From Desulfoluna sp. (GTDB lineage Bacteria; Desulfobacterota; Desulfobacteria; Desulfobacterales; Desulfolunaceae): a DNA stretch of 64,000 bases. Below, piece after piece: positions 1 through 64,000 of the stretch. A model generated the notes under the pieces. It was given only the letters and a program-made list of their open reading frames with translations. It was not told the DNA's origin and ran no database searches. The DNA is taken from the NCBI RefSeq assembly GCF_030145185.1, contig NZ_JAQYWB010000021.1:1-64000 (forward strand), in the 5' to 3' direction. Position 1 is the first letter of the stretch. Each line of letters begins with the position of its first letter. A program made the position numbers and the translations under genes.

Positions 1-1
1 G

Positions 2-712
2 ATCCTTGAGTTTGCCCCCTTTGGTGTGTTTGCGCTTATCGCTGTGGTCTTCGGCAAGCAGGGAGCCCAGGCCTTCGGCCCGCTGGCCATGGTTACCCTC
101 ACGGTGTATGTCGCCTTTCTTTGCCATGCGGTCTTTATTTATGGCGGTCTCCTCACTTTTTACGGCATTAATTTCTTCGAGTTCATGTCACGGGCCCGTG
201 CCGCGATCGTCACCGCTTTTGTCACACGAAGCAGCGGCGGCACCCTTCCTGTCTCCATGGAAGTGGCTGAAAAGAACCTCGGTGTGTCCCGCGGTGTTTA
301 CTCTTTCACTCTTCCCCTGGGAGCCACCATCAACATGGATGGTAACGCCATCTATCAGGGGGTCTGCGCGATCTTCGTCAGTCTTGCCATCGGGGCGCCC
401 CTCGGTATTGACATGCAGCTCACCGTCATTGCGACGGCTGTTCTTATCTCCATCGGTTCTGCGGGAGTCCCCGGTGCCGGTGCGATCATGTTGCTGATGG
501 TCCTCGATTCTGTGGGCCTTAAAGTGGAGCCGGGTTCTGCCGTGGCCGCCGCTTATGCCATGATCTTCGGGATTGATGCCCTTCTCGATATGGGCCGTAC
601 CGCTTTGAACGTGACCGGTGACCTGGCCGTCACCTGTTGTGTCGCCAAGTCCGAAGGGGAACTGGACCAGGACACCTGGGATAATTTCACAGGGGCCGTG
701 GTTGAGATGTAA
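2..712 (+). CDS. Dicarboxylate/amino acid:cation symporter (DAACS), 3' part
   Basis: The reading frame is open from base 2, so the gene starts upstream of the window; about 236 C-terminal residues are present. Hydrophobic helices and the motif [12 protein letters not shown] match the TINMDGTA re-entrant loop region of GltP/DctA-type sodium- or proton-coupled symporters. A later helix has the [14 protein letters not shown]-type signature (here [14 protein letters not shown]), which binds the substrate carboxylate and cation. By family it imports C4-dicarboxylates or acidic amino acids across the inner membrane. It lies 5' of a two-component pair whose sensor carries a solute-binding domain, suggesting that the pair controls uptake. 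The substrate cannot be set from sequence alone. Confidence 0.9.
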
Positions 713-730
713 GACGTTATGGATTATGAC

Positions 731-748
731 GGGGCGGCTTGCCGCCCC
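731..748. terminator. GC hairpin after the symporter gene
   Basis: A perfect 8-bp inverted repeat, GGGGCGGC-TT-GCCGCCCC, lies 18 nt after the symporter stop codon. There is no T-tract, so it may protect the mRNA 3' end rather than terminate transcription. It resembles the GC-rich hairpins found behind other genes in this window. Confidence 0.35.
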
Positions 749-913
749 GGAGTGACCCGTACGGGCCGGGAGGTCTTTCTCCGTTGGGGGGAGGGTTTGT
801 CGGCCCGTTTTTTTATGGCAGCGGCGTGGGGCCGGGTTGTTTCAGTTTCGAGAAATGTCTCGGGTTCCCTGGCGTGCCCGGGGTTTTGGAGACGTTTTGA
901 TCCCCCCTGGATA

Positions 914-942
914 TTGACAGATCTCTCCGCCGGGGTCATAAC
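914..942 (+). promoter_or_regulatory. Sigma-70-type promoter candidate for the kinase/regulator pair
   Basis: A perfect -35 box TTGACA (914-919) is followed after 17 nt by CATAAC (937-942), a 4/6 match to the -10 consensus. Transcription would start near 949, upstream of the possible kinase starts at 989 and 1046. The 332-bp gap after the symporter otherwise holds only the hairpin at 731-748. Confidence 0.4.
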
Positions 943-1045
943 GATGGGGACGAGAACACCAATGGTCAGGGACCGGAATGGATTGGGTATGATCGACTCT
1001 GGATGTATTGATTTTGCTGTTTCAGGCCTCACCCCCTCTCGGAAG

Positions 1046-2752
1046 ATGCGGTGGGACGGCAGGCGGCCTGCGTCTGTCATCGCCTGTCTTCTGGCTTTTC
1101 TTATTTTCTCTCTGTTTTCCCCCCATCTCTCTTTTGCCCTCACCCCCGTCGACTCCAATCGGACCTATATCGTTGGGGGTGATTATTATTACCCCCCGTA
1201 TGAGTTTCTGGATGAAGAGGGCAACCCCAGGGGCTATAACGTGGAGCTTACCCGGGCCATTGCTGAGGTGATGGGCCTGAAAATCGAGATTCGACTCGGC
1301 AACTGGAGTGAGATGCGAGCCGCCCTTGAAACAGGGGAGGTCGATGTGTTGCCCGGCACGGTGTTTACCGAGGAGCGACAGGCCGTCTTTGATTTTGTCC
1401 CCCACGCCATTATTCATCAGTCCATTTTTTACCGTAAAGGGTCGCCCCGTGCCCTGAGTATCGAGGATCTGGTCGGCTCTGAAGTGATCGTCCAGGAGGC
1501 CGGTACCATGCATGAGAACCTGGTCAGGCATGGGGGGATTACGGTCATTTTGACCGACACCCACGCCAACGCCTTGAGGCTTTTGGCGTCCGGTAAGCAT
1601 GACTACGCGGCGGTGGCTAACCTTCCTGGGCTTTACCTGGGGCGAAAGCACCGGCTGTCAAATATTGTGACCTCCGGGAAGACGGCGGTGGGCTTCAAGT
1701 ATTGCTATGCGGTGAAGAAGGGCGATGCCGAGCTTCAGGCCCGCCTCAACGAGGGGCTATCCATCTTGAAGAACACGGGTCGCTATGAGGAGATCTATGA
1801 TAAATGGCTCGGGGTGCTTGAGCCGCGGACCCCTCCCTGGACCCGTATCGTCAAGCTCAGCATGATCGTGGTGATTCCCCTGCTTCTGATGATGGGGGGT
1901 ATTTTGATGTGGAATCGGACCCTGAAGCGAGAGGTCGCCCATCGCACCCGGGAGCTTCACCTCCAGCAGCAGCAGCTGATCCAGGCGGATAAGATGGCTT
2001 CTTTGGGCATCCTCGTCTCGGGCGTCGCCCACGAGATCAACAACCCCAACAGCCTGGTCCTTCTCAACACACCCATGATCATGGACTCCTTTGAAGATCT
2101 GTGGCCCATTCTGGAATCGTATTATCGCGAGCATGGAGATTTTTTGGTGGGGGGGCTTGATTACACTCGGATGCGTGAAGAGATTCCCCATATGCTTACC
2201 GAAATGCATGCCGGGGGCAAGCGGATTAAGCATATCGTTGAGGATTTAAAAGACTTTTCCCGTATCGACAACTCTCGTCAGATGGAGTCCGTGGACTTAA
2301 ATGAGGTGGTGCGAGCTGCCATCCGACTGGTGGACAACTCTATCAAAAAGGCGACCCATTGTTTCAAGGTCTCCTGTTCCGAATACGTCCGTCAGGTGTA
2401 TGGCAATCCCCAGCGTATCGAGCAGGTGGTGGTGAATCTGATTTTAAACGCCTGCCAGGCCCTTTCGGCTCCGGAACAGTGCATCAGCGTCAGGATCTAC
2501 AACCGTTTTGATCATCAGGCGGTGGTGCTGGAGGTGCGCGATGAAGGGACCGGGATAGACCCGGATCACCTGCCGCACCTCACCGATCCCTTTTTTACCA
2601 CCAAACGGGACTCCGGTGGGACAGGGCTGGGCCTTTCGGTTTCAGCGAACATCATCAAGGAGCATGGCGGGCTGCTGACATTTGACTCCAAACCCGGAGT
2701 CGGAACCACTGTTTCCCTGGAACTCCCCATCTTGAAAAGGACGCGTGCGTGA
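1046..2752 (+). CDS. Sensor histidine kinase with periplasmic solute-binding (SBP_bac_3) sensor domain
   Basis: This 568-residue protein has a signal peptide or first membrane segment (residues 1-31, basic MRWDGRR start then hydrophobic). A bacterial solute-binding type-3 domain follows (about 38-262, starting YIVGGDYYYPPYEF), then a transmembrane helix (about 270-292). The HisKA domain has the phospho-acceptor in GVAHEINNPNS (His about 329), and the HATPase has N-box NLILNACQAL, G1 DEGTGIDPDHL and G2 GTGLGLS. The amino-acid-binding-type fold suggests direct sensing of an amino acid or similar ligand in the periplasm. ATG 1046 is preferred because it gives a clean signal sequence; ATG 989 is the alternative. 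The gene ends in a one-base overlap with the response regulator. Confidence 0.88.
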   Translation: MRWDGRRPASVIACLLAFLIFSLFSPHLSFALTPVDSNRTYIVGGDYYYPPYEFLDEEGNPRGYNVELTRAIAEVMGLKIEIRLGNWSEMRAALETGEVDVLPGTVFTEERQAVFDFVPHAIIHQSIFYRKGSPRALSIEDLVGSEVIVQEAGTMHENLVRHGGITVILTDTHANALRLLASGKHDYAAVANLPGLYLGRKHRLSNIVTSGKTAVGFKYCYAVKKGDAELQARLNEGLSILKNTGRYEEIYDKWLGVLEPRTPPWTRIVKLSMIVVIPLLLMMGGILMWNRTLKREVAHRTRELHLQQQQLIQADKMASLGILVSGVAHEINNPNSLVLLNTPMIMDSFEDLWPILESYYREHGDFLVGGLDYTRMREEIPHMLTEMHAGGKRIKHIVEDLKDFSRIDNSRQMESVDLNEVVRAAIRLVDNSIKKATHCFKVSCSEYVRQVYGNPQRIEQVVVNLILNACQALSAPEQCISVRIYNRFDHQAVVLEVRDEGTGIDPDHLPHLTDPFFTTKRDSGGTGLGLSVSANIIKEHGGLLTFDSKPGVGTTVSLELPILKRTRA

Positions 2753-4182
2753 TGCCTCAGAAATTCTTGTACCCCTCGTTTAAGGTTCTGATTGTTGATG
2801 ATGAGGAGCCCTTTATCCGAAGTCTTTCCATCGCCCTGGAGCGGTCGGCGGGGATCAATAATATCACGCGTTGCCAGGACAGCCGAGAGGTCATGGGGCT
2901 CCTGGCCGAAGGTGGGTTTGGGCTGGTGCTCCTGGATCTGAACATGCCCTGGGTGTCCGGGGATGTGCTTCTGGAGAAGATCATTGAAGAGTATCCCGAG
3001 GTGGGGGTCATTATCATCAGCGGCATTAACCAGATTGAGCCGGCAGTCCGGTGCATGAAGCTTGGGGCCTACGACTATTTCGTCAAAACCAACGAGGAAG
3101 ACCGTCTGGTTTTGGGGGTGAATCGAGCCATTCAGATGGTGGAGATGTCCAAGGAGCACAAGGAGATCCGAAGCCGGCTTCTCCATGACCGCCTGGAAAA
3201 CCCCGACGCCTTTGAATCCATTCTCACCTGTGACAAGGCCATGCGCGCCATTTTTCAATATCTCGAGTCTGTGTCCAAAAGTGCCATGCCCATTCTTATC
3301 ACCGGGGAGAGCGGGGTGGGAAAAGATCTCATCGCCCACACGGCCCATTGTCTCAGTGGTGCCGAGGGGCCTCTGGTCTCCATCAACGTGGCAGGGCTCG
3401 ATGACAACGTTTTTTCCGATACCCTCTTCGGGCACGCCCCCGGCGCCTTTACCAGCGCCCATGAGGTGCGCAAAGGGATGATTGAACAGGCGGCCCACGG
3501 CACCCTGTTTCTGGATGAGATCGGGGACTTGAGCGTCACCTCCCAGGTGAAGCTGCTTCGCCTGATTCAAAATGGCGAGTACTACCCCCTGGGCAGTGAT
3601 CGGCCCAAGCGGATGAACGCCCGGATTGTGGTGGCCACCAACCAGGATCTTGATCGAAAGCAGGCGAAGGGAGAGTTCCGAAAGGATCTCTACTACCGCC
3701 TCTGCGCTCACCACGTTCACATTCCCCCCTTGCGGGAGCGAAAAGACGACATTGCTCTGCTGCTCAACCATTTTCTGGGTGAAGCGGCCGAGTCCCTGGG
3801 TAAAAAGCGGCCCACCTACCCCCGTGAGCTGGAGGTCCTTCTGGCCAATTACGCGTTTCCCGGCAATATCCGGGAGCTGCAGGCCATGGTGTATGACGCC
3901 GTGAGCACCCACAAATCAAAAATGCTTTCTCTGGATGCCTTTAAACGGAAGATTGGCGCCATGACCCTTTCACCCGAGCCAAGCGAGCCCAGCGATACGC
4001 ATGAGGACGAGAGCATTTTCGTCACCTCCAAATCCCTTCCCTCTATCCATGACGTGACGGATCTTCTGGTGGGCGAAGCCATGAAGCGCGCCGATGGCAA
4101 TCAGTCCATCGCCAGCCGTCTCATCGGGATCTCCCAGCCCGCCTTAAGCAAACGACTCAAAAAATTGAAACTGAATGAGTAA
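2752..4182 (+). CDS. Sigma-54-dependent response regulator (NtrC/DctD type)
   Basis: This 476-residue regulator has a receiver domain (about 1-125; phospho-acceptor Asp62 in LLDLNMPW), an AAA+ domain (about 160-400; Walker A GESGVGKD, Walker [10 protein letters not shown]) and a C-terminal Fis-type helix-turn-helix (NQSIASRLIGISQPALSKRL). The sigma-54 contact loop reads GAFTSA instead of GAFTGA. The ATG overlaps the kinase stop by one base; a GTG sits one codon upstream. It is the partner of the kinase at 1046 and probably activates sigma-54 promoters of transport genes such as the upstream DAACS symporter. That target is inferred from position. Confidence 0.92.
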   Translation: MPQKFLYPSFKVLIVDDEEPFIRSLSIALERSAGINNITRCQDSREVMGLLAEGGFGLVLLDLNMPWVSGDVLLEKIIEEYPEVGVIIISGINQIEPAVRCMKLGAYDYFVKTNEEDRLVLGVNRAIQMVEMSKEHKEIRSRLLHDRLENPDAFESILTCDKAMRAIFQYLESVSKSAMPILITGESGVGKDLIAHTAHCLSGAEGPLVSINVAGLDDNVFSDTLFGHAPGAFTSAHEVRKGMIEQAAHGTLFLDEIGDLSVTSQVKLLRLIQNGEYYPLGSDRPKRMNARIVVATNQDLDRKQAKGEFRKDLYYRLCAHHVHIPPLRERKDDIALLLNHFLGEAAESLGKKRPTYPRELEVLLANYAFPGNIRELQAMVYDAVSTHKSKMLSLDAFKRKIGAMTLSPEPSEPSDTHEDESIFVTSKSLPSIHDVTDLLVGEAMKRADGNQSIASRLIGISQPALSKRLKKLKLNE

Positions 4183-4187
4183 AGCAT

Positions 4188-4225
4188 GCCTCCGGCGGCC
4201 AGGGGATGATCCCCTGGACCCCAGG
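4188..4225 (+). repeat. Gene-end palindromic element, class B
   Basis: The element starts with GCCTCCGGCGGC 5 nt after the response-regulator stop codon. It continues into the inverted repeat CCAGGGGATgATCCCCTGG (4199-4217). The leading 12-mer is shared with the class A and class C elements of this window. Confidence 0.6.
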
Positions 4226-4302
4226 TAGCAAAGGCTCCCGACCTTCGTCCTCCAGGGACGTCACCTTTGTTGACGGGCTTGGCCCGTGGGATGGATAAAC
4301 GT

Positions 4303-4354
4303 CAACCGGCCGTGTGCCATCCGATGGGATGATACACGGCCGGTTGTGTTTTTC
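4303..4354 (+). terminator. Rho-independent terminator of the kinase/regulator operon
   Basis: A perfect 13-bp stem, CAACCGGCCGTGT / ACACGGCCGGTTG (4303-4315 and 4334-4346), is followed by TGTTTTTC. It is 120 nt after the response-regulator stop codon and well formed for + strand termination. Confidence 0.75.
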
Positions 4355-4448
4355 GCTGTATTGGTTTTGCCTGCTCTCGCCGTTGGAGGTGCCTCGATTA
4401 AAACCAATTTCGATAAAGTGACGACACCGCTTTCATATCTTTACGGAG

Positions 4449-4537
4449 CTTGCGGACGCATTTCAGCACGGAGTTTCGCCTTCCGAAGCGCATTCGCAAA
4501 CCCGCTTTCAAGGTGGCGCCACCTTGCCGCCGGAGGC
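4449..4537 (-). repeat. Gene-end palindromic element, class A
   Basis: On the minus strand it begins GCCTCCGGCGGC, then has the perfect palindrome AAGGTGGCGCCACCTT, the spacer GAAAGCGGGTTT, then GCGAATGCGC and a final ATGCGTCCGC. It lies 17 nt behind the tauE stop codon in the sense orientation of that gene. Close relatives are at 13667, 16774, 25661 and 30906. Confidence 0.8.
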
Positions 4538-4554
4538 ATGCTTTATTCTTTGTC

Positions 4555-5352
4555 TTAAAACACGCTGAGCAGCATGCGGGTGGCCACCACGAAGAGGAGG
4601 ATGGCGAAGATGCGTTTGAGCTTGTCCACGGGGAGGCTGTGGGCGAGTCGGGCGCCCAAAGGGGCGGTCAGTACGCTGAAGCAGATGATGCCGAGAAGGG
4701 CCGGAAGGTAAACGTAGCCGACGGAGAGCTCGGGGAGGTTCGGCGTGTTCAGGCCGTTGACGATGTAGCCGAAGGCACCGGCCAGGGCGATGGGGAGACC
4801 GATGGCCGATGAGGTCCCGATGGCGTGGTGGACAGGGATGTTGCACCAGGTGAGGAAGGGGACGGAGAGGGTGCCGCCTCCAATGCCCACGAGGCTGGAG
4901 AAGGATCCAATGATGCCCCCGGCACCGAAGATTCCCGTGGTTCCCGGAATTTGTCGTGTGGCGGGGGGCTTTTTGCCGAGGATCATCTGGGTGGCCACGT
5001 AGTAGAGGAAGGCCACAAAAATCCCTTTGAGGATGTGGGTGGGGAGCTGTGAGGCCACGCAGGAGCCTGCGAAGGTGCCCACGAGAATCCCGGGGGTGAT
5101 CCGCTTGAAGATATCCCAGCGTACGGCACCGCGCTTGTGATGGGCCCGGAAGCTGGAGATGGAGGTGAAGATGATGCTTGCCAGGGAGGTGCCCAGGGCC
5201 AGGTGCATCATGAGCTCCTGGGGAATGTTTTGAAGCGTGAAGCTGAAGACGAGCATGGGCACGATCACCAGGCCGCCTCCGATTCCGAGGAGTCCTGCCA
5301 GAATGCCTGCAATGGCACCCACCGCAGCGTAAATCATAAACGATGTCAACAT
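4555..5352 (-). CDS. TauE/SafE family sulfite/anion exporter-type permease
   Basis: This 265-residue integral membrane protein has about eight helices in two inverted halves. Each half carries the glycine-rich motif of the TauE/SafE (DUF81) family: GLLGIGGGLVIVPML near the N-terminus and SLVGIGGGTLSVPFL in the middle. Members export sulfite, sulfoacetate or related anions, or import some organic anions; the direction and substrate here are unknown. It lies 105 nt downstream of the GntR gene on the same strand and is probably co-transcribed, so it is a likely target of that regulator. The ATG at 5352 has only a weak Shine-Dalgarno match. Confidence 0.88.
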   Translation of the reverse strand: MLTSFMIYAAVGAIAGILAGLLGIGGGLVIVPMLVFSFTLQNIPQELMMHLALGTSLASIIFTSISSFRAHHKRGAVRWDIFKRITPGILVGTFAGSCVASQLPTHILKGIFVAFLYYVATQMILGKKPPATRQIPGTTGIFGAGGIIGSFSSLVGIGGGTLSVPFLTWCNIPVHHAIGTSSAIGLPIALAGAFGYIVNGLNTPNLPELSVGYVYLPALLGIICFSVLTAPLGARLAHSLPVDKLKRIFAILLFVVATRMLLSVF

Positions 5353-5390
5353 ATCTTGATTCCATCCTTATTTTGAATTCAAACGCGTCT

Positions 5391-5409
5391 CCGGCGTCCT
5401 GCCGGAGCC
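5391..5409. repeat. Short hairpin between gntR and tauE
   Basis: The perfect inverted repeat CTCCGGC-GTCCT-GCCGGAG lies in the 105-bp gap between gntR and tauE. It shares the CTCCGGC start of the gene-end elements and may be a remnant of one. A role as an intercistronic processing hairpin is possible. Confidence 0.45.
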
Positions 5410-5457
5410 CATATATGAAAACGGGACAAACAGAAGGGTGGGACGGCCGACGGCCCC

Positions 5458-6153
5458 TTATTCCATCTTTTCCCCAAACACGGTCTTTTCCACGGATTCA
5501 AGGTGAGTGCGCATGGCGGTCTCGGCGGCCAGGCTGTCTCGTCGCTCCAGGGCATCGATGATCGCCACGTGGGTGATGACGGAGAGACGGCTCCGCTCCG
5601 GGGTCTGGAGGGCCTGAGTCCGTGATTCCGTGAGAATGGTGGTGAGGTTTTTGACCACGTTTAACAAGAGGGTGTTTCCTGAGGCTTCGGCGAGGCAGAG
5701 GTGGAAGGCCTGGTCAATATCCTCGGTGGTCTCCCCGGCCAGGGCCCTTTTCTCCTGCTCATACACCAGAAGTTTCAGGCGGATGAGCTGCTCTTCGGTG
5801 ATGTGGCGTGCCGCCCGGGCGGCGAGCTGCGGCTCGATGATGCATCGGACATCAAAGATCTCGACAAGGCGCTCCGTTTGCAAAGGAATCACCCGGGCGA
5901 GATGGGCCGAGAGGGCCGAGTCATCCGGTTCGGACACATAGGTGCCGGCCCCTCTGCGTGTCTCCACGATCTGTTGTTCGGAGAGGGTGCGGATGGCCTC
6001 CCGGATGCAGCTTCGCGAGACGGCAAAGTGCTCGGCAAGGGTGCGCTCAGAGGGGAGCCGGGTGCCCGGTGGCCACTCTTTTTGGTGGACACGTTTTCCG
6101 ATCTCTCGGGCCACCGTTTCAAAGAGGCGAGTCTCTGATTCCATTTTGGTCAT
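5458..6153 (-). CDS. FadR-subfamily GntR transcriptional regulator
   Basis: The 231-residue protein has an N-terminal winged helix (about 1-75; PPGTRLPSERTLAEHFAVSR, then REAIRTL and the wing RRGAGTYV). A C-terminal all-helical FCD ligand domain follows, with the metal-binding pattern of the FadR/PdhR/LldR group (DVRCIIEPQLA, HLCLAEASGN, HVAIIDALERRD). Start at 6153 is chosen because GGAG lies 8 nt upstream. Two TTGGTnnnACCAA palindromes flank the promoter region, one overlapping the start codon, so autoregulation is likely. Such regulators usually sense an organic acid (pyruvate, lactate, glycolate or similar). tauE lies just downstream. The inducer is unknown. Confidence 0.9.
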   Translation of the reverse strand: MTKMESETRLFETVAREIGKRVHQKEWPPGTRLPSERTLAEHFAVSRSCIREAIRTLSEQQIVETRRGAGTYVSEPDDSALSAHLARVIPLQTERLVEIFDVRCIIEPQLAARAARHITEEQLIRLKLLVYEQEKRALAGETTEDIDQAFHLCLAEASGNTLLLNVVKNLTTILTESRTQALQTPERSRLSVITHVAIIDALERRDSLAAETAMRTHLESVEKTVFGEKME

Positions 6154-6158
6154 ACCAA
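6146..6158. promoter_or_regulatory. GntR operator 1 (overlaps gntR start codon)
   Basis: TTGGT-CAT-ACCAA is a perfect palindrome of the TNGTnnnACNA type used by FadR-subfamily GntR proteins such as PdhR and LldR. Its centre at 6152 lies on the gntR start codon. Confidence 0.7.
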
Positions 6159-6176
6159 TTCTCCATATAGTAAAAT

Positions 6177-6189
6177 TTGGTAAGACCAA
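6177..6189. promoter_or_regulatory. GntR operator 2
   Basis: TTGGT-AAG-ACCAA is a second perfect copy, centred 31 bp (about three helical turns) from operator 1, on the same DNA face. A possible -10 (TACTAT on the minus strand) lies between the two boxes, which fits repression by promoter occlusion. Confidence 0.7.
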
Positions 6190-6248
6190 TATCACGGTGA
6201 GAGACAGAGCGCAAACGGTAAAAATGAGGAGATAGGGAGACGGCTGGG

Positions 6249-6265
6249 GGAAAGTTATGAACAAT
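6249..6265. repeat. 17-bp direct repeat, copy 1
   Basis: GGAAAGTTATGAACAAT occurs here and again, identically and in the same orientation, at 7393-7409. The two copies lie in the gaps on either side of the response-regulator gene. The rest of the 375-bp gap (6154-6528) holds the two GntR operators and no gene that I can support. Confidence 0.5.
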
Positions 6266-6528
6266 GGGCATGGTTTGGCATTGTATAGACGAAAAAAAAT
6301 CATTATGTGTGCGTTTATGGTGAGAAAGATGGCTTTATGATTTTAATGGGGTATGTTATCTGGGGATAATCAAGGGGATAATAGCCTTGAATTGGAAGAG
6401 TATGCGAAGTTTGATGCGTTTTATCTGACGCCCTCACGTGGTTTTGGCCTAAAATCAAGCGCGAGGAGAATTTGGTCGCCTGGGGGGTCTCCAGTGGGCC
6501 GCCGGGGGCACTCACTGAATCGCTGCTT

Positions 6529-7197
6529 TTATTTTTGTTCCGGCTCGGACTCGTTGTCGGTTGGGTTTGAGAGGTCGATTCCCGGGTAAAGACGCTTTGC
6601 GCAGTCGTTGCAGATGCCGTGGGTGAAGTCCAGGTCCGAGTGGGAGGAGATGTATTTTTCGATCTGGTGCCAGTATCCGCCGTCATCACGTACTTTTTTG
6701 CAGGAGGCACAGATGGGGAGGAGACCTCTCAGCGTTTTGACCAGGGTGAGGGCGTTCTGGAGCTCTTCGATGAGTTTTGTCTGGGTACGAATCAACTGGC
6801 GTATGCGGATATGGGTGCGAATGCGGGAGAGGACCTCTTCTTTTCGGAAGGGCTTGGGGATGTAGTCTATACCACCGCATTGAAAGCCTTTCACAATGGC
6901 TTTGGTTTCATTTTTTGCGGTGACAAAGACCACGGGGATGTCGGCGGTGGCGGGGTCGCTTTTGAGGCGGGCGCAGGCTTCAAATCCGTCAATGCCGGGG
7001 GGCATCATCACATCCATGAGGATCAGGTCGGGTTGGAAATGCCGGGTAGACTCGATGGCCTTTTCTCCGTTGGCTGCCGTGGCGAAGGTGTACCCTTCCG
7101 ACGCCAGGAGTTTCATGGCGAGCGCGAGATTTTCCGGTCTGTCATCGACGATGAGGACTTTGGCAGCACGTTCGGGAGTCTCTTCGGGGGATTTCAT
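6529..7197 (-). CDS. Response regulator with C-terminal two-CxxC domain
   Basis: The 222-residue protein has a receiver domain (about 10-130; VLIVDDRPENL, phospho-acceptor in LILMDVMMP, conserved Lys after IPKPFRKEE), a short helical linker, and a C-terminal cysteine module. That module reads LLPICASCKKVRDDGGYW, then HGICNDCAKRLYP about 30 residues later: two CxxC pairs that could bind zinc or another metal. The module is common in Desulfobacterota response regulators; I know of no proven output. There is no DNA-binding domain and no adjacent kinase, so it is an orphan regulator likely to act through protein contacts. Confidence 0.85.
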   Translation of the reverse strand: MKSPEETPERAAKVLIVDDRPENLALAMKLLASEGYTFATAANGEKAIESTRHFQPDLILMDVMMPPGIDGFEACARLKSDPATADIPVVFVTAKNETKAIVKGFQCGGIDYIPKPFRKEEVLSRIRTHIRIRQLIRTQTKLIEELQNALTLVKTLRGLLPICASCKKVRDDGGYWHQIEKYISSHSDLDFTHGICNDCAKRLYPGIDLSNPTDNESEPEQK

Positions 7198-7665
7198 GGG
7201 GAATCTCCTGTGTGGGGCGTTCTGTCTCCAGGTGAGGATGGTGTCCCGGGTGTTGTGCTGGGGGAGGGATGCTTTCAGTGAGGGGTATGTCTTTTAAAAT
7301 TATCATACCCCCTTTGAAAGGTCAATTTACCCCGAGGGGCGAGGGGGTGGGCGTGCGTTGCTGAGGCGGTTGCCTTTTTGTACAGAACACCCGGAAAGTT
7401 ATGAACAATTGGGGCCTTTGAGTACAGTGCGAGGGGGGACGGGGTGTTTTTTTTCCATCGATTAAGGGTTGGTGGGCGGAATGTGTATTTTTTTTGAGTG
7501 TTTTGGGCTGTTATTGAATGGCTTTCGTGCTGTTTAGAAGGTCTTGGGGCTGTTTAGGCGCGGTATTGGCTTTTTTTGACCGATAAAGGGGGCGGATGAG
7601 ATCCTGAGCCTGGAGCCAGCTCATCCTGCGGTGGTTTTTCGTCTCTGCTGTGATATAAACGGCCC
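7198..7665. other. 468-bp AT-richer gap upstream of modF
   Basis: No gene is supported. It holds the second copy of the 17-bp repeat GGAAAGTTATGAACAAT (7393-7409), and a hairpin GGATGAG / CTCATCC (7594-7600 and 7620-7626). An extended -10 promoter TGATATAAA (7651-7659) lies immediately before modF. Base composition is more AT-rich than in neighbouring genes. Confidence 0.5.
7651..7659 (+). promoter_or_regulatory. modF: Extended -10 promoter of modF
   Basis: TG-A-TATAAA forms an extended -10 element ending 6 nt before the modF ATG. Transcription would start at or next to the A of the start codon. No Shine-Dalgarno sequence is visible before 7666, so a leaderless modF mRNA is suggested. Confidence 0.4.
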
Positions 7666-9192
7666 ATGGAAATGAAACTAACCGCTGTAAATTATCATAT
7701 TGCCGGTGATGCCTGGCTTCGAGATATCGATTTGACCCTGTCCCGTGGGGAGGTCTGGGCGATTATCGGAGCCAATGGCTCCGGTAAATCGGCCCTGGGA
7801 AAACTTCTGGCCGGTCAGGCCGCCCCCTCCTCTGGAAGATTGACCGGTCGGCCGGAAACCGTGGGGCACCTCTCCTTTGAGGAGCACCTGGCCACCATTG
7901 AACGGGAACTCCGGGACGACGACACCGATTTTATGGATCGTATCGATCCGGGGCGTTCTGCCCTGGGTTTTATCATGGAGGCGGTTCGGGATGAGCCGAA
8001 GGCCCGTCAGCTCGGTGAGTCTTTTGGTCTGGCCCCTTTGTTTGATCGGGGCCTGCGTTTTCTCTCCACCGGGGAGATTCGAAAGACACTCATGTGCCGG
8101 GCGCTGATGAAGGACCCCGTCCTTTTTGTGTTGGATGACCCCTTTTCCGGGCTCGACAAGGGGGCGGTGGCCTCCCTTGGGGAGCGGATTCACGGCCTCT
8201 CCCGGACCGGGATCACCCCGGTGTTGATCCTGGGGCGTCAAGGGGAGGTGGCTCCCTGGGTGACCCATGTGGCGGAGATGGACGAAGGGCGCCTTGTTTT
8301 CTGCGGGACCCAAAGTGCGTGGAGGACGAAAGTCCAAGGGGGGCAGCCACTTCGCTCGAGCCGAATAGAGCTTCCCGATGCCTGTTTTGTCCCGGGCAGT
8401 GAGGGCCGGACCTTTTCTTCCGGGGAGTCCCTGGTCTGTTTTCAAGAGGTCTCGGTGGCCTACAACGGCCGCTGCGTGCTGGATAACATCAGCTTTATCC
8501 TTCGGCAGGGGGACCATCTGATGATCACCGGTCCCAACGGTTCAGGAAAATCCACCCTGCTCTCCATGATCAACGGCGATAATCCCAAAGCCTACGGCAA
8601 CGATATCTCGCTTTTTGGTCAACAACGCGGGACAGGGGAGAGCATCTGGGACATCAAAAAACAGATCGGCTACCTCTCCGCTGAATTTCAGATCGGCTAT
8701 CGCGCCGCTGCCACACCCTTTTCCACGATTCTTTCCGGCCTCTCCGATTCCATCGGGACCTACCGTAAATTCTCGACCCAAGAAAAAGAGGCGGCCCTCG
8801 CCTGGCTTGGGGTGATCGGCCTCTCCGACAAAGCGGAGCGACCCCTTCGCCGGCTCTCCTCGGGGGAGCAGCGCATGGTCCTCATCGCCCGGGCCATGAT
8901 CAAGGCCCCACCTCTGTTGATTCTGGATGAACCCTGCCAGGGCCTGGACGACGCCAACAGCCGCTTCGTTTTAGGCCTGGCCGATAAGGTGGGTTACAGC
9001 GGAAAAACCACGTTGATCTATGTCACCCATACCGAGGCCGATACCCTCTCCTGCATCACCCATCACCTGCAGCTCACCCCCAACCGGGAGACCGGGAGCA
9101 AGGCAAGGTTAAAAACCGTGCCTCCGGCGGCCCTGCCGGGGGCTAAACTTTTGCCTGATTTTATAAAGACGGGTTTAACAAACAGGTCTTAA
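7666..9192 (+). CDS. modF: ModF-like tandem ABC ATPase
   Basis: The 508-residue protein has two ABC ATPase domains and no membrane segments, like E. coli ModF (490 residues), which it follows closely in motif order. Domain 1 has Walker A GANGSGKSALGKLL, signature LSTGEIRKT and Walker B VLDDPFSGLD. Domain 2 has GPNGSGKSTLLS, the family block GESIWDIKKQIGY, signature LSSGEQRMV and ILDEPCQGLD. Domain 1 has Asp where the catalytic Glu of Walker B is expected. ModF is linked to molybdenum handling, but its biochemical role is not settled. The last ~23 residues (from PPAALPG) are encoded by a class C repeat, so the native C-terminus has been replaced. Two moeA genes lie 24 kb away. Confidence 0.87.
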   Translation: MEMKLTAVNYHIAGDAWLRDIDLTLSRGEVWAIIGANGSGKSALGKLLAGQAAPSSGRLTGRPETVGHLSFEEHLATIERELRDDDTDFMDRIDPGRSALGFIMEAVRDEPKARQLGESFGLAPLFDRGLRFLSTGEIRKTLMCRALMKDPVLFVLDDPFSGLDKGAVASLGERIHGLSRTGITPVLILGRQGEVAPWVTHVAEMDEGRLVFCGTQSAWRTKVQGGQPLRSSRIELPDACFVPGSEGRTFSSGESLVCFQEVSVAYNGRCVLDNISFILRQGDHLMITGPNGSGKSTLLSMINGDNPKAYGNDISLFGQQRGTGESIWDIKKQIGYLSAEFQIGYRAAATPFSTILSGLSDSIGTYRKFSTQEKEAALAWLGVIGLSDKAERPLRRLSSGEQRMVLIARAMIKAPPLLILDEPCQGLDDANSRFVLGLADKVGYSGKTTLIYVTHTEADTLSCITHHLQLTPNRETGSKARLKTVPPAALPGAKLLPDFIKTGLTNRS

Positions 9193-9193
9193 A
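9120..9193 (+). repeat. Gene-end palindromic element, class C, read into modF
   Basis: It has a 34-bp left arm (9120-9153, starting GCCTCCGGCGGC) and a 20-bp right arm TTTAACAAACAGGTCTTAAA (9174-9193). Both arms are identical to the inverted copy at 25775-25833. Here a 20-nt interior separates them, against 5 nt there. The modF stop codon TAA lies inside the right arm. Confidence 0.8.
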
Positions 9194-9243
9194 TATATAT
9201 TTCAGATTTACATCGGCCGGAGGCTTTTTTTGGAGCTGAATAT

Positions 9244-9669
9244 TTAATCAGCCGCCAAAAACGTGTCCCCAAGATGGGTTTTGAGGGTGGTGGTGAGGTG
9301 CTGCACCTCGGCCTTTGTGTAGGGGGTGCCACCGGGGGCGCCCCAGACGGGGGCCGGCCAGCAGTAGTCGGTGGTGAAGCGGCCCACCACATGGATGTGG
9401 AGCTGAGAGACCAGATTGCCGATGGCGGCGACGTTTATTTTTTCTGCGTTTAAGGTCTCTTTTGTGACTCGCGAGAGGGCGCAGACGGCCTGGCCTGTCG
9501 CTTTTTGCAGGGAGGGCGACAGCGCGAAGAGTTCTGTCTCGCTGGTTTCCGGCACGAGGATGAACCAGGGGATCTGGTTGTTGTTCATCAGAAGAAGACG
9601 AAGTCCGCAGAGGGTGCCCAGGGTGAAGCAGTCGTGGGCAAGGCGAGGGTCGAGGGTGAAATCGGTCAT
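9244..9669 (-). CDS. HIT-domain protein (nucleotide hydrolase/transferase superfamily)
   Basis: This 141-residue protein has a histidine-triad-like motif, NLVSQLHIHVVGR, followed by WPAPVWG, as in the proteobacterial HIT subfamily of short stand-alone proteins. The motif is H-x-H-x-V rather than H-x-H-x-H; His 1 and the nucleophilic-position His remain, while the last His is replaced. HIT proteins cleave nucleoside phosphoramidates or dinucleoside polyphosphates; activity is uncertain here because of the altered triad. The start at 9669 has a GGGAG-type ribosome site. It converges on modF with a 51-bp gap. Confidence 0.85.
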   Translation of the reverse strand: MTDFTLDPRLAHDCFTLGTLCGLRLLLMNNNQIPWFILVPETSETELFALSPSLQKATGQAVCALSRVTKETLNAEKINVAAIGNLVSQLHIHVVGRFTTDYCWPAPVWGAPGGTPYTKAEVQHLTTTLKTHLGDTFLAAD

Positions 9670-9917
9670 GGGAGGCTCCCGGGTGTGAGGGTGAACAGAT
9701 GTGCAAAAGGTAGATCAGCTTGCATCAAAGCGCAACCGCGGCCTGTGGGGTGAGTAAAAAACCATGAAAGGGAACAAGGCGGTTTCCACTGGCCGTCCCT
9801 TGTCTATGAAGGGTAAGGTGGGGAACGTCGTCCAAAAAGTGAGGTGACCCCTGTCGGGTTGTCAGATGTTTTTTTGGAGGGCGACGGATCGTAATCACGT
9901 GGTGAGGGAGAGATGCA

Positions 9918-10415
9918 ATGGCACGACCCGGGTGGACCTGGCTTCGGTGGGGATTTTTTCTTGTTGGAACAACTTTTTTGATGTCCTGTATGGCGCGTGT
10001 TGAACCGGTGGACCGAAGGGCCCTTTATGCCCGAGCCTACAAGGCCCCGAGGGAGGAACAGCTCGTGGATGTTCGTCCTTACCTGTCCCAGTTTGGCGAC
10101 ATCCCCATTCCCGGTGAGCTCTATGAGGTCGCCGAGCACACCATGATCATGGAGACCCGGGGAGAGCGGACCGGGTTTATTGTGTATTCAGGCCGGGTGC
10201 TGAAAACATCTTTAGAAATTTTTTTCCGGGGGGAGCTTAAGAAAAAAGGGTGGGAGATGGTCACGGCCTTTGCGTCTGAGGCCTCAACAGTTCTTCTTTT
10301 TAACAAGACCTCCCGCTGGTGCGTGATCATCCTCGACGCACGGGGCCCCGCCACCGATGTGCGTCTCGGCGTCTCCCAGGACCTCGGCCTTGCCGCGAGG
10401 CTCCTGGGGCACTAA
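9918..10415 (+). CDS. Predicted lipoprotein, conserved in Desulfobacterota
   Basis: The 165-residue protein has a type II signal peptide: hydrophobic LRWGFFLVGTTFLMSC with the lipobox Cys at about 24. The mature part has the pattern IPIPGELYEVAEHTM, a GFIVYSGRV strand, then FFRGELKKKGWEM and a closing LLFNKTSRWCVIIL strand. This resembles a family of small outer-membrane or periplasmic lipoproteins of unknown function that I recall from delta-proteobacterial genomes. GGGAG lies 7 nt before the ATG. It converges with the NifA-like gene, only 12 bp apart. No function is assigned. Confidence 0.75.
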   Translation: MARPGWTWLRWGFFLVGTTFLMSCMARVEPVDRRALYARAYKAPREEQLVDVRPYLSQFGDIPIPGELYEVAEHTMIMETRGERTGFIVYSGRVLKTSLEIFFRGELKKKGWEMVTAFASEASTVLLFNKTSRWCVIILDARGPATDVRLGVSQDLGLAARLLGH

Positions 10416-10427
10416 AGGGGGTTTGCG

Positions 10428-11948
10428 CTATCGGTAATCTTTGTAGTGGACGTCGTATTTCTGAGCCTTGTAGGAAAATTTTCTGACCGTGGTGCCCAGC
10501 ATCTGCGCGGCAAAAGTGATGTTGCCCCGGGTGTTTTTCAGGGTGTCGATGATCATCTCCCGTTCCAGATTGGCTGTGGCCTCCTCCAGGGTTTTGGCGG
10601 GCAGGGTGCCGGATTCGGTGCCCGTCTGAAGGGTCGGCGGAAGGTGGTATCCGTGGATCACCCCTTCGTTGCAGAGGAGGACGGCCCGCTCGATGCTGTT
10701 CTCTAACTCCCGGACGTTTCCGGGCCAGTGGTAGCTCATCAGCATATCGATCCCCGGGGTGGAGATGCGCCGGATCTCTTTGTCGTTTTCTTTGGCGTAT
10801 TTTTCCAGGAAATAGTCGGCGAGAAGAAGAATATCGGTTTTTCGTTCTTTCAAGGGAGGCAAAAAGATGGGGAAGACGTTGAGCCGGTAGTACAGGTCGC
10901 CGCGAAAGCTCCCATCATCCACGGCCTGCTCCAGGTTTTTGTTGGTGGCCGTGATGATTCGGACGTCGCTTTTGAAGGTGCGATGTCCCCCCACCCGCTC
11001 AAATTCTTTTTCCTGCAAGGCCCGCAGCAATTTCACCTGAACGTCCAGGCTGATGGAGCCGATCTCGTCTAAAAAGAGGGTGCCCTTGTGGGCCAGCTCG
11101 AATTTTCCATGCTTCTGGTTGATCGCCCCGGTAAAGGACCCCTTTTCGTGGCCGAAGAGCTCGCTTTCAATGAGGTTTTCCGGCAGGGCCGCGCAGTTGA
11201 CTTTGATAAAAGGGTGTTTGGCACGGTTGGAGTTGTAGTGGATGGAGTTGGCCACCAGCTCTTTGCCCGTGCCGCTTTGTCCCCTCACCAGGACGGTGGC
11301 GTTGCTTTTGCACACCTGGGAGATCATCTGGTACACCTCCCGCATTTTGTTGGAGTTGCCGATGATGTTGGTGAACCGGTATTTGTTCTCCAGCTCGGTG
11401 CGCAGGCGGCTGTTTTCCTCTTTGAGTTTCTCTTTTTCCCGGTTGATCTTCTCTAAATTAATCACGTGGGTGGCGATCATGGTGGCCACCACCGAGAGGA
11501 TCTCGGTTCCCTCCGTGAGGGAAAACCCCTCTTCAAACGGACGGTCCACGCTTAAGGCCCCGATGACGTTTTTGCCCTTGATTACCGGGACACAGAAGAA
11601 GGAGTACTCGACCCCGTTGTACTTGCGGGAGGCGGTGCGATCCAGAAAGAGGGGTTCTTCACTGATCTTGGGGATGGCCACGGGTTCGCCTTTTTCAAAG
11701 ACGCTGCCGGTAATGCCCTCGCCTGGCCTGTACTTGCCTTTGCGCATGGCCGTCTTGGAGAGGCCGTGGGCCACCTCGATGCTGATTTCATTTCGTCTGA
11801 GGTTTAAAAGCGTGATGGTGCCTCGTTCCATCTCCATCCCCTCTTCGAGGATGTTCAGGACATTGTAGAGGGCATTTTTCAGGTCAAGGTGTGCGTGAAG
11901 GGCTTTGCTGATTTCGAAGAAGAGTCTCGTCTCGTTCAGGCGTTTCAT
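10428..11948 (-). CDS. NifA-like sigma-54 activator (GAF-AAA+-HTH)
   Basis: The 506-residue protein has an N-terminal GAF domain (about 15-165; [19 protein letters not shown] and [21 protein letters not shown]), a coiled linker, an AAA+ domain and a short helix-turn-helix. The AAA+ domain has Walker [12 protein letters not shown], the contact loop GSFTGA, Walker [11 protein letters not shown] and arginine-finger region [11 protein letters not shown]. The HTH lies in [20 protein letters not shown]. Architecture and GAF sequence resemble NifA and Anf/Vnf regulators, but no nif genes are in the window, so the target is unknown. ATG 11948 is chosen over GTG 11960 because GGGAGA lies 5 nt before it. 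Confidence 0.87.
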
Positions 11949-12478
11949 GCCATCTCCCACAGGCTCTGAAAGGGCACCGAAATCCTGGGATTTGTCAGGA
12001 GGTCTGCCTTTTTAATAAAGAAGTTCGGGTGTCTGCCGGACGGTGAATCCTGTTCACGGATGTCGCCTTGGCTAAGTGATAAGGAAAAACCGAGGTGAAG
12101 GCAACAAATTTGTAATATTTGCTGCCTAAAATAAAAAAAGCATGTTCGCGTCTTTGCATCATTTTCTGGCTGTTGGATCTGTGGCGAAAGAATGTCGTGT
12201 AATTATAGCCTGTTTGGTGCGTGAGACCTCCTTTTGCAGGTCCATCAGCCTGTCAGTCAAGGGCTCCGGTTTGAGGGAATGCCTGAATTGTTAGAGGATG
12301 AAAACGCCCTTCGTGATGATTTTGGTTCCTTTTTGGTGGCAGATATAAAGTATCTGATATATTAAATATCACAGACGAACAGGGCTCTCTTTCGTGCCCG
12401 TTGAAAAGAGCGCAGGCCGGTGTTACCCTGCGTTCGGTACGTCTTTTTTTTAATCGTCGAATTCTCCATAAGGTTGCC
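11949..12478. other. 530-bp divergent gap between nifA-like gene and dinB
   Basis: There is no supported gene. An AT-rich stretch around 12110-12150 could hold the promoter of the minus-strand activator gene. Two abutting palindromes at 12341-12371 lie 107 bp before dinB. Short stop-free stretches here lack ribosome sites and family features. Confidence 0.5.
12341..12371. promoter_or_regulatory. Tandem palindromes upstream of dinB (operator candidate)
   Basis: AGATA-TAAAG-TATCT (12341-12355) abuts TGATAT-ATTAA-ATATCA (12355-12371); both have perfect arms with 5-nt centres. An AT-rich paired operator upstream of an error-prone polymerase gene suggests regulated expression. I do not recognise a LexA consensus here. 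Confidence 0.4.
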
Positions 12479-13651
12479 ATGATTCTTCATCTTGATATGG
12501 ATGCCTTTTTTGCTGCCGTTGAACAGCTGGACAACCCCGCACTCCGAGGGAAGCCAGTGGTGGTCTCCGGCCACTCGGCGCGGTCGGTGGTTTCCACGGC
12601 CAGCTATGAGGCCCGGCAGTACGGGGTGCATTCGGCGATGCCTCTCTTCCAGGCCTTGAAACTCTGTCCCCACGCCTGCGTGGTGCCGGGGAACCGGAGG
12701 CGATACCAAGAGATCTCAGCCCAGGTTTTTGCCATCTGCCGGGAGTATTCTCCCTTGGTGGAGCAGGTCTCCATTGACGAGGGCTACCTTGACGTCACGG
12801 GGTGCGAAGGCCTTTTTGGCTCTCCGGTGGACATGGCCCAGACCCTTCGGCAGCGGGTAGCAAAGGAGACGGGGCTCACCTGCAGTGTGGGGGTGGCCCC
12901 GGTGAAATTCGTGGCCAAGGTCGCTTCGGATCTCAACAAGCCCAACGGGGTGTATGTGGTGACCCCGGAATCTCTGGACGCCTTTCTGGTGGCGCTGCCT
13001 GTTAAAAAAGTACCGGGCGCCGGCAAACGGACCGTGGCTCTGCTTGACGAGCTGGGGATCCGGACCTTAGGCGACATGAGGCGTTTTCCCCTGTCCACCT
13101 TTACCCAGAAGCTGGGGCAGGCCGGAGAGCGCCTTTATGCCCTTGCCTATGGTCGGGATGCCGCCGGGGTCTCCGGAGAACCCGAGGAGGCCAAGAGTAT
13201 CAGCTGTGAGTCCACCCTCGAAAAAGACACCACCGATCCCGCCTTTGTGTACGCCCGGCTTCTGGCCCAGGCCGACGAAGTCGCCGGTGAGCTCCGGCGC
13301 AAAGGGCTCTTTGCAAAGCGGGTGACCCTGAAGCTGACCTTTGCCGATTTTCGTCGCATCACCCGACAAACCACCCTGACCCGTCCCACCCATCTTTCCG
13401 GGCACCTCTACGCGGAAGCCGTGACCCTCTTTGACAGGGAGTGGACCGGCCAGCGCATTCGCCTCGTGGGCTTGGGGTGTTCCCAAATCAGCCATGATGA
13501 GGCAACGCCCCCCAGCCAGCTGGATCTCTTTGGCCAGGTGGCGCGCCAAGAGGTCCGCGACGAGGGGTGGGAAAAAGTGGAACAAAGTGTCGATGCCATT
13601 CGTGAAAAATTCGGAAAATATGCCGTGACCCGCGCCCGGGTGAAAAAATAA
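12479..13651 (+). CDS. dinB: DNA polymerase IV
   Basis: This Y-family translesion polymerase of 390 residues has the metal-binding N-terminus LHLDMDAFFAAVEQLD, steric region ARQYGVHSAMP, and the catalytic pair in SIDEGYLDVT (usually SIDEAYLDVT). Helix-hairpin-helix residues KVPGAGKRT and the little-finger domain follow. The beta-clamp peptide QLDLF sits about 40 residues before the end rather than at the extreme C-terminus, so the protein carries an extra tail. ATG 12479 is chosen because the protein then begins like other DinB proteins, with AAGG 5 nt upstream. It copies past lesions at the cost of fidelity. Confidence 0.95.
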   Translation: MILHLDMDAFFAAVEQLDNPALRGKPVVVSGHSARSVVSTASYEARQYGVHSAMPLFQALKLCPHACVVPGNRRRYQEISAQVFAICREYSPLVEQVSIDEGYLDVTGCEGLFGSPVDMAQTLRQRVAKETGLTCSVGVAPVKFVAKVASDLNKPNGVYVVTPESLDAFLVALPVKKVPGAGKRTVALLDELGIRTLGDMRRFPLSTFTQKLGQAGERLYALAYGRDAAGVSGEPEEAKSISCESTLEKDTTDPAFVYARLLAQADEVAGELRRKGLFAKRVTLKLTFADFRRITRQTTLTRPTHLSGHLYAEAVTLFDREWTGQRIRLVGLGCSQISHDEATPPSQLDLFGQVARQEVRDEGWEKVEQSVDAIREKFGKYAVTRARVKK

Positions 13652-13666
13652 AGGGAAAATGGCAAG

Positions 13667-13758
13667 GCCTCCGGCGGCGAGGTGTGCCACCTCGAAAGCG
13701 GGTTTGCGAATGCGCATCGGGTGTCGTCACTCCGGGTTGAAATGCGTCCGCATTCGCG
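13667..13758 (+). repeat. Gene-end palindromic element, class A
   Basis: It starts GCCTCCGGCGGC 15 nt after the dinB stop codon. Its central hairpin is CGAGGTG-TG-CCACCTCG, which differs from the other copies by a paired A-to-G / T-to-C change that keeps the stem. It ends with ATGCGTCCGCATTCGC. Confidence 0.8.
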
Positions 13759-13948
13759 TGACGTGTAAGGAAACGTCCAGGGCGTCGTCAATACATGAGC
13801 GGTAGGTGGGCAGAATCCACCCCAGCCCTTGACTTTAGCCGGAATCACTCCGGCGGGGGCCGCATTTTTTCTTGGTCCTTTTCTTTTACCTATCGTACAA
13901 ATAGTGGGTACGCGGTGTGATCCATATTTTTTAACACAGGTGGAATTT

Positions 13949-16774
13949 ATGAGACGGTATATTCGATTCGTCATTGCCCATCCCCTGATTGTCCTGGGGA
14001 TTCTTGCTGCCATTACGGCCTACCTGGCCCCCGGGCTGGGGCTGCTTACCTTTAATAACGCCCTCGACGCCTTCATGCCCCGGGATGACCCTGATTACCT
14101 TCAAAACGAGGTGGCCAAGGAGATCTACGGAGACAACAGCCGGTTTTTTATTATTGAGGTGTCGGGAGAGTCCATGTCCCCCGATTTTTTTCGTCGCGTG
14201 GAGACGCTGGTTCAGGATCTTGAGGTGTATCGGGATTACCCGGCCGATGAGATGGACGCCGGCATGGCTCGTTTGAAAGCCTTTTCAACGGAGCCGCTTC
14301 CTTCGAAGGCGCAGCTTTTGGATGGACTGTCCCCATGGCCCCGGTTTCAGCGTCTGGTGGGGCGTGCTTTATCCACGGCGGCCTTAGATGCCGAGGGTCT
14401 GACAGCCCTTGAAGAGGCCGTGAAAGAGAAGCTTGAGTTGATGGCTTCGGCCCCGGTGAAGCGTGTGGTGTCCCCCATGAGTGTCTCGGATATCCGGGCC
14501 GAGGGCGATGATATCTTTACCGGAAAACTGCTGGAAGAAGACGATGACGGCAGGCGGGTGATACCGACCACCGATGGGGAGGTCGCCACCATTCTGGAAC
14601 GATTGCGGGCCAATCCGGCCTTTCGGCATGGGATCTATGCCGAAGGTGAGGACGGCGCGATTTCGGATTTCGGCCTCCTGGTGACCTTCAGCAAGCGGCC
14701 CCGGGTGGATCGGATCTCCCGGGAAGTGATCGCCATCTGTGAGAGCCGGGACGACCTGAACATTCTGCCCCAGGGCTCGCCAGTGGTCAATGTCCGGTTC
14801 AACGACTACATGCAAAAAGACCTCCGCCATTTTTTGCCCCTGGTGATCTTCGTCATGGGGGTGACCTTTTTTCTTAACTTCCGCTCTCCTCTGGGGCTTT
14901 TGCTGCCCTTGTCTTCCCTGATTCTTTCCACGGTGTGGATCATGGGGTTCATGGGGCGTTTCGGGTATTCCATCACCCCGCTGGGGATCTCCCTGCCGCC
15001 GTTGATGGTCTCGGTGGGCAGCTCCTACGCCATTCATATTTACAACCAGTTTCTCTCGGACTCCCGGCTGATGCGAGAGAAGGGGTTTGCCACCGGCTTG
15101 GCCCTGGCCATGGAGCAGATCAGTCACACGGTAATCTTTGCCGGGGCCACCACCATGATCGCCTTCGCCACCCTGGCCACGAGTCGTTTGTCTGCCGTTC
15201 GGGAGTGGGGGCTTCTCTCGGCCCTTGGGGTGATTTTTTCCATGGTCCTGGCCTCTTCGTTGATTCCGGCTGTTCTGGTTCTGGTGGGACATATGCCCAA
15301 GGACGTGCCGCATAAACAGGGGCGCCATCCCGTGGATCGGTGTATCCATCTTTTTTCCTGGCTGGTGACCCGTCACGCCTGGGGGGTGGTGGTCGCGACC
15401 GGGTTGCTGATCGGGTTTTGTGTCGTGGGCATGTGCCGCCTTCAAGTGGAGTCCGATTTTCTCCTTTATTTCAAGAAAACCGATGATATCCGCATCAGCG
15501 CGCGGGTGGTGGGAGAAAAGTTCAAAGGGCGATCCGGGTTTAACCTGCTCATCGACAGCGGCACACCAGGCGGGGTCCTGGAGCCCTCCTTCCTTCGCAG
15601 GATGGAATCGATTCGCCGGGAGCTGACCCGGGAGGACCGAAAGGGATGGTGTATCGGTCGGACCGATGCCATCACCGACTTTCTCATGGTGATGCACCGG
15701 GCCATGAATGAAGACGACCCCTCGTTTTATGCCCTTCCAGAGACCCGTGAGGAGGTGGTGGATTATTTCGAGATCTATGGAGGGGAAGACGACAACGACG
15801 ATGGACGCCCCGACGAGTTCGAGTCCTATGTGGACCCGCAGTGGCGGGTGATGAACCTGATTTGCCGGTTGCACACGGGGGATGGGGCCTCGGTGGGGAC
15901 CACCCGGACCGGCCGGATCATGAACGAGATCGAGGTCTGGCTTGCCCGCACCCTTCCGGAAGGGGTCACCGCCCAGATCACCGGGTTTCCGAAAATTGAC
16001 GTGAAAGTCACTGACTATATTGTTCGGGGCCAGCTCTCCAGCCTGGCCCTGAGCCTGGCCGTTATTTTTGGGATCGTCCTCGTGCGGTTTCGCTCCTTTC
16101 ACGCCGCCCTTCTCTCCATGGTGCCCATGGTCACGGCGGTGGTGATTAACTTCGGGGTGATGGGGTGGTTCGGCATTCACCTCGACATGCTCACCAGTAT
16201 CATTGCCTCCATCACCATTGGGATTGGGGTGGACGACACCATCCATTTCCTCCTGGCCTACCGGCACCATGCCCGGAGCCATCTCCCCCAGGAAGAGGCC
16301 GTGCTGCGCACCCTGGCCGTCTCAGGGCGGGCCATCAGTTATACCTCCCTGGCCCTGATCGTCGGGTTCCTCGTGCTGACGACCTCCAATTTTGTGGCCG
16401 TGGATCTCTTTGGGATGCTCATGGCCCTCACCATGACCGCCACCACCATTGGCGCCCTGTTGGTGCTGCCGTCCATGATTCTTTTGACCGGGTTTTATCC
16501 GCAGGCCGCAGGCCAGGCCCCTCTCCAAGAAGGCATGGCACCCAGCCGGGTGGCGGCCCTGGTCGCCCTGTTTCGATCCCTTGAAAACCGTCCCCAAAAC
16601 AAGATGAGGGAAGAGCCCCGCCACCTCGCCGACCAAACCGAAGAGGCGTACCAGAAAGACCAGGCCGAGTGGCTGGCCGAAGTGAAAAAAAAACAGGGGA
16701 AAAAAAGGCAGGGGAAAAAGACGCAGGGGAAAAAGACGCAGGGGGAAAAGACGCAGGGCAAAAAAGGGACATAG
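13949..16774 (+). CDS. RND-superfamily (MMPL-type) exporter
   Basis: The 941-residue protein has two repeats, each with one helix, a large periplasmic loop and then five helices, the layout of MMPL/HpnN-like RND proteins. Landmarks are the N-terminal helix IAHPLIVLGILAAI, LDAFMPRDDPD in loop 1, and the helix-4 region VGSSYAIHIYNQF. The second-half counterpart is IGIGVDDTIHFLLAY, whose acidic residues resemble proton-relay positions. Family members export lipids, hopanoids or hydrophobic compounds. Start 13949 has AGGTGGA 4 nt upstream. The C-terminus is an unusual Lys/Gln/Gly tail encoded by 15-bp DNA repeats. No membrane-fusion partner is adjacent. Substrate unknown. Confidence 0.87.
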   Translation: MRRYIRFVIAHPLIVLGILAAITAYLAPGLGLLTFNNALDAFMPRDDPDYLQNEVAKEIYGDNSRFFIIEVSGESMSPDFFRRVETLVQDLEVYRDYPADEMDAGMARLKAFSTEPLPSKAQLLDGLSPWPRFQRLVGRALSTAALDAEGLTALEEAVKEKLELMASAPVKRVVSPMSVSDIRAEGDDIFTGKLLEEDDDGRRVIPTTDGEVATILERLRANPAFRHGIYAEGEDGAISDFGLLVTFSKRPRVDRISREVIAICESRDDLNILPQGSPVVNVRFNDYMQKDLRHFLPLVIFVMGVTFFLNFRSPLGLLLPLSSLILSTVWIMGFMGRFGYSITPLGISLPPLMVSVGSSYAIHIYNQFLSDSRLMREKGFATGLALAMEQISHTVIFAGATTMIAFATLATSRLSAVREWGLLSALGVIFSMVLASSLIPAVLVLVGHMPKDVPHKQGRHPVDRCIHLFSWLVTRHAWGVVVATGLLIGFCVVGMCRLQVESDFLLYFKKTDDIRISARVVGEKFKGRSGFNLLIDSGTPGGVLEPSFLRRMESIRRELTREDRKGWCIGRTDAITDFLMVMHRAMNEDDPSFYALPETREEVVDYFEIYGGEDDNDDGRPDEFESYVDPQWRVMNLICRLHTGDGASVGTTRTGRIMNEIEVWLARTLPEGVTAQITGFPKIDVKVTDYIVRGQLSSLALSLAVIFGIVLVRFRSFHAALLSMVPMVTAVVINFGVMGWFGIHLDMLTSIIASITIGIGVDDTIHFLLAYRHHARSHLPQEEAVLRTLAVSGRAISYTSLALIVGFLVLTTSNFVAVDLFGMLMALTMTATTIGALLVLPSMILLTGFYPQAAGQAPLQEGMAPSRVAALVALFRSLENRPQNKMREEPRHLADQTEEAYQKDQAEWLAEVKKKQGKKRQGKKTQGKKTQGEKTQGKKGT
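16694..16765 (+). repeat. 15-bp tandem repeats encoding the exporter's lysine-rich tail
   Basis: About five imperfect copies of a CAGGGGAAAAAGACG-type unit lie inside the 3' end of the exporter gene. They translate to repeated GKKTQ-like pentapeptides. The period is a multiple of three, so copy-number change keeps the frame. Confidence 0.75.
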
Positions 16775-16866
16775 CCTCCGGCGGCAAGGTGGCGCCACCT
16801 TGAAAGCGGGTATGCGAATGCGCATTGGGCGTCGTTACTTCGGGCTGACATGCGTCCGCATTCGCG
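16774..16866 (+). repeat. Gene-end palindromic element, class A
   Basis: Its first base is the last base of the exporter's TAG stop codon. It carries GCCTCCGGCGGC, the perfect AAGGTGGCGCCACCTT palindrome, then GCGAATGCGCAT and the distal ATGCGTCCGCATTCGC, which can pair with each other. Confidence 0.8.
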
Positions 16867-16994
16867 CGGGAGTGCAAGAAAATGCACCGTGCGTCGCAAG
16901 TGCATGAGTTGCAGGTGGATAGCATTCAACTCAGCCGTTGACTTTAACCTGAGGCGGGGCGTCATTTTATTAAAACGCCCCTTTTAAAAAAACA

Positions 16995-17033
16995 AAAAGG
17001 GCGCATCGAAAACTCGATGCACCCTTTTTTTAT
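16995..17033. terminator. Bidirectional terminator between RND exporter and etfA
   Basis: A hairpin with stem GCATCGA / TCGATGC extended by GGG/CCC pairs is flanked by A-rich and T-rich tracts. It has TTTTTTT on the + side and TTTTTGTTTTTTT on the - side. It can stop both the exporter and the etfBA transcripts. Confidence 0.75.
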
Positions 17034-17070
17034 TCAGGTCTTAAGAGCGGGGGAAAACCCCGCGACTCTC

Positions 17071-18021
17071 TTAGAGGTCGTTGACCGCTTCGGTGAGTTC
17101 GGGAAGGAACTCAAGGATGTCGGCAACAATCCCTACGTCCGCCACCTGGAAGATGGGGGCGTTTTCATTTTTGTTGATGGCGATCATGAAGCCACCCTTG
17201 ATGCCGCCCAGGTGCTGGAAGGAGCCGCTGATGCCGCAGGCCATGTAGACCTTGGGCTTGACGGTGCACCCGGAGGTACCCACCTGACGTGAAGGCTCGA
17301 GCCATTTGGCGTCGACGATGGGGCGGGAGCAGGAAACTTCAGCACCTGCGCCAAGGGCCTCAGCCAGCTCATGAGCGATTTCAATGTTGTCTTCGTCTTC
17401 GATACCGCGACCGATGGAGACGAGCAGGTCGGCTTTGGTGATGTCTACATCACCTGCTTCGGGCTCAACAATCTCGATGAACGTGCGCTTGGCAGAGATA
17501 TCGCCAGCGGCTGCGGCTTCAACGCTGCCGCCCGCAGACTTGGACTCGTCCGCTGCGAAGGTTCCGGGACGAAGGGCAATCACCGCACCGTTTGATGCGT
17601 CCACGTTGACGTGGGTGTTGACCTCGCCGCCGAATTCCTGGCGTACGGTCTTGAGGGTGGTGCCGTCGACTTCAAGGGAGATGATGTCGGAGACGTAAGC
17701 GGCGTCCATCTTAATGGAGAGGCCGGGGGCGCAATCCATGGCGAAGGTGTTGTTGGTGAAAAGAACAACAGAGCCTGCGGGGATGACGTTGATCAGAGCT
17801 TTTCTGACCACTTCCGCGTTGGGATAGGCCAGGCCTGCGTCATCAATTTTGATGACTTTCGGGAAAATCTTGGCGGCGTCGTCGGCCACGGCATCAATGC
17901 CGGATCCGGTGACGATGGCGGTGACGTCATCGCCAACGGCCTTTGCAGCCACAACCAGTTCCATCGCGGAATCATCAAGAACGCCATCGTTATGTACCAA
18001 ATATGCAAATACCTGTGCCAT
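17071..18021 (-). CDS. etfA: Electron transfer flavoprotein, alpha subunit
   Basis: This 316-residue EtfA has the N-terminal AANH-like fold domain and the C-terminal FAD domain with the family block GASRAVVDA-like SRPIVDAKWL, VKPKVYMACGISGSFQHLGGI and the closing INKNENAPIFQVADVGIVAD. With EtfB it carries electrons from acyl-CoA dehydrogenase to a membrane quinone oxidoreductase, here the protein encoded upstream at 18961-21027. The start ATG overlaps the etfB stop by one base (TAATG), indicating translational coupling. It lacks the extra ferredoxin-like domains of bifurcating Etf variants. Confidence 0.95.
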   Translation of the reverse strand: MAQVFAYLVHNDGVLDDSAMELVVAAKAVGDDVTAIVTGSGIDAVADDAAKIFPKVIKIDDAGLAYPNAEVVRKALINVIPAGSVVLFTNNTFAMDCAPGLSIKMDAAYVSDIISLEVDGTTLKTVRQEFGGEVNTHVNVDASNGAVIALRPGTFAADESKSAGGSVEAAAAGDISAKRTFIEIVEPEAGDVDITKADLLVSIGRGIEDEDNIEIAHELAEALGAGAEVSCSRPIVDAKWLEPSRQVGTSGCTVKPKVYMACGISGSFQHLGGIKGGFMIAINKNENAPIFQVADVGIVADILEFLPELTEAVNDL

Positions 18022-18809
18022 TACTGCAGCCCTCCATTCGCTTTAAGGATTTCGATGAGTTTTTCGATGATCTGGTCGTTGCTTCCTTCGAGCATTTCAG
18101 CGCCGTCACCAGACTCGGGAACGAAGTAGTCGACCTTCTTGACTTTGGCACCGGCTTCGCCAACGGCGGCGGCGTCAAGGCCCAGATCGGCTGCGCCGAG
18201 CTCGGGGATTTCAACACCAGAGACCTGACGAATACCACGGATACCCACGTAGCGGGGCTCATTGATACCGGTCTGGATGGAAAGCACGCAGGGAAGATCG
18301 ATTTCGTTCATCTCCTGGTTGCCGCCTTCGATTTCACGACCGATGGTGAGCTTGCCGTCACCGGCTTCAATTTTATTGACCAGAGAGGCGTAGGGGTAGT
18401 CCATCATGGCAGCAAGCATGCCGCCGACAGCGCCGGCCCCTTCATCGGCCTGAGCACCGGTGAAGATCAGGTCGTAGTTGCCTTTGTCCACGCAGCCTTT
18501 GAGGATCGTGGCCACGCCTTTGCAGTCGGAGCCTTCGAAGGCGTCGTCGGTCAGGAGGATGCCTTTGGCGGCGCCCATGGCCATTTCACGACGGAGCACT
18601 TCGTCAGACTCGTCATCGCCTACGGTCACAACAGTGACGGTGCCGCCGACGTTGTCAACAATCTGAATCGCTTCTTCGACAGCGTAGTTGTCCCATTCGT
18701 TCACGGAAAAAACCAGATCGTCACGCTCGATGTCGTTGCCTTCGGCGTTCATTTCGATCTCGTTTTCAGCCGAGTCGGGAACTCTTTTGACACATACTAA
18801 GATTTCCAT
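18021..18809 (-). CDS. etfB: Electron transfer flavoprotein, beta subunit
   Basis: This 262-residue EtfB begins MEILVCVKRVPDSAENEI, with the typical nucleotide-binding core SVNEWDNYAVEEAIQI, TVVTVGDDESDEVLRREMAMG and GAQADEGAGAVGGMLA. It forms the heterodimer with EtfA and binds AMP or FAD, according to subtype. The ribosome site GGGAGG lies before the ATG at 18809. It is preceded by the Fe-S oxidoreductase with a 151-bp gap that holds a strong hairpin, so stoichiometry of the two parts of the operon may differ. Confidence 0.95.
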   Translation of the reverse strand: MEILVCVKRVPDSAENEIEMNAEGNDIERDDLVFSVNEWDNYAVEEAIQIVDNVGGTVTVVTVGDDESDEVLRREMAMGAAKGILLTDDAFEGSDCKGVATILKGCVDKGNYDLIFTGAQADEGAGAVGGMLAAMMDYPYASLVNKIEAGDGKLTIGREIEGGNQEMNEIDLPCVLSIQTGINEPRYVGIRGIRQVSGVEIPELGAADLGLDAAAVGEAGAKVKKVDYFVPESGDGAEMLEGSNDQIIEKLIEILKANGGLQ

Positions 18810-18927
18810 GTTATTCCTCCCAAAAAGTTAATATACACCCGGATCCTAAATCTTGTATCTGACGCGCCGGCCGGGGTTATGGCAGGTCCTGCCGGCGGAT
18901 AGAGGCACACGATTCACAGGAATATAC

Positions 18928-18951
18928 ATGGGGCCGCACATGCGGCCCCAT
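18928..18951. repeat. Strong intercistronic hairpin between EMO and etfB
   Basis: ATGGGGCCGCA-CA-TGCGGCCCCAT is a perfect 11-bp stem in the 151-bp gap. It has no T-tract in the direction of transcription, so it is more likely a processing or stability element than a full terminator. Confidence 0.55.
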
Positions 18952-18960
18952 TTTGGTTGA

Positions 18961-21027
18961 CTACTTTTCCATGTGTTGTTCGATGAGCTCGGTCAGCTCA
19001 ATAGCTTCCAACTGATCGTCAAGGCCGGCGACCTTGATGGCGTCTTCCATATTGACCATACAGAAGGGGCAGGCGCAGACGATGACGTTGGCGCCGGCGT
19101 CATGGGCCATCTGGACGCGAAGAACAGCCATGCGCTCATTCTCTTCGGGCTCGTAGAAGAGGTTGAGGCCGCCGCCGCTGCAGCAGAGAGCCCGGTCACG
19201 GTTCTTTTCCATCTCGACCAGTTTCAGGCCGGGGATGGCGGTCATGGCGTTACGGGGTGCCTCGTAGAGGCCGTTGTGGCGACCGAGGTAGCAGGGGTCG
19301 TGGTAGGTGTAGACCTTGGTGGGATCTTCCACCGACTTGAGCTTGAGGGTGCCGTCCTTGACCTTTTTGACGATGACCTCGGAGATGTGCTCCACGGGGA
19401 GCTCCAGTTCGGGATAATCGTTTTTCAGGGCGTTGTAGGCGTGGGGGTCGGAGGTGACGACCTTCTTGGCACCGGACTCATTGATGGCGTCAATGTTTTC
19501 GGATTTCAGCTGCTGGAAGAGCATCTCTTCACCGAAACGCACCACCTCGTTGCCACTGTCTTTTTCCTGTTTGCCGAGGATGCAGAAGTCTTCCTGGACG
19601 GTATCCAGAATTTTAGAGGTGCATCTGGCGATGTTGATCATGCGGTCGTCGTAGCTGGTGATGGAGTCGACAAAGTAGAGGGTGTCGGAGGTGTCCCCGT
19701 TCTCCACAATTTTTACGTTGCACTCGGCGGCGAACTCTTTGTCCTTGGCCCAGTCTGCACGTTTTTTCTCGACTTTACCCCAGGGGTTGCCTCGTTTGCC
19801 GAGGGCCTTCAAGGGTTTCTGGAGGGTCTGGGGCACTTCGCCTTCGTCCACCAGGCCGCGACGCAAGTCGACAATTTTGTCGATGTATTCAATGCCCAGG
19901 GGGCACTCCTGCTCACAGGCACCGCAGGTGGTGCAGGACCAGATCTCTTCCGCAGTAAAGATGGAGCCGATGAGGGGCTCGCTTTTCTTCATCTCGCCCC
20001 GGAGGGGATAGTTCTTGAACATGAGGTCCCTGGCTTTAATGGTAATAAAGCGCGGGGAGAGGGGACGACCCACCAGGTTGGCGGGGCACTGGTCAGAACA
20101 CCGGCCACAGTCGGCACAGGTGTAAAAGTCCAGCATGTGCTTCCAGGTGAAGTCCTCTATTTTCTTGACACCAAAGGATTTCAAGTCGTCCAGGCCTTCG
20201 GCCGTGATGCCGTAAACCATGGGCTTGATATTTCCGCGCTGCACCCGCATGAAAGCCACGTTAAACAGCGAGGTGATGACGTGGAAATGTTTCCCCATAG
20301 GCAGGAAGCAGAGGAAGAAAAAGAAGAGCGTGTCGTGGCAGTAGTAGGACACGATGTGAAGCACCTGAAGCAGGCCATGGGGAGCACCGGCGAAGAGGTG
20401 TGCGAAGGCCCAGGCCAAGGTCAGGGGAGGCAGGAAGGCGTCGTGGCCGGCGGCGACGAGGACGGCTTCAAAAAGGCTCTCCGTGACCATCAGACCCATG
20501 ATGATGCAGCAGACGAAGACCGCCTCGGCGGTGTGGTCATGGCCCAACTCTTTGGGCACCGCGTAGCGGGCGGGTTTAAAAACACCCCTGCGGATGGCGG
20601 CCACCAGACAGGCGAAGAACACGATGGTGGCTGCGTAGTCTTTCAGCACGTTGTAGACAGCGCCGACGGGTTGATCCGCGGCCAGGCCGGGAAGGGCAAA
20701 ATCCGGAAACATGCCGATGACCACCAGGGAACAGGTCCGAAGCGCCAGGGTCAGGAAGCCGAAAAAGATCATCATGTGGAGCACACCGGCAAACATGTAA
20801 CGGGGCTGCTTGATCTGGCCCAGCCAGACGACGGCTATGTTCTTAAGTCGTGCTGGAATGTTAGCAAATCGGCTGTTGTCCGGCGCCGCTTTGACGAGGG
20901 GGGCCAGACGTTTTGCGATAATGTAAGCAAAAAGACCCACACCGACAACCACATAGAGAAACGAAATCAGCCATCCCGGGATAAATCCCAAAATCATTGA
21001 ATGGGCAGGTGAAATAAGATGTTCCAT
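18961..21027 (-). CDS. HdrD-like EtfAB:quinone oxidoreductase (membrane Fe-S protein, EMO type)
   Basis: The 688-residue protein has an N-terminal membrane part with about five or six helices and heme-ligand-like His residues (nitrate-reductase-gamma-like). Two [4Fe-4S] motifs follow, TCADCGRCSDQCP (about 303) and CTTCGACEQECP (about 364), then two CCG-type domains. The second CCG domain is intact (DPCYLGRHNG, LCCSGGG, CPFCMVNMEDA). The first is degenerate, with KDSGNEVVRFGEEMLFQ where CCGD is expected and SDPHAYNALKNDYP where CPHC is expected. Next to etfBA and acyl-CoA dehydrogenase, it most likely passes beta-oxidation electrons from Etf to menaquinone. Confidence 0.87.
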   Translation of the reverse strand: MEHLISPAHSMILGFIPGWLISFLYVVVGVGLFAYIIAKRLAPLVKAAPDNSRFANIPARLKNIAVVWLGQIKQPRYMFAGVLHMMIFFGFLTLALRTCSLVVIGMFPDFALPGLAADQPVGAVYNVLKDYAATIVFFACLVAAIRRGVFKPARYAVPKELGHDHTAEAVFVCCIIMGLMVTESLFEAVLVAAGHDAFLPPLTLAWAFAHLFAGAPHGLLQVLHIVSYYCHDTLFFFFLCFLPMGKHFHVITSLFNVAFMRVQRGNIKPMVYGITAEGLDDLKSFGVKKIEDFTWKHMLDFYTCADCGRCSDQCPANLVGRPLSPRFITIKARDLMFKNYPLRGEMKKSEPLIGSIFTAEEIWSCTTCGACEQECPLGIEYIDKIVDLRRGLVDEGEVPQTLQKPLKALGKRGNPWGKVEKKRADWAKDKEFAAECNVKIVENGDTSDTLYFVDSITSYDDRMINIARCTSKILDTVQEDFCILGKQEKDSGNEVVRFGEEMLFQQLKSENIDAINESGAKKVVTSDPHAYNALKNDYPELELPVEHISEVIVKKVKDGTLKLKSVEDPTKVYTYHDPCYLGRHNGLYEAPRNAMTAIPGLKLVEMEKNRDRALCCSGGGLNLFYEPEENERMAVLRVQMAHDAGANVIVCACPFCMVNMEDAIKVAGLDDQLEAIELTELIEQHMEK

Positions 21028-21116
21028 ACTTAGCTTTCCCTCTCTCCCTTAGTTGAAATGATACAATATCCTCAAACAGCACGTAGTAATAGTGCCATTT
21101 TACTCCATAATTAAAA

Positions 21117-21130
21117 TGAATAACCCTTCA
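21117..21130. promoter_or_regulatory. TetR(FadR-like) operator candidate upstream of EMO-etfBA
   Basis: TGAATAACCCTTCA matches 12 of 14 bases of the core box TGAATACCCATTCA found upstream of tetR at 24057-24070. It lies about 90 bp before the EMO start codon, in the promoter region of that operon. Confidence 0.4.
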
Positions 21131-21346
21131 AATGTAAATGACAAACGCAGTTCCGTCAAGTAAAAAAGCTTTATCACTCCCAATCGTGAGTCTTATTGGA
21201 TGATTATGACCATTGCTGTCAGCGTTTTATGGTGCACCTCCTTTCACTTTTTAAGTGTAGGAGAGTGAGGCAAAAGTTCCTTGCCTGTTCCTGAAACAAG
21301 ACAATTAAGTGTCTGTTATTGAACGTTTCAGGAGAGAGATATTCAA

Positions 21347-21371
21347 GAAAAGCATGGGCCCATTGCTTTTC
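21347..21371. repeat. Inverted repeat in the EMO/acyl-CoA dehydrogenase gap
   Basis: GAAAAGCATGGGCCCA-T-TGCTTTTC is a near-perfect palindrome with a GGGCCC centre. The 493-bp gap 21028-21520 contains no supported gene. It holds this repeat, a CACTT/AAGTG hairpin near 21238-21263, the TetR-like box and the terminator-like hairpin at 21449. Confidence 0.5.
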
Positions 21372-21448
21372 CGTGGATCCATAAAATTTGTCTTAATATA
21401 CGCAGCTTAAGCCACTCTGGGTGGATGCTTTGCTACGGGACGTTAAAC

Positions 21449-21483
21449 AGGAAGGGGTCGACAATGCCGCCGACCCCTTCCTC
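21449..21483 (-). terminator. Hairpin behind the acyl-CoA dehydrogenase gene
   Basis: A perfect 12-bp stem, AGGAAGGGGTCG / CGACCCCTTCCT, has a 10-nt loop and lies 38 nt behind the stop codon. It is followed on the minus strand by only a weak T-run (GTTTAAC). It separates the tetR-acd unit from the EMO-etfBA unit. Confidence 0.55.
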
Positions 21484-21520
21484 TAACCCTCGCGTTCCGG
21501 CCTTCAGGCCGTAAGAGTGA

Positions 21521-23323
21521 TCAGCAGATGAAGGAATCTTCAGAAATGTCCACAATGGCCGTGTTCGTGGCCTTGATCATCTCCATCTTGCCGAGGGTAA
21601 CGGGGAGCACGCAGCCGGTGAAGAAGTCGAGGCTCTTGATCTGCCCTTCGTAGAAGGGGAGATCCTTCTTCTTGGCCTTTTCGAGGCCCTTGGCTGCTGT
21701 CACACCGCGCCAGAGCAGCATCCACGCCATCACCACGTCACCGGTTACTTCCAGGAAGGGGTGGGCGTAGGAGAAGGCGCTCAGCACCTTCTCGCTCATG
21801 GCGGTTTTGCCCATGTGCATGGCCAGCTCGCCCAGCTTCATGAGGGCGGTCTCCATCTTGGCGGCGAAGGGGGCCACGGCGGGCACCTCTTTGGCTTCCG
21901 CGATGGTCTTGCTGATCTCTGCCATGAGATCCATGAAGACTTTACCCTTCTTCATGCCGAGTTTACGGCCGAGGAGGTCCATGGCCTGGATGCCGTTGGT
22001 GCCTTCGTAGATCATGGTGATGCGGCAGTCCCGAAGGAGCTGGGCCACGGGGTACTCTTCGATGAAGCCATACCCGCCGTACACCTGGATGGCGTGGCTG
22101 CAGACCTCAAAGGCGCGGTCGGTGACGTAGCCTTTGGCCACCGGGGTGAGGATCTCAATGAGGCCGGCGTACTTCTCTTTGGTCTCCGCGTCTTCGGCCA
22201 CGTGGACGTAGTCCTGGCAGAGGCCCACGTAGTAGAGGGTGCTTCGCATGGCCTCGACATAGGCTTTCATGGTGAGGAGCTGACGTTTCACGTCGGGGTG
22301 CTGGATGATGGCGACGCCGCCCTCTTTGGGCTTGACCAGGTTGGCGCCCTGGACGCGCTGCTTGGCGTAATCCACGGCGTACATGTAGGCGGCGGAGGCG
22401 CAGGAGAAACCCTGCATGCCGACGAGGAGGCGGGCTTCATTCATCATCAGGAACATATGCCCCATGCCCTTGTTCTCTTCGCCGATGAGGGTGCCGATGC
22501 AGGCCCCTTTGCCGCCGAGGGTGAGGGAGCAGGTGCAGTTGCCGTGGATGCCCATTTTGTGCTCGATACCGGTGCAGACCACGTCGTTGAAAGCACCCAG
22601 GGTGCCGTCGTCATTGACGAGGTACTTGGGCACGAGGAAGAGGCTGATGCCGCGGGTTCCGGCCGGAGCGCCTTCGATGCGGGCAAGGACAGGGTGGACG
22701 ATGTTGTCCACCATCTCATGCTCCCCACCGGAGATGAAGATCTTGGAGCCGCTGATGGAGTAAGTGCCGTCGTCATTTTTCTTGGCGATGGTCTCCAGGG
22801 CGCCCACGTCGGAGCCGGCGCAGGCCTCGGTGAGGAGCATGGTGCCGCCCCATTCGCCGGAGTAGAGTTTTTTGAGGTAGACGGCTTTCTGGGCTTCGGT
22901 GCCGAAGGACTCCACGAGTTTTCCGGCGCCGTGGGTGAGGCCGGCGTACATCATGAAGGGGTAGTTGGCGCCATTGAAATATTCGCTGGCCGCCTGGCCC
23001 ACCACATGGGGCATGCCCTGGCCGCCCCACTGGGGTTCTTCGGTCATGGCCAGCCATTCACCGGCATTGAAGAGGTCGTAGACCCGTTTGAAAGACTCGG
23101 GAACGATCACCTTGCCGGCGTCGAAGGTACAGCCCTGTTCATCCCCTTCTTTACAGATGGGGAGCAGCTCTTTGACCGCCAGGTTCCGCGCTTCGTTAAC
23201 GATCATATCCACGGTTTTTTTGTTGAACTCGGCATACCGATCGTTTTTGCTTAAGGTGCCCACTTCGAACTGTTCGTGCAGGACAAACTCCACGTCCCTG
23301 CGCTCTGAAATGACTTGAGCCAT
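21521..23323 (-). CDS. Acyl-CoA dehydrogenase (long, ~600-residue DmdC/FadE-like subgroup)
   Basis: This 600-residue FAD enzyme has the N-terminal, middle and C-terminal acyl-CoA dehydrogenase domains plus the extra C-terminal helical domain of the long subgroup. Landmarks are GGTMLLTEACAGSDVGAL (FAD/substrate loop), FISGGEHEMVDN, QVYGGYGFIEEYPVAQLLRD and the catalytic Glu in ITMIYEGTNGIQA (about 437). It oxidises an acyl-CoA to the 2-enoyl-CoA and feeds electrons to EtfAB. The substrate cannot be read from sequence; 3-methylthiopropanoyl-CoA, branched or medium-chain acyl-CoA are all possible for this subgroup. It lies 63 bp behind tetR on the same strand, probably in one operon. Confidence 0.92.
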   Translation of the reverse strand: MAQVISERRDVEFVLHEQFEVGTLSKNDRYAEFNKKTVDMIVNEARNLAVKELLPICKEGDEQGCTFDAGKVIVPESFKRVYDLFNAGEWLAMTEEPQWGGQGMPHVVGQAASEYFNGANYPFMMYAGLTHGAGKLVESFGTEAQKAVYLKKLYSGEWGGTMLLTEACAGSDVGALETIAKKNDDGTYSISGSKIFISGGEHEMVDNIVHPVLARIEGAPAGTRGISLFLVPKYLVNDDGTLGAFNDVVCTGIEHKMGIHGNCTCSLTLGGKGACIGTLIGEENKGMGHMFLMMNEARLLVGMQGFSCASAAYMYAVDYAKQRVQGANLVKPKEGGVAIIQHPDVKRQLLTMKAYVEAMRSTLYYVGLCQDYVHVAEDAETKEKYAGLIEILTPVAKGYVTDRAFEVCSHAIQVYGGYGFIEEYPVAQLLRDCRITMIYEGTNGIQAMDLLGRKLGMKKGKVFMDLMAEISKTIAEAKEVPAVAPFAAKMETALMKLGELAMHMGKTAMSEKVLSAFSYAHPFLEVTGDVVMAWMLLWRGVTAAKGLEKAKKKDLPFYEGQIKSLDFFTGCVLPVTLGKMEMIKATNTAIVDISEDSFIC

Positions 23324-23386
23324 GATATCTTCTCTCCTAGAACCTATGTTGTTAAAGGCGCGGCCGGGGTGGCCGTGCCGTTTCCT

Positions 23387-23995
23387 TTATTTCGGGGGTT
23401 CCCCGGACTTCTTCGGGAAGCCGATGCCGTGCATGTAAAGATCCACCAGGGGGTCGGCCATGGAGGCCAGGTCGTAGCGTCCTCCGGCGAGCACCCAGGT
23501 GTTGATCACCTCTTCCACGGCCCCTAAGATGAAGCGTTTCACCAGGCCAATGTAGAGGTCTTTGCGCATACAACCCTCTTCCTGGCCCTTCTCCACGATC
23601 TCTCCCACCAGGTTGCGGTACTGCTTGGAAATCTGGTTGATCTGGTCGGTGAGGGCGTCGGATTTTCGGACCTGGCGGGATTCGGATTGGAAGACCACGG
23701 CCAGGCCTTTATCGGCTTGAAAGGCGGTCAATTGATTTCGGATCAGGCTGCGAAGCTTCTCTTCGGAGTGGTCGCAATGGGCCACCGCGTCATAAAACTG
23801 ATCAAAGATCTGTTTGGCACGAAAGGAGAAGATTTGGAGCAGGATGTCCTCTTTGTTTTTGAAGTAGAGGTAGATGGTGCCGTCGGCGACACCGGCTTCC
23901 CGGGCGATCTGTGCCACGGTGGTCTGGTGGTATCCCTGCTTGGCAAAGACGGTGATGGCCGCCTCAATAATAAGATGATATTTGTCTGATTTCAT
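23387..23995 (-). CDS. TetR-family regulator of fatty-acid degradation (FadR-like)
   Basis: The 202-residue protein has a TetR helix-turn-helix (about 1-50) that closely resembles the Bacillus-type FadR of the TetR family: GYHQTTVAQIAREAGVADG followed by TIYLYFKNKEDIL. The C-terminal ligand domain fits acyl-CoA-binding members. Start at 23995 is chosen because the canonical protein begins MKSDKYHLIIEAA. It sits first in an operon with the acyl-CoA dehydrogenase and is likely relieved by long-chain acyl-CoA. The palindrome at 24053-24070 is the probable autoregulatory site, and a similar site precedes the EMO-etfBA operon. Confidence 0.9.
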   Translation of the reverse strand: MKSDKYHLIIEAAITVFAKQGYHQTTVAQIAREAGVADGTIYLYFKNKEDILLQIFSFRAKQIFDQFYDAVAHCDHSEEKLRSLIRNQLTAFQADKGLAVVFQSESRQVRKSDALTDQINQISKQYRNLVGEIVEKGQEEGCMRKDLYIGLVKRFILGAVEEVINTWVLAGGRYDLASMADPLVDLYMHGIGFPKKSGEPPK

Positions 23996-24052
23996 ACGGT
24001 TCCGGTCGATACACCTGGGATTTAAAGGGGACGGGTGGGCCCCGGTTGATAA

Positions 24053-24070
24053 TGAATGAATACCCATTCA
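24053..24070. promoter_or_regulatory. TetR(FadR-like) operator upstream of tetR
   Basis: TGAATGAATACCCATTCA has 6-bp inverted arms TGAATG / CATTCA. It resembles the TGAATGAnTAnTCATTCA-type boxes I recall for Bacillus FadR. It lies 57 bp before the tetR start, suited to autoregulation of tetR-acd. Confidence 0.6.
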
Positions 24071-24171
24071 ATACTATGAGAATTTGAATATTTTTGTCAA
24101 GTTAATTTCTTAAAGATAAGGTGTGTCCGTTGTTATATCAGAGTGATAGAGGACGTGAGTATTTATGCTTG

Positions 24172-24187
24172 CGGCACGAATATTGCT
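24172..24187 (+). promoter_or_regulatory. Sigma-54 promoter candidate upstream of trkA-like gene
   Basis: CGGCACGAATATTGCT matches the -24/-12 consensus TGGCACG-N4-TTGCW in all but the first base. GG (24173-24174) and GC (24185-24186) are exactly 10 nt apart. It points toward the trkA-like gene 188 bp downstream; the 380-bp gap holds no other gene apart from this and the TetR box. Confidence 0.5.
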
Positions 24188-24375
24188 TTTGACACCCGGT
24201 CCGGAAAGGGAACCTTTTGCTGGGTCGCCGGGGGTGGAGAGGTCCTTCGAGAATGGATGGGGCACAGGCAGGGGCACCGGCGAACCGGATCCGGGTTCTG
24301 GAAAAACGACGGGAAGGAAGGTATACTCGAAAAAAACCTCACGGTGAGGCCATCATCAACCCACGGAGACACAGG

Positions 24376-25032
24376 ATGAAACAGTTTGCGGTGATCGGTA
24401 TTGGAAGCTACGGCTGGTATCTGGCCTGCCACTTGTATGAGAAGGGGCACGAGGTGCTGGCCATTGATGCGGATGCGGGCCTGATCCAGAAGATCAAGGG
24501 GCGGGTGAGCCGTGCCCTGGTCGCCGATACCACCGATCCAGACGCCATCTCCGGTCTGGCGCTGGCCGAGATGGACCGGGTGGTGGTCTGCATCGGGTCG
24601 ATTTTAAGCAACTCTATTCTGACTGTTTTAAACCTCCAGGAGCTGGGGGTCACCTCCCTCATGGCCAAGTCCATCAGTGAACCCCACGCCCGGATCCTTC
24701 ATAAGATCGGGGTGGAGGAGGTCTTTTTCCCCGAAAAGGACCGGGCGATCTCCATGGCGGAGAAACTTCATACCCCGGACATGCTGGATTACCTGCCCTT
24801 TATCGAGGGGTATGGCATCGTTCAGATGACGGTTCCCTCCACCTTTATTGGCAAGCGACTCAAGGAGCTGAACCTCATCAACCGTTTCGGGGTCCAGATC
24901 GTGGCCATCAAGGCGTTCGTTCCAGAGAAGATGCACATGATCCCCACCGCGGACTTTTGCCTTAAGGAGAGCGATATGATGGTGCTTCTGGGGCCGGACA
25001 AGAGCATTGATAAGATTCGGAAGGTCTCGTGA
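24376..25032 (+). CDS. TrkA/KtrA-type potassium channel regulatory (RCK) protein
   Basis: The 218-residue protein has an N-terminal Rossmann RCK domain with GIGSYG nucleotide-binding loop and acidic residue at the end of the second strand (VLAIDAD), then the RCK_C domain (about 135-218). The size and order match KtrA, the cytoplasmic NAD/ATP-sensing gate of KtrB-type K+ channels. No ktrB/trkH gene is in the window, so it is an orphan here. ATG 24376 is chosen for its GGAG site and the canonical MKQFAVIGIGSYG start. A sigma-54-like promoter lies upstream, which would be unusual for this family. Confidence 0.9.
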   Translation: MKQFAVIGIGSYGWYLACHLYEKGHEVLAIDADAGLIQKIKGRVSRALVADTTDPDAISGLALAEMDRVVVCIGSILSNSILTVLNLQELGVTSLMAKSISEPHARILHKIGVEEVFFPEKDRAISMAEKLHTPDMLDYLPFIEGYGIVQMTVPSTFIGKRLKELNLINRFGVQIVAIKAFVPEKMHMIPTADFCLKESDMMVLLGPDKSIDKIRKVS

Positions 25033-25036
25033 GGGG

Positions 25037-25058
25037 AGGCGGCGTTGATGCGCCGCCT
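25037..25058. terminator. Hairpin after the trkA-like gene
   Basis: AGGCGGCG-TTGATG-CGCCGCCT is a perfect 8-bp stem, 4 nt after the stop codon. It lacks an adjacent T-tract; a T-run appears only about 30 nt later. It may stabilise or end the transcript. Confidence 0.45.
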
Positions 25059-25282
25059 GGCCCGGAAGGCTGCGGATTTCCCGTCTTGTTTTATTGCTAT
25101 TTCAGGTAGATATGGTAAAATTAACCCTTGGTTTGATCGCGGGTTCTTTCTGACCGACCCCTCCCCCTGTTTTTTTCTCTGCCCTATTTATTGGGCCCCT
25201 CCCCTTTGATCTGTTGCCCTTCGATGGGATCCGCCTTTTTGGGTCGACGTTGGCCCCACCCCTTACCGTTGGGAGGTTGATC

Positions 25283-25606
25283 ATGACAGAGGTTCCCCGA
25301 GTGTCTCCGGCAGAAACGCGCGGCAAGCTGATCCAGAAAAAAGCGATGCTGGTCTGCGCCTATGCATCGGATGACCAATTCAAGCAGATGCAGCTGGATG
25401 GGGCCATCCCCCTCTCCCGCTTTGAAGCGCGCCTGCCCATGCTGCCCCGAACCCAGGAGATTATCTTTTACTGCGCCTGAGGGAAGGAGCACAGCGCCGC
25501 AGGTCTTGCGGCCAAATTGATTGAAGGGGGGTTTCCCAACGCCAAAGCCCTGAAAGGAGGGGTGGCCGGGTGGAAAGAGGCCGGGTTTTCCGTGGCCTCA
25601 CCCTGA
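25283..25606 (+). CDS. Selenocysteine-containing rhodanese-domain protein (in-frame UGA, Sec66)
   Basis: The frame from ATG 25283 (GGGAGG 6 nt upstream) meets TGA at 25478-25480, then stays open to TGA at 25604. Read through, it gives 107 residues forming one complete rhodanese domain: strand EIIFYCA, then the UGA position, GKEHSAAGLAAKLIEGGF, NAKALKGGVAGWKEAGF. In ordinary rhodaneses the residue after FYCA is the catalytic Cys, so the UGA falls exactly on the active site. A hairpin with a GGTCT loop starts 15 nt downstream. Both points argue for selenocysteine insertion rather than a pseudogene. By family it transfers sulfur (or selenium) via a persulfide/perselenide; the partner is unknown. 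Automatic callers would stop at 65 residues. Confidence 0.88.
25496..25512 (+). promoter_or_regulatory. Bacterial SECIS-like element of the rhodanese gene
   Basis: GCCGCA-GGTCT-TGCGGC forms a perfect 6-bp stem with a five-base loop, beginning 15 nt after the UGA codon. The loop and its left flank (GCAGGTCT) are identical to the E. coli fdhF SECIS apex contacted by SelB. The UGA-to-loop distance (21 nt here, 18 nt in fdhF as I recall it) is in the working range. Confidence 0.85.
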
Positions 25607-25660
25607 GAGCGGCAAAGAAAAAAAGTATGCCTTCTATGGTTAAGGTATGGGGCAAAACGC

Positions 25661-25747
25661 GTCTCCGGCGGCAAGGTGTGCCACCTTGAAAGCAGCTTGC
25701 GGATGTGCTTTGCCCCTCATTCCTCGGGTCAAATCACATCCGCCTTT
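25661..25747 (+). repeat. Gene-end palindromic element, class A (diverged)
   Basis: It starts GTCTCCGGCGGC 54 nt after the rhodanese stop codon, in its sense orientation. The hairpin CAAGGTG-TG-CCACCTTG is intact. The distal half is diverged but keeps GCGGATGTG and CACATCCGC, which pair with each other. Confidence 0.7.
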
Positions 25748-25774
25748 AAAATAAAATTCATTCAAGAAGAATTT

Positions 25775-25833
25775 TTTAAGACCTGTTTGTTAAACTTTTC
25801 AAAAGTTTAGCCCCCGGCAGGGCCGCCGGAGGC
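25775..25833 (-). repeat. Gene-end palindromic element, class C
   Basis: On the minus strand it begins GCCTCCGGCGGC 3 nt after the MATE stop codon. Both arms (34 and 20 bp) are identical to those of the copy at 9120-9193, but only 5 nt separate them. Its middle forms the palindrome AAACTTTTCAAAAGTTT. Confidence 0.8.
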
Positions 25834-25836
25834 ATG

Positions 25837-27219
25837 TTATCGTTCGACAAGTTTCAGGCTGCGCCAGGGGCCGCGGACGTAGCGCAGGACCGTGGCGATG
25901 CAGAGGCCGGCGATGTAGACGGTGGGGCAGCACCAGGCGAGGGTGAGGCCCCAGCCCAGGAAGAGGACCCCGACACCGGCGGGCAGGATCATGAGGAAAA
26001 GGGCGCAGGCCAGGGTGATCCACATGATGTAGCGGGTGTCTCCGGCGCCCGCCAGGGCCCCTGAGTGGATAAATCCCACGGTATCGAACAACAGATAAAC
26101 CACCACGAACCGGAGGCAGATGACTCCGGCGTCCCGGACGGGGGCAAAATCGGCGGGGGTTCCGGCGCCGGGGGCAAAGAGGTTGATCAGGGGCTCAGGG
26201 ACAAAAAGAAAGAGAGCCCCCAGGGGGAGCACGTAGGCCAGGGCGAGGTGGAGAGAGGCGCCGGTGGCAGATTCGGCCTGGGGGATCTCTCCGGCCCCTA
26301 AGTGGTTGCCCACGAGGACGCTGGCGCCGCTTGCGAAGGCGTGCAGGGGCATGAACGCCAGGGAGTTGATGGAGAGGGCGATGTTGGTGGCGGCCAGGGC
26401 GGTCTGGCCCAGGCGGCCCACAAGGAAGATAAAGAAGGTAAAGGCAAAGATATCGAGAAAGAGGTGCAGGCCGCCGGGCAGGCCGTATTGGAGAAGCTTT
26501 TTAAAGAGCTCCGGGACCGGTTCCCAGTGGGTGAGGCCGATCGAGTCGCGGTCTTCCCGGGTGATGAGGAGCCGGGCAAAGAGGACAAAGATCAGGGCAG
26601 AGGAAGCCACCGTGGCCAGGCCGGCCCCGAAGATGCCCAGCTCGGGGAAAGGGCCGATGCCGTTGATCAGGCAATAGTCCAGAGGGATGTTGACGCCCAT
26701 GCCGACGAGGTTGACGAGCATCACGGGCCGGGTGCGGCCCATGCCGGAGAAGTAGCCGGAGAGGGCGGTGCTTGCCAGGCTGAAGAAGGCGCCCAGGCAG
26801 AGGGTTCGAAAATAGATGCGTTCAAAGGCGGCGATGGTCTCCCCGTGGCCCGCCAGCTCGAAGAGGGGGGTGGCGCAGAGGGCGAAGGCGGCCATGAAGA
26901 GGGTGCCGACAAGGGCGAGCCAGAGACCTTGCCAGAGGCAGCTTCCGATGCGCTCGGTCATCTTGGCCCCCCGGTACTGGGAGATGAAGACGCTGACGTA
27001 GCCCACGGTCCCCAGAAAGAGGGAGAGGGGGAGAAAGTAGGCGATGCCCGCCGGTGTGGCAGCGGCGACTTCTGCCACCGAGTGGTTCGAAACGAAGATG
27101 CGGTCGGTGAACTCCATGACGGTGGTGGAGGCCATACCGGCCACCAGGGGCAGGCTGATGGTGAGGACGCGACGGTAATCGTCGCCGTGGGCCGATGGCC
27201 CTTTAAACCAGAGTTTCAC
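25837..27219 (-). CDS. MATE-family efflux transporter
   Basis: The 460-residue membrane protein has twelve predicted helices in two halves. Family landmarks are the helix-1 region ISLPLVAGMASTTVMEFTDR, FGAGLATVASSALIF, and the second-half QTALAATNIALSINSLAFMP. MATE pumps export cationic drugs, organic cations or metabolites using sodium or proton gradients. The substrate is not predictable. It is transcribed alone, with a class C repeat directly behind its stop codon and a class A-like remnant (27238-27317) just upstream of its start. GTTTAAAGGG precedes the coding part, without a strong ribosome site at ATG 27219. Confidence 0.92.
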   Translation of the reverse strand: MKLWFKGPSAHGDDYRRVLTISLPLVAGMASTTVMEFTDRIFVSNHSVAEVAAATPAGIAYFLPLSLFLGTVGYVSVFISQYRGAKMTERIGSCLWQGLWLALVGTLFMAAFALCATPLFELAGHGETIAAFERIYFRTLCLGAFFSLASTALSGYFSGMGRTRPVMLVNLVGMGVNIPLDYCLINGIGPFPELGIFGAGLATVASSALIFVLFARLLITREDRDSIGLTHWEPVPELFKKLLQYGLPGGLHLFLDIFAFTFFIFLVGRLGQTALAATNIALSINSLAFMPLHAFASGASVLVGNHLGAGEIPQAESATGASLHLALAYVLPLGALFLFVPEPLINLFAPGAGTPADFAPVRDAGVICLRFVVVYLLFDTVGFIHSGALAGAGDTRYIMWITLACALFLMILPAGVGVLFLGWGLTLAWCCPTVYIAGLCIATVLRYVRGPWRSLKLVER

Positions 27220-27237
27220 AAGACCTCGATCTGCGAT

Positions 27238-27317
27238 GCGGCGGCAAGGTGAGCCACCGTCAATGCGGGTGGCCGCCGCACCTTAACCCTCGTGTCTCGG
27301 GTCAAAGCGCGGCGGCA
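27238..27317 (+). repeat. Diverged class A-like palindromic element upstream of MATE gene
   Basis: It contains GCGGCAAGGTGAGCCACC and a later GGTGGCCGCCGCACC, both related to the left half of class A. It also has CTCGGGTCAAA-like sequence shared with the copy at 25661. It lies 19 nt before the MATE start, pointing away from that gene, and is one of two copies not placed behind a stop codon. Confidence 0.5.
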
Positions 27318-27372
27318 TTTTTATGAAAGGTGTGCCGTAACCGTTCATGATCAATCATGACGAAAAAGCGTT

Positions 27373-27393
27373 GGCGGCCCTGCCGCCGGAGGC
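27373..27393 (-). repeat. Gene-end hairpin behind the FMN oxidase
   Basis: On the minus strand it reads GCCTCCGGCGGC then AGGGCCGCC, beginning 6 nt after the stop codon of the FMN enzyme gene. GGCGGC/GCCGCC form the stem. It shares the leading 12-mer of the gene-end elements. Confidence 0.6.
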
Positions 27394-27399
27394 TTTTTT

Positions 27400-28410
27400 T
27401 TATCGGAGAATACCCGACTCCACCCGGTTGACATTGTCGGTGCCGGTGAGCACCATGGCTTGAATCAATTGGGTTTTGAGGGTCTCGATGGTGGTCTCCA
27501 CCCCTTGCTGCAGGCCGCCGACCGCGGCGATGGCGAAGGGTCGGCCGATCATGACCCCATGGGCGCCCAGGGCGAGCATTTTCAGGATGTCCCCCCCGCT
27601 GCGGATGCCGCCATCCACCAGGATGGTCATCTCTCCGCCCACGGCCTCAGCGATCTCGGGAAGCACCTCGGCGGTGCCCGGTGTGGAGTCCAGCACCCTG
27701 CCGCCGTGGTTGGAGACCACGATGGCGTCTGCCCCGGCTTCCTTGGCACAGAGGGCATCATGGACCGTCATCACCCCTTTGAGGATGAACTTCATGGGGG
27801 TGCTTTTGACCACCTTGGCGATGTCCTTAACGGTCATGGGGGTAACGGGGCGTCCCATCTTGGCCAGGGTGACCAGGCCGGCGGCGTCGATGTCCACGCC
27901 AAAGACGGAGGCACCTGTGGCTTCGGCTTTCTCCAATTTTTCGTAGAACTCTTTCTCTTCCCAGGGCTTGATAAAGGGGATGCCGTGTCCGCCGGCTTTT
28001 TTAATGGCGGAATACCCGGAGGCGTGAATGACTTCCGGCACGCCGTCTCCGGTGCAGCCGATGAGTCCTTTGTTTTGGCACCCGCTGACGATGGCGTCGA
28101 TGTACGCCTCTTCGGAGACATCGCCCCCGCCCATATTGAAAGAGACCCCGCCGATGGGGGCAGCCATGAGCGGCATGGAGAGGGAGAGGCCAAGAAGCTC
28201 GGTTTCGGTGACGGGGGCTTTCACTCCGTGGACCAGTTTCATGTTAAATCGTACCGAATCCAGGGCCTCCATATTGGCGTGAAAGGCCGAACCGGTTCCG
28301 AGGCCTCCCATGCCCGGCACTTCACCGGCACAGGCTTTGCCGTTGCATACGGGGCAGACCCGGCAGTATCCCTTCATTTTTTCTCTGGCTGATTTCCTGA
28401 TCTCTTGCAT
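27400..28410 (-). CDS. FMN-dependent alpha-hydroxy-acid oxidoreductase (lactate oxidase-like)
   Basis: The 336-residue TIM-barrel flavoenzyme resembles the lactate/glycolate oxidase family. It has MAAPIGGVSF (FMN strand), GVDIDAAG, the catalytic His and Arg in VVSNHGGRVLDSTPGTAEVLPEI, then TILVDGGIRSGGDILKMLALGAHGVMIGRPF. The N-terminus has four cysteines in CRVCPVCNGKAC (residues 16-27), absent from classic lactate oxidases but, as I recall, seen in anaerobe homologues; it might hold a metal or Fe-S site. ATG 28410 is preceded by GGGAG. A tiny ferredoxin gene lies upstream on the same strand. Substrate unknown. Confidence 0.85.
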   Translation of the reverse strand: MQEIRKSAREKMKGYCRVCPVCNGKACAGEVPGMGGLGTGSAFHANMEALDSVRFNMKLVHGVKAPVTETELLGLSLSMPLMAAPIGGVSFNMGGGDVSEEAYIDAIVSGCQNKGLIGCTGDGVPEVIHASGYSAIKKAGGHGIPFIKPWEEKEFYEKLEKAEATGASVFGVDIDAAGLVTLAKMGRPVTPMTVKDIAKVVKSTPMKFILKGVMTVHDALCAKEAGADAIVVSNHGGRVLDSTPGTAEVLPEIAEAVGGEMTILVDGGIRSGGDILKMLALGAHGVMIGRPFAIAAVGGLQQGVETTIETLKTQLIQAMVLTGTDNVNRVESGILR

Positions 28411-28594
28411 AGCTACTCCCTTGATGAAAAAGATGGTCGTGTCGTCCCTGGCAGTGCCTTGAAAACGCCTTTTGGGCGAGGTCACACAAGGGGGACCGCC
28501 CTTTGTATCCCTGGCTTCTCAGGCCCGGGCTGGGCTTTTCTTTTCTACACCTTTTGGCTTGGAATGACAACGGGATGGGCTGAGATGTCTGGAA

Positions 28595-28618
28595 GGGGGC
28601 CGGGCGCCTCCGGCCCCC
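28595..28618 (-). terminator. GC-rich hairpin between ferredoxin and FMN oxidase genes
   Basis: GGGGGCCGG-GCGCCT-CCGGCCCCC is a 9-bp stem located 25 nt behind the ferredoxin stop codon. There is no T-tract in the minus direction, so attenuation or mRNA stabilisation is as likely as termination. Confidence 0.45.
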
Positions 28619-28642
28619 CTCCAGCCCTCAGTGTGCTGCTGC

Positions 28643-28813
28643 TCAAGGAATAAAAAGGGTGGGTCGGGTCGTGATCAGAGCGATGGCCCCTTGGGGGCAG
28701 GCGGACGCGAAGAGTCCGCAGTGGATGCAGAGTTCGGGATTGACTTGGGCCGACGGGGGGCCTGTAAGCAAAAATTTGTCGGTGAGTTGCTGATAGGAGA
28801 TGTCGGTGGTCAT
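28643..28813 (-). CDS. 56-residue single-cluster ferredoxin-like protein lacking the third cysteine
   Basis: This short ORF has GGAG 6 nt before its ATG. It encodes QVNPELCIHCGLFASACPQG, a ferredoxin motif with Cys29, Cys32 and Cys39 followed by Pro40. The expected third ligand of CxxCxxCxxxCP is Phe35. After the motif comes AIALI and a short tail. With three cysteines it could hold a [3Fe-4S] cluster, use a non-Cys ligand, or be non-functional. Neighbours on the same strand are the FMN oxidase (downstream) and hypB (upstream). Too short for many gene callers. I am fairly sure it is or was a real gene. Confidence 0.65.
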   Translation of the reverse strand: MTTDISYQQLTDKFLLTGPPSAQVNPELCIHCGLFASACPQGAIALITTRPTLFIP

Positions 28814-28914
28814 GGGGTGCTCCGTGTCATCGTCGAAGGGGGATGGCCTCGAAGGAAACTTATATCGCTGATACCGTCAATGAACATTGTTATACCAAGG
28901 GTTTCAAAAAAGCA

Positions 28915-28968
28915 ACCCCGATTCATCCGGTGACGTAACAACACAGGAGAAATCGGGGTGTGTGCGAT
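28915..28968 (-). terminator. Terminator behind hypB
   Basis: A perfect 9-bp stem, ACCCCGATT / AATCGGGGT (28915-28923 and 28951-28959), has a long loop. On the minus strand it is followed by TGCTTTTTTG. It ends the nitroreductase-hypA-hypB transcript. Confidence 0.65.
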
Positions 28969-28985
28969 GTCTATGAGGGTGCCTG

Positions 28986-29657
28986 TCAGGCGTTGTGGGC
29001 CTTTGTCCTCTCTTTGAGCCAGGCCACCCAGGCATCGATCCCTTCGCCGGTGCGGCAGGAGATGTCAAAGAGGGTGCAGGAGGGGTTGACCTTTTTCACC
29101 CCCTCTTCAAAGCGGGCACGGTCGAAGTCGAAGTGTTCACAGGTGTCGATCTTGTTGATGAGAACCACCTCGCAGACGGAGAACATCAAGGGGTATTTCA
29201 GGGGCTTGTCGTCTCCTTCGGGGACCGACAGGATCATGGCGTTGAGGGCCGAGCCTGTGTCGAACTCCGCCGGGCAGACGAGGTTGCCGACGTTTTCCAG
29301 GAGGATGAGGTCAAAGTCCTGGGATCCGATGGCGTCCAGGCCGTCGCCTACCATGCTGGCGTCGAGATGGCAGAACCCTCCGGTGCGCATTTGAATGGCG
29401 GTGATGCCGGTGGCGGCCACTTTTTCGGCGTCCACCATGGAGTCGATGTCCGCCTCCAGAACGCCGATGTTAAAGGCCTCCTTCAGGCGAGCGGTGGTTT
29501 GAATGACGGTGCTGGTCTTTCCTGCGCCGGGCGATGCCATGAGGTTGACCAGGAAGGTTTTCTCCTCTTTCAGGCGAGCCCGAAGCGCCGCGGCGACCTT
29601 CTCGTTATCGTCGAGGATGTTCTCTTTGACTTCGATGAGCCTGACGTTGTCGCTCAT
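28986..29657 (-). CDS. hypB: Hydrogenase nickel incorporation GTPase HypB
   Basis: The 223-residue SIMIBI GTPase has P-loop NLMASPGAGKTST, switch region VLEADIDSMVDAEKV, LDASMVGDGLDAI, DLILLENVGNLVCPAEFDTG (with the metal-site Cys) and NKID. It delivers nickel, with HypA, to [NiFe]- or [NiFeSe]-hydrogenase large subunits. The N-terminus has no His-rich storage stretch. ATG 29657 is chosen with AAGGAGA upstream; it lies 35 nt behind hypA. No hydrogenase structural genes are in this window, so the target enzyme is encoded elsewhere. Confidence 0.95.
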   Translation of the reverse strand: MSDNVRLIEVKENILDDNEKVAAALRARLKEEKTFLVNLMASPGAGKTSTVIQTTARLKEAFNIGVLEADIDSMVDAEKVAATGITAIQMRTGGFCHLDASMVGDGLDAIGSQDFDLILLENVGNLVCPAEFDTGSALNAMILSVPEGDDKPLKYPLMFSVCEVVLINKIDTCEHFDFDRARFEEGVKKVNPSCTLFDISCRTGEGIDAWVAWLKERTKAHNA

Positions 29658-29692
29658 AGTGTCTCCTTTTTGATTTTCAGCATTTCGGGTGC

Positions 29693-30043
29693 TTACAGTG
29701 CCACCATATTTTTTACATAATACTCTTTGCCGGAGAGAATTTTCCCCCCCTTGCCCTTGCAGTGGGGGCAGATGCCGAAGGCTTCGGTGTGGGGCTCCGT
29801 GGTAAACTCCCGGTCGCACCCGGCGCAACGCATCACCACATCCCCCCACTCGATCTCAAGTTTGGCTCCGTCGGCCACGGTGCCCTGGGTGAGGTAGTCG
29901 AAGTAATGCTGCATCCATTTTTCTTCCAGGTCGCTGAGTTTTCCCACCCGAAGCTGGATGGCCGCCACCTTGGTGACCCGGTTCATGGCCGCATGTTTCA
30001 TCACCACCCGTAAGATGCCGTTCATCACTGGCAGTTCGTGCAT
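29693..30043 (-). CDS. hypA: Hydrogenase nickel metallochaperone HypA
   Basis: The 116-residue protein begins MHELPVM, where His2 and Glu3 are the conserved nickel-site residues. It carries the zinc loop CAGCDREF ... CPHC with two CxxC pairs. The C-terminus GKEYYVKNM is typical. It works with HypB in nickel insertion. It starts 16 nt after the nitroreductase stop codon, and hypB follows 35 nt later, so the three genes look like one operon. Confidence 0.95.
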   Translation of the reverse strand: MHELPVMNGILRVVMKHAAMNRVTKVAAIQLRVGKLSDLEEKWMQHYFDYLTQGTVADGAKLEIEWGDVVMRCAGCDREFTTEPHTEAFGICPHCKGKGGKILSGKEYYVKNMVAL

Positions 30044-30059
30044 AGGGTGCTCCTGTTTT

Positions 30060-30878
30060 TTATTCCCAGGTGACCTTGGGGGTGTTGCGGGGAGGCATGC
30101 GGGGGTAGGCGAATTTCGGGTGTCCCACCATCATGGCGCCGTAGTTGCCGGTTTTCTCGTCCAGGTTCAGGGCCTTCTGCAAGGGGGGCCAGAAGATGGC
30201 CGCAGCGTTGAAGAACCCGTTCCAGCAGCCCCCGAGCCCCAGGGAGGGGAGCATGAGTTCGAGGTAGCTCATCCCAATGGTGCAGGCGGCCTGTCCCATG
30301 GGGTTTCGTTTGTCGGCGTGGACGAGGATCAGGTGGGGGGCGTTGCGGTTGATGGTGTCCATGCCGAAATCCCACCCGGCCACCACGAGGTCGAGGTGGA
30401 GTTTTTTGGCGGTCTCGGGCTGCTCTTTGATCATCCAGCGCATCCAGTCGATGACGTGGCCGCAGAGCTCTTTGACCTTGTCGGTGTCGTAGATGACCTG
30501 CCAGCGTACGGGCTGAATGTTATGGCCGGAGGGGGCATGACTCGCCACCCGGATCGCCTCTTCGAGGAGGGCCTTGTCCACCGGGGCTTTTTTGTAGTTT
30601 CGTATGGAGCGGCGGCTTCTTAAAAACTGTTCGGCCTGGGCCGGGGAGAGGCTCAGCTCTTTTTTCACCTCCAGGCAGTCTGAAGGGGCCAGGGAGGCCA
30701 GGGTGAGGGCGCCCGTGGGGCAAACCGAGACGCAGTGGCCACAGTGGATGCACATCTTCTCCGCCCCGCGGGCCGGGGTGGGGGTGCCCTCTGTCATCTG
30801 AACGATCATCATGGGGCACTCCGCTGCGCAGAGGCCGTCTCCGTTACATAACGCCTGATCCACCGTAAACAATGCCAT
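30060..30878 (-). CDS. Ferredoxin-nitroreductase fusion protein
   Basis: The 272-residue protein has an N-terminal two-[4Fe-4S] ferredoxin domain (about 1-60) joined to a nitroreductase FMN domain (about 80-272; FLRSRRSIRNYK, HAPSGHNIQP, and GGCWNGFF near the C-terminus). The second cluster motif CIHCGHCVSVCP is complete. The first reads CNGDGLCAAECP, with a five-residue gap after the first Cys, a known variant. Such fusions are common in anaerobes and probably reduce nitro or quinone-type compounds with ferredoxin electrons. The start has AGGAGAG. It precedes hypA directly. Confidence 0.9.
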   Translation of the reverse strand: MALFTVDQALCNGDGLCAAECPMMIVQMTEGTPTPARGAEKMCIHCGHCVSVCPTGALTLASLAPSDCLEVKKELSLSPAQAEQFLRSRRSIRNYKKAPVDKALLEEAIRVASHAPSGHNIQPVRWQVIYDTDKVKELCGHVIDWMRWMIKEQPETAKKLHLDLVVAGWDFGMDTINRNAPHLILVHADKRNPMGQAACTIGMSYLELMLPSLGLGGCWNGFFNAAAIFWPPLQKALNLDEKTGNYGAMMVGHPKFAYPRMPPRNTPKVTWE

Positions 30879-30905
30879 GCTCTCTCTCCTTATCTTTTGT
30901 TTTTG

Positions 30906-30997
30906 CTTGCCGGCGGCCAGGGCTGCCACCTTGAAAGCGGGGTTGCGAATGCGATTCGAGGGCCGTTTCTCTGGGCTAAAATGTGTCCGCATTCGCG
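30906..30997 (+). repeat. Palindromic element, class A, upstream of the nitroreductase operon
   Basis: It has a CTTGCCGGCGGCC start, the partly decayed hairpin CAGGGCTGCCACCTTG, then GAAAGCGGGGTTGCGAATGC and the distal TGTGTCCGCATTCGCG. It lies 28 nt before the nitroreductase start and points away from it, unlike most copies, which sit behind stop codons. The 406-bp gap 30879-31284 otherwise holds only the nadA terminator. Confidence 0.7.
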
Positions 30998-31225
30998 TAG
31001 CGTGCGGCGGGATGCGGTGAGCGTCACAAGCGCATGGGTGTGGTCGCTTTGGGCCCAATTTAGTTTGTGTACGTGGTAATAAAAAGCATATCCCATGGCG
31101 TTGAGCAACCTTTTTCATGAGATAGAACAGAGCATCATGGGGGCTGATCACGGATTGAGGGGGACAGTTAAGTGCCGTAATTGGTTTGCAGACAAACGAT
31201 TTTCTGATGGGCTTCGGCGGTCATA

Positions 31226-31258
31226 AAAAAAGGGCCGGAGGGAGTGCCTCCAGCCCTT
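31226..31258 (-). terminator. Terminator behind nadA
   Basis: On the minus strand GGGCTGGAGG-CACT-CCCTCCGGCCC forms a strong hairpin followed by TTTTTTT. It lies 27 nt after the nadA stop codon. Confidence 0.8.
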
Positions 31259-31284
31259 GAGGCTTCAAAAAGAGCGAGAGGCCC

Positions 31285-32187
31285 CTACTTCATGGCGACC
31301 ATCTTTTGCACGGCGGAGAGAGCCGGGAGACGGATCTCTTCCGGGACCTTCACCTCGCCGGAGAGGTTTGTCAGGCAGGTGACGATATCGTCTAAGCGGA
31401 TGCGTTTCATGTCTGTGCAGCACATCTCCAGGGAGGCCGGAATAAATGTTTTTTCCGGGTTCTGCTGGGAGAGGGGGTAGAGGATGCCCACCTCGGTGCC
31501 CACGATGAAGGTGTCCGCAGAAGACTCTTGGGCGTAGCCTAGCATCCCGGAGGTGGAGGTCACCACGTCTGCCACCGCCAGCACTTCCGGGGAGCATTCG
31601 GGGTGGGCCATGAAGATGGCCCCGGGGTACTTGGCCTTGACGGCCAGGGCGGTCTGGGCGGTGAGGGTGTTGTGAAAGGGGCAGTAGCCTTCCCAGAGGT
31701 GAACGGTCTTGTCGGTTTTTGAGGCGGCGTATTGGGCGAGGTTGCGGTCCGGGGTCATGAGCACCTCCTTTTCGCTTAAGCTGCGGACTACCTTGATCAC
31801 GTTGGCGCTGGTGCAGCAGACATCGGAGAGGGCCTTCACCGCGGCGGAGGAGTTGACGTAGGTCACCACCGGCACTCCGGGAAGCTCTGCCTTGCGGGCG
31901 GCCAGGCTCAAGGGGGTGACCATGTCGGCCATGGGACATCCGGCCGAGGTCACGGGAAGGAGGACGGTCTTCTCCGGGGAGAGAATGGAGGCGGTCTCAG
32001 CCATGAAGTGAACCCCGCAAAAGACGATCACCTCGGCTTCGGTGGCTGCGGCTTTGATGCTGAGTTCCAGGGAGTCGCCACAGAGGTCGGCCACATCCTG
32101 AACTTCCGGCAGTACGTAGTTGTGGGCCAGGAGGATGGCCTTTCTCTCTTTTAATAAGGTTCGGATCTTCGCTTTGGTTGCTTCCAT
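31285..32187 (-). CDS. nadA: Quinolinate synthase
   Basis: The 300-residue NadA condenses iminoaspartate with dihydroxyacetone phosphate to quinolinate in NAD synthesis, using a [4Fe-4S] cluster. The three cluster cysteines are visible in LCGDSLE-region/SAGCPMAD, MAHPECSPEV and EMCCTDMKRIRLDDI. Other family blocks are LLAHNYVLPEVQDVAD, FCGVHFMAETASIL and YVNSSAAVKA. Length matches the family. It lies 99 bp behind lolA on the same strand; a GAGAGGGG/CCCCTCTC hairpin (32222-32255) lies in that gap. Confidence 0.95.
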   Translation of the reverse strand: MEATKAKIRTLLKERKAILLAHNYVLPEVQDVADLCGDSLELSIKAAATEAEVIVFCGVHFMAETASILSPEKTVLLPVTSAGCPMADMVTPLSLAARKAELPGVPVVTYVNSSAAVKALSDVCCTSANVIKVVRSLSEKEVLMTPDRNLAQYAASKTDKTVHLWEGYCPFHNTLTAQTALAVKAKYPGAIFMAHPECSPEVLAVADVVTSTSGMLGYAQESSADTFIVGTEVGILYPLSQQNPEKTFIPASLEMCCTDMKRIRLDDIVTCLTNLSGEVKVPEEIRLPALSAVQKMVAMK

Positions 32188-32286
32188 GGACAGACTCCTT
32201 GCGTTGGGCTCGGCAGGCCAGCCCCTCTCTGGGTGTTTGATGATGGGGAGAGGGGGGCCGGATCTGGGTTTAGTCTCGGGGTCTCA

Positions 32287-32952
32287 CTACTCAAGGGGGG
32301 AGACCACCGCCCCCTCGGGGATTTGAAAGATGAAACGGGTCAGGGCCGGCTTCTTCCGTACAAATTTGCTGAAGGAGAGGGTGGTCTCCTCGCCGGTTTT
32401 TGAGGTGGAGGCTACCCGGAGGATGTCAAAGCTGGCCGGATCGACGGAGAGAACCACCTGAGCCAGGGCATCTTCGGGGTTTTTTGGGGTGAGGACGAGG
32501 CGGTAGGTGCCATGGATCGATTCTGGAGCACCGGGGTTGAATCGTTCGGTCACGGTGGTGATATCCGCCAGAAATCGGGCGCCTCCTCCGCTGCCGAAGA
32601 AATCCGTGGCCGACCCGGTCCACACCTGGCCGTCGTCAAGGCTGTGGATCCAAAGGGTCTCTCCGTCGGTGACGTAATGGAGACGGTCCGGGGTTTCATA
32701 TTCCCAGCGGATGCGGTCGGGCTTCCGGAACCAGACCTTGCCTTCGGCGGTTTCGACAATGCCGATGGCCTGTAAGGGGGATTCCTGGTAGAAACGGGCG
32801 GAAAATCCGTCGGCACCTGCGCGGGTCTCGATCTTTTTCAGCAGGGAGGCGGCATCGGGGAGGGGGGCTTCGGCCCGGAGCGAGGGCGCCCAGGCGAGGA
32901 TAACCAGCAAAAAGAGCAGAAAAGGCGTTCGCCTCGGGTGGATAGGCTTCAC
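32287..32952 (-). CDS. lolA: Outer-membrane lipoprotein carrier protein LolA
   Basis: The 221-residue periplasmic protein has a signal peptide (MKPIHPRRTPFLLFLLVILA, cleaved after SLRAEA) and the LolA beta-barrel fold: FSARFYQESPLQAIGI, AEGKVWFRKPDRIRWEYE and DGETLWIHSLDDGQV. It ferries lipoproteins from the inner-membrane LolCDE complex to the outer membrane. GTG 32952 is preferred: GGAGGG lies 4 nt before it and it gives the cleanest signal peptide. ATG 32964 upstream in the same frame is the alternative. It is divergent from moeA. Confidence 0.9.
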   Translation of the reverse strand: MKPIHPRRTPFLLFLLVILAWAPSLRAEAPLPDAASLLKKIETRAGADGFSARFYQESPLQAIGIVETAEGKVWFRKPDRIRWEYETPDRLHYVTDGETLWIHSLDDGQVWTGSATDFFGSGGGARFLADITTVTERFNPGAPESIHGTYRLVLTPKNPEDALAQVVLSVDPASFDILRVASTSKTGEETTLSFSKFVRKKPALTRFIFQIPEGAVVSPLE

Positions 32953-33164
32953 AACACCCTCCATTAGGTTGGGGTAAGGGGTTTCAGATACAGGCCATCC
33001 CTTACCCAATTTTTTCAACCATAGCAAGGCCTTTTGGTGCCTTGCAATCTGTGGTTTGAACTCCGTTCAGGGGTGTGCTATCACATGTAAGGAACGCTGA
33101 CCGCAGCGATATGCCGATGCCACGCCCCATCCGTTTACCCTATAAATTATGGAACGACCCTCTC

Positions 33165-34391
33165 ATGATAGGTTTTTTTAACGTTTCAGATCTCGATACC
33201 GTCATGGCCCTGGTTGAGACCTTTCCCGTGACCGGGGTGGAGTCGGTGCCCCTGGCCTCTGCCCTGCATCGCACCCTCGCCGAGGCGATCTCATCGGATA
33301 TTGATATCCCCGGTTTTGATCGGGCCACCATGGATGGGTATGCCGTTCGTGGGGCCGACACCTTTGGTGCCTCGGACGGGGCACCGGCCTGGCTCTCCCT
33401 TGCGGGGACCGTGGGGATGGGGGAGCAGCCTGTCTTTGCCCTCTCCCAGGGAGAGGCCGCAGCGATTTCCACCGGCGGGATGCTCCCCGAAGGCGCCGAT
33501 GCCGTGGTGATGGTTGAGCACACCGATCGGGTGGATACGGAGACCATCGAGGTGTATCGCAGCGTGGCCCCCGGTCACCATGTGATCACCCGGGGCGAAG
33601 ATTTTCAGCAGGGGCGGGTGATTTTGACCCCGGGCACTCCCTTGGGCCCCGCTGAAATCGGGCTGCTGGCCGCCGCGGGCTGCCCGACGGTGAGCGTGTA
33701 TCGAAGGCCCCGGGTGGGGATTATCTCCACCGGTGACGAGGTGGTTTCGGTCACCGAGACCCCCCACATGGCCGAAATTCGTGATATCAACACCCACACC
33801 CTCTCGGCCATGGTGACCGAAGCGGGGGGGGAGCCTTTTGCCCTGGGCATCGCCCGGGATGGCGAGGGGGATCTGGAGCCTCTCCTGGCCGAAGCCCTGG
33901 TCACCTGTGACACGGTTTTGATCTCCGGGGGCAGCTCCGTGGGCATGAGGGACCGCACCCTGACGGTTATGCAGGGGGTTGCTGGCAGCGAGGTGCTGGT
34001 GCACGGCATCGCCATCAGCCCGGGAAAACCCACGATCCTTGCCCGTATCGGCGACAAATCGGTGTGGGGATTGCCCGGCCACGTGGCCTCGGCCATGGTG
34101 GTGTTTGAGGTGGTGGTCCGACCCTTCCTGCGGGCCGCGGCTGGCTCTGCGGCCATGGCCAGGCCCCGGGTGCCAGCGCGTCTTTCCCGCAATATCGCCT
34201 CGGCCCAGGGGCGGACGGATTTTGTCCGGGTTCGCCTGGTCGCAGAGGAAAAGGGGTATCGGGCCGAGCCGCTGCCCGGCAAATCCGGGCTCATCCACAC
34301 CATGGTCCATGCCGATGGATTGCTCCGCATCGAAAAAGACACCGAGGGACTTTACCGTGACAGTGATGTGACGGTTCGTCTGCTTCCGTAA
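33165..34391 (+). CDS. moeA: Molybdopterin molybdenumtransferase MoeA (copy 1)
   Basis: The 408-residue MoeA inserts molybdate (or tungstate) into molybdopterin-AMP. Domain landmarks are DIPGFDRATMDGYAVRG, STGGMLPEGADAVVMVEH, GIISTGDEVV, EIRDINTHTLSA, LISGGSSVGMRD and the HGIAISPGKPT active-site strand. A TATAAATTAT box (33141-33150) lies only 15 nt before ATG 33165, which supports this start over ATG 33111. A second moeA-type gene follows after 30 bp, as one operon. Confidence 0.94.
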   Translation: MIGFFNVSDLDTVMALVETFPVTGVESVPLASALHRTLAEAISSDIDIPGFDRATMDGYAVRGADTFGASDGAPAWLSLAGTVGMGEQPVFALSQGEAAAISTGGMLPEGADAVVMVEHTDRVDTETIEVYRSVAPGHHVITRGEDFQQGRVILTPGTPLGPAEIGLLAAAGCPTVSVYRRPRVGIISTGDEVVSVTETPHMAEIRDINTHTLSAMVTEAGGEPFALGIARDGEGDLEPLLAEALVTCDTVLISGGSSVGMRDRTLTVMQGVAGSEVLVHGIAISPGKPTILARIGDKSVWGLPGHVASAMVVFEVVVRPFLRAAAGSAAMARPRVPARLSRNIASAQGRTDFVRVRLVAEEKGYRAEPLPGKSGLIHTMVHADGLLRIEKDTEGLYRDSDVTVRLLP

Positions 34392-34421
34392 GACAACGCA
34401 TGAAAGAGAGGGAACACCCCG

Positions 34422-36347
34422 ATGGCCAGAAACGTCTACCTTGATATGATCTCCCTGGAAGAGGCCAAACAACGACTTGAAACCCGCTTTGGAGCCCGAA
34501 GGGTTCCGCAGACCCGGGTGGCTTCCGCCCAGTCCTCAGGCCGGGTCCTGGCCGAGCCGGTGTTTGCCCGAACCTCCTCACCGGGATATCACGCCGCCGC
34601 CATGGACGGGATCGCCGTGCTGGCGGAGACCACCTACGGGGCCTCGGAAGGGCGTCCGAAAACCCTGATTCTGGGAGAGACGGCCTTTCCGGTCAACACC
34701 GGGCACCGCCTGCCTGACGGGTGCGATGCGGTGATCATGATCGAGGCGGTGCATGAGGTCTCCGAGACCGAGCGGGAGATTGAAAGCCCCGCCTTTCCTT
34801 TTCAGCATGTTCGGAAAATGGGAGAGGACATCGTGGCCACGGAGCTGCTTTTCCCCACCGGGTATCGCCTGACCCCTTATTGTGTGGGCGCCCTGATCAC
34901 CGCCGGTATTTTTGAAGTGGTCGTGCTCGGGCTCCCCCGGGTGCTGATTCTTCCCACCGGCTCCGAGCTGGTGGCGCTGACAGAGGAGGGCATGCCCCAG
35001 CCCGAGCCAGGGCGAATTTTTGAGTCCAACTCCCACATGCTGGCCGCTATGGTGGAGCGGGACGGCGGCATCGCCGTGAGGCATCCCATCTTGAAAGACG
35101 ACCCCGAGGCGATTAAGGCGCGTGTCCGGCAGGCGGCGACCGAAGGGTTTGACCTCCTTCTGATCATCGGGGGCTCCTCGGCCGGGACCGAGGATTACGC
35201 CCGGCAGGTGGTCAGCGAGTGCGGCACCCTTCTTTTTCACGGGGTGACCATCATGCCGGGCAAGCCGGTACTGGCCGGGGAGGTCGACACCATGCCGGTG
35301 TTCGGTATGCCCGGGTATCCGGTGTCGACCATCGTCGCCTTTGAACAGTGCCTCTCCCCTTTGCTCGCCTCGTTGGCCGGGCGTCCTCAGGAACCCAAGG
35401 CCACCCTGGCCGTCACCCCCTCACGAAAGGTCGCCTCCAAGCTCGGGGTAGAGGAGTTTCTGCGGGTGAAGTTGGGGCGGGTGGGGGCGACAACCATCGC
35501 CACGCCCATCGCCGGGGGGGCCGGGACCCTGACCAGCATCACGGAAGCCGACGGCATGGTTCGCATCCCCGCCCACGTAGAGGGGCTTGCCGCCGGGGTG
35601 GAGGTCGCCTGCGAATTGCTTGGCCCCGCCTCTGACGTGGACCGGACCCTGGTTGTCGTGGGCAGCCATGACAACACCCTGGATGTGATCGCCGATGAGA
35701 TCCGGCGGACAGGGGGGGGCGTCCGCCTCTCCTCAAGCCATGTGGGCAGCATGGGAGGGATCATGGCGCTCAAGCGCCGGGTCTGCCATCTGGCGGGGAT
35801 CCATCTGCTGGATCCTTCGGACGGCAGTTACAATCGCTCCTATGTGAAAAAATACCTCCCGGGCCGTGCCCTGACCCTGGTGAATCTTGTCACCCGGCAG
35901 CAGGGGCTCATGGTCGCCAAGGGCAACCCCAAGGGGATCACCGGTATCGAAGATCTGACCCGGCAGGGGGTTCGTTTCATTAACCGTCAGGCCGGCTCCG
36001 GCACACGCATTCTTCTGGACTACAGACTTAAGGCGTTGGGAATGGACGATAAACTGATTGACGGGTACACCCGGGATGAGTATACACACATGTCAGTGGC
36101 CGTGGCCGTCCTCTCCGGAACCGCCGATGCCGGCCTTGGTATTTACGCCGCCGCCCGGGCCCTGGACCTTGATTTTATTCCTGTGGTCACCGAACAGTAT
36201 GAATTATTGATTGATAATGACTACATAAAGAGCCCGATGGTGGACGCACTCTTCACCACCCTTCGCGCTCAGCATTTTAAAGAGCGTGTTCTGGCCCTGG
36301 GAGGGTACAGCACCGAGATGACCGGAGAGGTTGTCGCGACCTTTTAA
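34422..36347 (+). CDS. MoeA fused to a periplasmic-binding-protein-like (PBP_like) domain
   Basis: This 641-residue fusion has MoeA (about 1-405; AAMDGIAVLAE, PDGCDAVIMIE, ILPTGSELVAL, IIGGSSAGTEDYA, HGVTIMPGKPVLAG) and a C-terminal substrate-binding-like domain (about 415-641; VVGSHDNTLDVIADEI, then FINRQAGSGTRILLDY). The second domain resembles ModA/LysR effector domains but there is no signal peptide, so it acts in the cytoplasm. It may sense molybdate/tungstate or a cofactor intermediate. Such fusions are common in archaea and delta-proteobacteria; a paired full MoeA suggests one copy serves tungsten and the other molybdenum, which is unproven. Confidence 0.92.
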   Translation: MARNVYLDMISLEEAKQRLETRFGARRVPQTRVASAQSSGRVLAEPVFARTSSPGYHAAAMDGIAVLAETTYGASEGRPKTLILGETAFPVNTGHRLPDGCDAVIMIEAVHEVSETEREIESPAFPFQHVRKMGEDIVATELLFPTGYRLTPYCVGALITAGIFEVVVLGLPRVLILPTGSELVALTEEGMPQPEPGRIFESNSHMLAAMVERDGGIAVRHPILKDDPEAIKARVRQAATEGFDLLLIIGGSSAGTEDYARQVVSECGTLLFHGVTIMPGKPVLAGEVDTMPVFGMPGYPVSTIVAFEQCLSPLLASLAGRPQEPKATLAVTPSRKVASKLGVEEFLRVKLGRVGATTIATPIAGGAGTLTSITEADGMVRIPAHVEGLAAGVEVACELLGPASDVDRTLVVVGSHDNTLDVIADEIRRTGGGVRLSSSHVGSMGGIMALKRRVCHLAGIHLLDPSDGSYNRSYVKKYLPGRALTLVNLVTRQQGLMVAKGNPKGITGIEDLTRQGVRFINRQAGSGTRILLDYRLKALGMDDKLIDGYTRDEYTHMSVAVAVLSGTADAGLGIYAAARALDLDFIPVVTEQYELLIDNDYIKSPMVDALFTTLRAQHFKERVLALGGYSTEMTGEVVATF

Positions 36348-36449
36348 TGTCTCTGGACGAGACGGCTGTCGCAGGATGTTGTGTCCGCGCGATCGGTTTT
36401 TTACGGCAGCCGTCGGGGTGTCGGGAACTTCATAGAAAAAGGCAGGATT

Positions 36450-37262
36450 TTGGGACTTCTTCACTCTCTTTTCTTAGGCTTTATTCAAGGTCTCACCGAA
36501 TTTTTACCCGTCAGCAGCTCTGGACATCTTGTTCTTTTTCAGCGTTTTTTCGGCCTTCACGAACCGGAACTCTTCTTTGATATCTGCCTGCACGTGGGCA
36601 CCCTGGGGGCCGTCTGCCTTTTTTTTCGTCGAGATATCGCGGGCCTGGTCAAGGCGACCCTGGCCTGGATCGCCTGTCGCGGCCAGGTGGCCTCGATGTC
36701 TCCGGCGCAGCGGGAGGATTTGATCCTGGTGGGACTGATTCTGGCAGGGAGTGTGCCCACGGCCATTCTCGGGTTGGTGATCAAAGAGTTTTCCCAGATG
36801 ATTTTTGCTTCCCTGGCCCTGGTGGGGGTGATGCTTTGCCTCACCGCCGGGTTGCTTGCGGCCACCGCCCTGATTCCCCAGGGACGGGATCAGAAGCTCA
36901 CCCTGCCAAAAGCTCTTCTTATAGGGCTGATTCAGGGCGTGGCGGTCCTGCCGGGGCTCTCCCGGTCCGGGTCCACCATCGTCCTGGCCCTCTTTCTGGG
37001 GGTGAGCCGGGAGCGGGCCGCACGGTTCTCTTTTCTTCTCTCCATTCCCGCCATTGTCGGAGCGAGCCTTCTGTCGCTGCTGGACATCTCGGCGGTTTCA
37101 GGGCCAGGCTGGGGGGTGATCGCTGCCGGAACGGCTGTTTCAGCGGTCACAGGGTATCTGGCCCTGCGTTTACTTGTCTATATCGTGGGGCAGGGCAAAC
37201 TGCATTTTTTTGCCCCCTATTGCCTTATCGTGGGTCTTATAGCCCTGGCGGTCGGATGGTGA
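36450..37262 (+). CDS. uppP: Undecaprenyl-diphosphatase (UppP/BacA)
   Basis: The 270-residue membrane enzyme recycles undecaprenyl diphosphate for peptidoglycan and other envelope polymers. The two catalytic blocks are LGFIQGLTEFLPVSSSGHL near the start and GLIQGVAVLPGLSRSGSTI in the middle. Start at TTG 36450 is chosen because family members begin about eight residues before GFIQG; no ATG or GTG fits, and an AGG lies 4 nt upstream. It sits between moeA2 and the phosphohexomutase gene on the same strand. Confidence 0.92.
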   Translation: MGLLHSLFLGFIQGLTEFLPVSSSGHLVLFQRFFGLHEPELFFDICLHVGTLGAVCLFFRRDIAGLVKATLAWIACRGQVASMSPAQREDLILVGLILAGSVPTAILGLVIKEFSQMIFASLALVGVMLCLTAGLLAATALIPQGRDQKLTLPKALLIGLIQGVAVLPGLSRSGSTIVLALFLGVSRERAARFSFLLSIPAIVGASLLSLLDISAVSGPGWGVIAAGTAVSAVTGYLALRLLVYIVGQGKLHFFAPYCLIVGLIALAVGW

Positions 37263-37320
37263 TCCGGTACGCGCATCGATGTGATTTCAATCAACGTCTT
37301 TTTTTATTTGAGGAGTGAGC

Positions 37321-38673
37321 ATGAACCCAACCATTTTCAGAGAATACGATATTCGCGGTGTGGCTGGCGTGGATTTTACCGAAGAGGACGCCTGTCTGAT
37401 CGGCAAGGCGGTGGGGACGTATCTTAAAGGCAAGGGGAAATCTCACATCGCCGTGGGCAAGGATTGCCGGATCACCTCCGATCTCTACGCCGAGCATCTC
37501 ATCGCCGGCCTCCTCTCCACCGGCTGTGACGTCACCGAGCTGGGGGACTGCGCCACGCCCCTCCTGTACTTCTCGATCCAGCACCTTTCGCTGGGGGGCG
37601 GGGTCATGGTCACGGCCAGCCACAACCCGCCGGAGTACAACGGGTTTAAGCTCTGTTGCGGGTCCGATTCCATTCATGGGCAGGGGATCTTGGCCCTTCG
37701 AGATCTCATTGATTCCGGGGACTTTGCGCAAGGGCAAGGGCGTCGAACCGCCACCGATATCCTCACCCCCTATCTGGCTTATCTGAGAGAGAACATCACC
37801 TTGTCTCGTCCTCTGAGGGTGGGGATTGATGCGGGCAACGGCTCTGCCGGACCCATTGCCCTGCCCCTGCTGGCCCAGTTTGACCTGGAGGTCCACCCCC
37901 TCTACTGCGAGATGGATGGCAGCTTCCCCAACCATGAGGCCGATCCCACCGTGCTCTCCAACATGGCCGACCTCGTGGCCCTGGTGAAGGAGAAAAAGCT
38001 GGATCTGGGCATTGGTTACGATGGCGACGGCGATCGCATCGGGGTGGTGGATGAAACGGGGGCCATTATCTACGGGGATCAGCTGATGGTGCTGTTTGCC
38101 CGCGAAATATTGAGCCGTAAACCCGGGGCCACCTTTATCTCCGAAGTCAAATGCTCCCAGGTGATGTACGATGACATCCGGGCCCGGGGTGGCAACGCCA
38201 TCATGTGGAAGACCGGTCATTCTCTCATCAAGGAGAAGATGAAGGAGACAAAGGCGGACCTGGCCGGTGAGATGAGCGGGCATATTTTCTTCGCCGATCG
38301 CTATCTGGGGTACGATGATGCCCTTTATGCCACCTTGCGTCTTCTTGAGATTGTGGCCGACGAAGGCAAGCCTGTCTCCTCTCTTCTTTCGGATCTTCCG
38401 AAGACCTTTACGACCCCGGAGATTCGGGTCACCTGCCCGGACACGGTAAAGTTTGCCATCGCCGGCAAATTGAAAGATCGTTTTGCCGCCACCCACACCG
38501 TGATCGATGTGGACGGGGCCCGGGTTCTCTTTGATGATGGGTGGGGGCTGGTGAGGGCTTCTAATACCCAGCCCGCCCTGGTCCTGAGGTTTGAAGCCTT
38601 AAGTGAAGCGCGCCTGGCCGAGATCCGGGGCGAGATCGAAGGGGTGCTGGAGGAGATTATCGCAGCCGTCTGA
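37321..38673 (+). CDS. Phosphomannomutase/phosphoglucomutase (AlgC-like)
   Basis: The 450-residue alpha-D-phosphohexomutase begins IFREYDIRGVAG. It has the phospho-serine loop VTASHNPPEYNG (Ser about 98), the metal loop GYDGDGDRIGVVD, the sugar-binding EMSGHIFF and the phosphate-binding RASNTQPALVLRFEA. It interconverts mannose-6-P/mannose-1-P and the glucose equivalents for polysaccharide or LPS precursors. ATG 37321 has GAGGAG 5 nt upstream; GTG 37315 is less likely. It ends the moeA-moeA2-uppP run of genes. Confidence 0.93.
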   Translation: MNPTIFREYDIRGVAGVDFTEEDACLIGKAVGTYLKGKGKSHIAVGKDCRITSDLYAEHLIAGLLSTGCDVTELGDCATPLLYFSIQHLSLGGGVMVTASHNPPEYNGFKLCCGSDSIHGQGILALRDLIDSGDFAQGQGRRTATDILTPYLAYLRENITLSRPLRVGIDAGNGSAGPIALPLLAQFDLEVHPLYCEMDGSFPNHEADPTVLSNMADLVALVKEKKLDLGIGYDGDGDRIGVVDETGAIIYGDQLMVLFAREILSRKPGATFISEVKCSQVMYDDIRARGGNAIMWKTGHSLIKEKMKETKADLAGEMSGHIFFADRYLGYDDALYATLRLLEIVADEGKPVSSLLSDLPKTFTTPEIRVTCPDTVKFAIAGKLKDRFAATHTVIDVDGARVLFDDGWGLVRASNTQPALVLRFEALSEARLAEIRGEIEGVLEEIIAAV

Positions 38674-39339
38674 TCGCCTTGTCCCTCACCTGCCTGAAGG
38701 TGGGTGGGGCTCCGGCGATATGCATTTCTTATGAGGATCCCATGCCTTATCCGAGGCATGAGATCCTTCCTTTCCTCTCTTTTCGCGAAACAATAATACC
38801 TATTTCGTCAATCGTTTAAAACCACAACATTTGACAAAAACTCACGATCTCGTCCCAAGATGCTGTGGGTTTTTATCGCCCATTGCTATCTGCTGTTGAT
38901 TTTGTGAGATTTTTTGCTTGATTAATTTCGTTAACCCATGCTAAAGACACAATAAAGTAACGTAAAGAGGAATACCCGGACTCGCAATAAAAAAAATAAC
39001 GTCATCTATCTGATTCTTTTCAAGGGAGATATCCCTTTTTTGACCCCCTTGCTTGACCCGATCATGCGACTTCGGAGCGAAATTTCACGATACCCGGCCA
39101 TCAGCCCACTTCTGGTCATCGCAGTTTGCTGTTCGCCCAGCGCCTCTTTTCACAATATATTCCATCAACCACACCCAACTACCGACACCGCATACACATT
39201 CCCCTCGCTGATTTGATGACGGACTGCTTCATGCACGAGTTCCTTAAACGCTTCGGCAAGCGGGATAGATAGCAAAAGCGTCTTTTGGGGTTCTGGCCAA
39301 AGGCGTCGTGCGTCAAACCATAATAAGGAGGAAGGTGTT
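38674..39339. other. 666-bp gap between phosphohexomutase and csp
   Basis: No gene is supported. A terminator-like hairpin sits at 38734-38767. An AT-rich stretch (38790-39010) may include the csp promoter, since cold-shock genes usually have long 5' leaders. A 75-codon minus-strand open frame at 39165-39392 overlaps the csp start and lacks a ribosome site, so I do not call it. Confidence 0.5.
38734..38780 (+). terminator. Terminator candidate after the phosphohexomutase gene
   Basis: The stem AGGATC-c-CATGCC / GGCATG-a-GATCCT encloses an 8-nt loop and is followed by the pyrimidine run TCCTTTCCTCTCTTTT. It is 61 nt behind the stop codon. Confidence 0.55.
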
Positions 39340-39540
39340 TTGGCAGAAGGAACAGTAAAATGGTTCAGCGACAAGAAGGGGTATGGATTCATTGAACGGG
39401 ATGATGGATCCGATGTATTTGTTCACCACAGCTCCATTGATATGCCGGGTTTTCGAACCCTGTCGGAGGGGGAAAAGGTCTCCTTTGAACTTGAAGAGAG
39501 CGACAGAGGGTGTGCCGCAAAGAGCGTCATGCGCCTGTAG
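39340..39540 (+). CDS. Cold-shock protein (CspA family)
   Basis: The 66-residue single cold-shock domain has both RNA-binding motifs: [11 protein letters not shown] (RNP1) and DVFVHHSSI (RNP2). It begins [16 protein letters not shown]. Start is TTG 39340, with AAGGAGGAAGG just upstream; no ATG fits the family start. Such proteins melt RNA structure, often during cold or growth transition. The gene stands alone with a long upstream gap and a terminator behind it. Confidence 0.93.
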
Positions 39541-39570
39541 CACTTGACAGCATAGGGACATGAAATTCCG

Positions 39571-39621
39571 AAAAGGGGTCTGCACCGCGTTTGAGAGTGG
39601 TGGTGCAGGCCCCTTTTTTTT
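39571..39621. terminator. Bidirectional terminator between csp and mutL
   Basis: AAAAGGGG-tc-TGCACC pairs with GGTGCA-gg-CCCCTTTT and is flanked by a TTTTTTTT tract. It serves csp on the + strand and, with weaker T content, the mutL operon on the - strand. Confidence 0.75.
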
Positions 39622-39642
39622 CGTGGGCTCGGCCTGGGGGCG

Positions 39643-41508
39643 TCAACGCTTGAAGGCTCTCTCCAGGCTGCCCGTGCTCCATCGGATCCAGGTGGGGCGA
39701 CCATGGGGGCAGAAGGAAGGGTCGTCACAGGCATCCATCTGTGTGAGCAGGTGGGTGATCTCTTTGGGGGAGAGGGCCTGACCCGCGCGGATGGCCCCAT
39801 GGCAGGCCATGAGGATGAGGCAGGCGTCCAGGCTTTGCTCCAGGGTGTCTGTTTTCCCCATGCGGACCCTTTGTTCCGCGATTTCACTGATCAACCCGGC
39901 CATGCTGTCGGTGGATAGAATCGAGGGCACAGATTTCACCACAAAGGTGGTGCCGCCAAAGGGCTCCACCTCCAGGCCGAAGTCCACGAGTTTGTCCAGG
40001 ATACCTTCCAGGGCGTCGGTTTCCCGGTAGCCCAGTTCCACGGTCTCGGGAACGAGGAGCCGCTGGGAGTGAAGGGTGCCCCCGCGTTTCAGCTGTTCAA
40101 AAACCACCCGTTCATGGGCGGCGTGTTGGTCGATGACGATGAGTCCGTCACCGGCATCGCAGAGGATGTAGGTGTTGGCGTGTTGTCCGATGACGCGCAG
40201 ATGGGCGAATTGCCCCGGGGGTTGGAAGGCGTCGGTGGAAAGGGGGGCGGCCTCCGGGGCCTTTTCATCCTCTGCGGTCAAGGGGCGTTCGGTCTCACCC
40301 GCCTCAGAGAGGCTCGGCGTGTCGGTCTCCTGCCAGGGCTGCAGGGGAAGGGGGGCAAAGGAGGTTTCGGGTTCCCCCGTCATCTCGGGGCCTTCATCAA
40401 ACAGGGCCGTGGGTTCCGCCACGCGGCCCGCGAGTCCTTCCCGAGGCATCGGCATCGGGGAGAAGGACGGGGTGGCCGCGGTGAGGGGGCGTCCGCCTCC
40501 AAAACGGCGGGAGGCTTTCTCCGCAGACTCCAGGGCGAGGCGGACCCCCTCCTGCACGGCACTGCCTACGGACGAGGCGTCTCGGAAGCGGACTTCATTT
40601 TTGGCCGGATGGACGTTGACATCCACCCAGTCGAAGGGAAGGGTGAGGGTGAGGACGGCCATGGGGAAGCGTCCCTTCATCAGCCGGGGTCGGTACCCAG
40701 AGAGGAGGGTATTCAGGATCACCCGGTCTTTGACGGGGCGGCCGTTGACGAAGAGAAAAATTTTCTGGGTGGTGCTTCGGGTGATCTCAGGGGCGGTAAT
40801 AAAACCGCTCACGGTGAGGTCTCCCCGGGAGATCGAGACGGGGGCGAGATGGCCTCGGACCTCTCGCCCGAGCACCTCCTCCACCCGCTGGCGGAGGTCG
40901 GTGGTCGCCGGCCAGCTTTTGACGACCTTGCCGTTGTGGGTGAGGCGGAAACGCACCTGGGGCCAGGCCAGGGCAATGGCGGAGACCGTGTCGGCGATGT
41001 GTCCCATCTCCGTGCCTTCCCCTTTTAAAAATTTGCGTCGGGCCGGGGTGTTGAAGAAGAGGTGAGCCACGGAGATGAGGGTCCCTCTGGGCGCTCCCGT
41101 TTCCGAGACCTGGGTGACCTTGCCTCCGGCCATTTCCAGGGTGCAGCCGATGTCCATATCCTCGGCGCGGGAGATGAGGGTGAACTTGGAGACCGAGGCA
41201 ATGCTGGGCAGGGCCTCGCCCCGGAATCCCAGGGTTTGAATGTTGAAGAGGTCTTCATCGGTGTGGATTTTGCTCGTGGCGTACCGTTCAATGGCGAGCA
41301 TGGCGTCGTCGGGGACCATGCCGCAGCCGTCATCGGCCACGCGGATGAGGCGGCGTCCCCCTTTTTCTATATCGATGGTGATGGAGCGGCTTTTCGCGTC
41401 CAGCGCGTTTTCTACCAGCTCCTTGACCACCGAGGCGGGACGTTCCACCACCTCGCCGGCGGCAATTTTGTTGGAGAGGATATCGGGGAGTATGCGAACC
41501 TTGGTCAT
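39643..41508 (-). CDS. mutL: DNA mismatch repair protein MutL
   Basis: The 621-residue MutL has the GHKL ATPase N-terminus (VRILPDILSNKIAAGEVVER, ELVENALDA, ADDGCGM, TLGFRGEALPSI). The linker is disordered, and the C-terminal dimer/endonuclease domain has DQHAAHERVVFE, the metal-binding DQHA(x)2E(x)4E motif, plus ACHGAIRAG and CPHGRPTW. The motif means it probably nicks DNA itself, as in species without MutH. GGAGAC precedes ATG 41508. It is the last gene of the argS-SPOR-gatC-gatA-small ORF-mutL run. Confidence 0.95.
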   Translation of the reverse strand: MTKVRILPDILSNKIAAGEVVERPASVVKELVENALDAKSRSITIDIEKGGRRLIRVADDGCGMVPDDAMLAIERYATSKIHTDEDLFNIQTLGFRGEALPSIASVSKFTLISRAEDMDIGCTLEMAGGKVTQVSETGAPRGTLISVAHLFFNTPARRKFLKGEGTEMGHIADTVSAIALAWPQVRFRLTHNGKVVKSWPATTDLRQRVEEVLGREVRGHLAPVSISRGDLTVSGFITAPEITRSTTQKIFLFVNGRPVKDRVILNTLLSGYRPRLMKGRFPMAVLTLTLPFDWVDVNVHPAKNEVRFRDASSVGSAVQEGVRLALESAEKASRRFGGGRPLTAATPSFSPMPMPREGLAGRVAEPTALFDEGPEMTGEPETSFAPLPLQPWQETDTPSLSEAGETERPLTAEDEKAPEAAPLSTDAFQPPGQFAHLRVIGQHANTYILCDAGDGLIVIDQHAAHERVVFEQLKRGGTLHSQRLLVPETVELGYRETDALEGILDKLVDFGLEVEPFGGTTFVVKSVPSILSTDSMAGLISEIAEQRVRMGKTDTLEQSLDACLILMACHGAIRAGQALSPKEITHLLTQMDACDDPSFCPHGRPTWIRWSTGSLERAFKR

Positions 41509-41605
41509 GGATGTCTCCGGAAAGGAAAGGGGCTTCGCCCTCAACGGGGCGGGCCTTGGGCCCGTGCAAAACAGATCAGGCAGCCCCAAGGGAGGCGCCC
41601 GGGGG

Positions 41606-41794
41606 TTACTGCGGGTTCTCTTTTTCTCCTTCAAGGAGCCGAAGCAGGGCATCGGACTCCTTTGGAGAGAGGTTGAACTGCATGCCGGCGTGATCCACCA
41701 GGGTGAGGAGTTTTTTTTCCGGATGGTCCCTGCGTGCTTCCGTCACCCAGCAGAGGGCGTTTTTCAGACGGTCTCCCATAGATACAACGGTCAT
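41606..41794 (-). CDS. Conserved small protein of unknown function (62 residues)
   Basis: GGGAGG lies 5 nt before ATG 41794, and the frame sits snugly between gatA (71 bp) and mutL (97 bp) on the same strand. The sequence contains ALCWVTEARRDHPEKKLLTLVDHAG then FNLSPKESDALLRLLEG, predicted mostly helical and charged. I recall similar small proteins in Desulfobacterota genomes near gatA but know no function. Context suggests housekeeping rather than accessory origin. Confidence 0.7.
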   Translation of the reverse strand: MTVVSMGDRLKNALCWVTEARRDHPEKKLLTLVDHAGMQFNLSPKESDALLRLLEGEKENPQ

Positions 41795-41865
41795 ACTCAC
41801 CTCCCAAGGGGGAAAGGGCCGGAGTCCGATGCGGCGTGCCGCAGGGGGCTCCGGCCAAAGTGGGG

Positions 41866-43338
41866 TCAAAGGGGCGGGCGTTGCCCCTGAAATCCGGCGG
41901 TCCGTTCAAAGTGCCAGGCCGCTTTTAAGAGGGTGGCCTCGTCAAAGTGGCGTCCGAGAAGCTGAAGCCCCACGGGCAGTCCCTGGCGGGTCAAGCCGCA
42001 GGGCACGCTCATGCCCGGGATGCCGGCGAGGTTGGCCGAGAGGGTGAAGAGGTCGGAGAGATACATCTTCAAGGGATCGTCGGCGCTCTCTCCCTTTTTA
42101 CCCGCCGGGGACGGGGCCACCGGAGAGATGATGAAATCGCAGGATTGAAACGCCGTTTTAAAGTCTTCGACGATGAGGGTCCGCACCTGGGAGGCCTTTT
42201 TGTAGTAGGCGTCGTAGTAGCCGGAGGAGAGGGCGTAGGTGCCGATGATGATCCGGCGTTTGACCTCGTCTCCAAAGCCTTCGGACCGGGTGTTTTTGTA
42301 GAGAGAGAGGAGGCCGTCACCCCCGCGCTGGCTCATGCCGTAGCGGACCCCATCGTAGCGGGCGAGGTTGGAGCTCGCCTCGGAGGGGGCGATGACGTAG
42401 TAGGCGGCCACGGCGTATTCGGTGTGGGGCAGGGAGACGGACACACAGCGGGCTCCCAGGGACTCCAGGGTGGCTTTGGCCTGGGTGACGGCGGCCATCA
42501 CCTCCGGGTCGACCCCGTCGGCTTGCCAGTACTCCACCGGAAGCCCCACGGTCATGCCGGCGAGCCCCTTGCCCTCCTCGTCTTTCATGAGACGACGGTA
42601 GTCGGGTACCTCTTTGGGCACAGAGGTGGAATCTCTGGGGTCATACCCGCTGATGGTCTCCATGAGCAGGGCGCTGTCTTCCACGCTCTTGGTCATGGGA
42701 CCGATCTGGTCCAGGGAGGAGGCAAAGGCCACGAGACCGTATCGGGAGACCCGGCCATAGGTGGGCTTCATGCCGACGATGCCGCAGTGGGAGGCGGGCT
42801 GGCGGATGGAGCCGCCGGTGTCGCTGCCGAGGGCGGCCAGGCAGAGGTCGGCGGCCACGGCCGCGGCAGAGCCTCCGCTGGATCCACCGGGGACGCGGCT
42901 GAGGTCCCAGGGGTTCTGGGTGGTCTGAAGGGCCGAGTGCTCGGTGGTGGACCCCATGGCGAATTCATCCATGTTGAGCTTGCCGGGGAAGACCGCGCCG
43001 GCCTCCCTCAGCTGAGTGACCACCGTGGCGTCGTAGGGGGGGACAAAGTGTTCCAGCATTTTGGAGGCACAGGTGGTTTTGAGCCCCTGGGTGCAGAGCA
43101 GGTCTTTGAGGCCTACGGGGAGCCCGGTCAGGGTGCTTGCCTCCCCCTTGGCGAGGCGGGCGTCAGCGGCATCCGCTGCGGCCAGGGCCCCTGTTTGGTC
43201 CACGGTGATGTACGCGCCCACCTTGGGATCCACCTCATCAATCCGGGCCAGCACCGCTTCGGTGAGTTCCCGGGAACTGATTTTCTTATCACGAAGAAGC
43301 CCGTGGGCTTCGGTCAGGGTCATTGTGTGCAGTGACAT
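41866..43338 (-). CDS. gatA: Glutamyl-tRNA(Gln)/aspartyl-tRNA(Asn) amidotransferase subunit A
   Basis: The 490-residue amidase generates ammonia from glutamine for tRNA-dependent amidation. The amidase signature is present: catalytic Lys in LPVGLKDLL, the cis-Ser/Ser pair in PGGSSGGSAAAVAA, and SDTGGSIRQPASHCGIVGMKPTYGRVSR-type block. AAAGGAGAGG precedes ATG 43338. gatC lies 15 bp upstream; gatB is not in this window, so the complex subunit genes are split. Confidence 0.95.
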   Translation of the reverse strand: MSLHTMTLTEAHGLLRDKKISSRELTEAVLARIDEVDPKVGAYITVDQTGALAAADAADARLAKGEASTLTGLPVGLKDLLCTQGLKTTCASKMLEHFVPPYDATVVTQLREAGAVFPGKLNMDEFAMGSTTEHSALQTTQNPWDLSRVPGGSSGGSAAAVAADLCLAALGSDTGGSIRQPASHCGIVGMKPTYGRVSRYGLVAFASSLDQIGPMTKSVEDSALLMETISGYDPRDSTSVPKEVPDYRRLMKDEEGKGLAGMTVGLPVEYWQADGVDPEVMAAVTQAKATLESLGARCVSVSLPHTEYAVAAYYVIAPSEASSNLARYDGVRYGMSQRGGDGLLSLYKNTRSEGFGDEVKRRIIIGTYALSSGYYDAYYKKASQVRTLIVEDFKTAFQSCDFIISPVAPSPAGKKGESADDPLKMYLSDLFTLSANLAGIPGMSVPCGLTRQGLPVGLQLLGRHFDEATLLKAAWHFERTAGFQGQRPPL

Positions 43339-43353
43339 CGCCTCTCCTTTCAT

Positions 43354-43641
43354 CTACCCCACCACCTTGGGGACCACAAACATGTTCTCTTCTTCATCTG
43401 GCGCGTTGGCCAGGGTCTTTTCCGCGCCGAGGTGGGGGTGCACCACATCTTCCCTTAAGGCATTGGTGAGGTCGATGGCGTGGGTGGTGGGTTCCACCCC
43501 GTCGGTGTCGACTTTTTCCAGGGTATCCACATAGGAGAGGATGTCGCCAATCTGCGCGGCCAGCTTCTCCACCTCCACGTCGTCCACATTCAGCCGTGCC
43601 AGGTTGGCCACGTAGAGGATCTCTTCTTTCGTGATCTTCAT
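43354..43641 (-). CDS. gatC: Glutamyl-tRNA(Gln) amidotransferase subunit C
   Basis: The 95-residue subunit wraps and stabilises GatA in the GatCAB complex. The sequence ITKEEILYVANLARLNV, then LSYVDTLEKVDTDGVEPTTH and LREDVV, is typical. Start at 43641 follows the family start MKITKEE. It is directly followed by gatA. Confidence 0.94.
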   Translation of the reverse strand: MKITKEEILYVANLARLNVDDVEVEKLAAQIGDILSYVDTLEKVDTDGVEPTTHAIDLTNALREDVVHPHLGAEKTLANAPDEEENMFVVPKVVG

Positions 43642-43717
43642 ATCGCATTCCTTTGTCCATCGCCTGGGGGGGACCCCCAAGATGGCCTTGTCATATCGGT
43701 GATGCCGTGAGGTTCCG

Positions 43718-44413
43718 TCAGAGTTTCACGACATAGGCTTTGCTTTTCAATCGGGCAAGGCGCGAGAGCGCTTTGGCGGCGTCGGCGTGCTTTGCAAAGT
43801 GTCCCACACGCACCCGGTACCAGGTCTGGCCCTTGCTGTTGGTCGCCGCCATGAAGTAGGCGGGGAAGCCTTGGTTGCGAAGGGCTTTGGCCTCGGCGTC
43901 GGCCGACTCTTCCTGGATGTGGGCCGCCACCTGGATGGTAAACCCCTCGGAAGGCGGGGTGATGGGGGGCGACACAGGCGCAGGGCGCTCGGTTCGGGCG
44001 ACCACGGGAGCCGGGGAGGGCGAGGCCGAGGTCGCCTCGGGCTGTGCGGCTTGTCCCGGGGGGATCACCGGTTTTTGGGTCTTGGTCATCCGACTCGATT
44101 TGGTAATGGCCTCCTCGCTTTGCTTAACCTCCTTATAAAAAGAAAGTTCCACCGAAGGGGGGGGCGTTTTGGAATCGGGGCTTTTCTTATCAAGGCCCGG
44201 TACGGTCTGTTTGTCTGGCATCACGGCGAGTTCACGCTGCACGTCGGTGGGGATAAGATTCACCTCAATGCTGCCGCGGCCCACCAGAACCCCTAAAAAA
44301 AACAACCAGCCGAACAGGAGAAAAAGAGCCGTGCTCCAACCGAGGGTCTCCCGGCTGCTCCGGGTAATGAAAGGGGTCGGGGCCTTGGGGTTTGTCTTCG
44401 CAGCGTTTGCCAT
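43718..44413 (-). CDS. SPOR-domain membrane protein
   Basis: The 231-residue protein has a short cytoplasmic N-terminus, one transmembrane helix (about 27-47, TALFLLFGWLFFLGVLVG), a Pro/Ala/Ser-rich periplasmic linker and a C-terminal SPOR domain (about 155-231; FTIQVAAHIQEESADAEAKA, TWYRVRVGHF). SPOR domains bind denuded glycan strands at division sites, so a role in septation or cell-wall remodelling is likely. GAGGGACTC precedes ATG 44413. It lies between argS and gatC on the same strand, a pairing with argS common in this phylum. Confidence 0.88.
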   Translation of the reverse strand: MANAAKTNPKAPTPFITRSSRETLGWSTALFLLFGWLFFLGVLVGRGSIEVNLIPTDVQRELAVMPDKQTVPGLDKKSPDSKTPPPSVELSFYKEVKQSEEAITKSSRMTKTQKPVIPPGQAAQPEATSASPSPAPVVARTERPAPVSPPITPPSEGFTIQVAAHIQEESADAEAKALRNQGFPAYFMAATNSKGQTWYRVRVGHFAKHADAAKALSRLARLKSKAYVVKL

Positions 44414-44470
44414 GAGTCCCTCAGGGGGTTGGCTCAAAGGCCCGGAATCTTCCGGGCCCTTGAAGTCGGT

Positions 44471-46126
44471 TTACATTTTTTCCGGAGCCGACACGCCCAG
44501 AAGGGCCAGGCCTGTTTTGATCACCTGTCGCACGGAGGCAACCAGTCGCAATCGGGCCGCCGAGAGGTGGGTATCCTCGGTGAGCACCTTGTGTTTGTTG
44601 TAGTAGCTGTGGAAGGCCGAAGCCAGATCCATCAGGTAGTATGAGATCCGGTGGGGCTCTAAGAGTCGGGCCGCCGTGTCCACCACGTCGGGAAAGCGAA
44701 GCATCGCTTTCATGAGGGTGATCTCTTCGGGTTCAGAGAGGAGCTCGGTGGGAACAGCCGAGACGGTTAAATTTCTCTCTGTTTTCGCTTTTTCCAGGAT
44801 GCTGGTGATGCGGGCATGGACATACTGCACATAGAAGACCGGGTTGTCGTTGCTCTTCTTTTTGGCCAGGTCCAGGTCAAAGTCCAAGGGGCTGTCGTAG
44901 TGCCTGGAGAGAAAGATGAATCGGGCGGCATCGGCCCCCACTTCATCCACCACGTCTTTCAGGGTGACGAACTCGCCGGAGCGGGTGCTCATGGCCACCG
45001 GTTCTCCGCCCCGAAGCAGGTTGACCAGCTGGACGAGGATGACGTCAAAGTCCTCCGGGTTGTGCCCGGTGGCTTCGATGGAGGCGTTGATCCGGGGGAT
45101 GTATCCGTGGTGATCGGCTCCCCAGACATCGATGAGACGCTGGTATCCCCGTTCAAATTTGTTCATGTGGTAGGCGATGTCGGAGGCGAAGTAGGTGGTC
45201 TGTCCATTGCTTCTCACCACCACCCGGTCTTTTTCGTCGTCGTAATCGGTGGCTTTAAACCAGAGGGCGCCCTCTTTTTCAAAGACAGTGCCTTTGGCTT
45301 TGAGCTCGTCAATGGTCTCCATCACACGGCCTTCGTCATAGAGGCTCTGCTCGCTGAACCAGTTGTCGAAGGGGACGCCGAAGGCCTCCAGGTCGTTTTT
45401 GATGCCGGACAGGATCTCGTCGGCGGCGATGCGGGCGCAGATCTGCACAGCCTCGTCCTGCTCCATGGCCAGCAGAGACTCCCCTTTGTCAGCTTGGACC
45501 TCTCGGGCCATCTCGATGATGTAGTCGCCCTGGTAGCAGTCTCCGGGGAACTCCACGGTTTGGCCGCAGAGCGCTTTGTAGCGAAGGAAGAGGGAGAGGC
45601 CCAGGGTTCGGATTTGGCGACCGGAGTCGTTGATATAGTACTCTTTGTCCACCTCAAATCCGGCAAAGTTCAGGATTCGGGCTGTGCTGTCGCCCACGGC
45701 GGCCCCACGTCCATGGCCCACATGCAGGGGGCCTGTGGGGTTGGCGCTGACAAATTCTACCTGAACTTTTTTGCCTGCCCCCAGCTGAGAGGCGCCGTAG
45801 GCCTCACCTCCGGCTTCCACGCGTGATATCGCCGTGAGCCAGGTGCTTTTTTTCAGAAAAAGGTTGATAAACCCGGGGCCGGCAATCTCCAGCCGTTCCA
45901 CCAGGCCCTCGACGGGGATCTCGGCGACAATGGCTTCGGCGATCTTTCGGGGCGCCATCTTCTGGGCCTTGGCCATCACCATGGCGATGTTGGTGGCATA
46001 GTCCCCCTGGCTCTCTACCTTAGGCTCTTCCACGGTGACGGGGGGGAAGGTATCGGAGGGGAGGGCCCCTTTTTCATACGCCGCGAGGGCGGCGTTTTCG
46101 ATCAATGCTTTGATTGTCTGCTTCAT
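44471..46126 (-). CDS. argS: Arginyl-tRNA synthetase
   Basis: The 551-residue class I synthetase has the HIGH-type motif in [17 protein letters not shown], the N-terminal additional domain (1-90) and the catalytic continuation [18 protein letters not shown] that replaces KMSKS. The C-terminal anticodon-binding domain ends [21 protein letters not shown]. It charges tRNA-Arg. It is the first gene of a minus-strand run of six genes down to mutL. Confidence 0.96.
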
Positions 46127-46619
46127 CTGATCTGCTTCACTTTAAGGTTCATGACGGTCTGGTACAGTCACTACGGTTCGGTCCAATCCCACGCAGACAT
46201 GCGAAAAAACGCTTTTTTGGCACGCCTGTGCATCCAGGGTCGCCATGGGTGGGGGGGACTGCAAGGGCAGCCTTCACAAGCCGAAACGGAATCCGGCGCC
46301 GATAGGGTGCCGGCAAGGGGCCTTGTTTCGGTCGGGCGCGTTCGCCAGGCCAAAAGCCCCATTTTAAAAGAACATTATGTAATAAATAGTTTTGCCTCGC
46401 AAGTCAAGGCGCGGGGGTGTTTACACCTCCAGCCATAAAAAAAAGGCCGGGGGTTGTCCGACCCAGGGCGATTGCGCTGCATCACGGCGGTGAGAGTGCT
46501 TCCCACGCCCCGGGGTACATGGCAGGGCAACATCCCCCCCCCCTCCCCTGAGGGACAGGGGCAAAGGGGCGGTCTCCCAATGGGGTGCGCCCCTTTTTTT
46601 ACATCATGTCTCTCGCGGA
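46127..46619. other. 493-bp gap upstream of argS
   Basis: No gene is supported; a 95-codon + strand open frame (46151-46438) has no ribosome site or family features. The region holds the argS promoter zone and a terminator at 46563-46600. It is moderately GC-rich with short purine runs. Confidence 0.5.
46563..46600. terminator. Terminator hairpin at the 3' end of the 145-residue ORF
   Basis: AAAGGGGCG pairs with CGCCCCTTT around a 16-nt loop, with a TTTTTTT tract on the + side. It lies 20 nt behind the minus-strand gene, where the trailing T-run is weaker. Confidence 0.55.
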
Positions 46620-47057
46620 TCAGGCCTTGGCGTCGGGGGCGGCGGTCTTGCTGTCACCCGCGTCATCGGCCTCCGTGTCATCGTCATCCAGAAGCTTGTC
46701 GATCTCCACCTGCTCTTTTTCATCGGTGGCCAGCGCTTCCTGGGCTTCTTCTCTGTGGCTCGCCAGGGAATCGTTGTCGGAGAAAATGATCTTGAGAGAG
46801 TTTTTGGGGTCATCGCCGAACATGGAACGGAGCCCCTCGGCCAGGACTCCTGCGGGGAATTCAGGGGGGAAGAAGTTGTTGTTGCGGAACAGGGCAATCA
46901 GGGCCTCGTTGCCTGCGGAGAGGGCTGCTTCTATGGCTTCCAGCTCAAAGCAGGCGTTGTGGAGGACACTGTATTTGCCCACATCGGTTTCCGCCATCTC
47001 TTTTAAGGTGAGGGTGCCTGCGTCAAGGTCTTTGTCAATGATGTACTTTTGCTCCAT
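46620..47057 (-). CDS. Hypothetical acidic protein (145 residues)
   Basis: GGAG lies 9 nt before the ATG, and codon usage resembles neighbouring genes. The N-terminal ~95 residues look folded (YIIDKDLDAGTLTLKEMAET, then HNACFELEAIEAALSAG). The C-terminus is a low-complexity acidic tail with DDDDTEADDAGD. There is no signal peptide or membrane segment. I recognise no family. It stands alone between argS and the two tRNA genes. Confidence 0.65.
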   Translation of the reverse strand: MEQKYIIDKDLDAGTLTLKEMAETDVGKYSVLHNACFELEAIEAALSAGNEALIALFRNNNFFPPEFPAGVLAEGLRSMFGDDPKNSLKIIFSDNDSLASHREEAQEALATDEKEQVEIDKLLDDDDTEADDAGDSKTAAPDAKA

Positions 47058-47411
47058 GATTTATCTCCGAATGATTGTTCCGCCCGGCTTTGGGATGCGG
47101 AAGGTACAGATTTTTTGGGGATCGACGTGGCCTGCCAACCCGTGAGCAGACCACAGAAAAAACGCCGGGCTTTCGCCCGCAGGGGTCTCCCCTGCGCACC
47201 GCCACGGCGATCTGGGAATCCAAAAGGCCGCTTGCCTGTTTGGATTTTATCAATTCATTATAATAAGCGAAAATCCTCCGATGTCAACACAGAGAAGGGA
47301 TCATACGTGGGCGGCTCTTTTCCGTCTTGTTTTCAGACTTCATAAAATTAGGCCAACAAACCTGTTGACCTTGGCCAATTCAAATGGTAATTAGTCCGAG
47401 TAAATTTGAGT

Positions 47412-47497
47412 GGAGGAGTGGCCGAGTGGTCGAAGGCGGCGGTCTTGAAAACCGTTGAGCGCAAGTTCCGTGGGTTCGAATCCTACCTCCTCCGCCA
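47412..47497 (+). tRNA. tRNA-Ser (anticodon TGA)
   Basis: The acceptor stem GGAGGAG pairs with CTCCTCC, and CCA is encoded. The anticodon loop CTTGAAA reads TGA, decoding UCA. A long variable arm of class II type and the T-loop GGTTCGAATCC are present. Confidence 0.95.
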
Positions 47498-47508
47498 AAC
47501 GAAGCTCC

Positions 47509-47598
47509 GGAGAAATGGCCGAGTGGCTGAAGGCGCGCCCCTGCTAAGGGTGTATGGGTTAACGCCCATCGAGAGTTCGAATCTCTCTTTCTCCGCCA
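47509..47598 (+). tRNA. tRNA-Ser (anticodon GCT)
   Basis: The acceptor GGAGAAA pairs with TTTCTCC and CCA is encoded. The anticodon loop CTGCTAA reads GCT, decoding AGC/AGU. It has a long variable arm and T-loop AGTTCGAATCT. It lies 11 nt behind the first tRNA-Ser, so the two form one transcript. Confidence 0.95.
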
Positions 47599-47611
47599 AT
47601 TTGTTTTTAAG

Positions 47612-47640
47612 AGCCCCAACTTTGTTGGGGCTTTTTTGTT
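47612..47640 (+). terminator. Terminator of the tRNA-Ser pair
   Basis: AGCCCCAAC-TTT-GTTGGGGCT is a perfect 9-bp stem followed by TTTTTGTTTTT, 13 nt after the second tRNA. Confidence 0.88.
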
Positions 47641-47831
47641 TTTACGGGGCTCCATTTCGCTGCTCGTCTACCGCCTGGTACACCTTTGGGTACAAAAAAC
47701 GGCGGATTGGGTCCTCCGTGGACTGGCGGTCCCAGCGCATCCGCGACCAACGGACAAGGACATCTGCAGGACATTGAGTGAATCCATTGTGGGTCAGGGT
47801 GATTTTCGGCGTAACAAAAGCCCCCTCCCGA

Positions 47832-48551
47832 TCAAGACGCCTGCTGAGCCTCGTACTCCGTATCAGGCACGAGCCCCTCTCCATCGCCCCGTGTTACCTC
47901 ATTTACCAGCGCATCACACCGCTCGTTTTCCGGGTGCCCCGCATGGCCTTTCACCCACCTGAACGCCACGTGGCCACCCTCTGTCAGCTCAAGCAGCCGA
48001 GCCCAGAGGTCGGTGTTAAGAGCCGGTTTCCCGTCTGATTTCAGCCAACCACGATTTTTCCAACCCTTTGCCCAGCCCTTTGAGATGCCGTTCACCACGT
48101 AACTTGAATCTGTCGTGACCACGATGGGCCTGTCCGGTGGCGTGGGGTTGAGAACATCCGTCAGCCCCATGATGCAGCCCAACAGTTCCATGCGATTGTT
48201 CGTGGTATGCTGGAAGCCCCCTTTCAGTTCCCTTCGCCTCTCTCCATCGATGATGACCACCCCGTAGGCCCCCACACCCGGATTGCCAAGTGCCCCGCCG
48301 TCTGAGTAGATCCGCAGCGCGTCATCGGAGATGGGGGAGGCGGTTTGGGGTGTTGCCGATGTCGTCTTACTCTTTGCCTTCCCAGCCCCATACGAGGGGC
48401 TCAGTATCCACTGTTCCGCCTCTGATCGGGTCTTGAACCCCTTGTAGACGGCCCCTTGAAAGCCGCTCACCTGGGCTTGAGCCTCAGGCCAGTGGGTGTA
48501 GATGCCGGGCTTCCGGCCCTTTGCCACCGCATAAAACTTTTGACTTGCCAC
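47832..48551 (-). CDS. rnhA: Ribonuclease H with N-terminal hybrid-binding domain
   Basis: The 239-residue protein has an N-terminal RNA:DNA hybrid-binding (viroplasmin-like) domain (about 1-52; FYAVAKGRKPGIYTHWPEA, GFKTRSEAEQWI). A linker follows, then the RNase H1 catalytic domain (about 75-225). The catalytic acidic residues are in YSDGGALGNPG, NRMELLG, TDSSYVVNG and NERCDALVN. It removes RNA from hybrids and R-loops. No shared operon is evident; a terminator separates it from acnB upstream. Confidence 0.94.
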   Translation of the reverse strand: MASQKFYAVAKGRKPGIYTHWPEAQAQVSGFQGAVYKGFKTRSEAEQWILSPSYGAGKAKSKTTSATPQTASPISDDALRIYSDGGALGNPGVGAYGVVIIDGERRRELKGGFQHTTNNRMELLGCIMGLTDVLNPTPPDRPIVVTTDSSYVVNGISKGWAKGWKNRGWLKSDGKPALNTDLWARLLELTEGGHVAFRWVKGHAGHPENERCDALVNEVTRGDGEGLVPDTEYEAQQAS

Positions 48552-48613
48552 TCTGAAGCGTCCTTTTTCTCTTTGATTCTCTGTTTATGAAATGTCGGGG
48601 CTTGCCCCTGCCC

Positions 48614-48658
48614 AACAAAAAAACCTTTTCCCGGTGTGGGAAAAGGCTTTTTTGTTTT
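48614..48658. terminator. Bidirectional terminator behind acnB
   Basis: CCTTTTCCC-ggtgt-GGGAAAAGG is flanked by AACAAAAAAA on one side and CTTTTTTGTT on the other, a symmetric layout that works on both strands. It lies 14 nt behind the acnB stop codon. Confidence 0.85.
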
Positions 48659-48672
48659 TTTAAGGGGGTTGC

Positions 48673-51192
48673 TTAGGAGGCCGGTTCGTCGGCCAGGTTG
48701 AGGACCCGATAGATCTCTTTTTTTTGGGGTGCCAGGGCCGTTACCTTTTCAAAGTAGGTGGCGACGTCGGGCAGGTGGCCCAGGCGTGCGGTGACGGCGG
48801 CCAGCTCGGCGGAGCCTAAGAAGACGTTGGCCCCATCCCCGATGCGGTGGGGGAAGTTGCGGGTTGAGGTGGAGAGCAGGGTGGTTCCAGGGGCGACCCG
48901 CGCCTGGTTGCCCATGCACAGGGAACATCCGGGAACCTCGAGGCGGGCGCCGGTTCGACCGAGGCGGTTGTAGATCCCTTCGCGTCTCAGTTGGGCCTGG
49001 TCCATCATCGTGGGGGGGGTCATCCAGAGGCGCACCGGGACCTCGCCCTCGCCGTCGAGAAGGGCGGCGGCGGCTCTAAAGTGGCCGATGTGGGTCATGC
49101 AGGAGCCGATGAAGACTTCCTCCACCTGGGTCCCGGCGACTTCGGAGAGGGGTTTGACGTCGTCGGGGTCGTTGGGGCAGGCGAGGATGGGCTCGGTGAG
49201 GGTACCCAGGTCAATCTCGATCACCTCGGCGTACTCGGCATCGCCATCGGCGCAGAGAAGTTCAGGCGTGGCGAGCCAGGCTTCCATGGCGGCGATGCGC
49301 CGCTCAAGGGTGGCTTTTGTGGCGTAGTCCTTTGCCACCAGCTCTTTTAAGAGGGCGATGTTGGAGCGAAGGAAGGCGGAGACCTGGCTCTCGGAGAGGC
49401 GGATGGTGGCCGCGGCGGCCGAGCGCTCGGCCGAGGCGTCGGTGAGCTCGAAGGCCTCATCTACGGAGAGGTGGTCCAGCCCTTCCATCTCCAGGATGCG
49501 TCCGGAAAAGATATTTTTCTTGCCCTCTTTTTCCACGGTGAGGAGCCCTCGGTGGATGGCCGAAAGGGGAATGGCATTGACGATGTCCCGGAGGGTGATG
49601 CCGGGCTTGGGGGTCCCTGTGAAGCGGACCAGTACGGATTCAGGCATGTCCAGGGGCATGGACCCCATGGCGGCGGCAAAGGCCACCAGGCCGGAGCCCG
49701 CAGGGAAACTCAGGCCCATGGGAAAACGGGTGTGGGAGTCTCCGCCGGTGCCCACCGTGTCGGGCAGAATCATGCGGTTTAAAAAGGAGTGGATCACCCC
49801 GTCGCCGGGTTTTAAGGCGATGCCCCCCCGGCTCTCCATAAATCCGGGCAGGGAGTCATGCATGGCGATGTCCACCAGGCGGGGGTAGGCAGCGGTGTGG
49901 CAGAAGGACTGCATGACCAGATCCGCGTCAAAGCTCAGGCAGGCCAGCTCTGTCAGTTCATCCCGGGTCATGGGGCCGGTGGTGTCCTGGGAGCCCACGG
50001 TGGTCATCCTGGGCTCGCAGTAGGTGCCGGGTCGGACGCCCTCACAGCCGCAGGCGCGGCCCACGATCTTCTGGGCCAGGGTGTACCCTTTTCCGGTTTC
50101 TGCTGCGATCGGGGTGGGGCGGAAGAGGGCGTTGTCGGCCAGGCCCTTGGCCTCCCTGGCCTGACGGGTGAGCGTGCGCCCGATGATAAGGGGAATGCGG
50201 CCTCCGGCCTGGACCTCGTCAAAGAGCACCTCGGTTTTTAAGGCAAAGCGAGCCAAAAGGGTGCCGTCCTCTCCGACCAGGGTGCCCTCATAGGGATGGA
50301 TGGTGATCACCTGGCCTGTGGAGAGCGCCGAGACATCGCATTCGATGGGCAGGGCGCCGGCGTCTTCCAGGGTGTTAAAGAAAATGGGGGCGATCTTGCC
50401 GCCGATCACCACCCCGCCTGCGCGTTTGTTGGGGACAAAGGGGATCTCTTCCCCGATGTGCCAGAGCAGGGAGTTGACGGCGGATTTTCGGGAGGAGCCG
50501 GTCCCCACCACGTCGCCGACAAAGGCCACGGGGTGGCCTTTGGTTTTCAGTGTTTCTATCGTGTTCAAGGCGTTTTTATCCCGGCTTTTCAGCATGGACA
50601 GGGCGTGCAAGGGGATGTCGGGCCGGCTCCACGCCTCAGATGCGGGGGAAAAATCGTCGGTGTTGCTCTCACCCTCTACCTTAAAGATGGTGACGGTGAG
50701 GCTTTCAGGCAGGGCGGCTCTCTCTGTGAACCAGAGGCCCTCGGCCCAGGCAGAGAGCACTGTCTCGGCGGTGGGCTGGGTCGGTGCGTCTGCCACCACC
50801 CGGTCAAACACGTCGGGAACGATGAGGAGCCTGGAGAGCGCCTCTGCGGCCTTCTCGCCCAGGGTCTTGTGGCTTAAAAGGGCAAAGAGGGCGCCCGTGT
50901 TGTAGCCGCCGCCCATGGTGCCGAGCAGGCGAACCGCCTCGTTCGGGGCGATGAGGGGGCTGGTTGTCTCCCCCTGGGCCAGGGCGGTGAGAAACCGGGC
51001 TTTGATTTGGGCTGCCGGGTCCACGCCGGGGGGAACCCGTTGGGAGAGAAGGGTGGTGAGTTCGGCTTCTTCCCCTTGGGGGGGTGCCTGCAAACGTTCA
51101 CAAAGGGCCGTCACCTGCATCTCGGTGAGCGGTTTCGGGGGAATTCCCATCTCTTGCCTTTTGGCAGCGTCTTGCTTGTATGTGGTAAGCAT
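48673..51192 (-). CDS. acnB: Aconitate hydratase B (2-methylisocitrate dehydratase)
   Basis: The 839-residue AcnB has an N-terminal HEAT-like domain and the swivel domain moved ahead of the catalytic domains, unlike AcnA. The [4Fe-4S] cysteines appear in MQSFCHTAAYP and in CSLCMGNQARV. Substrate-site blocks include VVGTGSSRKSAVNSLLWHIG, TVGTGGDSHTRFPMG and FIGSCMTHIGHFRAAA. It isomerises citrate/isocitrate, and possibly 2-methylcitrate products. AGGAG precedes ATG 51192. It is a monocistronic gene. Confidence 0.95.
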   Translation of the reverse strand: MLTTYKQDAAKRQEMGIPPKPLTEMQVTALCERLQAPPQGEEAELTTLLSQRVPPGVDPAAQIKARFLTALAQGETTSPLIAPNEAVRLLGTMGGGYNTGALFALLSHKTLGEKAAEALSRLLIVPDVFDRVVADAPTQPTAETVLSAWAEGLWFTERAALPESLTVTIFKVEGESNTDDFSPASEAWSRPDIPLHALSMLKSRDKNALNTIETLKTKGHPVAFVGDVVGTGSSRKSAVNSLLWHIGEEIPFVPNKRAGGVVIGGKIAPIFFNTLEDAGALPIECDVSALSTGQVITIHPYEGTLVGEDGTLLARFALKTEVLFDEVQAGGRIPLIIGRTLTRQAREAKGLADNALFRPTPIAAETGKGYTLAQKIVGRACGCEGVRPGTYCEPRMTTVGSQDTTGPMTRDELTELACLSFDADLVMQSFCHTAAYPRLVDIAMHDSLPGFMESRGGIALKPGDGVIHSFLNRMILPDTVGTGGDSHTRFPMGLSFPAGSGLVAFAAAMGSMPLDMPESVLVRFTGTPKPGITLRDIVNAIPLSAIHRGLLTVEKEGKKNIFSGRILEMEGLDHLSVDEAFELTDASAERSAAAATIRLSESQVSAFLRSNIALLKELVAKDYATKATLERRIAAMEAWLATPELLCADGDAEYAEVIEIDLGTLTEPILACPNDPDDVKPLSEVAGTQVEEVFIGSCMTHIGHFRAAAALLDGEGEVPVRLWMTPPTMMDQAQLRREGIYNRLGRTGARLEVPGCSLCMGNQARVAPGTTLLSTSTRNFPHRIGDGANVFLGSAELAAVTARLGHLPDVATYFEKVTALAPQKKEIYRVLNLADEPAS

Positions 51193-51406
51193 CGTCACAC
51201 TCCTGATTGTCTTGTTGCACATCGTTGTCGTCTTCAGGGCTTCCTTTGCCGCCAAAAGGGCGGGTCCGACGGTGTTTTTTGATTTGACCGCCGGCTTTTT
51301 CATGGTGTATAGGTTTCTTTCCTTTAAAAAACCATGTGGGCGCTGGGGGTTAGCCACCCGGGGTCTTCAGTCACGCAAATCAAAAATGACCAAGGAGCAT
51401 CCACCC

Positions 51407-51799
51407 ATGATCATGGACACGTTTCGGTCTCTGTTTACTGCCGACGTTCTCGCGGAGTTATTTCCGACCGATTTTTCCGACCAGTTTTTTGAAGCGCTCT
51501 ACGGGGATGCCGATGATGGAGCCTATGATATCTCCCTGGCTCTTGCCGGGGGCGATGAGAAGACCCTTGAGTTTGAGCTGCGCCTCGCACAGAGGCCGGG
51601 CAAGTGCCTGGTTTGCAGCCTGACGTATGGCCTTCCCGAGGTTTTTTCCCGCCACCCCCTGATCAATATTGCAGGGCTGGTGGAGAAGATTAATGCCGTT
51701 CTGGGGGAGACCGCTCACTGCACGGGCTGGCAGATGGGCCGAACTCGGGAGCTCTCCCGGGCTCTGCATGTGGTGCCCCTTTCCCTCTCCCTTGCCTGA
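51407..51799 (+). CDS. Conserved Desulfobacterota protein of unknown function (130 residues)
   Basis: AAGGAG lies 9 nt before ATG 51407. The protein begins TFRSLFTADVLAELFP and contains GDADDGAYDISLAL, LRLAQRPGKCLVCSLTYGLP, FSRHPLINIAGLV and GRTRELSRALHVVPL. I recall this family being carried in delta-proteobacterial annotations under the misleading name pancreas/duodenum homeobox protein 1; it has nothing to do with homeobox proteins. The size and two cysteines suggest a small soluble protein. Function unknown. Confidence 0.8.
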   Translation: MIMDTFRSLFTADVLAELFPTDFSDQFFEALYGDADDGAYDISLALAGGDEKTLEFELRLAQRPGKCLVCSLTYGLPEVFSRHPLINIAGLVEKINAVLGETAHCTGWQMGRTRELSRALHVVPLSLSLA

Positions 51800-51861
51800 G
51801 AGCCCTCTTTTGTCCTCGTCATGCACTCCCTTCCGAAGGGACACCGCCGGGTGTCCCTCGA

Positions 51862-52269
51862 TTACCCTCTCGGCTCCGGGGCTCCTCTCAGGATAACCCC
51901 CGGGCACTCTTTGGCCGCTTCGTCCGGCCGCTCTTTGAAGTAGTCCCAGAAAGGAAAAGAGCGGCATTGGGCCGGGCGGGCCTCGTAGACCGAACACCCC
52001 CCTTTTTGATCATCGTAGAGAAGGCAGGCATAATTGCCGGCCTCATATCGCTCTGCGATGGAGGTACGGTATCCTACTTTTTTCAGGTAGTTGTCGGCCA
52101 GGGTGGGCACATCCACGCCCAGGGTCTCAGCCAGGATCTCGATCTCCCCCCGGGTGATCCAGATGTTGCCGGATTCGCCGTTGCAGCAGCGCCCTTTGCA
52201 GGTATCGCAGGCAGAGGGGTCAAAGGAGAAGGGGTATCCAGGCTGGGTTAAAAGCGTCGGTTGAGTCAT
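51862..52269 (-). CDS. YkgJ-family cysteine-cluster protein
   Basis: The 135-residue protein has the YkgJ cysteine pattern: ACDTCKGRCCNGESG at the N-terminus, GCSVYEARPAQCRSFPFWD in the middle and AAKECPG near the end. The family is thought to bind zinc or an Fe-S cluster; function is not established. It is convergent with the 130-residue gene at 51407 and 231 bp downstream of the hybrid-kinase stop codon on the same strand. Confidence 0.9.
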   Translation of the reverse strand: MTQPTLLTQPGYPFSFDPSACDTCKGRCCNGESGNIWITRGEIEILAETLGVDVPTLADNYLKKVGYRTSIAERYEAGNYACLLYDDQKGGCSVYEARPAQCRSFPFWDYFKERPDEAAKECPGVILRGAPEPRG

Positions 52270-52500
52270 GGTGGCCTCGCAAAACGTCCCTCGAGTGAGC
52301 TCGACAGACAGGCTGTTGCAACGTATTCACCTGCAAGAGCCCCGGATGGTTTGAGGCGCTTCTGGCGGCGACTTGGGACGAACGGATCACCCTTCGTGTG
52401 GATCGTCTTTTTGTGTTGCGGTTGCGGTAAGAAAGGTCCCTTTCTACGTGAAAGGGGTGCCTGTCTCCTACCACAGATTTGGCGGAGATGGAAAGACCCT

Positions 52501-55500
52501 TCATCCGGTGACGTCTGCAAGGCGTGTTTGCGCTCCCTGGAAGTCGTAGGCCTCAATGAGGGCTTCGACTTCCTGCATGGCAACCAGCGCGCTTTCTTCA
52601 CGTTCCTGCCTGAGAAGACGGATCAGATCTTCCACCGCCTCCACCGCCCCCACGGGATCCGCCGCTGCCAGCTCGGCTTTCAGGCGGTTCACCATGGCTT
52701 CATGCCCTGCGCCTTCCGAGTGGGCCGGGGGCTCCGTCTCTTTTTTCACCTCCCCCTCTTCCACCTGATGATCCGTTTCCGTCGAGGCCTCGGTGCGTCC
52801 CAGGGTTTCAATGGCGGCCAGGACGTGGGAGAGAGCCTTGTCCAGCGAGGGAAAGAGCTCCCGGGCACTGGCCAGGTCTTCTCGACGGGCCATCTCCTCC
52901 ATGGCGGCTGCCTCCGCAGACAGGGGGTCGGCGGCGATATTGGCCGCCACCCCTTTAAGGGAGTGGGCCTCTAAGCGCACGGCGTTGAGATCGCAGTCCT
53001 CCAGCAGGGAGGACAGCTTCGAAGGAAAGGTCAGGTATTCCTCTTGAAACCGGGAGAGCACCCGGTCGTAAAGATCGACGGATCCCAGTCGCTCGATTCC
53101 GGCATCGAAATCGAGGACGCATCCTCCGACCAGGGTGGGTTCCGAGGCATGTGGAGCGGCCCCCCCCACGGTGTGGCGGGCGATGACCTCAAAGAGGCGC
53201 TCCCGATGGATGGGTTTGGAGACGTAGTCGTCCATGCCGGCGTGGAGGCAGCGTTCCCGGTCCCCCTGCATGGCGTGGGCGGTCATGGCGATGATGGGCA
53301 GATCGGTCATGGCCAGGTTGTCCCGGATCATGGCGGTGGCCTCCAGGCCATCCATGACCGGCATTTGAAGGTCCATCAGCACCAGGTCGTAGGTCTTTGT
53401 CTCCACCTGTTTGACCGCCTCCAGGCCATTGGCCGCCGTCTCTACGTTCAGGTCCCACCCCTTGAGCACCTCGCAGGCCACCATCTGGTTGATGGGGTTG
53501 TCCTCCACCAGCAGGATGGAAAGGCCCCTCAGGTCTTGGATGCTGACGGGGGGGGGTGATGGTTTTTTTTGGGTGCGGGGCGCACCGAAGAGTTCCATGA
53601 TGGTGTCGAAAAGAGCCGACTGCTTGACGGGTTTGATGAGAAAATGGGCAAACCCGAGACGCCGGGCCCGGACCACCTCTTCTTCCCGGCCAAAGGGACC
53701 GGTGAGCATGATCCGGGGGCTGGAGGCCCCTCCGCTTCGGCAGAGGTCTGTTGCCGTGTCAATGCCGTTGATGCCGGGCAGCTGCAGGTCGATGACGGCC
53801 AGGCTTAAAGGGGGGTAGCTCCCCTTTCGAAAGTGTTTGAGGGCCTCTTCCCCGGTTTGGGCCTCCACCACGGTGAAGCCGAAGCCCGTTAAGTAGCGGG
53901 TAAGCACCGTGCGTGTGGTGGCGTTGTCTTCCACCAGAAGCACCGCGCCTGTGCGCATCTCATCGGGGACCAGGGCGCGTGGGGTCTCCTGATCCATAAA
54001 CCGGATGCGGGCGGTGAAGCAAAAACGGCTGCCCCCTCCCAGTGCCCGTTCCACCCAGATGGCCCCTTTCATGCGCTCGACGATGTTTCGGCAGATGGCC
54101 AGCCCCAGCCCTGTGCCCCCGTATTTGCGGGTGGTGGATCCGTCGGCCTGGCTGAACACCTCAAAGAGGCGGTCGGAGCGCTTGGGGTCCACCCCCACCC
54201 CCGTATCCCGCACGGCCACAAAGAGCTCCACGTGGTGTTCTTCCCTTCGGACGCAGGTGGCGGTGATGGAGATTTCACCGGATTCGGTGAACTTGAAGGC
54301 GTTGGAGAGCAGGTTGGCAAGCACCTGGCGAACGCGTAAGGGGTCTCCGACCAGCTCGTCGGGAACCTCCGGGTCGATGTCCACCACCAGCTCGATGTCT
54401 TTTCGCACGCAGCTCTCGATGAAGAGGTCGGTGACATCGTCCACCACCTCGGCCAGGCGAAAGGGGATCTCTTCAAACCGGAGCTTGCCGGCATCCATTT
54501 TAGAGAAATCGAGGATGTCGTTGATGATTTGAAGCAGGGAGCGGGAGGAGGAGCGGATGATGCCCAGGTACTCGCGCTGCCGGGGGGAGAGGTCGGTGCG
54601 CATCACCAGGTCGCTCATGCCGATGATGGCGTTCATGGGGGTGCGGATTTCATGGCTCATGTTGGCGAGAAAGGTGCTTTTGGTGATGGCCGCCTCCTGG
54701 GCCTCTTCAACGGCCAGCTCGGATCGTCCGATGGCCTTCTCCAGCTGATCGGTGCGCTCGGCCACCAACTCCTCCAGGCGGTTGCGGTGGTCGGTGAGCT
54801 CTTCGTTTTGCTGGTTGATCTTCTCTTCCGCCTGCTTTTGCCGGGTGATGTTGGTGATGATGGAGAGGATCGCCCCTTTTCCCCCAATGACAATGGCGGT
54901 TTCGGAGAGGATGACATCCACGGCGCCCCCCTCTTTCTGGAGGATGCGGGCCTCGTATTGTCCGGGCTCTGCCCGTCCCTTTCGGCGGGCAGAAAGCCGC
55001 TCATCGGTCATGCCCCGTCCTTTGTCGGCGTCGGCAAAGACCTCGCCCACGGGCAGTCCGAGGAAGGTCTCTGGGTCATACCCGCACATGGTCACGATGG
55101 CGTCGTTGGCGTAAGAGATCTTTCCGTCTATCTCCACCATGATGCCGTCGTTGGCGTTGTCCACCAGGCAGCGATACTTCTCTTCCGACTCTTTCAAGGC
55201 CGTGAGCGCCTCGTTGCGCTCTTTTTCAAGGTTGTGCATTTTGTCCCGCACCCCCAGGGAGAGGAGGAGGATCAAGAGGCCGTAGCCCATCTCCACGCCC
55301 CACCTTGAGAGCGGGGTGATGGGAACCATGCCGTAGAGACTGCCCACGGAAAGCGCGCAGCCGGCGAGAAAAAAGAACCAGGCCACAATGTAAAATCGTG
55401 CGCTGAGGATTCCCTTGCGGTACATCACCACCCCTCCCCCCAGCATCACGGCAATGGTGGTGATGCCGAAGACGGCGACCCATTGGCTGAGGAGGTGGTA

Positions 55501-56424
55501 GTCCAGAAAAGGGGACCCCACGGCGAACCCCAAAGAGAGGGCCAGCCCGCCCTTGACCAGACGATCCAGGTCGGGGCAGAGGGATCGGGTCCCCAGAAAT
55601 CCTCGGGAGAAGAGCAGGGCAAAAAAGGTCGAGGAGGCCAGCAGCAGGGGATTGACCATATTGGCCCAGGCCGGCGATTCCGGCCAGAGGTACTGGAAGG
55701 CGTGGCCGGAGTGGACCATGGAGTGCAGGGTCATGGAGAGAGTGAAGAGAAGCAGATAGAGATGGGTGCTTTCTCGCGTGGTTAAAAAAACAAAGAGGTT
55801 GTAGAACGCCAGGGCCAGCATGATGCCGTAAAAGATCCATTCCAGGGGCAAGCGGGCATGATCGGCTTCCTGAAAAGCCTCGGCGGACCAGACCTGAACG
55901 GGCAGGGTCATGGCGCCCCGGGTGGCGATGCGCAGGTACACGGTGGTTTCCCCGGGGGGCAAGGTGATGGGGAAGGCGATGGTGCGGTGCGCCAGGGGGC
56001 GCATGGCAAAGGGGTGGGTGTCTCCGCTGACCTCGTGGATGAACCCGGTGGGGCCGGGGTGGTAAAAAATCACCTCATCCAAGGGAGGGTAGTTGATGGA
56101 GAGCACCGCCCGAAAGGGCTGGCCCCCCTGGTTGGCCAGGGTCAGTCTGCCCCAGAGGGGGTAATCCATAAAGCCAAAGGAGTACCGGAGTGTGGCTAAA
56201 GACTTGAAGGGGGCCGCGGGTTGGGCCGCCTTTTCGACGGTGAGGTCCCCTTCCGCGTCGGCCATCCAGAGGAGGGTTTGGCCGGGGGGCAGGCTCCCGT
56301 CAAGGTGCGTCACGTCCAGGGCGGCTCCCCGGGCGTCCATGGCGAAGAGGAGGAGAAGTCCCAGGACCAGCAGAGCGCCTTTTTTTTCAGCTCCCCTGAA
56401 GGGGCGGATTGGTTCAGTATCCAT
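52501..56424 (-). CDS. Hybrid sensor histidine kinase (7TMR-DISM, PAS, HisKA-HATPase, two receivers, HPt)
   Basis: The 1307-residue protein has a signal segment (about 16-33), an extracellular DISMED2 beta domain (about 40-190), a seven-helix 7TMR-DISM region (about 205-395) and a PAS domain (about 425-545). A coiled coil leads to HisKA ([21 protein letters not shown]) and HATPase ([29 protein letters not shown]). Two receivers ([23 protein letters not shown]) and an HPt domain ([12 protein letters not shown]) follow, then an extra ~80-residue helical tail. The extracellular part probably binds a carbohydrate or similar ligand. It overlaps the upstream cyclase gene by 11 bp, so the two are likely translated together. 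Confidence 0.93.
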
Positions 56425-57199
56425 GGCGGTCTCTCTCTCCGGGGGGGCCCAGAAGGGCCACCACACGGCTCGGTCCTGCAGAGCCGCCTTTGACCTTCAG
56501 GGGGAAACAGCAGACGGTAAAGCCCGTGGTTGGGAGTTGGTCAAGACCCGCCAGCCTCTCCAGATGGCAGTAGGGGGTGTCGGCTCCCTCGTAGTGGGAT
56601 TCCCAGAACGTCCCATCGCCTTGTCTTGCTCGTTGGGCCATATGGGAGAGGGGACCGTCCCATCCCCAGGCGTCGATGCCCGTGATCTTGACGCCCCGTT
56701 TCAGGAGAGCACGCGTGGCTCCCCGGGTGACCCAGGGGCCGGTGGTGAAATAGGCCGGGTCCCCGATCCATTGGTCCATGCCAGTTCGGATGAGCACAAT
56801 GGTTCCGGCGGTGATGGAATGCCCTTCGGTTTTTTCCCAGGCCGTGATGTCGGCTTCGTTGATGGCCTCTCCATCTTTTTTATGGCTCATGTCGATGCAG
56901 ACCCCCGGGGAAAAACACCAGGAGAGGGGAACCTCATCGATGGTCAGGGCCCGTTTTCCCCCAGAGTCGGGGGCGTAGTGCCAGGGAGCGTCTAAGTGGG
57001 TGGTGCCGTGGGATGAGAGGGAGAGGGTCTCGTTGGCCCAGCCGAGGCGGTGGCGCAAAAAACGAGGGGTGAGGCCGGTGAGAAGGAAGACCGCCAGGGC
57101 ACCGAAGCGGTGCCCCTGGCGTTTGACACGGGTGCGGGCCCACCAGGGAGCCCAGGCTTTGTCGGTGTCCAGGGGGGCGGATAGATCAAGGATCTCCAT
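56414..57199 (-). CDS. Cyclase-family (kynurenine formamidase-like) hydrolase
   Basis: The 261-residue protein carries the metal-binding motif of the family in [20 protein letters not shown] (HxGTHxDxPxH) and a downstream conserved [11 protein letters not shown] block. Family members hydrolyse N-formylkynurenine, cyclic amides or lactones using zinc or manganese; the substrate here is unknown because no tryptophan-degradation genes are near. It precedes the hybrid kinase with an 11-bp overlap and follows the ATPase gene by 59 bp. Confidence 0.87.
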
Positions 57200-57258
57200 G
57201 GCATCTCCTGTGGGTGGGGTGCCCCCTTATACAAAAGGGGGGCCGCTGCGCATGAGGG

Positions 57259-57978
57259 CTATCGCTTGAAAAAACGTCCCAGAAGCCCTTTTTTCGGGGG
57301 CGGTGTGGTCTCTTGTCCGGCGTATTCCTGGGCCAGCTCTTTGGCGGCTTCGGCGTTGGCCGCTCCGGGAAATCCCCCGGAATGGGTGTGGATTCGCATG
57401 ACCTGGCCGTCGGTCAGGGGCAACTCGTCGGTATAACCGGCCGAACGCAGGCGCCCGGCGAGGTAGGTCTTCATTTCGTCAAGGGTCATGGGGGGCAGGG
57501 GCACTTCCTGAATGCCGTCGTGTCCCGGAACCAGGTGGCGCAGGGTATCCAGAATCGCGGCCGTGTGGGGCAGGCCCGTGAGGATCACCTGTTTGAACTG
57601 GCGCGGTTCCCCCTCATCGGTGGTCAGTTTGATCAGGGCGGCCAGGGCTTCGGGTTCGAGGCAGTGGGCGTCGTCGACCATCACCACGGGCAATCCCTCC
57701 CGGACCATGGTGTAGGCCCGAAGAGGCTTACCGCCGGTGGGCAGGCTCAGGGTGCAGACGCTCCAGTTCTCCTCGTCCACGGCCAGGACCTGTTTGATCA
57801 AGAGGGTTTTCCCCCCCCTCGGATCGGAGCTGATGAGAACCACATTGTGGGTGGTCTCCACCAGGCGACGCACAAGTGCGACGGTTTCGGTGAGTTTTTT
57901 ATAAGGAAAAAACGAGACGGCGTCGACGTAGTCGGCGAAGGGGTCTCGTGTGAGTTGTAACGCATCGATGTAAGACAT
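57259..57978 (-). CDS. ExeA/GspA-like AAA ATPase with altered P-loop
   Basis: The 239-residue AAA protein begins with the ExeA-type lead YIDALQLTRDPFADYVDAVSFF. Walker B is GLPVVMVDDAHCL, followed by sensor-1 QVILTGLP. Walker A reads SSDPRGGKT, with Ser where the first Gly is expected. It lacks the C-terminal peptidoglycan-binding domain found in many GspA-like proteins, and ends in a basic KKGLLGRFFKR tail that could touch the membrane. In secretion or transposition systems such ATPases load partners; no secretin or transposase gene is adjacent. Start 57978 gives the family N-terminus. Confidence 0.78.
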   Translation of the reverse strand: MSYIDALQLTRDPFADYVDAVSFFPYKKLTETVALVRRLVETTHNVVLISSDPRGGKTLLIKQVLAVDEENWSVCTLSLPTGGKPLRAYTMVREGLPVVMVDDAHCLEPEALAALIKLTTDEGEPRQFKQVILTGLPHTAAILDTLRHLVPGHDGIQEVPLPPMTLDEMKTYLAGRLRSAGYTDELPLTDGQVMRIHTHSGGFPGAANAEAAKELAQEYAGQETTPPPKKGLLGRFFKR

Positions 57979-58566
57979 AGGACTGCACGCTGCTTGGAAA
58001 GTCTCATGGCCGCCGGAATCGGACCGGGTGTATGACATTAAAAAAACGCGACGCTCCTCATTCCCTTTGAAATCCGGTACGATGGGGCTGTGGAGAGAGG
58101 GGACCGCCTGTTTTCGGATAACCTGTCAAAAATTGTAAACACTATTCATCTACGATGGTGTCGGGGTCATTTATTATGAACGCCTGACGTGGCTTCGAGG
58201 TGCTTGTCACGGTGACGTTTGACGAACGCATCGTTTTATCAATCCTTATTTTTGCCGGAAACCCACTTTTTTTTCAACTCTTCATTCCCTGATAAGGAAA
58301 AAAAGACGTGGCATTCCGCTTCTGTGCCTTCCCTGGGAAAGTTACCCATGCCAGGGAAGAAGCCATACGGGGGGCGAGAGTCTGTGTTTGTGTGCCGGCG
58401 GAAGCGATTTTCCCGCATCAGGATTGACGGGGGCGATACGGGTTTGATAACAATGGGTATTCAACAAGGGAGGTTAGGGCTTCGGGGAAGAGAAACAGAC
58501 AGGCGAGGGCCTTTCCGGTAAGCATCCAAGTCATTTTATTGATCGCCAGACATATGAGAGTTCGCT
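57979..58566. other. 588-bp gap with structured leader upstream of DUF3842
   Basis: There is no supported gene. It contains a perfect 9-bp stem, CTTCCCTGG / CCAGGGAAG (58328-58336 and 58351-58359), with a 14-nt loop, then a GC-rich, hairpin-capable stretch to about 58530 just before the DUF3842 start. This is the layout expected of a long regulated 5' leader. It does not match the riboswitch consensus sequences that I know. Confidence 0.4.
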
Positions 58567-58983
58567 ATGTTGAGAATCTGCGTTATTGACGGCCAGGGAG
58601 GCGGCATCGGAAGCGCCATCATCAGACGAATCAAGGACCTTTTTGCCGCGCAGGTGGAGATTATCGCTTTGGGCACCAATGCCGTGGCGACGGCCCAGAT
58701 GCTCAAGGCGGGCGCCAATCGGGGGGCTTCAGGAGAGAACGCCATCATTCGAAGCGTGGGGACCTGTGATGTGGTCACCGGCCCCCTGGGCATTGTGATG
58801 GCCCATGCGCTCATGGGGGAAGTGACCCCGGTGATGGCCGAGGCCATCTCCGGGTGCGCGGCAAAAAAAGTGCTTCTCCCCCTCTCCCAGGACAATGTGG
58901 AGGTGGTGGGCGTTCATAAGGCGCCCTTGCCTCATCTGGTGGACGAGCTGATTGAGTCGGGTCTGAAAACCCTGTTGAACTGA
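58567..58983 (+). CDS. DUF3842 family protein
   Basis: The 138-residue protein begins RICVIDGQGGGIGSAIIRRI, the nucleotide-binding-like glycine loop typical of DUF3842, followed by IIALGTNAVATAQMLKAGAN and GLKTLL. DUF3842 proteins occur in anaerobes and are often next to cooT, as here (139 bp upstream). Family function is unknown; the glycine loop suggests a Rossmann-like fold. A long, possibly structured leader precedes it. Confidence 0.88.
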   Translation: MLRICVIDGQGGGIGSAIIRRIKDLFAAQVEIIALGTNAVATAQMLKAGANRGASGENAIIRSVGTCDVVTGPLGIVMAHALMGEVTPVMAEAISGCAAKKVLLPLSQDNVEVVGVHKAPLPHLVDELIESGLKTLLN

Positions 58984-59122
58984 TGACGTCTTTGAGCCTG
59001 CCTTCCGAATTGGAGCCCTAAGGTTTCAATAGGTGGGGGGGACTCTTCGTTTCACGTCTGACACTATGCGGCGTCCTGTATGATTCATGGCGCCATTATC
59101 ACGAGATAAATGGAGGTAACCC

Positions 59123-59326
59123 ATGTGTGAAGCCAGTGCCTATCTTATTACCGATGGTGAGCCGGAACTGATTATGGAAGCGGTGGATGTGGCCATCCCC
59201 ACGGAAGAGGGCGAGCTCAAGCTGATCAACATTTTTGGAGAGCAGCGATTTATCAAAGGTGCCATCGAATCGCTCTCCCTGGTGGACCATAAGATTTTTA
59301 TCCGAGAGGCCGCAGGGGCGGTTTAA
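59123..59326 (+). CDS. CooT-family nickel-binding protein
   Basis: The 67-residue protein begins MCEASAYL, where Cys2 is the nickel ligand reported for CooT dimers, and has NIFGEQRFIKGAI and SLVDHKIFI as family blocks. CooT assists nickel delivery to carbon monoxide dehydrogenase in Rhodospirillum; in other anaerobes its target is open. GGAGG lies before the ATG. It follows DUF3842, and its stop codon lies in the first unit of a 17-bp tandem repeat. Confidence 0.9.
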   Translation: MCEASAYLITDGEPELIMEAVDVAIPTEEGELKLINIFGEQRFIKGAIESLSLVDHKIFIREAAGAV

Positions 59327-59428
59327 GCGAAAAAGCGGTTTAAGCGAAAAAGCGGTTTAAGCGAAAAAGCGGTTTAAGCGAAAAAGCGGTTTAAGCGAAA
59401 AAGCGGCTTAAGCGAAAAAGCGGCTTAG
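59320..59428 (+). repeat. 17-bp tandem repeat array behind cooT (6 units plus partial)
   Basis: Units of GGTTTAAGCGAAAAAGC start at 59320, 59337, 59354, 59371, 59388 and 59405, with a partial copy at 59422. The first five are identical; the last units read GGCTTAAGC. There are no spacers, so it is not a CRISPR. The cooT stop codon TAA is in unit 1. Confidence 0.95.
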
Positions 59429-59458
59429 GAGACGAATGGGTTTCAACGGCCCTTTTGG

Positions 59459-61192
59459 CTACCCCCCGTGAAAAAAGGCATCCACGCTCTCAATAAATTC
59501 GGAAAGAAGCCGCCGGCTTACCACGAAGATGTGGCCCGCGTTTTTTTCGATGGTTCGGTTGAGTCCTCCCCGTGTCTCGGTTCGCCGCTCTTCTGTGCCC
59601 CAGAGTTCGCTGGCCACGCAGGCCCCGGGGGGAGAGATGGGGTCTCTTTTGCCTCGGTAATCAAAAAGAGCCACCCCCATGCGGGAGAGGGCGGTCATGG
59701 ACACGGGTTTTCCGTCAAGGGCCGGCACCGATGAGGGGAGGGCGTAGGTCCCTTTTTCAAGGCCACTGCCCATAAAGAGGTCGCCGATCCATGTGAGGTG
59801 GGAGCGGGTTCCGAACCGGGTGCCGTGGGTGAGCCAGTAGAAAAAAGGCGCCGCCTCGAGAATCTCTTCTGCTTTTCCTGCACGCTGGTAAAATCCACGC
59901 CGCACAAAGTAGCGGACCCCTGGCTGGATGTCGTTCATCCCCGCATCAATGATCTGGGGGGGGACTCCGACGCCCTGGTACATCTCTGCGATCAGGGCCG
60001 GATCGTAATCGTTGCGCACGACCTGGCGCATAGGACCCTGCCCGCTCAGGGCATCATCAAAACGGACAGGTGAAGCCATCAGGGCAATTTTGACGATGTC
60101 CATGGCCTCCCCGTTGGCCTCTTTCTCTTCGGCCCGTCGACCGAGCCAGGGGAGCAGGAGCGTCCCCCCCATGCAATAGCCCATCACACAGATTTTCCTT
60201 CCCGGGTTTTCCTTTTGAATCAGCGCGATGTTGTGGTCGTGGACCGTTTTTCCGTAAAAGTCGAGGTCCAGCTCATCGGCCTTCTCACCCGGTTCGCCGG
60301 GATCGTTGAGGTAGATGAGGTAGCCCCGCTCCGCCAGGGCTTCCACCACCGATTTCCCTTTGGCCAGATCAAAAATATCCGGTTTGTTGATGAGAGGGCT
60401 CGCCAGGTAAAGCACCTTGTCGGGGTGGGCCTGTCGCCCGGCAAGGGTGTAGCGTCTGAGGCTGCACGGGCCCAGCCGGGAGCCCGGGACCACCCCATAC
60501 GGGGTGACGCCCATGATCCCTCCGGTGACCCGTTCTGAGAAGTCTTTGATATAAAAGGCGTTTTGCGAAAAAAGATTCTCGAGCCGTTTTCGGGCGGCGG
60601 ACAGGTAGGTCTCAAAATCGAGGGTGTCTGATTCGGCGTAGGGCAGGGGGCCGGCGATGCGTTCTTCGGTGACGGCCATGACCAGGGTGGTGAGGAGCTC
60701 TCTCAGCGCCTTGAGGGGCGAGAGGCCATAGGAGCCGTAGGCGAGCTCGATGTAGCGGAAGTTTTCCACGCGTTGGGTGAAGGGGCGTCTCAGCGTGCTG
60801 GTGACCATCACCTCCTGGGCTTTTTGTTGGGAAAAATGGCCTGTTTTATCGATGAATTCGCCGGTTAAATCGTGAAGCATGGAGGCGTAGAGCCGTTCCA
60901 GCAATTCATCCGAGTAGACAAAGGTGTCCGGGTTGTCGCCCTGCATGGCGGCGACCTGGGCGTGGGTGCGGATGGGGCGGGTGAAGGCGGTCTCCAGGGC
61001 GTTGTGGGCCCACCCGGCCCAGGGGGTGCCTGGCAGTGAGGTCAGGGTCCCTAAAATGTTTTTGTACTGGAACACGGAGCGGACATGTCCCCCCACGAGA
61101 CGACTCATCATGGGGAGGTGGGTGTCGTATCCCTCCAGATTATCGACGGGGGAATAGACCAGAGAGCGAAGTATTTTGTCGGAACGGTTCAT
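59459..61192 (-). CDS. Poly(3-hydroxyalkanoate) synthase-like alpha/beta hydrolase
   Basis: The 577-residue protein has the PhaC-type lipase-like box with catalytic Cys in VMGYCMGGTL. The expected partners Asp and His are in YRGKRDPISPPG and KNAGHIFV, and the PhaC N-terminal region is present in reduced form. Synthases with this triad polymerise hydroxyacyl-CoA; close relatives can also be hydrolases. No phaA/B/P genes are next to it. GAGGAGG lies 4 nt before ATG 61192. I give synthase-like rather than synthase because of the lack of a granule gene context. Confidence 0.82.
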   Translation of the reverse strand: MNRSDKILRSLVYSPVDNLEGYDTHLPMMSRLVGGHVRSVFQYKNILGTLTSLPGTPWAGWAHNALETAFTRPIRTHAQVAAMQGDNPDTFVYSDELLERLYASMLHDLTGEFIDKTGHFSQQKAQEVMVTSTLRRPFTQRVENFRYIELAYGSYGLSPLKALRELLTTLVMAVTEERIAGPLPYAESDTLDFETYLSAARKRLENLFSQNAFYIKDFSERVTGGIMGVTPYGVVPGSRLGPCSLRRYTLAGRQAHPDKVLYLASPLINKPDIFDLAKGKSVVEALAERGYLIYLNDPGEPGEKADELDLDFYGKTVHDHNIALIQKENPGRKICVMGYCMGGTLLLPWLGRRAEEKEANGEAMDIVKIALMASPVRFDDALSGQGPMRQVVRNDYDPALIAEMYQGVGVPPQIIDAGMNDIQPGVRYFVRRGFYQRAGKAEEILEAAPFFYWLTHGTRFGTRSHLTWIGDLFMGSGLEKGTYALPSSVPALDGKPVSMTALSRMGVALFDYRGKRDPISPPGACVASELWGTEERRTETRGGLNRTIEKNAGHIFVVSRRLLSEFIESVDAFFHGG

Positions 61193-61533
61193 GGGGCCTC
61201 CTCGTCTGTTCGGGCGAACCCGAAGCGTGAAAGGTCTCTTTTGCATCGCCGGCAGGGGGCGCATTCTTGGGGGGATGATCTCTGTGGGGATCTGCAGGAA
61301 GAGACACCGCGTCAGCGGGCCCTGGGTGGGGACAGCCAGGCTGTGTGCGGGGTGTCGATCCGATGCTATAGTAGCCTAAACTATCGGATTTGCGTAGAAA
61401 AAAGTAATGATTTCGGTTGAGAAAACCTTTCTTGCCAGGTGAGGCAGGGCCTCCACGCCCCCGGCGGGGCGCGTTCCGAGGCCGGAGCTGGTGTCTTTCA
61501 GCTTCGAGCCCCGGAAAGGGTGTGGAATACCGT
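61193..61533. other. 341-bp gap between LtaS-like and PhaC-like genes
   Basis: No gene is supported. The imperfect palindrome ATAGT-AGCCTAA-ACTAT (61368-61384) gives a minus-strand TACTAT -10 candidate about 175 bp before the PhaC-like start. The GC-rich remainder contains short inverted repeats behind the LtaS-like gene. Confidence 0.4.
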
Positions 61534-63441
61534 TTATTCCGGGGCGTGTCCCTGGAAAAGAGTATGAAATTCGAGGGTCTTGCCCGCAAAGAGGAGGGCT
61601 TGGGTCCGTTGGGCAAAAGCCAGGGCCTGTTGGGCCATGCGGGTGTGCTGGGCATCGGCGGGAACGGCCGTGAGTTGGGCCAGGGGGCCGCTTCGGAGAT
61701 AGCTTTTTACCTCACCGGTTCCTAACAGGTTGATCTCCACCACGTGATCCTTTTCCACCCAGCCCAGGGTGCCCTGGTGGTAATAGTCCGCTGCCCTGGG
61801 AGGCTCCAGGAGCAGGGACCGACCGGTGAAGGTGGGAATGTGTCCCCCCAGCAGTTGGGCCACCGTCGGGGCGACATCGCGCTGGGAGATGAGGCCTTCA
61901 AGTGACAGAGGCTGGACCGAGTTGTCCGAGGCAAAGAGGGTAAAGGGAATCAGGTAGTGCTCCAAAGGGGACCCGCTGACCCGGGCGGTGTGGTCCGCCA
62001 GCAGGACAAAGAGGGTGGGCCCGAAGGCGGGGTCGGCCTCGTAGGCGTTGATGAACCCTTCCAGGGCCTGGTCTGCGAAGCGCAGGACGCTCATGCGGCG
62101 TGCCAGGGGGGTCTCCATGCCGAAGGCGGGCTGGACAGACGGGGGCAGGGCGTCGTCGTGGGTGGTGCAGGTGTTGATGCCCGCTATGAACGGCTGCTGG
62201 GTGGCTTTCAGGGTGCTTAGGATAAAGCGGTACAGATCCTGGTCATACACCCCCCACCGGTTGGTGCCCCAGGCCCGCTCGGAGACCTCTTCCTTGCCGT
62301 AGCTCTCCTGAAATCCGAGTCTCTGGGCAAAGGCCCCGGTGCCGCTGGTGTCTTTGCGCGTCCCCTGAAAAAAGAGGGAGCGCCACCCACTTTCCGTCAG
62401 GCACTGGGCCAGACTTCGGTAGGGTAAGGGGGTGAGCTGGCTTTTGGCCACGGTCTGTCCCAAGGGGTTCGGGTAGGAGCAGAAGGTGGTGAAGATCCCT
62501 TCGGTGGTTCGGTGGCCCCCGGCCACCATGGCATCGGCATGAATCCCCCGGGTCATCAGGTGGTCAAAAAAGGGGGTCACCTCATGGTCGGCTCCATAGC
62601 TTTTCATCAAGGGCGCCGACCAACTCTCCAGGAGGATCACCACCACGTTCATGGGACGGAAGGTCAGGGCCTCGGCGCGGGGGGGCTCGGGGTAGAGCGG
62701 GGCGAGGAGACGGCGTTGCTCGGCCGGCGTTGTTTTATTGGCAAAGGGCACCGGGGAGATCTTGTTGCGGTTCCGAACGAGGTAATAGAGACCGCTGTAG
62801 CTTCCGTTTAAGGCCAGGTCGGCCTGTTGGGGGTCTCCGATTTTATAAGCGAACAGCGGGGACATGGGCAGGCCGCTGACGCCTCCGCGGACGGAGATGA
62901 CGAGGATGGCCACCATGGCCAGGGCGGCCAGGGCCCCTTTTTTTATGCCCAGGGGGGCGGCCGGAGGGTGCAGGACCCAGGCTCGGCTTTTTTGGAGGGC
63001 GAAGAGGGCCAGCCCCAGAAAAAGGAGCCCTCCGATGGCAATGCCAGGGAACTGGGCGAAGGCGGTGGCGCAAAGGCTGGTGAAATCGGTGACGGCATCG
63101 GAGAGCTCATAGCCGATGTGGCGTCCGGCGTCGTGGAAGTACATGATATCTGCGGTCTGCAGGCCCACCAGGGCCGTTGCGGAGAGAGCTAAGGGGGCAA
63201 GGCTCCATCGCCGCTGCTTGAATCCGTAGAAGATGACGAGGCCCAACAGGAGGCTGAGGAGGGCCAAAATGGCCGCGATGGCCAGGTCGAACCGAAGGCC
63301 CCACATCAGCGCGTATCCCACCTCCCAGGGAGAGAGCGCGGCGAAGCCCTGCCGGTGACAGAGATAGAAAAAAGCCCTGAAAAAGGTTCCCACCCCCGTC
63401 AAGCCTACCAGAGAAACAAGAAACAGCCGGATCCAAATCAT
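61534..63441 (-). CDS. LtaS/MdoB-type membrane sulfatase-fold phosphotransferase
   Basis: The 635-residue protein has five N-terminal membrane helices and a large periplasmic alkaline-phosphatase/sulfatase-fold domain (about 265-600). Metal-site Glu in VVILLESWSAP, the catalytic Thr in GGHRTTEGIF, and LADHTARVSG mark the active site. Family members transfer glycerol phosphate or phosphoethanolamine from lipid donors to sugars, teichoic acid or glucans. In a Gram-negative host, modification of an envelope glycan is likely, but the acceptor is unknown. ATG 63441 is preferred; a TTG at 63453 is in frame. Confidence 0.88.
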   Translation of the reverse strand: MIWIRLFLVSLVGLTGVGTFFRAFFYLCHRQGFAALSPWEVGYALMWGLRFDLAIAAILALLSLLLGLVIFYGFKQRRWSLAPLALSATALVGLQTADIMYFHDAGRHIGYELSDAVTDFTSLCATAFAQFPGIAIGGLLFLGLALFALQKSRAWVLHPPAAPLGIKKGALAALAMVAILVISVRGGVSGLPMSPLFAYKIGDPQQADLALNGSYSGLYYLVRNRNKISPVPFANKTTPAEQRRLLAPLYPEPPRAEALTFRPMNVVVILLESWSAPLMKSYGADHEVTPFFDHLMTRGIHADAMVAGGHRTTEGIFTTFCSYPNPLGQTVAKSQLTPLPYRSLAQCLTESGWRSLFFQGTRKDTSGTGAFAQRLGFQESYGKEEVSERAWGTNRWGVYDQDLYRFILSTLKATQQPFIAGINTCTTHDDALPPSVQPAFGMETPLARRMSVLRFADQALEGFINAYEADPAFGPTLFVLLADHTARVSGSPLEHYLIPFTLFASDNSVQPLSLEGLISQRDVAPTVAQLLGGHIPTFTGRSLLLEPPRAADYYHQGTLGWVEKDHVVEINLLGTGEVKSYLRSGPLAQLTAVPADAQHTRMAQQALAFAQRTQALLFAGKTLEFHTLFQGHAPE

Positions 63442-63619
63442 GATGTGTGACAACCTGCAAATTAAAATGTGTATGGATAAAAACCCGCTCCTTATCCGGG
63501 GCGGTTCCGGAACGGTTCAACCGATCCAGACGAGAAATGCCCTGCGGCGCTCCTTCGGGAGGGCACCCATGGCACGACTCGCGAAGCCTACCTTATGTCC
63601 TGTGAAATTGTAAATAATA

Positions 63620-64000
63620 TCATCGTCTGTGGTAGCACCAGAGGCCTTTTTCGAGGGTGCGGGAGAGCTCGCCTTCCTCAAGGAGGTGCAGAAGGGTGGC
63701 TTCGATCCAGCCCTGGGCGATGCTGCGTTTCAACGGGGCCATATGGGGGTAGTAGTGCTGGACCAGGGCGCGACCGCTGAGGCCTTGGGGACCGGCGGCC
63801 GCTACTTTTTCTTTGATCTGTGCCAGCCGTTTTTTCCGGTGGGCGATGAGCTGGGTGGTTCGCTTGATCGGGTCGGTGATGGGCCGCCCGTGGGCCGGGA
63901 GGATGAGGGTGAGGCCGGGAAGATCCCGGATGGTCTCGAGGGTGGTCTGGTAGGCGGTGATGTTCGAGCGGGGCGGGCCCAGCCAGGTGGTGATGTTTGC
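63620..64000 (-). CDS. Metallo-beta-lactamase-fold hydrolase, 3' part
   Basis: The frame runs off the window's end; 126 C-terminal residues are present. It contains NITTWLGPPRSNITAYQTTL and LILPAHGRPITDP, the His-containing block typical of the MBL-fold second half, then a helical C-terminal extension with GLSGRALVQHYYPH, as in LACTB2-like hydrolases. The substrate is unknown. It lies upstream of the LtaS-like gene on the same strand, with a 178-bp gap. Confidence 0.82.
   Translation of the reverse strand, partial: ANITTWLGPPRSNITAYQTTLETIRDLPGLTLILPAHGRPITDPIKRTTQLIAHRKKRLAQIKEKVAAAGPQGLSGRALVQHYYPHMAPLKRSIAQGWIEATLLHLLEEGELSRTLEKGLWCYHRR

Follow-up and report, generated by a model that had tools for sequence, protein, structure and literature searches.

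A Desulfoluna rhodanese gene with a probable Cys-x-Sec active-site loop, and relatives with predicted Sec at both positions

The window, meaning the whole 64,000-nucleotide stretch of Desulfoluna sp. DNA analysed here, contains a short gene with an in-frame TGA between the genes for a TrkA-type protein and a MATE transporter (Table 1). An earlier, sequence-only reading of the window had described this TGA as being followed by 41 residues that complete a rhodanese domain, and its coordinates are exact on re-reading. That reading had also expected standard gene callers to give a cut-off reading frame; a standard ORF caller indeed stopped at the TGA and produced a 65-residue product. The window gene shows none of the frameshifts that would be a sign of a pseudogene. 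The read-through protein matches the Pfam Rhodanese family (PF00581) over residues 32-100, a span that includes the TGA, with an E-value of 6e-8 and a score of 33.4 bits, which passes the gathering threshold of 22.2. The AlphaFold2 model of the read-through protein, for which five sequences were the input, has a pLDDT of 87.2 and a pTM of 0.82. The model adopts a plain rhodanese fold that superimposes on E. coli GlpE with a Z score of 16.3 and an rmsd of 2.0 over 103 residues, and Foldseek places YgaP among its nearest structures. The window protein is probably a cytosolic, single-domain rhodanese. Clustering of the gene neighbourhoods at 68 loci reveals no neighbour in common except among near relatives, and the largest clusters consist of the gene itself and of frames that overlap it; the neighbourhood thus gives no hint of a pathway. 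No terminator-like site was found adjoining the seleno-rhodanese gene, and the sole promoter-like site, at 25094-25121, scores no better than expected by chance.

Table 1 Features of the seleno-rhodanese locus in the window
Feature	Position	Strand	Description
TrkA-type protein	24373-25032	+	Flanks the seleno-rhodanese gene
Likely ribosome-binding site GGGAGG	25271-25276	+	From sequence; ATG 6 nt downstream
Selenoprotein gene	25283-25606	+	ATG 25283, Sec66, 107 residues, rhodanese domain, stop TGA 25604-25606
Cys25 codon (LVCAY)	25355-25357	+	Invariant in a 19-row family alignment; corresponds to Asp of DVR in related rhodaneses
Cys64 codon TGC	25472-25474	+	Counterpart of YgaP catalytic Cys63 in the alignment; replaced by TGA (Sec) in 23/70 family members
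In-frame TGA read as Sec66	25478-25480	+	TGA in 70/70 family members
SECIS hairpin GCCGCA-GGTCT-TGCGGC	25496-25512	+	Loop starts 21 nt past the TGA
MATE transporter	25837-27219	-	Flanks the seleno-rhodanese gene on the other side

The family was sought in 389 genomes of the order and in 395 from across the phylum Desulfobacterota, which gave 70 members in Desulfobacterota, the window gene included. Codon 66 is TGA in every one of them; TAA, TAG and Cys codons are absent from this position, so that the other stop codons which the earlier reading had named as a sign against selenocysteine do not occur there in the relatives. The terminal stops of the family, read in 69 members, are mixed (TAA 30, TGA 25, TAG 14), and therefore a neutral stop at codon 66 would not remain TGA. 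The TGA is kept in four relatives of the same genus at 55-75% identity, and the closest named relative found is in Desulfoluna limicola (75% identical). The pN/pS ratio 3' of the TGA ranges from 0.13 to 0.63 in comparisons with seven relatives and is mostly about 1 past the terminal stop; purifying selection evidently acts on the part of the gene downstream of the TGA. A gene broken by a nonsense mutation, or a real 65-residue truncated product, would fit the behaviour of the ORF caller, which stops at the TGA. However, the TGA at codon 66 throughout the family, together with purifying selection and stem covariation downstream of it, makes either of these highly improbable. Gene copies that are frameshifted or broken occur in draft genomes (L120 and L082), owing to sequencing error or decay. 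Whereas a Cys form at residue 66 occurs in none of the 70 members, the sister family includes CxC forms (L084 and L124). In L084 (forward strand, codon 66 at 445-447), TGT stands in place of TGA and a hairpin, GTGCC-GGTCT-GGCAC, is retained. With a hairpin of the SECIS type still present beside the TGT, L084 has the look of a gene in which Sec gave way to Cys only recently, leaving the hairpin as a relict.

The genes for Sec insertion that the earlier reading proposed to look for, selA, selB, selC and selD, are all present in the source genome. The scores of selA (597 bits), selB (350 bits) and selD (363 bits) lie above the curated cut-offs, and a selC tRNA with the anticodon TCA passes its curated cut-off as well. 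Among the genomes that carry the seleno-rhodanese, selA is found in 53 of 54, the exception being 82% complete, and also in 26 of 26 non-carriers tested; the selA comparison of these 54 and 26 genomes fails to tell carriers from non-carriers. The selD gene of the source genome (L016, contig C53, 19118-20044, reverse strand) has one in-frame TGA of its own, and SelD is for this reason probably a selenoprotein here. Two adjacent tRNA-Ser genes with the anticodons TGA and GCT lie on the forward strand of the window at 47412-47598. The one with the anticodon TGA matches the tRNA-Sec model below the cut-off and is not selC.

Downstream of the in-frame TGA, the hairpin is found just as first described, with a 6-bp stem, a GGTCT loop and a start 15 nt past the TGA. 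Its apex had been called identical to that of E. coli fdhF, and GCAGGTCT is common to both. A 41-nt stretch with GCAGGTCTGC, which we take to be E. coli fdhF, has matches in 5368 of 5426 E. coli genomes; in both records listed, the underlying feature is annotated as fdhF. Rfam searches at gathering and relaxed thresholds give no SECIS match. This miss is not counted against a SECIS element because many bacterial SECIS elements share no common sequence. The bSECIS model describes a loop of 3-9 nt with G in the first two loop positions, a stem of 4-16 bp, a distance of 16-37 nt from the UGA and a minimum free energy of at most -7.5 (PMC13188914). The window hairpin has a 5-nt loop (GGUCU), a 6-bp stem, a distance of 21 nt and an energy of -10.5 kcal/mol and thus falls within this model, and 61 of the 65 members scanned pass a simplified bSECIS test. 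The folding energy of the hairpin shows no excess over shuffled sequences (z 0.41). The window has 2077 TGA triplets, of which 90 are accompanied by a comparable GG-loop hairpin, and 13 of these 90 also have an open frame on either side. A scan for a TGA and a GG loop alone is therefore powerless, and the hairpin taken alone is weak evidence.

Taken across 45 members, the hairpin becomes strong evidence: 91.9% of the stem cells are paired, compared with 75.4% in shuffles. The covariation score of the stem in the same members is 0.406 against 0.131 for the shuffles, and none of 500 shuffles reaches it; when the partner is shifted by 1 to 3 columns, most of the covariation signal is lost. Columns 21 and 33, which fall on the third codon positions of residues 72 and 76, pair as G-C in 20 members, C-G in 14, U-A in 9 and A-U in 1, and pairing is lost in a single member. 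Stem covariation of the same kind is seen in the sister family (NF041203 side). Chance does not explain the conserved TGA, the stem covariation or the synonymous excess downstream. The view of the locus as a true selenoprotein gene with a bacterial SECIS element is borne out in that TGA conservation, Sec machinery and stem covariation agree, and it is almost certain that SelB would act on this hairpin to insert Sec at the TGA.

The position of Sec within the active site differs from that first proposed. The TGA had been placed exactly at the catalytic Cys of rhodaneses, but the HMMER alignment to YgaP puts Cys64 there instead. In this alignment, IIFYCAUGKEHS is paired with IIFHCQAGKRTS of YgaP, with Cys63 on Cys64 and Ala65 on Sec66. 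Cys63 is the catalytic Cys of YgaP and is replaced by Asp in entry 5hbq (C63D). The homologues have Cys or Sec after the Tyr of the strand and then Sec66 two residues on. Because of the YgaP alignment, these homologues and the CxC forms of the sister family, the centre is read as Cys-x-Sec and not as a Cys-to-Sec swap. Very probably, Cys64 in the active-site loop occupies the place of the classical rhodanese nucleophile, and Sec66 follows it after one intervening residue. By the YgaP alignment, the window protein is not a classical rhodanese with Sec replacing the catalytic Cys. The sister family keeps the Asp of DVR where Cys25 sits in the window family. In the model, residue 25 closes the strand 21-25 and residue 64 lies just past the strand 59-63, and the rhodanese fold suggests that Cys25, Cys64 and Sec66 would be spatially close. 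The loop is without the Arg of YgaP (GKEHS versus GKRTS). This makes a classical thiosulfate sulfurtransferase less likely, although reduction is not proven thereby.

In 23 of the 70 members a second TGA stands at codon 64, which would give a U-x-U centre. These members comprise one FYUGU clade and the single forms FYUAU (L048), FYUSU (L109) and LYUAU (L116); in the sister family, U-x-U occurs as LYUAU (L089) and FYUTU (L091). The state of residue 64, Cys or Sec, has changed at least six times on the tree of both families together, and such repeated changes suggest a joint function of residues 64 and 66. In the U-x-U members, the first TGA is 27 nt from the loop, within the range of 16-37 nt, and we infer that one hairpin serves both UGA codons. 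The full-text literature covered, mostly papers free of subscription, yielded neither a U-x-U rhodanese nor a paper on a Desulfoluna selenoprotein. We lean slightly towards the view that this is a seemingly undescribed family, outside every NCBIfam model, in which Sec66 is fixed, the catalytic Cys has repeatedly and independently become Sec, and one SECIS element would decode two UGA codons. If true, a diselenide centre of the U-x-U type arises from one SECIS element and two UGA codons one codon apart. The U-x-U members provide a compact natural test, with one SECIS element and two UGA codons six bases apart.

The earlier reading had suggested persulfide or perselenide chemistry, which is possible for the window protein. 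In the proposed cycle, a persulfide or polysulfide would donate sulfane sulfur to Cys64, and Sec66 would then attack the sulfane sulfur on Cys64 so that sulfide is released. A selenenylsulfide would form between Cys64 and Sec66, to be reopened by thioredoxin or a similar reductant, with Cys25 possibly as a third, helping thiol. In the U-x-U relatives, the equivalent step would go through a diselenide. The computations establish the gene, its conservation, the stem covariation, the fold and the C-x-U alignment; Sec insertion and the chemistry are inferred. This cycle is the most likely working mode, to which we assign roughly an even chance, and the whole chain from the gene through Sec insertion and the C-x-U centre to persulfide reduction is likewise about equally balanced between right and wrong.

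Sec66 might instead be the nucleophile that carries sulfur or selenium, for example to feed SelD or sulfur transfer, with Cys64 merely resolving. Residue 66 is always Sec in the family and residue 64 alternates between Cys and Sec, as would suit such a carrier, and selenium delivery mediated by rhodaneses is discussed in the literature. However, the alignment gives Cys64, not Sec66, as the rhodanese nucleophile, no conserved selenium gene adjoins, and all 26 selA-bearing non-carrier genomes tested manage without a seleno-rhodanese, so that a carrier role for Sec66 seems rather unlikely. It is less probable still, and distinctly doubtful, that Cys25, Cys64 and Sec66 form a binding site for a metal or metalloid, with the protein serving in sensing or detoxification and not as a sulfur enzyme: the fold is that of an ordinary rhodanese and no metal-related neighbour is conserved, against three conserved thiol or selenol residues, with Cys25 specific to the family, and a metal-binding double selenoprotein on record (PMC13188914). 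Returning to the Cys64-Sec66 cycle, the repeated exchange of Cys and Sec at residue 64, next to an unchanging Sec66, suggests a real demand of anaerobes for selenium chemistry on sulfane sulfur.

Among NCBIfam models, none scores above its cut-off for the members tested. Against NF041203 (rhodanese_LYCAU), the nearest named family, the window protein reaches 55.8 bits, below the cut-off of 115, and the scores of the other members tested lie between 42 and 69 bits. In a tree of 89 sequences, the window family and the LYCAU family lie on opposite sides of one branch with a support of 100/99, and several genomes have members of both families with scores far apart. The window family is apparently an unnamed seleno-rhodanese branch of sulfate reducers. 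Because standard gene calling truncates these genes and there is no NCBIfam model for them, many sulfate reducers probably have the family annotated wrongly. A second rhodanese gene with an in-frame TGA is present in the source genome (L125, contig C66, TGA near contig base 77077). Its product has a hydrophobic N-terminus resembling a signal peptide, followed by TPIITYCASSTUWKSYHAARLAVKNGY, and a hairpin, CCGCC-AGGTT-GGCGG, lies 3' of the TGA; L125 is probably a further selenoprotein, of the C-x4-U type.

The earlier reading was right that Sec-containing rhodaneses have already been reported: a 2026 review gives five forms, of which form 3, CxU with one Sec, is the NF041203 type (PMC13188914). 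The LYCAU family shares with the window family the rhodanese domain, the place of C-x-U, the place of the SECIS element and the kind of covariation. It differs in having [VIL]DVR where the window family has LVC[A/I]Y. In several LYCAU members the N-terminal stretch resembles, by eye, a signal peptide, whereas the window family begins just before the domain. The YgaP rhodanese domain and GlpE of E. coli share the fold and, by the YgaP alignment, the active-site strand IIF-[YH]-C, but they have neither Sec nor a thiol or selenol two places past the catalytic Cys, and YgaP retains the Asp in LIDIR. The TsoB rhodanese/DsbD fusion-like proteins (NF045694; form 5, UxxxxU) resemble the U-x-U members in having a rhodanese domain and two Sec residues. 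In contrast, their model is a fusion of 572 positions with another Sec spacing, and the window protein matches it weakly (E-value 0.07). Forms 1, 2 and 4 (UxxS, UxxG) also have a rhodanese domain with one Sec but differ in motif, and it is by the listed motif only that they are set apart here (PMC13188914). The window protein is of a known kind, within which its branch, marked by Cys25 and a recurrent U-x-U state, seems to represent a new variant.
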